From Dromaius novaehollandiae (taxonomy: Eukaryota > Chordata > Aves > Casuariiformes > Dromaiidae), in the NCBI RefSeq assembly GCF_036370855.1, contig NC_088108.1:14655448-14719447 (forward strand): 64,000 nucleotides of DNA. Reading direction: 5' to 3'. The position numbers and the translations under genes are program-made. This document shows, piece after piece, positions 1 to 64,000 of this stretch (position 1 is its first letter; each line of letters starts with the position of its first letter). The notes under the pieces are model-generated. The model was not told where the DNA came from. It worked only from the letters and a program-made list of their open reading frames with translations, and ran no database searches.

Positions 1-3000
1 TTGGTTTCCATGTCTTTGCTCACCTTGCGGAACTGCATATAGTGTTTGATGGCATCAATTTTTGCCTGGAACTCTGCCCTGGTGGCATTCATATTGGATA
101 TCATGGATCCCACGTTCCCCACAATGGTGGCAAAGATGAGGACGCCAATGAGGAAATCAAAGATCACAAAGAGATACTCTTCATCACGCACAGGAGGAGG
201 GGTCTCTCCAATGGTAGTTAAAGTCAGTGTAGACCAGTAGAGACAGTAGACGTACTCCCTGGTGAGATATCCATATTCAGGGTCTGTGACATTAGGATAA
301 ACCCAGGTGTCCTCTCCAAAGCCTATGGCTTTGGAGATGGCATAGTAAATGCATGCATTCCAGTGGATGATGACCAGGATGTAAAGAACCAAGTTGCTGA
401 TCCGAAAGATGTTGGGGTAGCTGGTTCTGGTCTCAGTCCTATCAAAGAACTCAAACATGCGGGAGAAGTGCAGCAGCCTGTTGAAACGCAATTCAGGGCG
501 GTGCAATCCCACAGCAAAGTACACCAGGTCTGTTGGCAGGATGGAGAAAACATCGAGCTTGAACTGTAAGGTGTGGATGTAGCTATCCCGTAATTTCTTC
601 AGGTCCTTAACCAGAAGGCCCTGTTCCAAGAAACCTAACAGAGAAGCAAATGATAGAATTATCTTGGCTTATGTACAACTCTTCTGCAGACTTCATGATA
701 AACCTTTCACAGTATGCCTTTCGCATGCATGCATATACACACAGAGTCATTCAAATATTACTAATTCCACCTGATCTACTGAGTTTACAAGCTTTCATTA
801 TCCCTCAAGCTCTTCATCTGGCAAAAGCCATGCAAAGATATCACTTAAGGATTTACTCTATTGTCTCAAAGAAATGGGGATGCAAAGGTTTCCATCCTCC
901 AGATCATGAATTATTGCAAGTTCTAGACAAAAAAATGCACAGCTGCCTCCCCATCCTGAGAACATTAAATTCTACCATTTTTCCATTTAGATCATTCATT
1001 AACTGAGCTGATATAAAATCAGAGATACAGACCTTCAACTATGCCTGAGTACTAATAGTAATGTGGGTAATTTTGTACAATTATTCAAAGGTGAAGTTGA
1101 AAGCTAGGATGATTAATGTTTCATTCTGAAACTTACTCTATTTCTCAGGTCTTTTAATTAGATTCTTTCTCTGGAGGCCGCTTCATACTAGCAAGCGCCA
1201 AGGTAGATAAAAACCCTCTTTCTAATGGAGCTATAGATCCCATCCCTTGCAGCTCATCCCCACTTTTAAGGAATTTTAAAAATCCACTCACAAGCTGGGA
1301 TGCTTCCTCCACTTACCTGTGCGCAGGCGGATCACCATGTCCCCAATATAGATACAGTCTGAGATGTAGTCTAATACCAGCCAGAGGACAACATAAGTCT
1401 TTTGTAGGTCACTGAAACAAGCCCTGGAGGATGACCACATAGTGGGGTGATGAGATCACCAAACACCCTTATCATCTCCAACCCAGCTGGTTCTGGGGCT
1501 CCTAAACGCTACAGCTGAGTTTGGTCACTTGCCCCCTCTGCTCCTAGAAATTAAATCCCTCTTCTCTGAATCACCTGCCCTCCCTTGACCGGGGTAAAGA
1601 AATGTTCTTGAGACCACCTCCCAAACGCACCTCACAGCCTTGCAAGCAGCTGCACCCGGAGAGGACAGTCCTTTCCCACCAGGGCCAGACAATGATGCAC
1701 TCTGCACTGCTGCAGTCACAACGAAATGGGAGGTCCTTTCCTTTAGGTTTCCACAGGCCCCAGCCCCAGCCCCAGCCTGGCCAGCTTCAGATACCTGATA
1801 CCAGCCTGAGCCACAACCACCAGATGAACAGGAGGGACAGGGGAGACAGGGACCCTACAAGCCTTCCAGCTCACCTGGCCACAAGCAAGCACCAGTTATA
1901 GAGGACAGGAACTGCAATGACAGCCAGCCAACGGTAATACCAGTCCCCCGCAGGGTCCACCACAAAGATCTGCCATTTCTTCCTGGAAGCAGAGAGAACC
2001 CAGAGCTGGCAGGCAATGTGTGAATAAAGAGCTAAATGTAAAAAATAGGGTTGGAAGGGAGCATCCAAGTCATCTCCTTCAGCCTTTGCACTAGACTGGC
2101 TTAAACATAGCTGCAGCTTGAGTGCCAGTCTCTAAGTTAGGCCCAATGCCAGGAGTGCTGAGTAAAAAGTCCAGCACCATTTAAGCTCCTTTATCCCCCA
2201 AACTGTGCTTGATGATGTACCAGAAGAGGAAACTGTAGCACAGCAAGGCAAAGCAGGCAGCCTACATGCACACAGCACATCAGTGGCAGAGCCAGAAACA
2301 GACATTTGGAAGAAGGTAATCAGAAAACTTCTCATTAGATGACATTGCTTCTCCCAGATACAGTAGGGATTGGAGCCGGATGGATTTTGAAGAAGAATAT
2401 TAATTAGGGCAGAAAGAAAAGTGTGCTGCCAGATCAGTGGGAGCACCAGGAGGTGCTGCCCAAACAACGGAGCGGTGGCCTGGGCGGACACCATTGCAGG
2501 GCCGCCACCCCCACTCTGCTCACAGCTGCCTCCTTGCAGTCTGCCCAGCCCTGGGTCCAGCCTTTGAACTGTTCCCAAGTGTTTGATCCAGCTTATCTCG
2601 GGACTCTGAAATAAGACGTGTGGGCTCCTGTCACCAGATCTCACTGGAGAAGCCGGGGAACAGAAACTGTGCAGCTGAGCTGATAGGCTGCTGAAGCCTG
2701 GTAGAGTAAAACTCCCTCTCGCCTTCCCTCCCTCCCAGCTTTTGAATATGCAAAACTCCCTCCAGCAATGGGAAGGAGAACTCCATTGCCAGCAGATAGC
2801 CCTGCACACCCCACTGCTTCTGATGCCTTCGAAAGCAAATCCTCTGCCTTGAAGCCGGCTTCCCTGGTGCCACGCAGGCAGCAGCACCTGCAGTGCCTGG
2901 AGTGCACGGATTAGCACCCCGAGCAGAGCCAGCAGCCATCATTCACATACGCTTTGGGTACAGCCACAGACAAGTGGGTGGTTCAACCTTCCCATTAGAA

Positions 3001-6000
3001 GTGGTGAGACAGTGCATCCTTTTTGTTCAGAAATGGGTCGATCTGGGACTTAAATGTTTTCTGAGAAAGAGACTCTCTAAGACCTACAACACTTGACACA
3101 AGGGAAACATTGGCTTACCTACAGGCAGCAACTACTGTTGTAGCACACACATCACAAGCACCAATAACCTCAATAACTTTGTTAATCATGCTGACAATTT
3201 CAGCCTTAAATCACCAGTTGTGACCACAGCAGGTGGCCAGAGTCACTGACATTATCCCGTAGATGCATACAGTAAAGCTGCCCCCTCTGACAACAGGGCC
3301 AGGGCAAAAACCAGGGTCTGGGTTAACCCAGAAAGAGGGAATAATCAGCTGCCCATTCCTGAAGGCTTTGCACCCAGTGCTGCAAACCACTGAGGCTCCC
3401 ACAGCAGTGGCTGGTGCCTCGTGCTAATTGTTAGCAGACCTGGGCCTTTCATTCAGCCGAGGACCTGGAATACAGCAGAAGTTAGCCCCATCTCTCCAGG
3501 GGCTGTGTGAGAGCCACAGTGCTCTCCCTTCTAGAGATTGCTGGGGTAACTCTAAATATACATCTCCCTCGCCCCAGGGACCCTTACCCTGTCTCTTAAA
3601 TAAAGTCAAGCCATCAGACACGATGCATCTACTGGCCGTGATGCGATGGCGCTTGGCTCTGTTGCTGCATCGCCTGCGGATGCAGGAAACCCTCATCCTG
3701 CCAGACTCACCTCCAAAAAGGAACAACCTCCCCTAAGGAGCCACAGCATCGAGCAGCCCTTCACAGCAGCCTGCAGCTCCCTCTTCCCCTGATAATTAAC
3801 AAGCTCCCCTTAACCTCGCGGGGCAGAACACTTTTCTCCATGACTAGTAAAGACCCAGCTACAAGCCTCAGATATATTTATCCTACAGAAAACAATCATT
3901 TCTTGGTGTTCTAATTACCATGTATAATAGCAGTGTCCAGGCTAGTACATGAGCTTTGCCCTTTAATTAGCCAGCAGAAGAAAAGCCAGGTTATTGCTTT
4001 TCATCAGGTGTGTGAACTGAGGAGATGAAAGGGCTGGAATTGAAAGAGCATTTTTAGAAAGCTTCCGTCAGAGTGTCTGTTCCTGGGGGAGGCACAGGCA
4101 GCACTGTACTCCCTTCATCTCCTTTTGTCCTGCAGATAACGAAATGAGACTTGCAAACACAATGCCTTTGTGTTTGCAATGGTCCCCTGGGAGTTTCTTC
4201 TGCAAGCAGCTCCTGTTGGGAGAGCGACCCTGGCCCCAGCACAGGGCTGAGCTCAGAAAACATCCCAGGCCAGGGCTCAAGCCCTTGGGGCATCGCAGCT
4301 GAGGGTGCCAAGCCCGTGTCCCCTTGGTTTGCCCACAGCTCCTCACATATGTGCACAGGCCAGAGGTGAATCTCTTTATGGATGCAGGGCTGCTTCCCAG
4401 TGCCAACCCCCAGTATCGAGTTGCTCTGAAAAGAGAGGTGGGGGTCTGCTAACTCTCCTGAGCCATGCGAGGGCAGAGAGGACTCCATGGTGAGGGACAG
4501 GCCAGGTCTCTTCCACAAGGACAGACTGCCGGGAGCGAAAGAGCAGACCATGCGTTGCCTACACGGCAGCCCGGGAAGGCCAGGCTGACTGCCAAGAAAG
4601 GGGTTGGAGAGGACAGGGGACCTTCTCCACTGCTGCCTTCCTACCTGTCCCCCTCCAGGCAGATCTGCACCTGGGTTCCCCAGGACTCATTCCCAGTCCC
4701 ATTCCTCCCCTTCCCCAGCACTCGGCACAGCCCCATCCGTGTCCATTTGCCTATGCTGCCAGGAGGTCCTGAGCACCAGGCACAGCTGACCTCCAGCCAA
4801 GGACGGCAGAGAGCACAGGGAAAAGACTCTACTTTTTGTTTTTCGCCTCTGTCTCCTCGCCCTCTGGATCGTCGCTGACGTCCGCAGCCACCGTCTGGAG
4901 CTCGGGGCCCTGGAAACGCTCGAGAAAGGGGTCAGGCCTTTGCTGCTCCTCGTGCAAGCTTTTGTTGGCCCAGTCTCTCAGCACTAGCACCAGGCGGACT
5001 ATCCTGAACAGGGGAGAGAGACAGAGTCAGAAGGAGGTGTCTGTGGAGCCAAGAGAGAGCAAAAAGTTGAGAGCAAACCCTCATGGAGAGCTGAGGTAGT
5101 GCTCGTGCTGGTGGGGGAGTCCATGGCTACTCAAGGGTGCTTACAGCTGAGAGGAAAGGTCTCATGGCCCCTTGTCAGGCCCAAACTTGGTCTTTTTGTC
5201 CCTTGCAGTGACAGTATGGGACCAAGAATATACGAGCAAGACAGTCCTGGGCCCACCCTAGCAAAGTCCAGCAGCCCCTTCCCAAATCCTGCTGTCTCTT
5301 GCCACGGGGGCAGGAGGAACATGTAGGTGACTCAGGCAGAGCTGAGGCTGCCTAGAAGGGAGAGGTCGCCCCAGGCACAGCCAGCCCCCAAGCCCTCCTG
5401 GGGCGCTGGAGATGGTGGAGCCATCCTCTCCCCCTGCCCTCCCCATGGGCACTGCTGCGTGCAGAGCAACAGGTCGCAGGTGCTGGTCCCTGCAGCCCTT
5501 GAATGGTATAGATTGTGAACGGTATAAATCGTGAATGGTGACCCCATACAAGCCCCCAGTGCCCCTCTGCCTGCAGGAGCACCGGGGAGCACCCAGCTCT
5601 CCGCAGGACAGGGGAAGCTGTCCATGCATTTCCTCCTCGTGGGCAAGGGAGCAGGCAGGCAGCGCGCTCCCCAGCCCAGCATGGTGGGAGACGGCTCGGC
5701 GATGGCATGTACCACTTCTCCAGGCAAACCTGGAGCAGGAAGGACAGAGCACTGCTTATTCAGTGTCCCTGCAACACAGTGATGTTTGGCAGCCCTTTCC
5801 CCTGTTTCGCTGTGCATATTTCAAAGTCAGGCCCAAAAGGCTCTGGCTCAGTCCAGAGCCCATCGAATAGCTCTGCATCTTCCTCCCTGTGCCCTGGAAA
5901 CAGCGCACAGGAGCCGTCCCAGCACTCGGGGCCTGCCGCACACACAGATACCTGGCCAGGGCTTGCCGCCCTTGGAAAGCGGGGGCAGCCGGCTGCTCTC

Positions 6001-6518
6001 CACCATCCGGAGGACCATCTCCCTGTGGCTCCAAAGAGACGTCATCGTGGGGAGAGCGGGCCCTGCAGCGGGGAGAAGGAGGGTCATGGCCATGCTGTCC
6101 TGCAGTGGTGCCCGCCCGCAAACGCCTTAGACCAGCTGGAGGAAGCAAGCGCTTGGCATTTGTCATTGCAGCCCAGCCGTCGTCCCCTGGGGCATGGCCC
6201 CATGCATGCCGAGGTGGTCTTCCTCCTCCCCCTGCCCCACCGGTGCCAGAGCAAGAACCATGCACCCCATCCCAGTGGCATGTGGCCAAGGAGGACCTCC
6301 CCACGCCCCTGCGCTCCCGGACAGGCTGGGCTCCCCCGGGAGGTCCCCAGCGCCCAGAGCCTCCCTGAGCCCTTCCTCGGAGACGCCTGCCATGCCCGGA
6401 GCACGGATCAGCCTCACCTCCGGGTGCTGAGCGCCGTCCCCTCGGTGTCCTCCCCGGCTCGGGCGGGCAAACGCGGGTGGTGGTTGGCCGGCGAGCTCTG
6501 CAGGCCGTTACTCTTCAT
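1..6518 (-). CDS. CNGA2: CNGA2, olfactory cyclic-nucleotide-gated channel alpha subunit (3' end beyond window)
   Basis: Pore-forming subunit of the cAMP-gated cation channel of olfactory cilia. Coding exons (minus): 6418-6518, 5952-6062, 4833-5003, 1875-1982, 1317-1423 and 1-634; all phases agree. Exon 1 starts at the ATG at 6518 and reads [14 protein letters not shown], close to the mammalian CNGA2 N-terminus. Exon 3 holds [15 protein letters not shown], the basic amphipathic Ca2+/calmodulin site typical of CNGA2, then [13 protein letters not shown]. Exon 4 carries [11 protein letters not shown] and S1; exon 5 carries S2/S3; the last exon has S4 to S6, with the selectivity filter TIGETPPP near 190-225 and the C-linker start ([11 protein letters not shown]). 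The match [20 protein letters not shown] and [11 protein letters not shown] favours CNGA2 over CNGA1 and CNGA3. The cyclic-nucleotide-binding domain lies off the left edge. No disabling change is seen. Confidence 0.96.
2221..2310 (+). repeat. MIR-like SINE relic
   Basis: GAGGAAACTGTAGCACAG, then CACACAGCACATCAGTGGCAG and GCCAGAAACAGAC, follow the order of the MIR core consensus with many differences. It lies in CNGA2 intron 3. Confidence 0.45.
6332..6341. promoter_or_regulatory. Candidate EBF/Olf-1 site in CNGA2 intron 1
   Basis: The 10-mer TCCCCCGGGA fits the palindromic EBF core TCCCNNGGGA. It lies in the short first intron of CNGA2, under 200 bp from the start codon. EBF/Olf-1 is known to drive mammalian olfactory transduction genes, including the olfactory CNG channel. 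In GC-rich DNA such a short palindrome can occur by chance. Confidence 0.3.
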
Positions 6519-6855
6519 CGTCGCTGTCCACGCGAGGGGCCCACGGGCGCACACCCTGTCCCGGGGACCTCGGCAGGGCAGAAAGCAGCTGAGACCAGCC
6601 GCAGGAGCAGGACGCGCCACGCGCCATGCGGGGCCAGCCCCTCCGGCTTCACGGGCCGAACACCGAGAGGTGGCGCGACACGGGAAGAGACGGTAGCGAC
6701 CCACGGGACTTGCCTGCTCAGTGTTTCCATCACCGGCCACCGCCGCACGGCAGAGCAGGCAACAACAGCCCCGTAGAGCATTTTGCCGTCACCAAGAGAT
6801 CTTGCAAAGCGCGCCGCGGCCCGGCGCTGATGCCGAGCTCTTCCGCTCTGCAGCC

Positions 6856-6869
6856 ATTGCCAGGGCAAC
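6856..6869. promoter_or_regulatory. Candidate RFX X-box upstream of CNGA2
   Basis: ATTGCCAGGGCAAC is an imperfect palindrome of the RFX X-box type (GTTGCC-GGCAAC). It lies about 340 bp upstream of the CNGA2 ATG inside a CpG-rich patch. RFX factors control ciliary genes, and CNGA2 acts in olfactory cilia, so the placement makes sense. Function is inferred only. Confidence 0.4.
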
Positions 6870-8983
6870 AGCACGATGCCCTAGTGACGAGGAGCTGCTC
6901 CGCGGAGAGGGTGCATGGAGAGGCTGCCATGCCGGCAGCGCTGGGGGGACATTGCACGTATGGGGCTGTTTGCATTAAAGCGAGCTGACCTCCTCCCCCG
7001 GGCACTGGGACCTGCTGGTGCTCTGCCCGGCAACCCCGGCTCTAACAAGGGCTCAGGTCTCCGCTGCACCGGCAGTTAAGGTTCGCTGTTGAAAACAAGT
7101 GAGCCTTGCTGAGGCTCTTGCTGGCAGCAGCTGCCTCGGGGTTTGGGGAGCAGTGGGGAAAACCATGCATTTATACACCAAGGCGGATGTGGAGCTGCTG
7201 AATCTGGGATGTCACTGAAGTTTGTTATCCTGAGAGCAGGGGATCGCCCTGCGGAGCTGGCTCGGCTTCCCCTCGCGCTGGCTCCCCCACGTCGCCCGCA
7301 GCCCAGAGAAGCAGCCCTGGGACTTCGAAAGCCAAAGCTGCAGCAGGGAGGGAGGGAGAGGCCCCAGAGGGCCCTGCCCCGGGCCGGCGCAGGCTCTCGC
7401 GCAGCCTGGGATGCTCCTGCCCTCGGGGTCTGACGTGCTGCGTCCCCCCGGCCGGGGCCCTAGCTTTGCTCCGCATCTCCCATGACGCAGCAGCGCCGGT
7501 GCACGGGGAGCACGCGGCTCGGCACGCCGCGCTGCCGTAGGGGCTGCCGCACGCAGAGGCGCCGCACAGAGCACAGGCCTGGGCGCTCAGGACCGCACGG
7601 CACACACTCACCAGCGCCCGCCTACGCCACGCGCCCCTTCCCGATGGCCCCACCGCCCCGGTGCTTTGGGCACGGCAAGTCCTCCAAGCCCCCAAACAGC
7701 CACAGACGGACGGGACCGGGAGGGGATGCCTGGGGACGACATGGGGGTGACCCCAGCTGGGAACAGCCCTCCCTGCCACGCAGGCCGTGCTGCCGCTGTG
7801 CTGCGCTCAAAAGCCTGCGCGGGCACCCGCGTCGCGACACCCTCCTTCCTGCACCTCTCCTCGAGCCCACGGAGCGGGACACCGCGCTCACCACTCTGGA
7901 TCCCTGGAGAAGAGAGCTGCGAGTTTGAGAACGGTCATGGAAAACATCTTCCACTGATTGCTGCCCTGTCAGTTTGGGCATAAAGCTGTTCTAATTAACA
8001 GCTGACAGAAAATTTGTATTCCCAAAGCATATAAGAAAGGGAGTAACAGTTTCCCCCTTTCCCCGCTTCTTTCCAGCATCACCCAACCCTTCGCTGTGGC
8101 TAAGGTTAAACCGGTCCTTGCCGTGCACGTGGCACCACGCACAGTGCGCTGGGCTGGGCTGAAAGCACCAGCACCCAGAGTCCCTTGACTAGCAGCAGCT
8201 TTATCTCTTTTTCCTTTAAAGCCTTAATTTCCACCTCTTCTGATCTCTGGAAAGCAGGAAGCCCCAAGGTTCAGCGCTCAGGCTATCGGGAACTTTTGCC
8301 CTCCCTCACCAGGGCCCTCGGGCCCCTAGGTGTCTTCGCGTGGTGGAGCAGCTCCCTCGAGCACTGTGTCCCGCAACACACTTGAAGCATTTTGTGGTGG
8401 CAGTGGCCCCAGGAGACACCCCAGGCTGCCGCACGGGCCTGCCCTGGCCCAAAGGAGAGCCGGGAGGAGGGGGAAGGGAAGAGAGAGAGGGAATAAATAA
8501 AAGCATCGCACCTCCAGAAAGTGAGGACAGGGACGCTGCAGCAGGAGAGGCCGCGGAGAGCTGCTCCTGCGATGACGGGTCTTGCTCTCCTCCTTAATCC
8601 TCTTGCACGCCCACAGCCCGTGCACGCACAGGGGACGCGGGCAGGCTGGCTGCCTTCCCGGCGCTCCCTCCTGGCGGCTGCATGCAGCCCGTCTCCTGGC
8701 TCCCGCGAGCATCACCCCCCCGGGCTCCAGCACGGTGGCACGCGAAGGAGCCGTGCGAGAGGGTGGCAGGTCTGAACCAGCAGCTCCAGGAGCTGTTATT
8801 CATAAGCCAGGAAGCTCGAGATGCCCCTGGCTTGCCCTTCTTCCACCCCCAAAACATTTGTCCTGGTCTGTTTGGTCCTCGCTGCCCCCAGCTCGACCTC
8901 CAGGTGTGGCTACGCTTCAGTCCCAGTAGGAGGGTGGAGAGTCAGGGCTCCTGGAGCCCAGCTCACCCGTCCTCTTTTCAGCC

Positions 8984-9015
8984 ATTTCTGTGCCTCAGTT
9001 TCCCTCCCTGTTCCC
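8984..9015 (-). repeat. MIR-like SINE relic (short)
   Basis: TTCTGTGCCTCAGTTTCCC is the reverse complement of the MIR core word GGAAACTGAGGCACAGA. Only about 30 nt are recognisable. Confidence 0.4.
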
Positions 9016-12000
9016 ACAAGCGCACTGTTAGATTTCGTTTTTTTCTGTACCTTCTTTATAGATGCAGCCAGGGAACGTTATTCTCAAGGGCCAGCTTTCC
9101 CAGGAGCCAGGGGAACGGGCTCTTCCCCCTGATGCAAGACGGCCCCTCCAGACACCCACATCCTAGGGGAGAGAGGGCAGCGAGAGATGCCACGGGACTC
9201 GCCTGCGCGGGACTCGCACAGCATCTGGGCAGCCTGGCAGCCGGCCCGGTGGAGAGGTTTCAAGCCCTCATCGCAGGCAGCTGCCCTCGGCCAGGCAGCA
9301 TTAAGCAGAAACTCTCCTCCTCCAGATTCCCCTGGCAACCGACATTTCTGTTTTACACCAGCAGGCCAAGTGGCTTGGGGCTCTAGAGAGGTCAGGAGCC
9401 AACATGCAATTAAATATACATGCACGGTACCAGCTGAGGGCCCTGCTGCCAAGGGAACAAATCTTACCCATTCCCATCCAGGGGATACCAGGATCCAACT
9501 CCACAGTTGGTGGAAGAGACATGTCAAGACACACTGAGTTTATTCAAACACGTATTTTACCGATGAGTGTTTCCAGATTTACACCAAGAAGCATGCCTTA
9601 TGGAAAAGCCATATTGTATCCTCTGCAACCTGTCAATAATTAGCCTTGAAGAACACATATGGGGCTGAATCACCTCCCCTCTAAACATCTTCAAGGCACA
9701 CTTTGAAGGTGTTGTGTCCCCAAAGGATCAGCTCTTCTCACCCTAAGCTACAGTTTGGGGGGGGGGGGAAGAAAAAGCTTCTTCCAGAGCACATTTTCAG
9801 TTCTCAGAGAAGAGGAATCAGCCAAACAAGTACTTTCCAAACAATGTGTTTTCCTGGCACGACTCTCACAGAGGCTGTGTCACCTCCCTCTTCAAATCAT
9901 GTGTACAAAGAGAGGAGAGGTGGCAAAATGGGCTATTTCCCTCTCCTGCCCCTCCAGAAAACCCAGTGAGTCAGAGTATCAGCCGAGCAAATCACACTCC
10001 AGTCACCCCAGAAGAGCTGCAGGCAGAATTTGTATATGAATTTAGATGAGGTCCCCTGGTAACCCTGACCCCATCCCTCAGCCATGAGCCATGGGAAGCA
10101 TCTCTGCTGCAGCAGACCCTTACACACACCCTGCCACTGCGCTCTGAGCCAGCCCAGCCATCGGGAGATCCTGGCTCTCGTCCACAATAAATCTCACCTC
10201 TCTCCTCAGCTCACATACTGGCCACAGAGCCACCGGTTCAGACCTGCAATTACTTGTGGGACAGCTATTTATTAGTAAATGTCTGGCTGCCAGATTTACA
10301 GGCAGATAGTTGATGCAGCTGCAGGCACAAAACACCTAAGTATCCATGTCTGTAAATAAGCAGTTGGGACATCTGGATGTCCTACAGTTCCAGCTATAAC
10401 TATTTATAGGTGGAACAAAGAGGTCCTGTTAAAGCATTGCCAAGACCTGACCCCAAGTCTGCAGGCACAGCTCCAGCAGATATTCTGGATAAACCACAAA
10501 AAGCATCTCAAAGTCACCTCACTGCAGCCTTGAATTTCAAGGCACAAAGCACCCCTTGACATCCCAGCACACCATTTTCCATGTGTCGGTTCCCTTTCCT
10601 CCACTCTTATCTTGTACCCTTACATCCCAAGGGTGAGCATGGACCTTGTCTTCATGCAGGTCTCTAAAGAGCTTGTGGCTATAGGGTGGTATCAACAATC
10701 CCAGTTCACATCCACCCAAACCCACTCTGATGAGGAGGTCATGGAGGGGAACGTGACTGCTGCTGAGCTGGTCCAGCCAGGCATGTGGGACCCAGGTGGC
10801 AAAGCCTACTGCAGATCCAAGTGGGCTAAATTCCAAGGAAGCAAAGAAATAGCAAAGCTGTTGAATTGGGCTGGTCATTAGCTAAAGAGCATCTGGGCCA
10901 AGAATTCCCCCAACCTGTATTATTGTGCTGCTGCTGAAGTTACAGTTTGGCAGCCACTCTGGGAGTGATCTTTCCCTCCAGCATTGGCAACCTAATAAAT
11001 TTATATTGCTGCCCAAGCGGGCAATTTTCCACGGCCTGTCTGGTGCTATTAGTGCTGTTATAAGGTCTTATTATCTAGAGAGTCACCATGGGGAGGTTTT
11101 TCATTTAAACCTCACTGAGAAATAGCCAAGCTCCTGGATAAGCCCAGACCTCGCTTCTTAGAGTTGCTTTGGATCTCAACATTTGCAAACCCTTTGCTGA
11201 ACTGCATCCAACAGGATGGGAGCCAAGGAGACAGTCGCGCAGCAGTGGCTGGAGGGATGGGAGCTCCCAGCTCCACCAGATTCATCCCTCCTAGAGCAGG
11301 GGCTATCTTGGCATAGGAGAATTGGCGGTACTACATCCACTTAAGAACAGTTGCTCAAGGAAGAAAAGAGAAATTGTCATTCATCAGTAGTGTAAAAATG
11401 CACAACTACTCTTTACAAGCTTTGGGGGGAAAAGATGAGAAAGAGACTACAGTAATTGGCTGAGGAATTTTGGGGGTCAGGACTGAGTTGTCCAAGCTGG
11501 GATGCTAGGATCCTGGGAAGGTGGCCAGGCCCACCACTGTCCAAAACTGTAGCAGGACCTGATGTCCACAAACACTCGCTGCCGTGGTTTTGCATCTCCT
11601 CTGGCAGACAGCCAAAGGGGTAGAGTATATCCCATTGCTTCACGCACTACAAACACTTACTGCAACACCACCTATTTCTTATGAGACCTTCACAACGTCT
11701 TCCCAGGCAAGCACTGAGTCCGTCAAACAGGCAACATGGTCGCTAGTGTTCACAGAGCATTTACAGTCAGAGCTCAAGCCCGAGACTATGCCTGTTGAGC
11801 CATATTCATCGTCGTTCCCCACCTCTCCCTAACGCCCATCTCCAGGTGCTCTGGCACAAGGTCCAGATTCATCCTTTTCACCTCACCTGCCTCTGATGCT
11901 AGAGTATGAGAGAAGGACGCCATCTTCATTGTAATCGGCGCCTAAGGGACACAAATCCTCAAGGGCCTACAGTGCAAAAAGCAGATCAAGTTAAGGGGAA

Positions 12001-12102
12001 GCAGCATAGTTTTACTGTTCACAAGTATTTGGGCAAGGATCCTGTCCCTGCTCTCACCCGCCCTGCCAGGTTGGGGAGGGAAAGTCAGGGCACAGCAAGC
12101 CT

Positions 12103-15100
12103 TCATCTCCTCAGCCAGAGCCATGTGTTGATGAGGCAGGCAGAGATCAGCACAGAGTAGACCAGAGCCTCCTTCTGACGCCAGCTGTTGCACTGCTCCT
12201 CCAGCACCCGGAGCCTCCCCGAGATCCTCGTCAACTGCAAGGAAAGCAGCAGGTCCATTATCAGTCCTGAGGCAAAGTGCAAGACACTAGCAAAGCCCCA
12301 GAAACGCAGGATAGCAGTGGATGAAGGGATGGGAGCTGCCGCCTCCTTCAGGTTCTCAAGAGCAGATGCTTCAGGAAAAGACTCTTCCCATCAGAAGAGC
12401 ATCTGGACCCATTACTGCAAGCAGATGGAGAGTCTGGCTGTCTCCTGTAGCCCTCCAGCCCCTCAGTGTAGGAGCCTGAAGGGTCAACAAACATCGAGGT
12501 CTTTCCCTCCTTTTCCATTAGAAGCATCATCTGGGACTAGCTTGGCAAAGCCAGCAAACCAGGACAGAGCAATGGACCCCTGGAGTGTCCCCATCTACCC
12601 TCCTGTGGCTTTCCCAGAAAACATCTGCAGTCTTTCACCCTCCTCTCTCACCTGTTTTCTCATTGCTGCCATCTCAGCCATGCCAACCTCCTCCAGGGAG
12701 CTTTCCGAGGCTGGGCCTGCCTCCTGGGAGCTGGGGAGAAAAACAGAGAGGCAAATGGGCAAATACTACTCAAGAGGTGCAATCACCTTCCTGCACACGT
12801 GGCCCTGCCCAGGGAAGCACAGGGCCTCAGCCTGCACAACTGTGCAGGTAGCACATGAGTGGCCAGGCCAGGCCACCCAGACGCAGCATCAGGAACAGGA
12901 AACAACTTGCACAGCATCAAATGATTTATTTTTAACCCTGATCATGCATATTTAGACCCCTCCACCATGCATCCCATAGTGATCACAGCAAAACACACAT
13001 GCTGCAGACAATTAAAAAAAAAAAAAAAAGCACATGCTTTTATTTCTCCAGAGTTCCAACAGAGACAAAACATGATATTTACCGAGCATCCATTTTCTAT
13101 AGCCAGAGGAATTCATTGAGGGTTGGATAAATCATCATTAGAGCAACTCAGGCAAATACAGAGCACAGGACCAATGCCGCAACGGAGGGATGATTCTCAT
13201 TTGCATCAGCAGGTGAGGATCCAGCTGCTGGGAAGCAGGCGTCAGCTGGGGGGGAGCTATCTGACCAAGTGCATCAACCAGCAGAAAAGGGTCCTGTTTT
13301 TACTTAGATAAGGATTCGTTCCCCTCCAGTACCTCTAAATCCCACAAGCTCACTTTGACCTCAAAAACGTATCAGTTTTTACCCTTATAGCAAATTCTAC
13401 TTGCAACTCGAAACATAAACAAGCAACCCAAACATGCACTAGTTTCTTCCAATCCCGGAGACAAAGCAGCCACCCCTGGGATTAGCAAACGGGCTCCTCC
13501 TGGAGAGACAACCTGACTACAGGGCCCACAGCACTAAGAGCCATGTTTTAGGAGTAGCCACAGAATAAAGTGGATCCACAGTGGAAATCAAAATTGCCAC
13601 GTTCTGTCTGTTGTTCTGACGTCATAGACTAGCCTTACAACAGTTCATTTATAATCCAAAATTCCCCTGTGCACACCGGTAACTCCCACGGACACTCACT
13701 GAACATCTGACGTAGTGTGAGTTAACAAGTGTCTAACACCACTCCCTTGGAGACCTCAGGGAGGAGGGTGTTTATTCCCATTTGCAACATGTCATTGATC
13801 TTGCTAAGACAAGCCAGAACAGTGTGCAGAGATTCAAGGTATCTAGGTCTGAAAATACATTCGTAAGCTAACACCTCCACGTAATGTAGCTGCAGTGTAA
13901 AATGAAAGTCACAACAGACCGACTATCCAATTTCCCCCAGCACAAAGCCATTAAAAATGGACCCATCCCACAGCTTTTAATTGAAAAATCCCAGTGGAGA
14001 CAGGTGAACATGCGTTGTAGTAGAGGCTAGAAATTACCTTCTGATGACTCATACCCTTCAAGAGGTCACTGTAATGGAAATAGTCTCTGTCCAAGGCCAG
14101 AGTTTTCTGTGTTAGAATTCCAGGATAAACAAGTTGGGCCAGTCATTTTCATTTTTATTATTTTATGGAGGTACAAAGTTGTCACACATTAAAGAGACAA
14201 CTTATGCATTTGAAGTGATGTAAACTATAAAGAACAGGCACTCCAAGGTTCTTGGTTTCAAAGGGAGAGCAAGAGCTGGGGCAGAGGCACAGGACTGATG
14301 CCAGCTACATTACAGCAGCTCAGCAAGTCACTACCTCTCATGACACCATGGCCTAAACCTCCTCCACTGCTGAGGGGAAGAGGGAGAGAATCTTATAAGG
14401 CCACTAACAAACCAGATCTGTTGGCATGTCCAGGCTTCTTTAAAAAGCTGCATCTGAAGATAGTCAGCCTCGTGGGTTTAAAAGCAGAGATATTGTTTTG
14501 CATCATCCACAAACAGGCCCCAACTTTGCTGCTTGCACCTTCACTCCAGTTGGTGCTGCTGATGGCATAGATGATGTATATACATGTGTCATATCCTTCT
14601 CTCCTCCCTTTCTGTCTGGAGATTTTGCTCAAGGAGAATTAGAAGAATTGAGATGTTCCTCCAGGACTGCTGAGTGCTCAGCAGCCTTAGAGCAGTGCGG
14701 ACATGTAAGGGTTGCAAAGGCAGCTGTGAATATTTTAAACTTGCTGCAAATGCACAGATAACAGTGTGGTACAGAGTGGCTCCAGCATGTCCTGAGATGC
14801 TGAGGTCACTGCCTACCTGATCGATGGAGCGCACAGGCATACGGCCTCCCGGCAGACCCTGGCCATAGGTATTGGCTATGGGTTAAGTAACTCAGTGCAG
14901 CCGTTTCTTGCAAAAGGTAATTTGACCAGGATATAGCCAAGGATGCTGGGAGTTTGCAGGAGACAGTGTCCTGGTGACAGGCTACAGATCAGAGAGTTTG
15001 TTCTGGATTTTGCTTCCCTTCATACATTTCTCTCGAGCTATCAAAGCATGCAGAAGAAGTAGCACTCACTTAGCACTGAAAAGCAGCTGAAATCCCAGGA

Positions 15101-18100
15101 ATCTCATAGGAGGTGTTAGATCACTTGCGGTAACAAAAGGAATGGTATTAAGCTAAGCAGGAGACCCAAGCTCAGCTGTGTCAGTGGGGAATATGCAGGC
15201 TGACTGTACTAGATGCTCCTGGGCCAAGGCACCCAAAGCTGGCGGACAGGGTAAGTAGGACATGGAGAGAGGGACAGGCACAGGATCATCCTGCTGCACT
15301 GCTCCTGTGCTGTGCAGCCCTGCGAGTTACAAAGCTCATGCCTGGTTCATGCCTTAGTAAGGCAAAGGCAGATGCCTGCAGAGCGACAGGGAGGTGGCTC
15401 AGGACGAGCCAAAGTCACCTGGATGGCACTGGGTCTTGCAGAGAGTTCTGGACACGGTGGAAGAGCACCTGGCCCAGGAGGCACATGGTCTGGAAGATGT
15501 TCTGCATGGAGTAGATCCTGCCCGTCTGCATAAGGAGGGGGAGCGGGGCGCTGCGAGCAGGTAGGGGGCACGTGTCCGGCCTGGGGTGCACACAGAATCA
15601 CGCCTGTCATTTCCCAGCCTAGTACAGCACGAGTGCAGTCGGACATTTGGTGGTGCCACTCATCCTTACGACAGCTCCGAGCCTTGTCAGGAACACCGCT
15701 AAGGTGGCCGTCTGCACAGACCTCCACCTCACTGGGTGGAAGAAACCCCCTCCACCAGCCCACAGGTTCAGAGGCACTAGCTTGACTCATCCCAAGCCAG
15801 TTGTGGCAATGGGTGGTCACCAGACCATAAGGGTCACAGAGGACAGCTCTCCTGCCACCCTGATGCAGCCCTCGACTTATAGGGGGAAAGATGGTTCTGT
15901 TCTGGGATTAATTTAGAGACAGTTTCCCCACTGGAGAGAATTTCTCCACCTTCCCCTTAACTAACTTCACGCAAGAGTAGGATTTGCCTGTCACTACCTT
16001 GCCCCACCTTGGGGACCAACACCAGAGAGCATCAAAAAAATGCAGACAGCAAGAGTTGCTGATCTCTACCCATCCCAAACAGTTCTGTGTTAGTGCTCAC
16101 CGTTCGTGGCACTGGCCTGGGCTGTGCAAAGCCAGCTGGGCATAGTCACTTGGAGTCCTCTCCCGCCGCGACCTGCTGCTGTGATGGCCCTGTTGGCATT
16201 AAACACAACCATGTTAGTGCAGAGACTGCACAGGGCAGCTCAGCCCAGCACCCTGCACCGTCTGCAGTGCAAGCACGAGGAAAGCACTCAGTGGCAGTTG
16301 CATTACATGAGCCCCAAACCCAGAGGGCCAGTGGCAGAGAAGGTGGGAAAACATGCTCTGAGCAGGAGGAGGGTTAGCAATGAGGAAGCTGCCTGGTATG
16401 GGGCTCTATTCAGATCAAAAAGTTCTTTTTTTTGATTTTTTTTTTTTTTGCACCTTACTTCACAGCTTATTTCCTCACATTTTACTTGGCAACATTAAAC
16501 AAACCCAAAACCTGGGAATAAGCGCCAAAGCAGGTCGTTTCCCAGTCTCATGCCTCCGGCTGATGAGGCATCCCTGTCCCTGCAGCAGGTGCGAGGCAAG
16601 CGCTCCACGTTCGCCTGCCAGCACGTGTCCCGGAGCTGGGTTTCATGGCACAGCCACACCTCACACCTCCCAGACAGCCCTGATGCCCCACACCTCCGGG
16701 ACAGCCCTGACCCATCACCCTCAGCAGTGCCTCTCTGAGCAGCACTGCTTAATCTCAGCCAGTCGTTGAGGTGGTTCCCTCTAGTTTCACCCACAGTTAG
16801 GAGCTGTGCAGTGCCAGGGAAGGGGAATTTGAAGTTTCAGCTGAGAAGGTGGATTCTGAGGAGAAAGACATGAAAGTAATGCAGCCAGGAACAGCTCTTG
16901 AATCCTAGGGAGGTAAAAGCACTTCAGAAGGCAGAGCAGCAGCTCCAGGCAGTCAAAACAGCCCTACCCATGTCAGAGGCCTCTCTTTGAATTAATGTAC
17001 ACAAGGTTAAAATCTACTTTTAAGCTTGATACTAGATTCTTTTATGCTGCAATGATGAAACAGCTGTCTTATACGTGATCCAGGAGAAACAGTGGTTGAA
17101 AAGAGACTTCAGAAGTACCAGGTGGGAGTTGTGGGGGACTGAATCGCAGCCTGCACCTACTCCAGCCTATTTTCTGCTCACAAAATGCAGTAGGAGACCT
17201 GGCTCAATCCATGTCCCAGCGTACAGCAGCCCAGCACACAGGTGTGTACCAGTTATGGGGATAGAAAGAGATCCCACTGCCTCTGCATTCAAGCTCCTGG
17301 GTAAGGGTGTGGGAAGCAGCACTCCAGAAAATGAATTCAGGCTTGGGCTTGTAACAGATCTCTGGAGAAAACCAAACCTAGGGATTGCTCCCCTCCCATG
17401 CTCCCACAGGCAGCCCCACCTGCTCTCAATACAATACCGGTCGTTTGCGTTTCTGGGAGCTTGATCTGTTGGCTACATGCAGAAAAGGGAGCTCCCCAAG
17501 TGCAGCAGGCTGAGCGGAGGAGTCTGGGGACTCGTGCACCACAATAGAGGGGACCTTCCTTTGCTGGTCTAGCAGGATGGGCCTCGGACCAGCATCTGTT
17601 ATTTCTATGGAGAGGAGAGAGGGAAGAATTAAACCAACTTGAATGTGCCCCGTTGCCGTCAGGACAGGAGGGAGGAGAGATCCACCCATGCAGGACAGCC
17701 AACCCTGGGTCTAGAGTTACCAGAAAGTACATCAGAAAACCACGTCCCACAGATGTGAGATGCAGGATAGCCAGGGTAGGCATGGAGGAAAGCAACTGGA
17801 TGCGCTAGTCCAGGAAAGCAACAGCACCAAGGTTTGGGGGCTGTCTTTCAAGAAAGGCCATGAGTCTCTGCATCCCTATGTGGGTAGTCTACCAAAGGCA
17901 AACAGCGAACTGTAAGAGATGTGGAGGGACAGAGTCCTCCTTCCCAAACCCTCATCCCAGCCCTGTTCTCAGTCTCCTTACTGCCTCTCTACCTGCAAAG
18001 ATATCCTGCCTCAGGCATGCACCAAACTATGTCTGTTCACTTAAACACTTCTTTTCCAGGACAATATTTTGGTCCTCATCTATGTGACCAAGACCCTCCT

Positions 18101-18488
18101 GCCTTCCGTTGGTTTTATTTGCTCACCTCTCCCACTGTGCTGCCCTATCTCATGGAAGAAAGCTGACATCTACCTTTTCCTCTCCTCTTGCATAGCAAAC
18201 TGTTGAGGGCTTTATAAAGGGATCCTTCTCCCCAGGATGTTACAGACACCCATCAAATATCAGCCATTCCAAAAGACAACCCGAGACATTACCTGCAAGA
18301 GAAATCCTATCTGGGATGTGCATCCGAAAGGACGGAGGAACATCCTCTGTCGTTGGCTCCTCGTCGACAGGGCTGAAGCCATCTGCTACCTTCAGCCTGT
18401 TGGGTACCTGCATGCTTTGATTGATGGCTTCTGTAAAGAGCAGGTCACAGCGGACTCGGTTCAGTTCCAGTCCCCAAAATGGCCACAT
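12103..18488 (-). CDS. FATE1: FATE1/MFF-like tail-anchored protein (226 aa)
   Basis: Five coding exons: 18293-18488, 17438-17604, 15419-15525, 12652-12730 and 12103-12234, with every phase matching. The ATG at 18488 has A at -3 and an in-frame TGA shortly upstream; the exon probably begins at 18521 after a good acceptor. Residues 18-34 read FTEAINQSMQVPNRLKV, against YTEGISQRMRVPEKLKV in human MFF. Residues ~56-65 (HIPDRISLA) match the second MFF motif (QVPERIVVA). Exons 4-5 read SSLEEVGMAEMAAMRKQ, then RLRVLEEQCNSWRQKEALV, against RLRALEEQGATWRHRETLI in human FATE1. The end is a tail anchor finishing INTWLWLRR, like MFF LNSWLWFRR. The expected role is in the mitochondrial outer membrane or at ER-mitochondria contacts, by family knowledge. 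Exons 2 and 3 are divergent. Position between CNGA2 and PRRG3 supports FATE1 orthology; 'MFF paralogue' is an equally valid name. MFF numbers and sequences are from memory. Confidence 0.88.
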
Positions 18489-19073
18489 CTTTTTTTGTTT
18501 TCTTCAGATCACTTGGGCAGCCTAGGATTTCATAAAGAGGAAGAAAAAGCAGCAGACTGCTGAAAGATAGTAGTAGCAAGCACCTCTTCAAAACCTGGCA
18601 TCTGCATAGGTTGCAGAGAAGTGCTGCAAGGCAGTTAAAATACAGAGAGAATCAACACGAAAGACGGACACCAGAGGAGTTAGCCCAGGGAGCGGGGTGT
18701 CCTGGGAAACCCAGAGGCTGGGGCAGGGGCACGGGGTCCCAGGCAGGCTGAGATCCACTACGGATGGGATCTCCAGCCCAGCAAGATGAGAAAGGAGAAA
18801 GCTCCTACATGTGCTAGGAGCAAACCTAAGATTTTAGCACTGAACAGCTCAGTTTATAATGAGTAAAGGGCAATAGATCAGCACACCTGTGGAAGAAGAA
18901 GAGTACAGCATACACTAAAAACTAGTGAAAAAAGAAAAAAAATCCTTTCCAAAATAAAGGTTTGGAGGAGGTCTTATTTTTGTGTTCAGATGCTTTCAAG
19001 GAAAAATGAGGTTTTCTAAGAGCAAAACACACACTTGGATGATAAGATTCCAGATTACCACAGGAAAAAGCCT

Positions 19074-19096
19074 GTTCTGTGCCTCAGTTTCCCCTT
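19074..19096 (-). repeat. MIR-like SINE relic (short)
   Basis: TTCTGTGCCTCAGTTTCCCC again matches the reversed MIR core; flanks are not recognisable. Confidence 0.4.
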
Positions 19097-22032
19097 GGGG
19101 GGGGAAGGACGAGAGGCCCCTTTGCAAAGTCCCAAGGCTTTACCGCCCAGAGGTGCTCTGGGACCGCTACCTCCCAGTGCACTTTTACGGGGCGATACAA
19201 GCACAGGCCGAACACTGCACATGATCTGGGGAGGGAGACAGGCGAGGGCTGCAGGGGGGCAAACCCCACCGCCCCCCGGCACTGGTTCCCAGTGCCCGGA
19301 CAAGCCGCAAGCACGCACAGCTCCCTCAGCCTGCCCTGCTGCCCTCCTCAGGTCTTGCCATGCCCAGAAAGGTCTCGCTTTGCTTCTAGGTCAAAATCTT
19401 CACCTTGCTGCCCAGCGCAGCCCAAACAGCCTTGGGAAGGGCAGGTTTGCTCTTCGCAGCTCAAAGGGGAAATACAGGAGGAACTGGGCGAGCACGAGCG
19501 CGCAGGGGCCCTGCCTGCTTTGATCATGTCCTGGGTCTATTTTTAGCACGTGTGTCTCTGATTTCCAGCCCGCCAGGCTCACTCCAAGCCCACAACAGCA
19601 AGGGCTGCCCGCAGCCACCTTCGCTGATAGCCCTCAGGGCATTTTGGACCCTCTCAGCTCCCTCCCTCCTGCCCAGCCATGCTCTCCAGCAGAAGAGGCT
19701 CTCTGGGCACGTCAGGACCAAGCGGCTAGACCCAAAGCCCAGGGGGATGCAAACAGCCTCTTCCCTGCTCCACACCGGAGCCGGGGCTGGCTCAGCCCTT
19801 CCCGGGCCAAGCGCTGCCAGAGCCGGAGGTGGCCAGGGTAAAGCCGGGCGCACAGCTGGCTGGTTTTCAGCCAGGTTAGTGGATTCAAGCACCTCTGCAC
19901 GGGCCAGCAAGCACCAGAGCAGGGAAGCAGGATGTGTCCTTAACGGCAGCAAGCTATTAACTCACTCAGGTTGTCCTGACCAGCATCCAGCCGCAGCCAC
20001 ATGGGTCCCACAGACCAGCAGGTCTGGCTCTGGGAACCTGCTGTGGCCAGGCAGGGTGGGAGACACAGTACCCACAATGATCAGCATCTCCAGTAATTAC
20101 CTGCCTCACTCTGCTCTTTCCTCCTCCTTCATTAGAAGCTTTTTAATTAAAGAGAAGGAAACTCACTCAGCGTCAGCTGTGGCAATCTCCTGCTTCCAGC
20201 TGCGTGTAAATGAGAGCCCACCCCCACAAGCTACGTTTGCAGAGACCAGCAACAGGGGTATCTGCAGGCACAGCAGCCCCCAGACTCTCAAGACCCTGGC
20301 AGCCCCACACCTCCACGGGCCGCCCCACAACCCCTGCCCAGGCTCGGCATGTCTTCATGTGTGGGGTGGGTAGGGGACCTGAGGCACCGGCATGAGTGAT
20401 GCCAAACAAGAGCAGGCATCAGCGGTCCCAGTCCAACACTTCCCCCACCCATGGGCCCCTCAGGAGACCTCCCAGCTCCTGTGGCAGCAGACACTACCCC
20501 ACACTCTCCTCCCCCAGACCCCTGCTACACCCCTGCCCAGCCATGACACCCACATCCTGCTTCTGCCCACCACAGCCCCAAAACCACAAGAAAAGAGGAT
20601 TTTTGCAGGGACCCCCCATCCGGGAGGGGTCAGTAAGTCCTAGGGCTGTCCCACAGCGGTGTCAGGCCCGCAGGAGGAACGTGCGTCAGGCCTTCAGCTC
20701 CACAGCCAACAGCCAAGGAGACCAGTGGATTTTCCTACACATTTCTGGTGCTTTAGAGGAACAAATACCCGCATTGTTTTCATGTCCTGCTCTCAGTGAA
20801 ATCAGCATATATTAATAATAATAAATCTAGAGAGAGAAGATCCATTCATTTTCTAATCACCTACGAAAATGTGCAGCTCCCAAAGAGCTCAGAGATGGGA
20901 GGGGAGTGAGAAGCAGGCTCTGAGAAGACTAAGCTATTAAGACAAAAATAAAATTCAGCTGTCAAAATCCATGAGAATAAAAGGCTTAAATGGCTGGATT
21001 TCCTCCTTCAACTTTCTTTAGGGCTTTTCTATTTACTGCCAAGCAATCCCCCTCACGTCAGCAGAAGGAGACGGCCTCTGAGGCTCAGGTCCTGCCGTTC
21101 TCCTTGCATTTGGAGCGCCAGGGAATTTCCGGCTCACTAAGCCTGTGTGAGCAGGTCTAGAGCTGGGCAAGCCAGGAAAACCTACCCGGGGGAACACCAA
21201 CATCCTCGCCCTGCTCCCCCACCAGCCCGGGCGGCCCCGTACAGCCCAGCTGGGGGTGCCAGCCCGGTTCAGCACCGGTCCTTCGCCTCGCGGGACCAGC
21301 GTGCTGGAGGTGGCAGGAGGTGACACTGCTCGCAGATGTGCTCTTTGGCTTGAGGCTATACCTTGTCACACCCGGAAGAGATGTACGGACACAGAAAAGG
21401 ATGGTTTTCCACCAGGCTCAGCTTCTACAGGCTGCCGCAGACAAGAAGCAGAGCACAGCAGGCCACGGCAGAGCCAGGGTAAACCCCCCTGCCCTCAGCA
21501 TTGCCCGGCCTCGGCTGGCCTCCAGAAAGCACCGCGGGATACCCCGAGCAGCCACGGGCTGAGGGATCCTAAACACGGCGTCCTTGCTCTGATCAGAGCG
21601 GCGCCGGGAGAAGCCCTGCTCGCAGAGGCCAGAGGAACTCGTGACATGGGGCACATGCGCAAGGAGCCTGGCTAAACGCGCCGCAGCGGTGAGACCTGGG
21701 TGAGAGCAGCGCAGAGCCAAGGCTGGGCCCGCAGCCGGAGCTGCCCTACGGGAGAGCTCGCAGGCAGGGGGGCGCGCGGGCACCCTGCCCCACGTGAGGC
21801 CCCTCCGCCGCCCGCAGCCCCGAGGATGCTCCCTCCGGCGCTGCGCTCTGCCCCAGGGCTCGCGTCGCCCTGTCCCCCCGGACACGCTTCCCTGCTGACA
21901 CCTGCCGCAGCCGGCGTGGCCAGGAGCCCCGGCACGGGCTGCCGGGAGCTGCTGAGTGCTCCCCACTCCCCCAGCCCCGAGCCAGCCTGGGGGCCCCCAC
22001 GCCCCCCAGCTTGCAAGGGAGGGGGCACTTAC

Positions 22033-22200
22033 TTTTTTGCAGTTTAAGGCAACTTAACCAACCTGTAAACAACTGCTCTTCCTGCCCCGTGCAGCCAGCT
22101 GGGAGGTGATGTCAGCCAGGACCCAAACCCTCCCATCCTGGCAGCCCGCCTGGACACGCTTAAAGACACAGCCAGGCTGATTAACGAGCCGCGCCAGGTA
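22033..22200 (-). other. Possible 5' untranslated exon of the FATE1/MFF-like gene
   Basis: On the minus strand a consensus donor AAAAAA|GTAAGT occurs with the exon side ending at 22033, next to a CpG-rich patch (about 21.6-22.45 kb). The next strong acceptor downstream on this strand is the one preceding 18521, which opens the first coding exon of the FATE1/MFF-like gene. The right boundary is arbitrary: no transcription start could be read. This is an inference from splice signals and CpG content only. Confidence 0.25.
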
Positions 22201-25200
22201 CTAATCAGCACGGCTCCTTCCCTGGGACAGGTGGACGTCCGCCGAGCTGCTCTCGCAGGCAGCCTGGCCCAGACCCCGGTCCCCCTTGGCCGCTGCCCGT
22301 CCGTGGCGAGGCAGCAGTGGGCAGCTGGCGCGTCCTTCACGGCTCTGCATGCCGCGCGGCCCCGAGCGTTTCACACCAAGCGCCGGTGGCTTTCGCCTCC
22401 CGGAGCTCTGGCTTGTCTCAGGCCACAGCCACGCAGCAGCGCCAGAAATAGAAATCAGAGCCGTGCTGCAAGCAGCAGGCCGTGCGGTCTCCTGGAAGGG
22501 CTCCAAGATGAGGCTCTCCTGCCGGTCCTAGGAGCTTTTCTCCCCTTTTACACAGAGAGACATTATTGTTTGTAGCAAAACACTGCACAGGCCCTGTGGC
22601 CGTGCACAGGGCCCTGTGGCTGTGCACAAGGGCTGCTTTGTGATGGGGCCTGCGCGCACAGCCCGAGGACTAGCAGGCACTGCCCAAAAACTTGCGTGGA
22701 AGTGGCATCTCTAGGGGTGCAGCTCCTGTTGCATGTTCCCCAGTGAACCTCTCACCTCTGCTGTGCATCTCAGTGCATCTCCAATCATGCAGGACTAACC
22801 AAAAAGGGGTATGAGCTGCACACGTGCCATGCCGGCAGCCAGGGGACTAGCAGTCTGGCAGAGGAGAGACAAGACAGCAGTAGTGAGGAGCCACAGAGTT
22901 TACCTGGACCCTCTTCTGCCCTGATCACAGAGGTAATGAGTTTGCTAGCCCAGGCGAAAGGACTGCCTTTTCCAGGCGCAAGACCCTGGATCACAGCATG
23001 GCGCCTGGCACGTGCAGATCTCCAGGCCTGGGGAGGGGCAGTTTTCACCATGAGGTTGTTTTCAGCAGGGCCTCTCTTATGTTCCAACTGCATCCTTCGC
23101 CTGGCTCCCAGAGATGCTCACAGCACGCCTCCGTGCAGCCGCAGGGGCGCAGGAGCCCGGCTCCTTCCCGGGCAGGAGGGCAGGCTGCAGCCATCCGAGC
23201 GCAGAGCCGCGCCAGAGCTAATCTCGGCTGCCTCTCAGGTGCAGTCTGCAGCGATAAAATGATCCGCTTGGGATGAACAAGAGTTTTAAACACTTCTGAA
23301 TGGGGACAGAGTCCAAGGCCTGACCGTGAAATCCGGTTTTGAAAGAGCTTGAAATAAATCCCGCACTGCCCTAGTCTTGCTATTTAAAGGGGATTATCCA
23401 AGAGGTTTAGGAGCGTATAGGGATACATCAAAACAACGTGGGCACCTAAATCCCCTCAAAGACTTTAGGAAATGCCTCCACGCTTCATCTTCCGGTCAGG
23501 GCTCACAATTCCCCATTGCTTCCCAATTCTCACCACGTGCCTGGGAAGTCAGATGCTCCTGTTGGATGGAGGAGACTCGAGGCTTCGTTCCCAGCCACAC
23601 TGCAGCACATCATGGGTCTCCAGCCCCACACCCAGCCGTACAGAGGAGCTGGTCCCCTCCTCGCTGCTGACCGTGCTGCGGCCGTGCCCGGAGGGGTATC
23701 AGCACCGCCGTCCCACAGCTGCCTCTGCGACCTGCACGCCTCCACAAAAATGCAAACCCAGTTAAGACTGGGGAGACATCCGCAGTCCCAGGAGTCCAGG
23801 AAAAAGCCACCATGCACCACTCAGACAGTGAGGGTTTTTTAATAAATATCTTTTTGCACAGAAATATACCAAGTTTTACAGAATACAAACTGCAGGGATA
23901 ATGACCGAGCATCAAAGACAGAGGATCCAAGAGTGCCCTTCTGTCTCCCTCTGGTCTTTTCCAGGCTCCGACCCTGACGCTCATCGTCAGGTCTTCGCAT
24001 AACCCCAATTTGCTAAGGCCAAGAGGCAAAGTAAAGGCCTGGGAGGAGACAGACTAGGTGCTCGCAGCTGCAAATCCCACAGGCGTGGGCCCTGCCCCAG
24101 CAACGGCCGCGCTGGATAAACCTCGGCTCTGGGCTGAGAGGACCTGCTGCGAGCGCACTGCTGGGACCAAGGGGGACAGCGGGGTGCAAGGCCACGGGCA
24201 GCCCACAGACATACGACGGCCTTTCGGTGCTGGTGGAGAGACCAGGGCTGGGGTAAACCCCGAGGGCTGGCGCGCTGGGTGTTTCTGGCCTAGCCTGGGC
24301 CAGGGGTGGGAAGCAGGACCTCCTTTTTAACCCACTATATGTTACTGGGAAAGGACAGGTCTACCACTTGGACCCTGCAAGTGGCTGCTCTTCCAGCTCA
24401 GCTCCATGAAAGGGGACATGCTTGTCCCACACCAAAGTGCCCAGCTCAGCCCTGCCCTGCCACCACGACCCAGCAGTCAGAGGCACCAGGGCTTGGCCCT
24501 GCTCCCATCCCGCTGGTGTCCCCAGCTGCTGGGCCCAGGGCACGCTGTGGTCAGTCAGTTCTCACCTGTGCAGCCATTTCTCGGGGCAGCTCTGATTTTG
24601 TGTGGTTTCTCTTCCTAGTTTGGCTGCTTTCCGGGGTTGTGGGGGTCTCTTTGCTTCTCTCTACCTTGTTGCTTTGTCCACTGAAGACTAGCAAATGACG
24701 GAAAAGCCCCAGGGGTGGCCAAAAGGAGATGGGAGGGGTGGGGGGGGCCAAATTCCCCACTTGGGCCCTCAGCAGCCGCATGGGGGCTGCCCCCAAGCCA
24801 AGGGCTCATGCCCCAGTCAGGGGTTCATGTCTGCAGGGAACGGGATTGAAAGGAGGGGAAGGGGAAAAAGCTAGCCCAGAGCACCAGCTCCTGTAAGCCC
24901 TTCACCTCCTTGCGATCGGGGAGATGAGAGCCATGGGGAGAGGTGCCCCGGGCTCAGGCTGGGCAGGGCAGGGGAGATGCAGACCATGTGGTTAATGGGT
25001 CCCATTATGTGCACACCTGCCCTTGTTTTACCCCGTTAGCCTGAGCCTGAAACCCAGCACAATCCGCCAGGCCCTGTCCCCTGCTCCCATGTGTTTTCAA
25101 ATCTCCCATGGGCACCAGCATGAGATCTCCCCACATGTTCGCAGATAACAGAGGGATCTCTCAAACCTGTAAGATCTAGAAAAGTTCCCAACACCCTCAT

Positions 25201-25270
25201 ATCCCCCTATGCAAGATCTTTTTGCCCTCCCCTCCAGCAAGATGAAACCAAGGGCCCAAGCAGGGTCTGT

Positions 25271-25315
25271 CCTTATAGATGAGGAAACTGAGGCAGTGTC
25301 GGAGCAAGTGAGTTG
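25271..25315 (+). repeat. MIR-like SINE relic
   Basis: TATAGATGAGGAAACTGAGG followed by GGAGCAAGTGAGTTG resembles the MIR core (ACAGATGAGGAAACTGAGGC ... AAGTGACTTG). It is the best-preserved copy in the window. Confidence 0.55.
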
Positions 25316-26596
25316 TACCTTCACCCAGCACAAGGGGCAGAGAGGACAGGCTCTAGGGGGACAATCCCTCTAGACCAGACCCAGTCCCAGCAGCCACACT
25401 CCCACTTTCCAGGCTGCAATACAGCAGCTGGGTTGGCAGCCAAAGGCACTACCCGACCTGTCCAGCAAACGATCCCTGTGCTGCAAGTCCATGTTGGGGC
25501 TGCCTGGGCTCAGCTCCCCAGCAAGGTCCCGCTGCAATCCTCATCACTCTCACTGCTCGTTCTAGTGCCCCCAGCTACACAACCAGCCATGGGAGGGAGC
25601 AGCAGCAGGCCCTCCATGGCCATGGCCACCAAGCTCTCTGCCCACCACAGGGTCTCAAAAGACAGCAGGGTCCCACAACCCCCCATGCCTGCTCTGCCTG
25701 ATGAAAAGCCTTGAAGAGGGCCAGGCAGGACAGAGAGATTTGGGGTAGGGAAGGGAGCACTGTTATCTGCTCCAGGTAGAGAGGGTCCATCCACTTCCTC
25801 CTGCCTGAAGGAGATAGTGATTCACAACTGAACACTGGGAGAACAACTGAGATGGAGGCTTGCACAGGACCACTCTGTAACTGCATCCCACCTGTGTGGG
25901 AGACAGCAGGCAGGCAAGCCTCCCAGAGACAGCAGTATCCCTGCTGTTTAAAGCCAAAGGACCACCTTTGACTCCAAGTCAGAGAAAACCCCACCAGCCA
26001 GCTCCGCCACAACCAGCCCCCCTGCTCCCAGCACACTCTGGAGGGCTCTGCACTCCCCGCCTTGGCACCCTGCAGCAGGAAAGCAGAGGCCATCAGGAAG
26101 GGAACTGCTGGGACACTATTCCAGTCACTCACCTCATGGACAAGATCACCACCAGCCTCCCCTCCTTTCAAAAGGGATCTAGATCACAGAACACTTCCCA
26201 AGCTGCTCCTCCCTGTTCTCCAAACAAACAATACCACCACAGGCAACACAGGACAGACCAAGCTACCCACTCCCACCTAGCAGATAACCCGCACACACGG
26301 GGAACTTTCTTTCCTGAATGCAAAGTGTGGACACCGACTGTGAGAACAGAGAGAAATTCACAGCACCCCTCCTGCATCCCCAACTCCTAATCAGAGCCCC
26401 AAGCAGCAAAACAGGGTCTGGTGAAGACTGAGGTCTCAGCACATCATGAACTGGCTCCAGTGAACTTGGGCATGCAAAGGAACAACCCCAAAGACCCCTT
26501 CTGTCCCAACACCAGTCCCACAGGTGCCTCAGGCCCATGAGCCAGTGTGTACACACAGTAGGGCCCCACAGAGCCCCAGGGAGGCAGCAAGGCTGT

Positions 26597-26602
26597 TTTA
26601 AT
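26597..26602 (-). terminator. Candidate PRRG3 poly(A) signal (ATTAAA)
   Basis: ATTAAA on the minus strand, about 370 nt beyond the PRRG3 stop codon. It is the common variant of the poly(A) signal. No better AATAAA was found closer to the stop on this strand. Confidence 0.35.
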
Positions 26603-26968
26603 CACAGGAAATGTTATGTCTTTTTGAAGGGAAGGGAAGGAAATCAAATGCACCATGGGGAGACCCCCGCATTGAGCCAGTAACAAGCTGCCACTCTGCT
26701 CTGGCTGCTACAGCACTTATGTGTGTGGAGAGCAGGGGGAAGGAGATGTCTGGCTGGACTCCAGAGCCATCCCGTTTCCCATCCCCACCCCCACTTTGGG
26801 ACAGCTGTTTTTGGTAAGGAGGGTAAGGCTATTCTGTGATGGCACCAGCTTGTACAAGTGAGATGGGGTGCTGATTGGCACAGGAAGGGGGTCCCAGGCA
26901 CAGTGAGGGATGGGTGTGGGTGTGAGCGCTGGAATGTGTGAAGTGGCAGGAGGGAGGCATCAGACCCG

Positions 26969-32946
<5,978 letters not shown>

Positions 32947-35900
32947 GCTGCCTCACTCGGCTACTGGGGGCTCCCACCTACCTGCAGGGAAGAAAACAGG
33001 AGAGTCACTGAGAGCTCAGACTTCAGCCCAGCAGTCCCTGAAGCCAAAGCCCTCCAAAACCCAGGGTCAGATCCATGCAGAAAGCAGGGTGCTATCTGGT
33101 GGACCCATGACTGGTCTCAGTCAAGCACTACCTTTTCCAAGAGCCAAGGACTCAATCAGCCTCCCCACCCACCATATGGCTGGAGAGCCCAAAGCTGCCC
33201 AGGGTACCCTCAGCTCTCAGGGAACAGCCCGCATCACACAGCAATCTCCCATCTCCCAGCAGGAAGCTGTTTGGACATGGCCAATCTATGCTGAATTTCC
33301 AGGGCCCATGGCAGAAGGAGGCCAGAAGTACCGCAAGAACGCCCTCAATAGGAGACAGGTTTATAACAGGAGTACCCACACAATGCAGAGGAGAGAGGTG
33401 TGGAAGACAGAGGCTCAACAACGTGTTTTGCTATTACTGGCTTTAGTGGTTCATGTTTCCAAACTGCTTCCAAAAATCCAGTGTCCTCAGATTAACAACT
33501 AGATGACTGCCTAGCCAGAAGACATCTGCTCCTCACTCCCTACCTGCAGCCCTCCTAGGAAGGGAGGGCAGAAGGAAAAATCAGACCCAGCCTTGTAACC
33601 TGACAAGCACTTTGCTTTCTTTGAGTCCACAGAAATCAAGGATGTTCAGACAGGGTCAGCTTCTCTAAGAGACAGACTTCAACATAACCAGCATGGGACA
33701 AAGAGAAAAAGGGAGATACTTCCCTTCACTTGATTTGGACATCCGTAAAACAGTCAGTAATACATCTCCACTCAACAAAGAGATGCACATGAAGAGCGAT
33801 TAAGGATGCTCTGCTGAGTGCAGAAAGTGCATCTGACACCATATTCTTCCTCTGCCTGGCCTGCCAGCTGTCACCAGCTGCTTGGGGCAGGTCTCTGCTG
33901 TACCTGTACAGCACCTCGCCCAGTGAGGGCCAGGTTCCTGCCCAAAAAGCCCATCCTAACAGACAGACATCCTAACTAGAGAGGGAAGAACTGAGATCAG
34001 GGAGAAGCCCAGCATCTCATTAGAAGGTCCAGCCTGTGCGTCAGAAGCCGCTGGGAACAGTCTGCTACTCTTCCCTCCCAAAAGAGATTGATGGATACAG
34101 GTAAAGCAGTCATCTTGTTTTAGATCAACTTCACAGTCATACCAATTCTCACTTCTGCAACTCCTACCCACAATCTGCAATAAACATGGCTGTACCATTT
34201 CCTCCACTGCCATAAAGCATACAGCACATTACATAGCAGGAGAGGAAAGGACACATACCTCTTCTAAAAGACATTTGGCCAAGCTAAGAGCAGCAGCAAC
34301 AACGCAGGAGCTGCCTACGCACCCAGGAAGGCAGTTTTTCTGCTGGAACAGCACCTTTTGCACTTCAAAAACTAAACTAACCTAAGACCCACAGGAGTGA
34401 AAACGTATTTCTGCAGAGGCAGATCTTTCTCTGCTTATAGGAGGCATTTTGGGAGGGGGGTTCACGCTTTGTCTTTTCATCATGCTCTAACACTGAGCTA
34501 GATGCATGAGTAGCAAGGTCCTTCCCTTCCACTCCCACATACTACCTACAGACCAGACCCTGGCCAAACTCAGCTCCCCTCACCTTCAAAGGGGCACCTG
34601 TGACAAAAATCACAATTCTGTCAAAAAACACAGGTGACAGGACCAAACTCCTACAGGGATTTATACTGAATGAAGGAGCAAAGGCAGTTAGTAACAACAG
34701 GAATTAAAATACACCCTGACCTAAGATCCAGGACTTTGGATGTTCAGTCTTGACCCAAAAGAACTTTAATTAGCTCAGCTGAAGTGAGGTCAGTGACAGC
34801 ATAAGGCCATTCACTGGGTCAGCAGTGTTAGAAACAAATTTCTTAAAAAGCAAGAATCCAGACACACAGAAGGGTTGAAGCATTGCCACCAAGACAGGCA
34901 GTATCCGTCCTCATCAACAGCCCACTTCTGAGTAAAACTAGCATTTCTCCCTGCCAAAACAAGGTTTCACATGGCTTCTGAGGCTCCTGCACCAGGAATG
35001 GCGAGAGGCCAAACAAGCCTGAAGCAGTGTGGGCAGGCAGCTTCCAGAGCCAGAAAGCAGACTCTTTAAAACAGTTTGTGAAACTGAGATTGCAAAACTC
35101 AGGCTGGAACTCAAGCAGAAGCAGGGGAAATCAACAGAACAGCTGAATTACATAAATCAGATCCGCCATCTCCTATACCTCATGGTCCAGACAAGAAGAC
35201 TGTTCACTTTTCTTTTCCCAAGGAATCGTGTACCTAATCTTGCTTCTCTAAGTGATTTTTATGGATCCCTGAGAGCAGTTTCACAGACCTCCAGGATCCA
35301 TGCATCGCAGGCTGACAATCACTCCCCCACAGGCTGTGTCATCTATAAGCAGAGACTACCTGACCTGCTTTTTCTGTGATCAGTTTTTATTAAGAAAACC
35401 AAGCCCACACAATAAAATACACTGTATGGAAAACTTGCCATAGTTTCCATAACACAAAAACTTTGTACCACAGGCTATTACAGGCAATAAGCACCACATC
35501 CCCCCCATTTGACAGACAGCAGTACTGAGTCACATAAATAACACTGGACATTCAAGACCAGATTTGTCAGTGCCCCAGGCTCCACAACCCATGTGGTACA
35601 TCAGGCAACATGTTTCAGGTGTAAGAGCACAGCGATGATCAGTTTGGGAAGATTTTTTTCTTTATCTTTTTTCCAAAGAGGAGGGCTGATGCACACCATA
35701 TCAGAGCTCAGAGATTGTTTATTCCAGTGCAACAATAAACCAGGTCTACACAAGCCTAAAAGCATGAAAAATGCCAACTTCTGGGTGCATGTGAGAAACA
35801 AGGACATCCCAGATGCTCATTTCTATTTCCACACGCAAATCCTAACCACCTTCACCAGCTCCAGCACCTCAGATGGGCAGGAAAGCTGGGCCACCGCACG

Positions 35901-36560
35901 CTCTGACAACACACGAGTAGCATCCGTTCTGCCTCCGCTCAACCAAACAAGCTGAAAGAAGCCTGAAGCTGGAGGCTGACCTCAGCAGACGCCCACCCAA
36001 TCCAGGTCCCCCCCCCCCCCCCGCTTCCCGACGGGCGAGCGGCATTTGCCTCCTCTATAAATACCCCCATCGATAGGAGGTTGCTAAGGTAACCATGAGG
36101 AGGCGCGAGGCACAGTGATGAGAGAGAGGATGCTGCAGTCACACATTTGTGTCTCCCCCGGGCTCCCCCCATCTCCGCCCCCGCTCTCGTCACTGTTGCC
36201 AAAGGAGGAAATCGTGCTGGTAAAATATGGCGCGTGCGCCGCCCCAGCCCCCAGCAGACTTTGAGCAGGCATGGGGGGAAGAAGGAGGTAGACTAGGAAG
36301 CAGCATCTCTTTACCAGGTTTGGGGGCACTGGTACGGGGTGGGGGGTGATGCGTGGATCACGACACCCTGCAAACACCGGTGACGTGCCACAGCATACAG
36401 AGAGGCTGCTGGATCTCTTGGCACCACATGGTCACAGCTGCCAGCAGCCCAACAAGATTTTAGCAATATTTGGGGTTTTCCGTGCCAAGATCCACATTGA
36501 GGAGAAGAGGCTGCACCAGCTTCACTTGCCAGAGACAGCGGGCGCCTGCAGGGTGCCAGG
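32947..36560. other. Stretch between PRRG3 start codon and C-rich tract
   Basis: Probably the 5'-UTR introns of PRRG3, if transcription starts in the CpG island at 38 kb. An acceptor-like CCCTGCAG at about 32988 would open the exon that carries the PRRG3 ATG. No coding exon was recognised. A TATA-like CTATAAATA (36055-36063) with an RFX-type palindrome (36080-36093) marks a possible small plus-strand promoter. A C run lies at about 36009-36022. Confidence 0.5.
36055..36093 (+). promoter_or_regulatory. TATA-like box plus RFX X-box
   Basis: CTATAAATA at 36055-36063 is followed 17 nt later by GTTGCTAAGGTAAC (36080-36093), a close match to the palindromic RFX X-box. GC-rich sequence surrounds both. 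No open frame of note starts just downstream (the next ATG gives only seven codons), so the transcript driven, if any, is unknown. Confidence 0.35.
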
Positions 36561-36599
36561 AAGCTTCAGCCTCCCAAAACAGCCCTCAGAGCCAATCCC

Positions 36600-37551
36600 A
36601 TGTGGCCTGCCCTCATGCTGTCCCCCAGCCAGCCTCCACCCTGACCCACAGGACCCCCAAGGCAGCCCCTGTCCTCTCCTCCCTCCCCAGTGCCTCCTTC
36701 CTCTGCTCCGCTCCATGTCAGCCTCCTCTCCACCACAGCCCCAACACCGTCCCCGCCCTGCCTCAATGCCCAAGCCCAACCCCAAATCCTCTCCATCATC
36801 CCCAGTTTCTTGTGTCACTACATATTAGGGTCTCCCACTTAGCTTATCTTCCCTACAACCTCTTATCAGTCCAAACACATTCCTAATATGATCTTCCTAC
36901 TTCCAAATGAGCCTCATCTTCACATCCTCTGCCCCACATGCATGGTTCTTCTCTTCCCCAAGTTCCCAACAGCCCCTTCCCTCTCCAGCTCCATGTCTCT
37001 TGATTCCCACCTACAAACCACCGCTATCCTCCCTCCCTACCATGTCACCTTTCCTCCCCTCCCTACAGCCTCTGCCCCATTGCCTCGTTACTCTTCCCAT
37101 ACTTGTACCTTACAGCTCTTGCCCTAAGCACCTCACAGCCCTCCTCATCACCCCAACAGTTCTTAAACCTCCATCATCTCATAACCCACCCCTCACCCAC
37201 AGCTGCCGCCCCGTCCCCAGAACCCCACCATCACTCCACCCTACAAGTCCTGCCCCACCACCCCATGGCCCTCCCCTATAACTCCACAGCGCCTACTCCC
37301 ATCACCCCGTAATCATTCCTGTCATCCCACCCCAAAACTCCTCACCCCCTCATCCCGTAACCCCCACAGCCCCATAACTCCTGCCCCCTTCATCACACAA
37401 TCCTCCTTGTCACCCCACCCCGCAGTTCCTGCTCCCAGCACCCCAGAGCTCACCCCGTCACCTCACCTCAGAACTCCGGCCCTCCTCACCCTCCTTGTCA
37501 CCCCGTCCTACAGCCCCTATCCTGGGCACCCCATAGTCTTCCCCTCCAGCC
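36600..37551. repeat. C-rich, G-poor low-complexity tract
   Basis: Nearly 1 kb in which the plus strand is dominated by C, T and A with few G, built from degenerate 'CCCCA' and 'CCTC' words. It grades into the regular minisatellite that follows. It looks like a decayed older part of the same tandem array, which is an inference. Confidence 0.6.
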
Positions 37552-37935
37552 CACCCCACAGCCCCCTGCCACCCCACAGCTCCGGCCCCTCACCCCACAG
37601 CCCCCTGTCACCCCACAGCTCCAGCCCCTCACCCCACAGCCCCCCGTCACCCCACAGCTCCTGATCCCTCACCCCACAGCCCCCTGTCACCCCACAGCTC
37701 CAGTCCCTCACCCCACAGCCCCCTGTCACCCCACAGCTCCAGCCCCTCACCCCACAGCTCCAGCCCCTCACCCCACAGCCCCCTGCCACCCCACAGCTCC
37801 TGATCCCTCACCCCACAGCCCCCTGCCACCCCACAGCTCCTGATCCCTCACCCCACAGCTCCTGACCCCTCACCCCACAGCCCCCTGCCACCCCGCAGCC
37901 CCGCCCCTCACCCCACAGCCCCCAGTCGCCCCGGG
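37552..37935. repeat. 39-40 nt GC-rich minisatellite
   Basis: About nine head-to-tail copies of a 39-40 nt unit with the words CCACAGCCCCCTG, CACCCCACAGCTCC and CCCCTCACC; two copies are shortened to about 21 nt by loss of the first word. Units differ by a few bases. On the minus strand each unit reads GGGGTGAGGGG, so the array is G-rich and contains repeated 5' splice-site-like sequences. It directly abuts the left-facing CpG promoter. Confidence 0.85.
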
Positions 37936-37948
37936 CCCGCGCCCGTAC

Positions 37949-38350
37949 CTCATGGCGGCTCCTGCCGCCCCTCGCCTCGCCTCGCCTCGCCTCGCGCCCC
38001 GCCGCGCCGCAGCCGCTCCCGCCCGCCAACGGGGAGGGAGGGGCGGGGCGGAGCCGCGCTCCCGCCTCTCCCCACCCAAACGCCGCCTCTCGGCCAATCG
38101 AACCGGCCGCGGCCAGCACGCACCGCCCCCTCATCCTGCTTGCCCAATGGGAGCGCGAAGGGGGAGTGGGCGGACTGCTATGCCCATCCCCCCCCAATCC
38201 AAGCGAGATTGGGCGAGCCTGTACCCAATGGGAGAGTGCCATGGCGGGACCGGGGTTCTGCCGCGGGGGGTGCTGGGAGTTGTAGTGCTGCCGCCTCCCC
38301 CGCCTCCCCGGTGCCGCGCGGCACCCGGGGAGACCCCGGTCACGGCCCAG
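37949..38350 (-). promoter_or_regulatory. CpG-island promoter and first exon, minus strand (probably PRRG3)
   Basis: Dense CpG with several CCAAT boxes (near 38093, 38143, 38196 and 38226), a ZNF143/SBS-type motif ACTACAACTCCCAGCA on the minus strand (38271-38286) and a GCCATGGCGG YY1-like element (about 38239-38248). On the minus strand, a Kozak-like GCCGCCATGAG is followed at once by a donor (GTACGG); the exon side ends at 37949. Spliced to the acceptor near 32988 this gives ATG AGG TAG, a minimal upstream frame, which fits a 5'-UTR exon of PRRG3. Another leftward gene cannot be excluded. (CTCGC)n repeats lie at about 37975-37996. Confidence 0.6.
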
Positions 38351-38428
38351 GGCCGGCCGGGGCGGACAGGTCCCGCCCTCCCTCACGCCGCCGGCGCCCG
38401 GCCCTCGCTGCCCGCGCACGGGGCGCCC

Positions 38429-40041
38429 TCACACCGCCCGGGCTGCGCCGGGTGCCCGCCGCGGGGAGCCTGGCTCCCGGGGGGGCACGGCCTCCTCCTC
38501 CTCCTCCTCGTCGTCCTCCTCCTCCTCGCTGTCCGAGTCGTCGTAGAGGCAGAGCGTGGCCTGCACGGGGAAGCTGTGCAGCAGCCTCTCCCCCACGCTG
38601 TACAGATAGTCGAAGGACTTGGACCTGGGCCAGAGGAGCCTGCGTGGGGAGAGCCGCCCGCCTGAGACCCCCGGCCTCGGGGGGCCCCGGCCCGGCCCGG
38701 CGCTGAGCCCCGCTGGCCGCCGCTGCGGTGGCACCGGGCAGCAGAGGACCCACCTGACCGGGTGGTGGAAGGGCGCCAGCGCCTTGTCCCCCGCCGCGTT
38801 GTCGGGGCCGCCGTCCCCCGCCGCACCGTGGGGCCGAGCCTGCGGAGACACCGCCCGGGTGGGCACCTGCCCGGCATCCCACTGCCCCCCTCCTCCTGTC
38901 ACGGCCCCCGGGGCGCAGGGCCACGCAGCCTCAGGAGGGGGGACGGCAGCGGGGTTGGGGACCTTTTCCAGCCGCCGGGATGGTTTTACACCCGCCCCAG
39001 ACCTTGCAGCCCCCGTGCAACAGCCTTGGAGGCTCAGCCTCCACCGGACCCTGCTTCTCCCCCCGCCTGCGTTGCACGGGCCGTGGTCCCTGCACCCCGC
39101 CGAGGGAGCTGGCATCCAGGCCTCGCCGGCGGGCTGTGTGCCAGCGTAATCTCCCTGCCGCGCTCCAAAGCTCCTGCCCAGACGCCCGCTAACCCCCTGA
39201 GGAATGCCCCCAGCCACCTCTCCGGCCCCCGCGCAGCCCTCCGCACTGCCAGCGGGCTCTGCCCGGCGCTGCCTCCGGCCGTGGGGCACTGTGGGGGCGC
39301 GCAGGCTGCTCCACCGGGGTGTCCCCCGCTTGCTGGCCCTTCTCCTCCTCCTCCTCCTCCTCCTCATGGAGCCCCGCCACCCTCCACGAGGCAGATGGGC
39401 TCGGGCTGACCCCGGCTCGGGGCTGGAGGGGTGTCGGGATGCAGGGACCCTCCGGAGCCTGGGGGCGCTTGTGATGGGTGCAGGCGTCTGGGGCAAGAGG
39501 GCGGTTTTCTGCCTGCCCCGGACGGGGACCCCGATCCCTGTGGTGGGAGAAGGGGGACCCAGCAGGGAGCGTAACACTCACGGTATGCATCTGCGGGCCG
39601 GACGCCTCCTCGTCCCGGGGCAGCCACGGTCTCCAGAGAGGCAGGGCTCTGCGGGGAGAGCGGGCTCAGTGCCACCGCAGCCCTGGCCCGCTCCCCCTCC
39701 ACACACTGTCCCCCCGCACCCCAGCCGCGCGCCCGCACGGGCCCCGGCCCCAGCCCCGCTGGGCCATCGGACGCCTGCGGGTGCACCCGTGCCAGCCCAG
39801 CCCGCAGCACCCGCAGCGCCCCTCTGCCTGCTCCCCCCCCCAAGGGACCTGGCACTGCTCCCCGGGTCTGCGCCCCCTCTCCCAGCCGCAGCCGCTGGGA
39901 TCAGCGCAGCCTTCACCCCCGCGCCCCTGCCCTGCAGCGCCCGCGGTACCTGCCCCCTTGCTCAGGCCGTGGGGCCAGGCCAGTGCCGGCTGCGGGCAGC
40001 CGGGGCCAGGCAGCAGGCAGGCAGCAGGCGGTAGCTTCCAT
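38429..40041 (-). CDS. RIPPLY1: RIPPLY1, Groucho-recruiting repressor of T-box factors (151 aa)
   Basis: Nuclear co-repressor adaptor that turns T-box activators such as TBX6 into repressors during somite formation. Exons: 39950-40041, 39582-39648, 38754-38839 and 38429-38639; all phases agree and give 151 residues, the same length as the human protein as I recall it. The ATG at 40041 has a perfect Kozak context (GCCACCATGG). Exon 2 has the Groucho/TLE-binding motif in LPLWRPWLPRD. Exons 3-4 encode the Ripply homology domain: FHHPVRLLWPRSKSFDYLYS, then FPVQATLCLYDDSDSEEEE, with R split between exons. The acidic run is followed by a Pro/Arg/Ala tail that I do not recall from mammals. The neighbouring CLDN2 and MORC4 identify it as RIPPLY1 rather than RIPPLY2 or RIPPLY3. 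Confidence 0.95.
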
Positions 40042-40102
40042 GGTGGCGGGCAGAGGCGGCAGCGATGTCCCCTCCGAGGCCGCAGCCCCGCGCGAGGATG
40101 CC

Positions 40103-40108
40103 TTTATA
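40103..40108 (-). promoter_or_regulatory. RIPPLY1 TATA box
   Basis: CTATAAAGG on the minus strand, about 62 nt upstream of the RIPPLY1 ATG. Transcription would start near 40072-40078 and leave a 5' UTR of about 35 nt. Flanking DNA is GC-rich. Confidence 0.7.
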
Positions 40109-40177
40109 GCCCCGCGCCGGCTGGTGACTCAAATTCTTCAGGGCAGGGGCCAGGGGTGCGGGGGGCAGCGGTCCCCC

Positions 40178-40187
40178 AGGTGTGAAA
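40178..40187. promoter_or_regulatory. T-box half-site upstream of RIPPLY1
   Basis: AGGTGTGAAA is the consensus T-box half-site. It lies 70 bp upstream of the RIPPLY1 TATA box. TBX6 is known to activate Ripply genes in presomitic mesoderm, so the location fits a direct target site. Two CATTTG E-boxes (40288-40293 and 40374-40379) of the kind bound by Mesp factors and an octamer ATTTGCAT (40375-40382) lie further upstream. Confidence 0.55.
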
Positions 40188-40452
40188 TTTGTCCCAGTTG
40201 TGTAAACAGAGGGTCAGGGGGAGGCTGGGAGCGGCGTGCTGTGATCTCTGGTGGAAAAGCAAAACACAGAAGGGAAAAGTTGGACACCATTTGTGAGAAA
40301 ATCCCCAGGGGGGCCGGGGGGAGCAGCGGAGGGCAGAGACAATTAATGAGGATGATTAAGTGCTCTTTGCAACCATTTGCATAAGGCAGGGGGGACTTGG
40401 GGAGGGAGTGGGAGCACTGGAGCAGCACGATGGGCACGCAGTGGGCATGCAA

Positions 40453-40521
40453 TGGGACAGCGTGGTGGGCAGCAGTGGGACAGCGTGATGGGCAGCAGTG
40501 GGACAGCGTGATGGGCAGCAA
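40453..40521. repeat. Three tandem copies of a 23-nt unit
   Basis: Three consecutive units beginning TGGGACAGCGTG and ending GGGCAGCA(G/A), almost identical, about 400 bp upstream of the RIPPLY1 start. A less regular copy may lie just to the left. Confidence 0.8.
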
Positions 40522-40524
40522 TGG

Positions 40525-43500
40525 TGGCAAGCACAGAGCTACCAGGAGTTGGCTGAAGGGATGTACAAGAGAGAAGGGAGAGGGAAGATGGACCCGCAGG
40601 AGATGCACCCCAGCTGTAAAGCAGGGCCATAGCCGTGCTCAGAGGTTCTCAGCCCCTGTTGGGCTCACCCCAAGGAGGTGCCAGGCCCTGGCCCTGCGCT
40701 GCCAGAGAAGCAGGAGAACAAGGGCTGATTCTCCCCCTGGGGCTGGGAGCAGGGCTGGCCCCACTGCCGGCCCCACTGCCTGCCAGATGAGGGTGTAGAG
40801 TGGCTGCTGGAGATGCAGGACAGGACAGAAGGAGCAAGCAAAGCCCTGGGACGGGGCCCTCCTGCTCTGGGTGCCTGCAGCTATGGCACAGGTTGCTCCA
40901 GGAACAGCCTCCCAGGACCAACCTGCCTCCCCCATTTCTCCCCTCTGGCAGGAGAGGCGTCAGCCTCCGCAGCTCAGGGCAGTGCTGGGCACAACAGTTC
41001 CAGTCTGCAGCTGGAACAAGGGAACAGTGGGATTTTCTTTGCTGAATCAATGCAAAAAGCCCACACAGAGCTGGCTTGGCCAGGAACCAGCTTAGGACAC
41101 CCCCATTACTGAGTGTCACCTTGCTTGAGGTGGCAGGAGCTGGAGTCTTCAGGTACATTGTGTCCTCCTGCGCTGGATCCAGACCAGCATCACCCCAGAC
41201 AGTCCCACGCACCACTGAGCCACGGCACGGCACGCGCTCGCCATCCTGCAGCCCGCCGTATCGGTCCCTCTTTGATCCTTCTCTGGGTTCGCCAGCGCCG
41301 AGCGTGTCCACAGAGCGCCTCGAGCCCCCAGGCAGGCCAGCGGCCCCGCCAGCGCACGGGCATGGGGACAGCAGGCATGTCTGGTGCTGAGCACCAGGAC
41401 AGTCAGTCCCTGCCTTGGAGCACAGCAAAGCTCACCCGTGGGTGTCCCGACAGCGCTTGAGTGCCTGCCCTGGCCTGGGGGAGCAGAGCTGTGCACACCC
41501 CCGGCCAGCATGCGGGCTCTCCCACTATGTGCTTTTTTCACCCCAAAACGTCCCAGCCCGAACTCTGCAAGGCAATGTTCACACCACGGCCAAGAGGAGA
41601 GGGTTTCCGCTTGGAGACGAAGCAGAGGGGAGCAGGCATGCAGCGAAACCGGACTGCACTCCCGCCTGTGCAGAGAAGGTTCGATGCTTGCTGCAGCAGA
41701 GACGGGACATTTGGCCCCACGGTCCGTGCTGGGCCCTGAGCGTCGGGGTACCTGAGCCCCCAAATTCAACAGAGCTCCTCAGGGAGATGCGAGGTGCCTG
41801 CCGCCCCTGGGGCGGTGCTCCCTGCCCCACTGGCTCTCCTAGGCTTTCCGTGGCCGGGAGTAGAAAAAAAGCTTCCCCTGCGGCCAGCGAGGCTGCCCCT
41901 GGCAGGCCCCACGCTCGGGGTGCTGCGGGCAGGCAGCTCAGCCCCCCGGTCCCTGAGCTAGAGCGGCAGCTGGGGATGCAAAAGGAAGGAAAATAGCAAA
42001 TGGTCCCTGCCGAAGCTGCGTCGTCGGCGACTCAATGCCCCGTCCAAACGCAGGCCAGGCCGGCGCGGCTCCGGGCGCAATTTGTCGGTGGAGGCCCTGC
42101 CTGCCCCTCTCCATCTGCGGCAGCCGCGGCGCTGGAGGGGGCACGGCGCGAGCCCGGCCCTCATTACCGTCCCCATTTGCTCCTCATTTGGGCCGGGAGT
42201 CTTACAACAACAAACCCCGCGGCGGGCGAGCGGGGGGGACGGGGGCACTTCCCTGCCTGCCAAGCCCCACGGTCCGCAGTGGGTTCCCGTGCTCGGCGCT
42301 GCTCTGCTTCGCTCCAGCCCACCTCCTCTGCCCGTCGTCCCCCCACACTGCACAGGCCCCCCAGCCTCCTCCCCAAGCCCCGCAAGCACACACCTGGCTG
42401 GGGCATTAATGCAAAACAGGGCATTGCAGCTCCTCAGTCCCTCCCGACCCCGAAAGGGTTTAATTCTGCTCCGCGATAAGCCTCTGATCCAGGCTAAGAT
42501 TTGTGCATGGATTTTGCAAAGCTGCAGCCAGCAGTTCGCAGCCCTTCCTCCCTCGGGCCGGGCCCCCTCGCCGCCTCCCTGGCCGGAACGGCCCATGTCG
42601 GCGACTCGGGCACCCCTCGGCCGCCCTCAGCCCGGCGCCGCATCTCCGGCCACCGCCGTAAGTACAGCAAAGCACAGGGCACCTCCGCATGTCACCCCGA
42701 GCGGCGCCCGCCGCGTGCAGCTTTGCACCCGTAGCAGCGCCACAGGACGGGGCAGCAGGGCCCCGGTCCCGGCTGGGGTTTGGGGAAGGAGAGGAAAAGT
42801 CGGGAGAGTTGGGCACCAAGCGAGTGAGGTGCCGTGGCAGGGGCAGGAGAGGGGGCAGAGCCCGGGGAGGCGCAGCTGGTGCTTTCCCGGGGAGCGAGCC
42901 CGGCGGCCTGGCGCTGCCAGCGTTAATGTGGGCCGGTTTCGCAAGACACTGCGGGATGGGAAATTTTGAAACAAGGGGATGGGAAAAGCAAACCGCCCTG
43001 CTCAGCAGCGCATGCCAAAGCTCGGCCGCCCGGGGCAGCGGGGCCCAAGTGCGGCGGGGGAGCTGGGCCCCGCATGCCCACTTGGACATAGCTCTGCCCC
43101 CCGCAGACCTCCGGGCTTTCCTGGAGAAGCGGCCATGGCTGGCACGTGCCGTCCCTGCCGACATCGTCCCCAGTGGCACAGGCAGGGCGACGGCTACGTC
43201 CCGTCTCAGGCAGGCGCCTCCCTTTCCAGCAGCCCAGCGGGATCCCCTGCAGCTTGTGGGGCAGGTTGGGTGGCAATGCAACGTCCTGGGTGAGCCCAGC
43301 ACGGGGACGGGGAGCAATCGTCCTCCTCCAGCTCTCCGGGGAAGCTCTGGGGCCACCACCCACAATTACCTCCAGCCAGTTCTGCACGAGCAGCACACAG
43401 CAGTAATTTCGCCTCTCCTGCCAGAGGGCATAGCGGAAAATGCGAGGTTAGCTGGCTTCTCAAAGGCAGCCTGATGAAATCACAGCAGTGAAGGAGCATT

Positions 43501-43930
43501 TCCACGAAACGCAGCGCTACAACGCGCGGGTGCTGCTAACACCCAGCCGCCGGCGCTGGGCACAGTGACGTCCCGCGGCTCCCCGTGTGCCAGGGCGGCA
43601 GCGGGCCCCTCCACGGCGCGGGGGCTGCCGGCGCTTGGCTAGCGGGGCCGGCTCAGCCCCTTCCCGCGCCCGGCAGCGGCCCGGCGCAGAGGAGGGCCCT
43701 GGCGGTCTGGCACCCTTCCCGGGCAGCGCCGCACTGCCTCTGAAGTGCAGCGGGAAGATAGCGGAGGTGAAAGGGCGCTTGGCATTTCTCCGGAGGCTCG
43801 GGTCAATCGTTAATCAGGGAGGGATCGCTTTTCACTCTTCCAGGTAACCTCTCCTCCCCCGGCTCCCACCCACGCGCCGCTGCCCGCACAAAAGCAGCGC
43901 CCCCGGGAGCGGGGTGCAGAGGAGCCGCCG
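40525..43930. other. Intergenic between divergent RIPPLY1 and CLDN2
   Basis: The two genes point away from each other, so this interval holds both upstream regions. It is GC-rich with many CpGs, especially at about 41.8-43.0 kb and from 43.5 kb on. Long open frames on both strands reflect base composition. No exon was recognised. A noncoding first exon of CLDN2, usual in mammals, may lie here; GTTAATCA at 43810-43817 resembles an HNF1 half-site. Confidence 0.5.
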
Positions 43931-43938
43931 GCCGGGCC

Positions 43939-43950
43939 ATGGGAAGGTAG
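43939..43950 (+). other. Minimal upstream open frame before CLDN2
   Basis: ATGGGAAGGTAG encodes only Met-Gly-Arg and lies 92 nt upstream of the CLDN2 start in another frame. It overlaps the donor-like GAAG|GTAGGC, so it may instead mark the end of a leader exon. Confidence 0.3.
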
Positions 43951-44030
43951 GCGCGCGCGGGAGAGCTGCCAGCGAGCCGGGCGAGAGGCAGTGGCACCGC
44001 GAGCCCCGGGGAGGTGACACGTGCGCCGAC

Positions 44031-44726
44031 ATGGTCTCCACGGGGCTCCAGCTGGTGGGCTACACCGTGGCCTTCCTGGGCTACGTCGGCACGCTGACGA
44101 CCACGCTGCTGCCCACCTGGAAGATCAGCTCCTACATCGGCTCCAGCATCGTGACGGCCGTGGGCTTCACCAAGGGGCTGTGGATGGAGTGCGCCACGTA
44201 CAGCACGGGCATCACCCAGTGCGACATCTACAGCTCCCTGCTCAACCTGCCCGCCGACGTCCAGGCGGCCCAGGCCCTGATGGTGAGCTCCAGCGCCGTC
44301 TCCTCCCTCGCCTGCCTCATCGCCATCATGGGCATGAGGTGCACCATCTTCATGCAAGGCTCGCCAGCCAAGGACAGGGTGGCAGTGACGGGCGGCGCGG
44401 TCTTTGTGCTCGGGGGGCTGCTCTGCTTCATCCCCGTGGTCTGGAACATCCACGTGGTGCTGCGGGATTTCTACAACCCCCTGCTCCCCGACAGCACCAA
44501 GTACGAGATGGGTGAGGCGCTCTACCTGGGCATCATCTCCTCGCTGCTCTCCCTCATCGGTGGCTTCATCCTCTGCGCCTCCTGCCCTCCCCGGGACTCG
44601 CCAGACACCTACCACAGCACCTACCAGCCCCGGCTGCTGGGGGGCAAGAGCCCCCAGCCCTCCACCAGCCAGACGCAGAAGACCAAGAGCGAGTTCGGCT
44701 CCTACAAACTGACGGGATACGTGTAG
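44031..44726 (+). CDS. CLDN2: CLDN2, claudin-2 (231 aa, single coding exon)
   Basis: Tetraspan tight-junction protein that forms a paracellular pore for small cations and water. The frame is 231 residues (human: 230). Extracellular loop 1 has the claudin signature W30, GLW 49-51, C54 and C64, with D65 directly after C64 (TQCDIYS), the residue known to give claudin-2 its cation selectivity. Four membrane spans lie at about 8-28, 82-102, 117-137 and 163-183. Loop 2 has RDFYNPLLPDS. The tail ends LTGYV, the PDZ-binding motif for ZO proteins. The ATG at 44031 starts MVSTGLQLVGYT, aligned with mammalian MASLGLQLVGYI; upstream in-frame codons before it contain no better ATG. It lies on the strand opposite to every other gene here. 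Confidence 0.98.
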   Translation: MVSTGLQLVGYTVAFLGYVGTLTTTLLPTWKISSYIGSSIVTAVGFTKGLWMECATYSTGITQCDIYSSLLNLPADVQAAQALMVSSSAVSSLACLIAIMGMRCTIFMQGSPAKDRVAVTGGAVFVLGGLLCFIPVVWNIHVVLRDFYNPLLPDSTKYEMGEALYLGIISSLLSLIGGFILCASCPPRDSPDTYHSTYQPRLLGGKSPQPSTSQTQKTKSEFGSYKLTGYV

Positions 44727-45331
44727 GGGGGCCCCGCAGCTGCCCCAACGGCAAGGTGGGAACCTGGCCAGCAGCTGCCCTGGCTCTGCAAAACTTCTGG
44801 GCTGGTGCAAAGGGCAGCCAGTAAGAGGAGAGGCCACAGCAGTGTCTCTCCTGCTCAGCCCTCTTGCTCGCGCACATGCGTTTGGGGGGGGGGGGGTTCA
44901 ATCCGCCCTCCCTGCCATTCCCCTGAGAGCCTTGCTACTGTTTTAGAGATCCCAGCTGATTACCCAAGGTGGTGAAAGTCCCCAGATTCGACTACCGTTA
45001 CGTGCTTTGGGCAGCGCAGCGCCGTCAGCTCACGGGGAGCACCACTCACCAGCCTCGACGGGAAGAGAAGCAGCAATGCCACAGCCCGGGCACGGCAGCC
45101 GCGCAGCACGGAGACCGCAGCCGCGCGGTGACAGCAGCCTCGGCAAGCGTGCCGGCCCCCGGCCACCTCCGGGGGTGCCCCCAGGGCTAACGCGCGGGGC
45201 CACCGTGTGTACCGCGTCGTGGGGCCGAGCGGAGGCATCGCGGGGCAGCGGGGCGTCCGCGCCGGCCCGCTGCAGGTCAGGAGGCACCAGCCCAGGGTCG
45301 GGTGCCGGTTTCAAACCAGTGTTGCAATAAA
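44727..45331 (+). terminator. CLDN2 3' UTR and poly(A) signal
   Basis: The CLDN2 stop codon is followed by about 600 nt of GC-rich sequence with a G run at 44883-44895. It ends at AATAAA (45326-45331), after which comes a GT-rich stretch (GCTGTGTTTC, then GGCTGTGTCTGAG), as expected for a cleavage site near 45345-45350. Confidence 0.7.
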
Positions 45332-45351
45332 GCTGTGTTTCTAGCTGGGCT

Positions 45352-48300
45352 GTGTCTGAGCTTTCCTGCGGCACCGAGGGCCCGGGGGCCTCCCTGCACT
45401 GCAGGGGAGCCCGGCGGGGGGGAATGCTCCAGCGGGACAGGGCGACCACGTGCCCACGCACCGGCTGATCCCACCGCAGCCGCTGCTGCACCGGGGCACG
45501 ATGGTGCTGGAGAAGGGAAGGGAGCAGGGCGAGGAGGCAGCACCGGTCCAATGTTGGCCCTGCCTATGCACTGGGCAGGTGAAGCAGGGGGGAGCGGGGC
45601 AGTCCTGCCTGCAGGGTACATGCCTGCGCAGAGGCTGGCATCACCGCGGCCGTGGTCCGGGGCTGCCTGCCCCCAGCAGCACTTCTCACTGGGGCCCCGG
45701 GGAGGACAGGCACGTGGGGGGCAGGGGCAGTCCCTGCCTGGCTGGTCCTGGGAGGCTGCTGGGTGGTGGCAAATGTGGCTCTCCCGGGCACTGGCAGCAG
45801 GGCGACGGTCCCCTTGTGCCCTCTCACTCCCCAAGCGCCTGCAAGGACCGGGCGAGCTCAGCTTCATCCTGCACCCGACCTGGCCCTCCCTCTGGAAACC
45901 CCGACGCCCCTTCACCAAACCCACCGTCTCCCCCCATCCCACCCCACGCTCGAATGCGCTGGCCACGTGCAGGTGCCCCGAGGCGCAGGGCAGAGGACCT
46001 GCCACCCCCAGGTCTCCGTGCTGCACGGCAAGGTCCCGGCCCCTGGCCCCCGCCCCGGGCTGGGCGCAGAGGCAGGCATAAAACGAGGGGAAAAAAAGAA
46101 AAGGAAAAACATTACCGAGGGAGCAGGGGCAGCTTCAGGTCGTGGTTGCAAAGGGCTCCTGGCTGCGGGGATAACGGGATGTGGGACCAACGAAACCTTC
46201 TCCCCTCGCCCCATGGCAGCCCCAGGCTGCTGCAGCGGGAGGGTGCTGCGGGCAGGCGGCAGCGGGCAGGACCCCAGCACCCAGTGTCCCCGTCCCAGCG
46301 GGGCCCGCGTCAGAGGGGTCCTGCCCTGCCCCGGGAGCAGCAGGGCCTCGGCCCCTCCGCCGGCCCCTCATAAAGCAATTTAGATTAGGTGCCGGAAAGG
46401 AGGGCATCAGGTTCCCGGGTCAGGCGTCACCGTTTCCATCATTAACCTTGCCCAGGTGAAATCATGCTTACTCGCTGTGCTAACGCTCCTGATAATGGTG
46501 TGAGTCACGCTTTCTCCCCTCTTTGCTGGGGGAGAGGCCACCCAGCCACCCCCCCCTCAACAACAGGGACACTCCTGAGCAGGGGCCACCAGGGACTTCC
46601 AGGCAAAGGCTGGCCACCCACCTTCTGCAGCGCCAGGCTGAAGCCCGATGCATCGCTGGGCATTGCTCCCGTGGGGAGACACCGGGCCAGCGAGGCCGGG
46701 ACACGAGGAGGGCAACACCGCGGCACGGGCCGCCTGCCCCGGGAGCCGGGGCACGGCTTCAGACCCGGGCCCCGGAGGTCACTCCAGTCCTTCAGCTGTG
46801 AATGTTTTGCTTCTTGGCAGATGACGCAGAGAGGAGGCTTGAAAGTATTTGGCAACAGCCGTGCTGCCTCCGCGTGTCAGGAATGCCTGCGCCGGGCCCT
46901 CGCCCCTCGCCTCCCCCCGGGGCGCGGGCCGGCGGGGGCCGCGGGGCCGGCACAGCGCTGCCTGTGTCCGCGCGAGGCTTCCCGAATTGAACAAAGGGGC
47001 ACTTGAAATGCGCCGTGCGGAGTTTTGCGGCTGCTGCTTTTATTAATGCTTTAATTCAAGCACCATGAAAATTCCCATTTTTAAGAGAGTCGGCACATAC
47101 TGCCGTGGGGGGGGGGAGGCTGTGGCCAGGGTGAGAGGCACGGGTCAATGAAGCAAAAGCTCCCATGGGAGAAGGCCCTCGGTGCAGGACACGGCTGCGG
47201 GGCCGGGGAAAGCAGGGGGCTGGAGGCGTTGGGGAGCGTGCTGCCCCGGCGGAGGCTCTCCAAGGGGGGCGGGCGCCTTCGGGAGAAGCAGCCTCCGCAA
47301 GCACGCTCCTGCCCGCTCCGAGAGCTCGGCTCAGCCAAGCGTGCTTAGGGTCTCGCTCTGCCTTTAAACCAAACATTTGGCAAGAGCAGATGCCCCTGAC
47401 CTCGGCAGCCGGCACGGGGCCGGCGTGCTGCACCTGCACCGCTGCTGCGACGGTGAAACCGGAGCCGGGGGAAAGGCAGCAATGAAATGCCCTGGGGGCA
47501 GCGCGGGCCCCGGGGGTGCGGGGTGCTGCAGCGAGGTGGGTGCTGGCACCTCTTGCTTAAAGGCAAGCCAGAGGCCAGGGAAAGGCACCGGGTGCATGAA
47601 AGCAGGTTATCCCCGCCTCTCGCCATCGCCCTGTTTCCTGTTACTGAGATAAACCAGGTCCTTGAGGGCAGGTCGGAGGGGGCCCAGCTGCAGGCTGGAG
47701 AGGACGGGAAGCCCAGGCTGACCCGGGAGCGGCTTCCCTCCCGCGGGGCTCCGGCTCCTCATTGCAGGTTGAACATCACCAGAGCCCCGCGTTTGGGTGG
47801 CCGTGCTGAGCCCGGCCAGAGCGATGGAGCTAGCCCCTCCGGGCAGCACCGGCCGCGGCCCCGTGCCGTGGGGAGACGCCGTCACGCTCCTTGCCGGCAC
47901 CACGGGGAGGGCTGGCGCCCCTCGGCCCCCGCGCTTTCCTGGGGCCAGCTGGGCACGGGGGCAAACGGGTGCCCAGCACCTTCCCAGCAGGAGAGCCACG
48001 GCGGAGTGGGGTCCCAGGCGGGACATGCGGGATGCAAGCAGGACACGGGGAGGGAAGCAGAGCGGAGCCACCACCTTGCAGGGCAGCATCCTCGTAGCCG
48101 GGGAGTCTCAGCCCCGCTCAGGAGGGCCGGGGCCTCGCTCCAGTGACTAATTCCCTATCGTGGGGAACGAGTCCTTCCCCGTGCACCTCCTTGTGCCAAA
48201 CTATGTCACAGATGAAAAGAGGGGGCAATAAAATATTAACATGTCCTTATCTTCAAAAGCAATAGAGGTACTATAAACTTGCCCAGCACACAGAAACCCG

Positions 48301-51300
48301 CGGCCGCACCTGGGCCAGGGGCTGCAACCTCATCGTACATCTGCGAGAGCTGCATTTCGGTCACGTCACCCCCTTTCAGCACCTACGCGCCAGGCTAAAA
48401 TGTGCTGGTCTCCAAGCCTTTCGCAGCCAGCCCTGTTCCCCACTGCTGCCCCCGGGACCTCCCCAGCTCCTTGCTGCCTCCCCAGCCCAGCACTGTGGTG
48501 GCTGCCCACTCCCCTGCCCTGCCTCTCACAAGGGAGCACACGATGCCCATCTTCCGCAGGACACCCCACACCCCGGGACATCCCACGGAAGAGGGCAGAA
48601 GCTCAGCCTCAGCCCCAGCCCCAGCCCCAGCCCCAGCCCCAGCCCGACCATGCGCTTCCCTGCCAACCATACCAGGCCAGCGGAGTTCAGCCCTTTCGGC
48701 ACGCTAGAGCTCTGCCTCCTTTCTCAGCCCAGGACCGCTGACCAGAGGCAGCGGTGACACAGCTGAGAGAGCTCTCACAGGAGGAGCAGGCGAGGCACTG
48801 GCAGGGACCATCTCTGCCCGCAGCCCTCAGTGCAGCCTGGGGGAGGCACTTGGGCGTGCAAGGCAGGAGGGGAAAGACAATTCAGGCCAAGTTCCTTGTG
48901 GACCAAGGCACTTGGAAACAGCCTCCGCATTCCTCCACCCTCTGCCTTTCTCCCAGCCACAGCCCAGAGCAAGCTCCCAGTTCCCTCCCTCGCTGCACCC
49001 AGGAGCTTCCCAGCCCCTTGGCAAACCAGGGCTGCCCTTTCAGAGGGGTCTGCGAGCAAGCAAGAAGGCAGCATCAGAAGGAGGTACATGAGTACCCTGG
49101 GAGCAAGGCATCGTCCCCTTCCCTGGACACAAACCAAAGCCAAAGATACAACCTTGCATCCTCCTCTCTAGGTGCTCTGAATCACCACTGGCCCATCCAT
49201 AACTAGCACCCTCTGGAGACGTTGGGGAAGGACAACCTCCTCCTACCCCAGAGAGCTTCTAAAGCAGCTGCTTGCAGGAGCAGAGGATACTCAACAGGTC
49301 ACACTATGGAGATGGGCTGCTCTCAAGCTCTTTAAATCATAACTCCCAAGCTGCAGTAGGCAATAATCCAAGTCATGTCCTGTGCCGGTGGGAAATGGAG
49401 GTATACCTCAACCCTAACCATGCCCCAGACCCCGATCTAACACCAGTCCTGGTGGCCATGCTCTAGCCCAGAAAACAGGAGCCACATGGTTTCATCTCAG
49501 GGTGTCTATGCATGCTGCTCGGTTGGCAACTACATTTATCCTTTATTTCCACAACTTTCCTGCTGTCACAGAAACCTGGGGACAATTTGTCTTGACTCAC
49601 ACAGCTGGGACACTGAGGCAAAACTGTCAGTGACCAATTATTCTGGTTTTAATGGGAGGCTTTGCGAAGGAGGTGAGGTAGCGAGAAAGCAGCAAAAGGG
49701 ACCAGGGCTTGGAACCTGGAAAGAAATCATTGCCCTCTCCTACAAGTGGCAAGGAGGCGAGGAGCCAAGGGAGGACCCTGGGACAGGCTGGGGGATCTGG
49801 CAGTGATGCAGGAATATGAAGCCAAAAGACCGTGCTGCCAAGACTGCAGTAACCACAGCCACTGTACAACCAGAGCACCCTGCAGCTGGGGAAAGCAAGT
49901 TGCGGGAATGAAGACTTAAGATGCCAACAGCAAATAGCAGCAGCAGCAAAAGTCACCTGGTATTTGGGAGCACTGGGAATCCCACAGGACATCACACCGA
50001 ATCACCAGCAACTCCTCTGTCCCCACGGTCAGGCATGAGAAGAAACAGCCATGGCACCTTCATCCAAGGGACCACTTGGAGCAGGGCTGCAGGAAAGAAA
50101 AAGCAGCAGCAGCTCAAGAACACAGAAAACAAGGAGGGAGGAAGATCTTTAAAGAAAAATATGAGGGAAATAGGGCAGAATGAACTGCACAGCGCAGCAG
50201 GGGAAAGGGACCTTTAGGTACAACAGAGGAGATTGCTAGAAAGTGCCTTCCTAGCTGGATTGGAACGACAGCTCAGAAAGCTATTGGGAGAATTACAAAA
50301 ACTATTTGTCTTAGAAACCCACATGTTGTGCCTGTGAGGAAGACAGGGAGGTTTGATCTTCAAGGCAGCACATTAACTTCACAATCATATTTCCCTGTAA
50401 TTTGAGTCTAATCTACACTAAAGGAGTTTCAGGTTAGAGATTTTGGCAAACCTAACACACACGCACTCTATGGCAGCAAGAACAGGCTTTATCAGTAGAG
50501 CCAACACCAATTCAGCAAGTAAAATAAGCTATATCAGCAAGAAACACTTTTGTAGTGGTGTAAAATAAGCTACACCATTGATTTTAGAAATATTCATAAA
50601 AGTGGACCATTCACCTCTAGTGAAAATCTGTCCTGCAGAACCAGGAAGAACAGAGAGAATGGAGGATTAATTGCACTGCACCCTCAACAACTCCACCATC
50701 AACCTCTGGTTAAACAGCAGTGCACCACAAGATAGAGGTCAAGACCAGAGAATCCTAAAGACAAATCCATGAACAAAATGAGCCACAACCACATTAAACA
50801 GTTCACAGAGTCACTCCAAGCAATCCAATTTACCTCCTCTTTTCTCTCCATGCTCAGGGTATGTGGGGACACTTGAGGGCTACAATCCAGGAGCACTAAC
50901 TCTTTGGGAACTGCTAACCTAAATTCACATCTGCAAGATATTTAGGCCCAAGATAAAGCACGGCTCCGTAGAAGAGCTTGCCATTGCACATCTAGAAACT
51001 GCCAGTTGATTTCTTGGAGCTTATTCTGTTGAGCCAGATCTTTAGAGACTAGAGGACCCAGAGAAGGCACTACCGGGCACCTCCGCACAGGCCACGAGAG
51101 GATCCCATGGATGTGCTAGCAAAGTAGTTTTGGGTCTTTCATGTCTGGAAAGGACTAAAACCAGGCCAAGACACACATCGCAAATAGCGTGATTGCATTA
51201 AACTCGCTTCTTTGGAAAACCTATCTCTAGGTATCTCAGATCATCAGAGCAAAGTCCCAGAACTCATTATACCTGGATGGCTCCTAAGATGGCTTTGACA

Positions 51301-54300
51301 GATGTTTTTTCTTCACCCAAACTTTTAGCCCTTTCCTTTCCAGGGAGAGGAGAACGAGAATGCATCTTAGCACTGGGGCCAAAAGCAGCTCCACCCTTCG
51401 GTCTATTTTCCAAGCCATACAGAAGCTCAGGGAGTTTGTGGGCATTACAGACCAGGTCAGACCTTCGCCATTGCTGGCTCAATGGCCCTGGTGCCCCTGT
51501 GTCCTTTGAGCTATTCCTCTACAATATTACAAGCAAGACCATGGTGCTCTTACTTAGCCTTTGGATTTTCCCCTGGCCCTGGTGGAGGCAGAGCCCGAGT
51601 AGGAGACCAGGCAATTAATCCCTGCTCAGTCCTATCTTCCTTAAGATTGTGGGCTTCCTCATTGATGTTCTCCACTCCCCAACATACCTCATGTCAGCGC
51701 GGTTTCCAGATGGCAATCCAGCAAGTCAGGTCACCCGGGCCATGGCTGCTGGCCCATCCCCATCTCCACACAGGCAGAGGAGTCACAGCAGATAAGAGGC
51801 AGCATTTAGCAAAAAGCCCAGTTCCCTGTTATTGAGGCAAGGAGAGCGAACCCGTCAGGACTGGAGGCGTTCTTCAATGAGGGGAAGGACCTCGGCGCCC
51901 CAAGGCAAAGCGAAGGAAGAGGCAAGCGGCTCACAGCACAAAGCCCCTTCTCTCAGCACTACGGGACAAGGCAAAGAACTGCTTCGGGGGGGGGGGGGGT
52001 CTGTTAGCACAAATTAAGTCTCCCCAGGCAGAGCTGTCGATGTGAGGTCTTTGTGGGGCCATGCAGTCAACGGCCCAGGGCCTGCTCACATACAAGGGTC
52101 TTGCTGTGAATTATGGCCTGCTTCCTAAAACTGGAATATCACATCTCCCAGGAATGTTATAGTGGCTAGCATCACATATATGTCCCAGGCGCTGATTCTG
52201 GTTCACATATTTTAAATTTACAACTGAAAATAGGTTAGTGTTACTGTACAGACAAATCCAGCTAATTCTCCCAAATTCAGCATTGCTACCAAATAAAAGC
52301 CTCATTGAGGGAATAAACATGGCCACACACGCACACTAAAGGCAGCTCAGTCTTGCAGGAAGAGACAAGTTTATCCTCCACCGTCCCCAAGCACAGCTAC
52401 CCTTTCCAGCAGAGGGCTGAGCTCCCACCTTTTCCTATGGGAAATCTCTGTAAAATGGGAACACCTGCCTGCAAAACACCATGCCGAAACTTCCAGCTCA
52501 CCTGTGGGGAGGAAAAACCCACACTGCTTGCACTGCTCTCCTGGCTGAATTAGGCTCTTCCCCGGCTCCTCGTGCTGCCTGTCTGTGCTGAGGCTGCAAC
52601 GGGACACTTGCATGCTTTGTGTGCAACATTGAGAAGCAGAAAATTGTAAACAGGTTTAAAAACAAACAAACAAAAACCCCACAAAACAAGCCAGGTTTCC
52701 CTCCCAAGCCAGGGCTGCCTGCTGCAGTCCCAAGCCTTTATGAGAGACAGCGTGGTACTGACTGCGGAGTAGCCGAGAGCTCCAGGAGGAAAAAGCTTTG
52801 CCAAACAGGGTTATCTTGGAGATCCTTTTCTGACTTCCTCATCTGCAGTAAGTATTTATCTTCGATATACAACTTAATCTGCCCAAACTACTATGATACC
52901 AGCCTGTCTTGGCATGGGCACTAGTGAGTAAGCTTTGCAAGATGTAGGAGAGAAGTGCCAAGTTTAAAAAACAGGTACTTTGATACCAGCTTATCTAAGG
53001 AAAATAAATAACTGTACTGTTTGCCAAGCTACATTCATTTAGGAAATGTTCCATCACACAACTGTTTCTGTTACTTCTTTATGCTGCCATTTCTTAAGCT
53101 GATTTATTTTTCTCAGGGACCCTGTATTAGTGTGGAGAGCATATATTTTGCCTTGTTGGTAATGCAAGACACAGAGGCGAGTATGAAACCTGCTAACTGC
53201 TCACAATCTGTTACACACTTGTGAAGGCTCCCGGATCAGCCCCTATCAATGCTTGCATCAAAGCTGCCCTTTGCTCGCCACCTCCTCACTCAGCACAGCT
53301 CATTCCTATCGCTAACATTGGCTTTTTCCTGTGCATCAGGCGAATGTGTCATCCTTTCCCCGGGGTGCAGGAATTAAAACAGGAGGAGCTTCGAGCTGCA
53401 CAGCCCCTGCAGACGGTCCCCTCCGCGGCAGCCGGGTTGCTGGCAAGGGGCATGGCCCAGGGAGGCTGCAGCGACGCACCAGACCCCTGCCAGCCCCGCT
53501 GCTATTGGGTCTTGGAAGTGCTGCTGCGTTTTGGCTTCTGCTCCTTAGAGGATTGTTAATCCCCCCAATCTGGTTCCTCTTCCCTGGCAAGCACCCTACC
53601 TGCCATCGAAGACCACACGGTGACGTTTTGAAGGGTCCTGTGCAGACGCAAACGTGCTGCTCCCCGCGAGCGCTCACCTCCGTCCCTGCCCAAGAAAAAC
53701 TGCAAATGTCCAGCAGAGCTGCGGCACAAACGCCTTTGCAGAGAAGCAGCAAAGAGGAACTTAACTCCTTGGATGCAAAGTCTACTCCAAAAGAAATTAA
53801 CTACCTGGATGATACAGAGAAGCTGACAGAGGTCTCTGAGATCCCACCATGACAGCCACGCTGGCAAAGTATGAGGAAAGCAGCTTTTAGTTTCCATTTA
53901 TAAAACAAAGCACAGGCTGATAAGATCAGTTACCAAAGCTATATAACTTTAACAACCTTTGCTAATTTTTCAAGCAATGACTCAAGAGTGTCGTGGTTGT
54001 GTTGAAAAACAGGCAGAGTGTGAAAAAATGAGAAACATTGGAAGTGTCTGGAAATAATCTTTCAAAAAATAAGGTCAAGAAGTATTAGGGATAAACTTCA
54101 CATCTCAGAGCTCTAATGGGATGGAATAAACAAGATGCAAAGAAGAAAAGCAACAGCTGAGGTGACTAGCTTAACATATATGCGCTGAGAAGACCACTGA
54201 GACCGAGCCTGAAGGAGATGTGCACATTTCTTTCTTTAGCAGCAGCTTTAGAGAAGAAAATAAGGTTCTGTCTCTTCCCTTACCAAAGGTAGATGATTCA

Positions 54301-55916
54301 AAGGAGGACTGGCATACGGCATAAAAATCCCAGCACAGTCAGAATGGTGGCAGCACCCCACAATAGCTAGCTATTTTGCACCTTGGAAATTGTATTTCAT
54401 GCAATTGTAAAATGAGTGTAGAAGTGTCCCAACCATTGTGAAAGGGAACTTCAACTCCTCAGCATTTTCCTGATGGAGATTCAATCTCCTCAACAGCTCT
54501 GTTGAAAATTAAATGCCATGAGGGCACAGTATAAACAGCCCCACAGTTTGAGGACCAGCTGGTGAACTGCCAAGGGGAGGGGGGGAAGCGTGAATGGAGA
54601 TAGGAAGTGCTACCTTCAGACCATGAACGGAGATAAGGGAGCTAACTTTCAAACTCAAGTATTACCACATGTGATACTGACCTGAAAACACAATAAACAA
54701 CATCTGAAAACATCAGGAGAGGCCACAGAAACAGCTCTGAGATCTAGAAATATGAACTGAAAACAAAATAGGATTCAACCAGAAAAACAGGAGGAACAGA
54801 AGTCAGAAACGGCAGACAGAGACAGCATCTACAGACTGCAGAAAAGCCACTGTTGTGGCTCAGCTCCTCTAAGCCAGTCATTCTATACCCGTAAGAAAGC
54901 GCATTTAATTTAAAAAGCTTCCAAGCTAGAGAAATAACTAAAGGCTTGAACGATATTGAGGATATATAATATTCACTTTTCCCGGTTCTTCAACTCCTTC
55001 CCATGAACCATGCTGGAGGCAGGACATGGAACTACAGCCCCCCTTGGTCTGAGCATGGCCATCCTTCTGGGTCATGTCCGGCTACTCTTGAGCTCCTCAT
55101 CTGCCCCCAAACACCCCAAGTTCCTCTACATTCCCATTCCTGAGAGGGTGGCCGTGCTGCTGGCTATAAAGAAGCTAAGAAAATAAGCCTAACAAGAAAG
55201 TTGAATGGGAGAAGCTCCCACGCAGGACAGCACCTGCTCAACCACACTAGCCAGGGCCTTGCAGCAGAGCTGACTGCACACCCTGACGTCACTGTACCAA
55301 CCAACGGTTCCCATAGCTACACGGGAAGATAAAATTAGCTCAAAGAACCTTCTCTCGCTCCATTATTTAACAAACAAACAAAGATGCACTTAAGAGTAAA
55401 ATGCAGGCAGGGACCCAGTTTAGCTGCTGCCTAAGCTCATCAGGCCTGTAACTGGGGATGGCCACCTGGAAAACCAGGGTCCAGCTCCTGAGCCCCACCA
55501 CTGTGCTGCTGTAAACGGGACAGAGCCAGCCAGCCATGCTAGTCACAAGAGAACTCTGCCCAGCGGCACAGCGTGTCCAGGCTGCGCTCCCCTGGGATGC
55601 TTCTTGTATCAGGTGCTGTACAGCCACTGCCAGGTTTCCCTGCCTCTCCACTACTCAGTCCAGAGCGCTGAGGAGCACAGAGGCCTTCAGCAGTGTCCGC
55701 TGGCCAGGCAGGACACAGGCCGGCTGCGCAGAGCCGTGCCCATGCTGCGGTCCCCACTGCTCCCATCACCACTGGATTTTCGCTGCCTGGGGAACCCCAC
55801 CCCCCAGCCACGGAAGCAAAGAGCTGTGCCAGTCCTGCAGACCAGGGCAAGGCAAGAAAGGAAAACCCGTGCCCCACCAGAATGATGGCCTAGAGCACAA
55901 GTAAATAAACCAGGGG
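45352..55916. other. Intergenic between the converging 3' ends of CLDN2 and MORC4
   Basis: The left half is GC-rich with CpG patches (about 46.7-48.1 kb); the right half is AT-richer. It has a (CCCCAG)n run at about 48610-48648, an unassigned plus-strand AATAAA at 48227-48232, a G run near 51987-51999 and a MIR-like fragment at 52446-52462. Open frames of up to about 300 codons in the GC-rich half look compositional. A 173-codon frame at 53331-53852 has no recognisable similarity. I see no supported gene. Confidence 0.6.
52446..52462 (-). repeat. MIR-like SINE relic (very short)
   Basis: CTCTGTAAAATGGGAAC fits the reversed MIR segment CTGTAAAATGGG. Too short to be sure. Confidence 0.25.
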
Positions 55917-55922
55917 TTTATT
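55917..55922 (-). terminator. MORC4 poly(A) signal
   Basis: AATAAA on the minus strand, 42 nt past the MORC4 stop codon. If used, the 3' UTR is very short. No other copy lies between it and the stop. Confidence 0.55.
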
Positions 55923-55963
55923 AATGATACTGTACAAAAGGCACAGTGGCAGGAGAGAACAGA

Positions 55964-58900
55964 CTACTCCAACATGCGGTTTGTCTCCAGTACGGTCTGC
56001 AAGATCTCATCCACCTGATCCGACTCAAAGTTAATCTCCTGGAGCTCCAAGTGGGGGAGGACCAATGAGAGAAGCCAACTCACATTCATACGCAGGTTCT
56101 TAAGTTTCTCCATAACTCTGTGGGCAAAAGAAAAGCCAAGAGACGAGTCAGTGGCATAAGCCTGGATCCGATACCTCCTGTCACACACTCAGCTGCTGTC
56201 CTCCTTCCTACCAGGAGTACCATGTGCCCCAGGGGGTTCCCTGCTCCACCCCGCTCGTCTCCACTACAGACCTGACACTGTGCGAGTGATTCAGCAAGAA
56301 CATGTCACAGTGTAGGATAGACCAGAATAGACAAAGCACCTTTTTTGTATGGTGTTTTTGAAGCCTGATCAATTACTTGGATTCATCTGTTGATTCCACC
56401 CCCTCACAACAGCAAGATCTTCAGTTATAATCCAGTCACCAGGGTGATGGATACCAGGGTAGCGGTGTCCTATGGAAATGGCAGCCCACAGTTACTCCTG
56501 ACCTCTCCCCCACTTGAGAGCCAACATGGACAGCCAACCCAAGTTCTGACCTCTTCACGTCTCCTCTCTCCGGACCCCTGCAGGAAACTTGTGCCTCCCT
56601 GAGCACCTCTAAGTGCATCTCTGTCGCCTTGAGTCTCTCCATCAGCTCAGCCTTCTCCTCTATGGACCTTTCCAGCTTTGCCTTCAGCTCCTGCACTTCA
56701 GCTTGGCGGTAACCCATATGTTTCTTGCTCCAGTACAAGCCTTCAGTCTCCTGAGCTCTGAGCACTGCCAGTTCCTGCTGGCTTTTCAAGAACTCTGTTT
56801 TCAGATAACACTTCTCATGCTCTATTTCCTCCACCTGAAATGGGAGAGGAAGGTACATGCACAGGAATGACACCAAACAGCAAAATAAAAAGAGCTTTGC
56901 CAGGCCTGAAGGAGAAATGAAGAGTCAGCAGATAAAGAAAGAAGCCTACTACCTTCTTTATGGAAACATCTCTCTTGCTCAACCCACTTTGACCAGCCCT
57001 CTCCAGTACCTTCCTAATCTGCTGGGATGCACAGCCACAAATTAGTTACCTTGCACCGGAGCAAATCCCGCTCTGCTGAAATAGTCTTCAGTTCCACAGA
57101 GATATTCTCCATTGCTCTTCTCATGTCCTCCTGCTCCGTTATATCCTCCTGCTCCCCTGTGTTCAAAACTTGTAATTCTCCTCCTCTGTCTCCAGTCCTG
57201 AGGCATGGGGCCTTCCCCATCTTTGGCCTGTCAAGTCTCTCCTTCCAGTCAAAAGGGAAGAGCTGAATAGGAGCTTCATCACCTGCAGCAGCCTTTGAAA
57301 CACCAACCACTGCCACAAAGGGTCTCTTGTCCATGTCCTTTGTGCTCCTGTACGTGTTCACACAAACGCTCAAGTCTGCAGCCTGTCTTTCTGCTATTAA
57401 GTTTGGCATTTGGTCTTCCAACTCTTCCTGGACCATGCCAGTCTCCTTATGATCTCCTGCTGAGCTACTGGGCGATGCTGGAGTCTCCTCCCTGAGGCAG
57501 CATCCATCCCAGCGCAACGCACTGTTAGCATGGCTGGTGCTGCTGAGGGTGCCCGGCAGCCCTTTGAGCAGATAGGTGTGCAAGCTGCCACCTACATTTG
57601 TCTCCTGTTTTATGCACACAAGGTCTTCCCTGTTTCGGTAAGGTACTGCAAAACTCTTCTGAAGGGGAAAAGGAGGGAGGCTGGGACAAGTCAGATCTGG
57701 GGGTGAAACCTCCATCTGCTCCTCATGCTTTTCCAGTAGCTCTTTTACGGTCAAGCTGGGCTTGCTATAAAAAGAGAGAGAGGCGGGGTGAGCAGGCAGG
57801 AGTGCCCCAAATCCACAGCACAGACAACCTCATCTACCAGGCAATTTCTGTTCACTGCCTGCCGAGGGAGAGAAAAAACAGCAGTCTCCTAGGACCAGAG
57901 GGATTACAGTGGGACACAGCCTGCTGCGGGGGACAGCCCCTTGCCAAAGCTGCCATTGGGGTGGAGGGAAGAAAGAGTTTGTCACGGGGCTGGTACTGGC
58001 ACTGACTGACAGAGAAAGGACACTGGCTGAGCTGAAACTGGGAGTACTTAAAAATACCAACTTGCAAGGGTTTCTGTTCCTCCCTCTCTCCCACCCTGCT
58101 CCACTTACCTGTCTGGATATGAGAGGGTGAAAGAGCATTTGAGTCCCACAAACCCCTCTCAAACAGAGAGGATGGGGAAAAAGACCAAAGACAGATCTAC
58201 TGGCTTTGGTCAGTGCTCCTTCCACCAAACCGCATCTCACCAAGCCTTTCCACACTGGCCTTGTACAGACCCAGACACGGGGACAGAGCATGATAAAGGC
58301 ACAGAACAGGAGCCTGCAACCTACCACCTACCCTGCTGTCAAGGGGGTGTTTGGTTCCTGAGGTCCAGTTCCTGTCTGGCTTGCAGTGATCTTTCTGAGA
58401 AGAGGGGGAGAGGCAGCAGTCCCATCAGCAATCTTTTCCTCAGGCTCCAGCTTCACAGTGCAGGTGAAACTGCTGGTCTGAGCAGGCCAGGGCACTGATG
58501 CAGGGGACGACGCCTGGGGAAGAAAGAAGCATTTAAAAAAGGTAAGACAACAGCCTACAATATGCCAGCTGCACCATGGGAAACCAAGCCTTAGCCAAGA
58601 GGAAAGAGGCACGAGAAGACAACTGAGCCCCTTTTGAGCAGGTTCCACCAGCCAGGTATTAAATCGAGATGCCCTAACCAATAAACATCCTTGGGAAGCA
58701 ACCAGTTGAGATCAGTTCCCAGTCCCTCAGACCGTGCCCTCTAGCATCCATTTCACCAGCAGGGACTGGCCCCGGTCCCAGTTGCCACACTCCAGGGAGC
58801 TCTGCCACCTGCGAGCCCAGCACAGTCCTCCTTGAGATTAACCAGTTCACACCTAATATTCACTGATGCTGTCCCCAGAACAAACAGTGTTCCCTTCACA

Positions 58901-61900
58901 CCCCACTATCTTATACCACAGGTGGCACAGTTCGTGTTTCAGGCTGCAAGTGTGTCTCCTTGATTTGGGGGATGGTGCTTTAGTTCCTCCGTGCTTCGAC
59001 GAGGCACTTGTTGCTGTGCAGCAAGAGCTTTCATGCTTGTTATAGATAAACATGCAACAGACAAACCAACTCTCTTTCTACATACATGCACCTGGGATAA
59101 CATGAGATGATCATGTCATGGAGGAAAAATGAGCAATGAAGAGGAGAGAAGAGACATTGATGCTACTACATCATGGAAGAGATGACAAACGTGAGCGAGG
59201 ACAGAGTTACTCCCAGAGAGCCTCCAAGGCTCAAGCCAGAGCAGATTCTCTGTGACAGTTATCAAACTCTCATTTACTTACGTGCACTGCAATAGGCAGG
59301 TTTATTAGAGAGGGCTCATAGGAGAAAAAAGGTGTGCGTAGGGGGTGAGGAATCCCCTGTCCTTACCAGGTTTGTCCTTTCCAACGCGCTGAGAAAAAGA
59401 CTAGTCTACCATGCGACATGAAGGTATCTTTGGGAAGAGGGCATGCAGAGAGACTAGGCTGGGGTTGGAGGGCCATGGGAAGACATCTGAACACCATGGT
59501 GAGTGTTGGGAGGGAACTGTCCCTAATGAACGGCCAACCTGATCACACGCTGCAGTGTCCAGAGCTGCCCGGAGAACTCATCCTGGGCAGCCGTGTCCGA
59601 AAGACATTCTCCTGAAAATTCAAAACATCAGAGTCTTTATACAACTGGTTAACCTGAAAAAGGGGAAGGAGGCCACACTGAATCAGCCCTGCAAACCCAG
59701 GAGAGGAAGCAGGGAGCTCGCCACATCCTCTTCCAGCTAGATGAGACGGTATTGAACTCACTGGGACTAAGCAGGACAGGGTCAGGATGTGCACAGGGGC
59801 TGGGACTGCCCTGATCCTTGCTACTGTTAAGATTTTGAAGCATGTTCAAGCTGTGCATAAACAAGAATTGTTGTCTCATTTTATGTGGTGCTCCATCATC
59901 GTCACATGTTGGCTTCTCTCTCAGCAGAAGGAGGGAAGGAGAACAACAGCGAGGCAAGGATGAGAATCTGCCAAGACCTGCAGCACCGAGCAGGCTCTCC
60001 CCATGCTGGCTCCCACCTGTCTCACCTGCTGTTCCATGCTCTCCCCTGACGACAAGGATGACGACCTCCTCCTCTCCCTCTCTGCACTCAGCTCCCTAGA
60101 CCATGGAAGGGAGAAACAGAGCAAGTGTGCTGTCATACTGAGAGGTAAGACGTTCCCTCTGCCAGGAGATGGAGCCTGGGATGCAGGAGAAAAGCAGCAG
60201 ACATCTTCTGCACCAGCAGTGACCATGCAGGAGGTGCCACTGCTTGGCAAGGAGATACCTGACTTCCCTCTTGCCTCCTCGCTCCAGGTAGCTGGACAGC
60301 AAGATGGAACTGGACATCCTCACCCTTTCCTGCATTTCTGGTTGTAGCTGGGGCTCTTCTCCTCACCACTGGCTTCCTGTTCCTCAGGTGCCAAGCAGCT
60401 TCTACAACAAGAGCAGTCCACCACATCTCAATATGTGAAAGAACAGTTTGGCCCCCCTTCCCACAAAAAATCTCCATGGTTTGGGCATCTGTCCAGTGTC
60501 TCTGCTCTCTTAGGATTTCAGATAAGGTAAGGCCACAGAAACAGCTGAAGAGTCAAACATTGCATTTAAGGGCAGAGGGAGAAAAAGAACCACTTGACTC
60601 TCAAAATAACATAGATGAAGAGCAATGAAGTACAAACCATAAGACCAGAATTCAGCACATAGCATGCCAGCCATTCCTGTTTCAGTTTTGAGTTGACTGA
60701 GAAATGCATCATAGCCAACGTGGAGAGCGCAGACCACTAATACCAGCTGCTTCAAAGAAAAGAAACTATCACAGTGATTAATTACATGGCAACAGCCTAC
60801 AGGAGAAGTTCTCTCTTATATGTTTGCAGCCATGTCCTGAAGCACATGGTACAAATCCCTCACATAGGAGTTTAAAAATAAATGTAAGCATTACTGTGGA
60901 TCTGTCTCAAGCTGCTAAGTCTCCATCACAACTGCTCATTCACAGTCACAGCTATCTTTACATCACATCCCACCTACTTGCACTTCCTCTCCTCTGCCAG
61001 AAGTGCTGCTCTACTTCTCAGGATTTGCACAGACCACCGTCACTCTTTTTAACCTGGCTGCCCACATCTGAGGAAAGCATTACAAGTATGGCTGTACCAC
61101 GGACTCTGGATAGAAAGTTTCTAATATTCTCTAGCCTTTAAATAAACCTACTATCCTTACAAGTAACTTCTTGATGGGTTTATCTTTGCTTTTCTGACAG
61201 CCACAAGTACTGCACAAATTTCCACTGAAATGTCCAAAATATTCTTAGGCCTCCCTCCTCAGATGATACTGCTACCTTAGAAACTATCTGTATACCTAGG
61301 CAATCCCAATTATTCCTTTTAGAGTGCATTACTTGTCTACACTGCTCTTCCATTACCTTGCTGTCTGGTTGTTCAGTTGAAGCAGATCAGTCTGAAGATA
61401 CTCACAAGTCCCACAGTCTGTTTGTCTGGCCTGACACAGAACTCTCTCTCATCTGTAGTTTCTTTTGCTTCCTCTTCCAGATCACTGACTTTTTAATGCA
61501 TCAGATAACTTTAAATTCAGGCAGTCCTATATTAACTTCCTTCTCTGTTGAAAAGTGGCTTTATGATCTAGTTTCTAGGCCATACAAGCTTCCCCCTCTC
61601 ACCCCAAAGCCAAATGATTTCCTTAATGGTTTGTTATGAAGAATGTTTTATTACAGACTTTGTGGAACTCCAAACTTTAGTGGATAAAGGCAATTCAGAC
61701 ATTTAAATTGTTTGCTGGAACTTGTTAAAAAGAGAAAAGGATTTTCAGTAAAATCTACCTGGTTGGTCTCAGTCACAAGTCCTTGTATCAGTTCTTTCCA
61801 CTTAGCAGTTCAGTTGATGCTCTTGGTAGGGGAATTTTTTTTAAATTCTCCAACAGGTCAGCAGATTTCAACAAGAAATCATAGTTTGTTATTAGCAGTT

Positions 61901-62976
61901 TTGCCCCAGGACAGTTAGTCAATTGGCACATTTAACTAAAACCCATCAAATCCTTCATATATCCTATAATTTAAACGGCCAGTTTCTTCCAGCTCAGAGT
62001 CTGCTATTTTAAGTGTATGAGGAAAAAGAGGTCAGGCACGACCAAAGCAAGCACGTACTAAAGCAGTGCTATAAATGCTGGCTTCTGTTTAAGGGGGAGA
62101 CAGAATGTGAACATACTAAGTACGAAGAAGAATGGGAACAAGCTAGCAACAACTTTTTCGGTAGGATACTTGTTTTCACTCCATACCTTTATCTTCCAAG
62201 GAGAGACTGGAGAAATGCCAGTAGAGACCTGGCTCGTACAATATCCTGTTTTAAGGAATCTCTGTACTCATAAGTGCATGGACAGTTAGCAGGAACCCAC
62301 ACATTTGACACAAACCATTTGTATTTCAAGGATGTGGGATGGCAGCGAGAAAAGTCACCCAGGACTCTATCCGTGAGTCCCTACCTGTATTTGGGGAGGG
62401 GATGGAGATAGCAAAACCACTTTTCTGGTAACGATGCGAGATCAACCTGGTCAGGGAGTTTCCTCCATTTCAGACACTCCTCACACTGCACCCATGTCTG
62501 GTCTGGTCTCTCTCTGCAAAAACCAACACACAGTCTAAATATCTCAGGTGCAGGGCAAATGCTGGGAAAGGCTGGTCAGTGCAAGCGCTGCCACCCAACC
62601 CCAAGGTGGTCCCAGCCCATTCAGCACAGCACGTGGGATAGTCTGGGGCACTGATGTCCATCTGCTCTCCCAGGAACACCCTGCCCATGGTGTGGCATCC
62701 CTCCCACTAATCATGGGGCCAAACTCCATGAGTTCAAAGCTTGGCTCCCAAAATGAAGGAGGGATACAGTCACCTGTTTGCTGCCTCTGACCCTCCAAGT
62801 GGCACATCCCTACCCCACCTTGGCTGAGGGAAATGCCCAGGCTGTTAGTGCTGACAAAGATCAGAGCTGGCTCTCACGCTACTATGCAGGCTGCATCCGC
62901 ACTTCCCAAATTCATCTGGGCCATCTTCACCTTCCAGTAGGCATTGAGTTTCTGCCCCAGCACAGTGACTGTCCGT
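55964..62976 (-). CDS. MORC4: MORC4, MORC-family CW-type zinc finger protein 4 (C-terminal part)
   Basis: Nuclear GHKL-ATPase of the MORC family; only the part after the ATPase core is here. Exons: 62878-62976, 62385-62513, 60324-60401, 60026-60095, 59549-59653, 58332-58513, 57050-57764, 56551-56834 and 55964-56117, with matching phases. The first carries [13 protein letters not shown], the end of the S5 domain. The next two form the CW zinc finger: [19 protein letters not shown], then the fourth cysteine in [11 protein letters not shown]. Then come a divergent linker, [10 protein letters not shown], and a coiled coil with [20 protein letters not shown]. The end, [15 protein letters not shown] to ETNRMLE, matches human MORC4 closely. 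Two SUMO-type motifs occur: VKLE and IKQE. The donor at 56551 was chosen because it joins GDVKR to VMEKL, as in human. Candidate extra exons at 60259-60291 and 60139-60207 keep phase. The 5' exons lie right of the window. Confidence 0.95.
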
Positions 62977-64000
62977 CTGGAAGGGAAAACACAGTGAGAA
63001 ACCAGGCAAACCCCACCAAACACCACAAGGGGCAGCATGGGGAACAGCCAGGGCAAACAAACCTCTCCCCCAAGAGCTCAACTCAGACTTGCAATTGCAG
63101 GTTTTAGATTGGCACCTAAGCAGCCCCACCATAGCACCCACCCCACAGCGGCAAAAAACATGCCAATATCATCATAAAGCATTCAGACTGTCTCCTCCGC
63201 TCTCCAAGGGCAACTCTGCTGTCTCAGACGCTCCCTCACCTTTCTGGAGCGGCACTGCTTGGACGTTCAGAGTTACATACACCTCCCTTCCAAACCAGGG
63301 CAAACCCAAGGCCTCGCAGGGGATCCAAGGGCCAGCCAGCACACAGGAAACCACTCACCCTGGACACAAATGCAGGTGTAGCATGAAAATATGCTAGACT
63401 GCATCAAATGGCCACGTAGACTCAGATCAAACCTTTGTGGCTAACAAGCTGACTAGCCCTACCCCAATTAGCTCTGCACAGGCTCAAGCTCTCCTCCCCT
63501 CAGACCCCAAAGAGAGGCCATCAGCTCCTTGGGTATTCTGTTACTGAACACATATTACAGCACTAGGTCACACCAACGAGAGCCAGGGCAGCAGAGACCG
63601 CCCAGCCATGGCTCTGTGTTCAGAGAGACCCTGGCCACCCTCAGCACCAAACACGCAACCCAGACCTCACAACGCTCTCGCTGTGACTGTCTGTGGCAGA
63701 GCACAGGGTGCTGGAGGCAGGACCTCATGTCCTTCCCTTCATCAGTCCAGGGGGCATTTCCTTGTACATCCTTTTGCTTATCAGCAAATTCCTGGGGTTG
63801 GGCTGAGAAAGACCTCCACCAACCAGCAGCACAACCCTGCTACACCTCGAAAAGTCACAGATAACCACCAAACTCCAATGTTAGCAAAATCTGGCGGGGG
63901 GGGGGAGAAGAGATGTCCACAAATATCGCACCTCACGGCCCTCACTTCCTGCTGAGGAAAGGGCCCTGCAAACTCGGTCACTAAAGCTCTGTGTTATTTA
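62977..64000 (-). other. MORC4 intron running off the window
   Basis: The exon at 62878-62976 begins with one base that completes a codon, so another exon must lie upstream. The preceding peptide expected from human MORC4 (ending FEYTKEY) was looked for up to 64000 and not found, so the next exon is outside. A G run lies at about 63895-63905. Confidence 0.6.

Follow-up and report, generated by a model that had tools for sequence, protein, structure and literature searches.

The window, i.e. the entire stretch of 64,000 nucleotides of emu (Dromaius novaehollandiae) DNA analysed here, harbours a predicted gene of six coding exons for a putative protein of the Miff family (Pfam PF05644), which includes mitochondrial fission factor (MFF). 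Both flanking genes, CNGA2 and PRRG3, were identified, and all three are located on the minus strand, in agreement with an earlier sequence-only reading that had placed the gene between them. The following features were assigned (exon letters refer to the MFF gene reconstructed from the same genome):

3..668, minus strand: CNGA2 exon, flank (PDB CNGA2 9upf, E = 2.5e-132; next CNGA3, 1.1e-110)
12103..12234, minus strand: coding exon 6, 132 nt including the stop codon, for coiled coil, transmembrane tail anchor and terminal RR; corresponds to MFF exon H, also 132 nt
12652..12730, minus strand: coding exon 5, where the coiled coil begins; 79 nt, phase 2 to 0; corresponds to the 85-nt MFF exon G (z 3.5, 1/1000 shuffles)
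15419..15580, minus strand: coding exon 4, 162 nt, with phase 2 at both ends; only candidate at 153–165 nt; corresponds to the 159-nt MFF exon E
16101..16189, minus strand: coding exon 3, phase 0 to 2; agrees in length (89 nt) and phases with its counterpart, MFF exon C
17438..17604, minus strand: coding exon 2, 167 nt, beginning in phase 1 and ending in phase 0; sole in-phase candidate of 161–185 nt at the thresholds used; corresponds to the 173-nt MFF exon B
18293..18488, minus strand: coding exon 1, with start codon, MFF repeat 1 QSMQVPNRLKVA, repeat 2 FRMHIPDRISLA and a phase-1 end (Pfam Miff 7.1e-9, 53-aa core)
18489..18521, minus strand: possible 5' UTR portion of exon 1; the acceptor that precedes it (AG 18523–18522) is weak, with a score of 0.8
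26972..27565, minus strand: open frame containing what we take to be the transmembrane/PPxY C-terminal exon of PRRG3, flank
28107..28142, minus strand: core of the PRRG3 Gla-domain exon, flank (PF00594, 1.1e-19, two exons joined as query)

The frame at 26972–27565 alone matched no Pfam family, and its assignment to PRRG3 is presumptive. Relative to the human order CNGA2-FATE1-PRRG3, taken as reference, the window gene lies at the FATE1 site and in the same orientation. No CR1-type 3' ends were found within the window.

Both MFF motifs, the FATE1-like C-terminus, the open frame and the coordinates are as described in the sequence-only reading. Its five exons were likewise recovered; a sixth in-phase exon (15580–15419) had, however, been overlooked, raising the number of junctions from four to five. 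The proposed product of 226 residues needs correction, since the five-exon chain translates into 220 aa and the six-exon chain into 274 aa. The likely product is the 274-aa form, or the 220-aa form if exon 4, which may be alternatively spliced, is skipped.

Exon 1, containing FTEAINQSMQVPNRLKV and HIPDRISL, is identical to MFF exon A at 24 of 59 positions (z 11.3, 0/1000 shuffles), and an in-frame stop immediately precedes its ATG. A beginning of this exon at FTEAINQ (after the acceptor-like ctctttacag) was ruled out, because the preceding ELNRVRCDLLFTEA aligns with EINRLQYEMEYTEG of the genome's own MFF and the Pfam alignment of the 274-aa form runs from residue 8. Exon 6 carries RLRVLEEQCNSWRQ, the transmembrane segment and the stop codon, and shares 15 of 43 residues with exon H (z 11.3, 0/1000 shuffles); the C-terminal tail contains a hydrophobic 18-mer (mean hydropathy 1.77) followed by RR. 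Exon 5 is bounded by an acceptor scoring 7.4 and a donor scoring 6.7.

Splice candidates for exons 2, 3 and 4 were selected at acceptor and donor thresholds of 5.0 and −1.7, 0.0 and 4.0, and 3.4 and 4.0, respectively. The corresponding shuffle counts (exon 2: n = 60, mean 0.05 candidates, maximum 1 each; exon 3, the only candidate at exactly 89 nt: 0/200; exon 4 at 153–165 nt: 0/200) overstate significance, since site frequencies were provisional and thresholds were fixed once the observed scores were known. With wider length ranges, 13/200 shuffles yielded candidates for exon 3 (83–95 nt) and 12/200 for exon 4 (60–180 nt), and the real sequence held two candidates for each. The exon 2 donor CCG/gtattg is poor (−1.6; acceptor 8.1), and no significant similarity of this exon to exon B was detected (z 0.6). 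Exon 3 possesses a weak acceptor (0.1), a donor scoring 4.5 and little similarity to exon C (z 2.4, 23/1000 shuffles). It reads RRERTPS, with proline at +1, where MFF has KRERSMS, which is presumably the AMPK site. Exon 4 (acceptor 3.5, donor 4.2) aligned globally with exon E at z 2.1 (26/1000 shuffles) and with exons D and F at −0.5 and −0.4. Alone it had no Pfam match, local alignment to cassette exons of human MFF and to the central part of FATE1 retrieved nothing (z 0.3 each), and its inclusion lowered the whole-protein Pfam Miff score from 93.9 to 87.8 bits. For this exon, length and phase in the bird's own genome are more informative than local alignment. At the splice thresholds used, the window gene showed nothing that corresponds to MFF exon D or exon F.

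The window protein matches Pfam Miff with an E-value of 1.9e-26 and 93.9 bits versus a curated cut-off of 23. The N-terminal 53 residues (7.1e-9) and the C-terminal 59 residues (1.1e-12) each match separately, and because both ends do so independently the assignment is not due to chance; the profile search recommended in the earlier reading thus places the protein in the MFF family, whole and at either end. The two N-terminal repeats of the family, QSMQVPNRLKVA and FRMHIPDRISLA, are identical to those of the own MFF at 8/12 and 5/12 positions, and coiled coil (from the family profile) and transmembrane tail anchor (Pfam tail match, hydropathy) are present. A Pfam match to DUF4684 was dismissed at 23.6 bits, under the cut-off of 27.2, and the 220-aa protein had no matches in the PDB at E up to 1.

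A Miff search of the 1.468-Gb genome (E up to 0.001) retrieved two loci only, the window gene on contig C11 and MFF on contig C9; further matches to the window protein all had E above 1, and a better second FATE1 candidate did not emerge from these searches. Intron phases of the window gene and the reconstructed MFF are identical at 5/5 shared junctions. Exon lengths (window/MFF) are 89 = 89, 132 = 132, 167/173, 162/159 and 79/85 nt, with exact agreement in 2 of the 6 exons. Assignment of the window gene to the MFF type is thus supported by its two repeats and by the agreement of its exons with MFF in phase and length. Like MFF, it combines a full-length PF05644 match with two N-terminal repeats, a coiled coil and a transmembrane tail; unlike MFF, which has its own locus on C9, its KRERSMS stretch is altered and its tail is just 18/59 identical. 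A retrocopy or displaced copy of MFF is ruled out by the introns, the separate MFF locus and the tail tree. Drosophila Tango11 is the invertebrate MFF, and both names occur in the same papers.

The C-terminal tail of the window protein is identical to that of human FATE1 at 29/59 positions and to that of either MFF (own, human) at 18/59, and the own and human MFF tails agree at 55/59, all human sequences being provisional. In a tree of these four tails, the human ones again provisional, the window gene and FATE1 stood together and apart from the two MFF sequences (bootstrap 100, 500 replicates; informative columns 15:0:0), which is the placement expected in the earlier reading. Together with the arrangement of CNGA2, the window gene and PRRG3 on one strand, this grouping supports the view that the gene occupies the FATE1 locus. 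Human FATE1 matches Miff at residues 114–182 only, in keeping with the earlier statement that its tie to MFF is confined to the C-terminus, and MFF repeats were undetectable in its first 110 residues (z 0.2 and 0.3). The matched region agrees with a passage of PMC4660212, where the FATE1-MFF tail similarity was already published (29 % identity). The window gene thus resembles human FATE1 in its position between CNGA2 and PRRG3 and in the C-terminal coiled coil and tail anchor; it differs in that human FATE1 ends in NQ and is devoid of detectable MFF repeats, whereas the window protein displays the full MFF layout and ends in RR. The short mammalian form without N-terminal repeats is therefore not what the window encodes. 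Judged from these comparisons, the gene is a FATE1 ortholog by descent, not of the mammalian form, with a putatively ancestral layout.

The literature provides the following context. The earlier description of FATE1 as fast-evolving is not borne out by a human-chimp dN/dS of 0.1755 (PMC1890293), although across greater evolutionary distances its N-terminus has become unrecognisable. A review treats FATE1 among genes of late (mammalian-human) origin (PMC10380301), and the table of a 2019 review contains no FATE1 mouse model (PMC7864851). No description of FATE1 outside mammals was found in the largely open-access literature searched; PMC7096497 was a false match for a newt FATE1 (the word 'fate' plus a reference number), as was PMC10847125 for a FATE1 paper (a cited title ending in 'fate1'). 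Existing bird annotations may already list the window gene, either as FATE1 or as 'mitochondrial fission factor-like'.

Synteny, the C-tail tree, the full-length Pfam match and the exon plan make it probable (about 0.83) that the window gene is a non-mammalian FATE1 ortholog with complete MFF architecture, FATE1 and MFF being ancient paralogs. The ortholog with ancestral layout postulated in the sequence-only reading is thereby upheld, and its notion of FATE1 as a reduced MFF paralogue gains support, as FATE1-like tail and FATE1 position occur here together with MFF repeats and exon plan. This suggests that FATE1 started as a full MFF copy and that its front half was lost in mammals. Features that speak against this reading are the weak exon 2 donor, the weak exon 3 acceptor, the absence of MFF similarity in exon 2, the slight similarity in exons 3 and 4 and the lowering of the Pfam score by exon 4.

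By homology and composition, the window protein would be anchored in the outer mitochondrial membrane by the transmembrane segment near its C-terminus together with the basic RR that follows, with peroxisomes perhaps as second membrane site, and would self-associate through the coiled coil. Its exposed N-terminal arm with the two MFF repeats could then recruit DRP1. According to a passage of a review, DRP1 is bound by the N-terminal domain of MFF (PMC8066130). For the window protein such binding is putative, with chances about even, and it may have been lost, since the repeats retain only part of the residues of the own MFF. Mammalian FATE1, as far as one mammalian sequence indicates, would have retained the tail without the arm. 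A fission adaptor may in this way have become a protein whose role is confined to residing on mitochondria and keeping them at a distance from the ER.

The same gene and orthology could also be reconciled with a protein that is already a FATE1-like ER-mitochondria spacer of steroidogenic or testis cells and whose repeats no longer recruit DRP1. The FATE1-like tail, the change of KRERSMS to RRERTPS with its proline at +1, the match of the repeats to MFF at 8/12 and 5/12 only and a description of FATE1 as spacer (PMC5832420) agree with this proposal; exon 1 as a whole, both repeats included, has, however, remained detectably similar to MFF (z 11.3), a sign that it is in use, and the spacer role was observed for mammalian FATE1 only. 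It is thus conceivable at somewhat better than one chance in three. A decaying or non-expressed relic, intact in frame and deprived of splicing or use, would explain the poor exon 2 donor (−1.6), the weak exon 3 acceptor (0.1) and the dissimilarity of exon 2 to its counterpart, but is improbable given six exons in open frame that have kept all shared phases and two exact lengths since the split from MFF, as a relic of such age would be expected to be broken. Least credible is a lineage-specific MFF copy inserted at this locus with a convergent tail: its N-terminus would be accounted for by matching MFF and not FATE1, yet the introns exclude a retrocopy, the gene stands at the FATE1 position, and its tail is closer to FATE1 than to MFF tails that are themselves nearly identical to each other.

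As to the origin of the FATE1 ortholog, the own MFF on C9 has a COL4 pair no more than 15 kb away and an IRS gene beside it, and the contig of the window gene carries another COL4-IRS block with its COL4 pair 7.7 Mb away, the gene names in both blocks being based on linkage, not trees. At 7.7 Mb, the linkage of window gene and COL4 pair is loose. Paralogy of COL4/IRS blocks has been published (passages of PMC12141075, PMC5482937). The setting of both Miff loci fits an early-vertebrate duplicate, and FATE1, in the COL4A5/6-IRS4 region, and MFF, in the COL4A3/4-IRS1 region, are probably ancient paralogs that go back to genome duplications in early vertebrates. Their origin by local or segmental duplication instead of a whole-genome duplication is rather unlikely; it draws on the examination of just two linked families (COL4, IRS) and on a distance of 7.7 Mb on a 28-Mb contig, and is opposed by the close neighbourhood of MFF and the C9 COL4 pair and by the occurrence of the other Miff locus on the contig of a separate COL4-IRS block, an arrangement which duplicate blocks predict. 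Tentatively, and at somewhat less than even odds, FATE1 may be an early-vertebrate sister of MFF. Non-mammals would then still possess it as another full-length DRP1 adaptor, perhaps restricted to gonad or adrenal, and loss of the DRP1-binding arm would have given rise to the cancer-testis protein of mammals.

FATE1 is under study as a mitochondrial protein reactivated in tumours, and an intermediate with FATE1 tail and MFF front joins both genes into one family. The window gene would place the origin of FATE1 before mammals and sauropsids diverged and predicts which part disappeared in mammals, and the route from fission adaptor to ER-mitochondria spacer becomes testable by domain swaps.

Six minus-strand exons between 18488 and 12103 form one open frame in the gene flanked by CNGA2 and PRRG3.

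Coding exons of the gene in the FATE1 position (window coordinates)
18488-18293, minus strand, exon 1, 196 nt from the ATG
17604-17438, minus strand, exon 2, 167 nt
16189-16101, minus strand, exon 3, 89 nt
15580-15419, minus strand, exon 4, 162 nt, phase 2 to 2
12730-12652, minus strand, exon 5, 79 nt
12234-12103, minus strand, exon 6, 132 nt

Junction phases are 1, 0, 2, 2 and 0, and the product comprises 274 residues with exon 4 and 220 residues without it. The open frame proposed in the sequence-only reading was retained; its count of five exons was not, the fourth exon (15580-15419, 162 nt) having been passed over. Profile search of the protein revealed Miff (PF05644) as the sole Pfam family above cut-off (E-values of 1.9e-26 for the 220-residue and 1.4e-24 for the 274-residue form), in agreement with the proposed MFF-type protein. 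The N-terminal 53 residues alone matched Miff at 7.1e-9 and the C-terminal 59 alone at 1.1e-12; no Pfam match was obtained for the exon 2-3 stretch alone or for exon 4 alone. A sub-threshold match to DUF4684 (residues 61-194 of the 220-residue protein, window 12652-18293; 23.6 bits, cut-off 27.2) is probably compositional.

Neighbouring features (window coordinates)
3-668, minus strand, CNGA2 (PDB CNGA2 2.5e-132; next CNGA3 1.1e-110)
26972-27565, minus strand, open frame containing the PRRG3 C-terminal exon
around 28142, minus strand, PRRG3 Gla exon (PF00594 1.1e-19, joined query)
38432-39577, Ripply gene (1.4e-20)
43848-44723, claudin gene (closest PDB matches claudin-9 and claudin-4)
62384-62575, MORC CW domain (PDB MORC4 8e-16; MORC3 near, 4.1e-15)

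The location between CNGA2 and PRRG3 was confirmed from both sides, all three genes residing on the minus strand with the Miff-family gene in the middle; at human Xq28, CNGA2, FATE1 and PRRG3 have the same order and orientation. The claudin gene is taken to be CLDN2. As human RIPPLY1-CLDN2-MORC4 is located at Xq22.3 and PRRG3 at Xq28, two blocks distant on the human X would be neighbours in the window (26972-62575). A strong GC skew (-0.476) was observed at 36001-38000, the translation of which contains repeated units like TPHPTAPCHPTAP; this stretch has the appearance of a minisatellite and lies close to the Ripply gene. No CR1-type 3' end was detected within the window.

The MFF gene of the same genome (contig C9, 20.31-20.33 Mb) was rebuilt as eight coding exons, A-H, of 181 (from the ATG), 173, 89, 75, 159, 63, 85 and 132 nt, with junction phases 1, 0, 2, 2, 2, 2 and 0. 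Exons 1, 2, 3, 5 and 6 correspond to A, B, C, G and H with agreement of phase at every junction, and two of them are identical in length (89 nt, exon 3/C; 132 nt, exon 6/H). By phase and length, the counterpart of exon 4 is E (162 vs 159 nt); D and F have the same phases as exon 4 and different lengths, and no counterparts of D (75 nt) and F (63 nt) were found in the introns (12731-18286) at the thresholds used. Similarity, expressed as alignment score against shuffled sequences (z), is pronounced for exon 1 vs A (24/59, z 11.3) and exon 6 vs H (15/43, z 11.3), modest for exon 5 vs G (z 3.5), weak for exon 3 vs C (z 2.4) and exon 4 vs E (z 2.1), and absent for exon 2 vs B (z 0.6).

The middle exons were assessed by searching between exons 1 and 5 for open stretches that resemble MFF exons in length and phase and are bounded by splice sites scoring above a threshold (scores based on splice-site frequencies). 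With thresholds placed, after the fact, at or under the observed scores, one real candidate each was retrieved for exon 2 (161-185 nt; mean 0.05 in 60 shuffles, at most one each), exon 3 (exactly 89 nt; 0/200 shuffles) and exon 4 (153-165 nt; 0/200). Relaxing the lengths yielded two real candidates for exon 3 and two for exon 4, with at least one candidate in 13/200 and 12/200 shuffles, respectively. Two splice sites score weakly, the donor of exon 2 (-1.6) and the acceptor of exon 3 (0.1). MFF exon B (C9:20331954) apparently has a GC donor (GAG|gctagt). With a poor GT donor at the matching exon of the window gene, neither paralog has an ordinary junction at this point.

Affiliation with FATE1 or MFF was examined on the C-terminal 59 residues, using presumed human FATE1 and MFF sequences. 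The tail shares 29/59 residues with human FATE1 and 18/59 each with the own-genome and human MFF. A four-taxon tree of these tails joined the window protein with FATE1 against both MFFs (bootstrap 100, 500 replicates; informative columns 15:0:0). The presumed human FATE1 and MFF tails are identical at 18/57 positions, agreeing with the 29% stated in PMC4660212, where the relevant passages also describe FATE1 as mostly disordered except for the coiled coil and transmembrane domain, which send it to mitochondria. The presumed human FATE1 sequence matches Miff at residues 114-182 only, and comparing its first 110 residues with the N-terminal part of the window protein and of MFF revealed no similarity (z 0.2 and 0.3). 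The predicted protein thus combines a FATE1 tail with an MFF front, as the sequence-only reading had held. Its premise of a fast-evolving FATE1 needs care, as the human-chimpanzee dN/dS tabulated in PMC1890293 (0.1755) is not high.

The window corresponds to C11:14655448-14719447 of a genome of 1.468 Gb in 271 contigs. Searching this genome for Miff, with all nine first-look candidates scored, listed seven exon matches at two loci, the MFF gene on C9 and the window gene. Among the ten matches listed for the 220-residue protein, five are the window gene itself, two are C9 gene exons (E 0.03 and 0.05) and the other three have E >1; therefore, no second FATE1 candidate was found elsewhere at the sensitivity of these searches. 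For annotation purposes, both the gene, as an ortholog, and its family are already known, and it may have been named in annotation databases. Its unusual aspect is the intermediate form, of which no account was found in the literature searched.

The N-terminal repeats QSMQVPNRLKVA and FRMHIPDRISLA are identical to those of the own-genome MFF at 8/12 and 5/12 positions, and the tail comprises a coiled-coil region followed by a hydrophobic segment of 18 residues and a terminal RR like that of MFF; the presumed human FATE1 sequence ends in NQ instead. The MFF stretch KRERSMS, an AMPK site, reads RRERTPS, and control by AMPK may for this reason differ from that of MFF. The presence of these MFF parts favours, with a probability of about 0.5, an outer-membrane adaptor that would still engage DRP1. 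According to a figure legend in PMC3798195, human MFF contains two repeats, a coiled coil and a TMD; a review (PMC8066130) assigns anchoring to the C-terminal transmembrane domain and DRP1 binding to the N-terminal domain, and reports that fission is promoted when AMPK phosphorylates MFF. The main rival to a DRP1-engaging adaptor would be a FATE1-like spacer role: excerpts of PMC5832420 ascribe ER-mitochondria spacing to FATE1, under control of SF-1 in adrenocortical carcinoma cells, testis and adrenal.

In PMC12141075, the majority of the vertebrates compared have MFF on the 3' side of COL4A3, and PMC5482937 attributes the three COL4-IRS blocks to early vertebrate genome duplications. In this genome, the 24 collagen IV C4-domain matches listed are confined to three regions (C1:155.7-156.0, C9:20.35-20.49 and C11:6.71-6.94 Mb), and the best 3 of 24 IRS-domain matches are long open frames (1237-1256 residues) at C1:156.15, C9:20.58 and C11:6.68 Mb. 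By linkage rather than trees, the blocks were named COL4A1/2-IRS2 (C1), COL4A3/4-IRS1 (C9) and COL4A5/6-IRS4 (C11). Two other contigs carry IRS-domain matches that agree in scores and spacing (C33:59259470-59260047 and C35:72960788-72961365); these may be Z/W gametologs, or one haplotype may be duplicated. The window gene resides at 14.67 Mb of C11, a contig of 28.05 Mb, with the COL4 pair 7.7 Mb away. This arrangement fits an origin of MFF and FATE1 from the early vertebrate genome duplications, though two gene families at this distance are only suggestive. The genome size, the Xq-type block on its own 28-Mb contig and the location of MFF-COL4A3/4-IRS1 on a different one would suit a bird possessing a chromosome 4A. 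The closeness of the presumed human and own-genome MFF tails (55/59 identical) shows at least that the FATE1/MFF split preceded the divergence of this lineage from human. A review (PMC10380301) treats FATE1 within strata 10-16, to which it gives a mammalian-human origin; the window locus argues against that dating.
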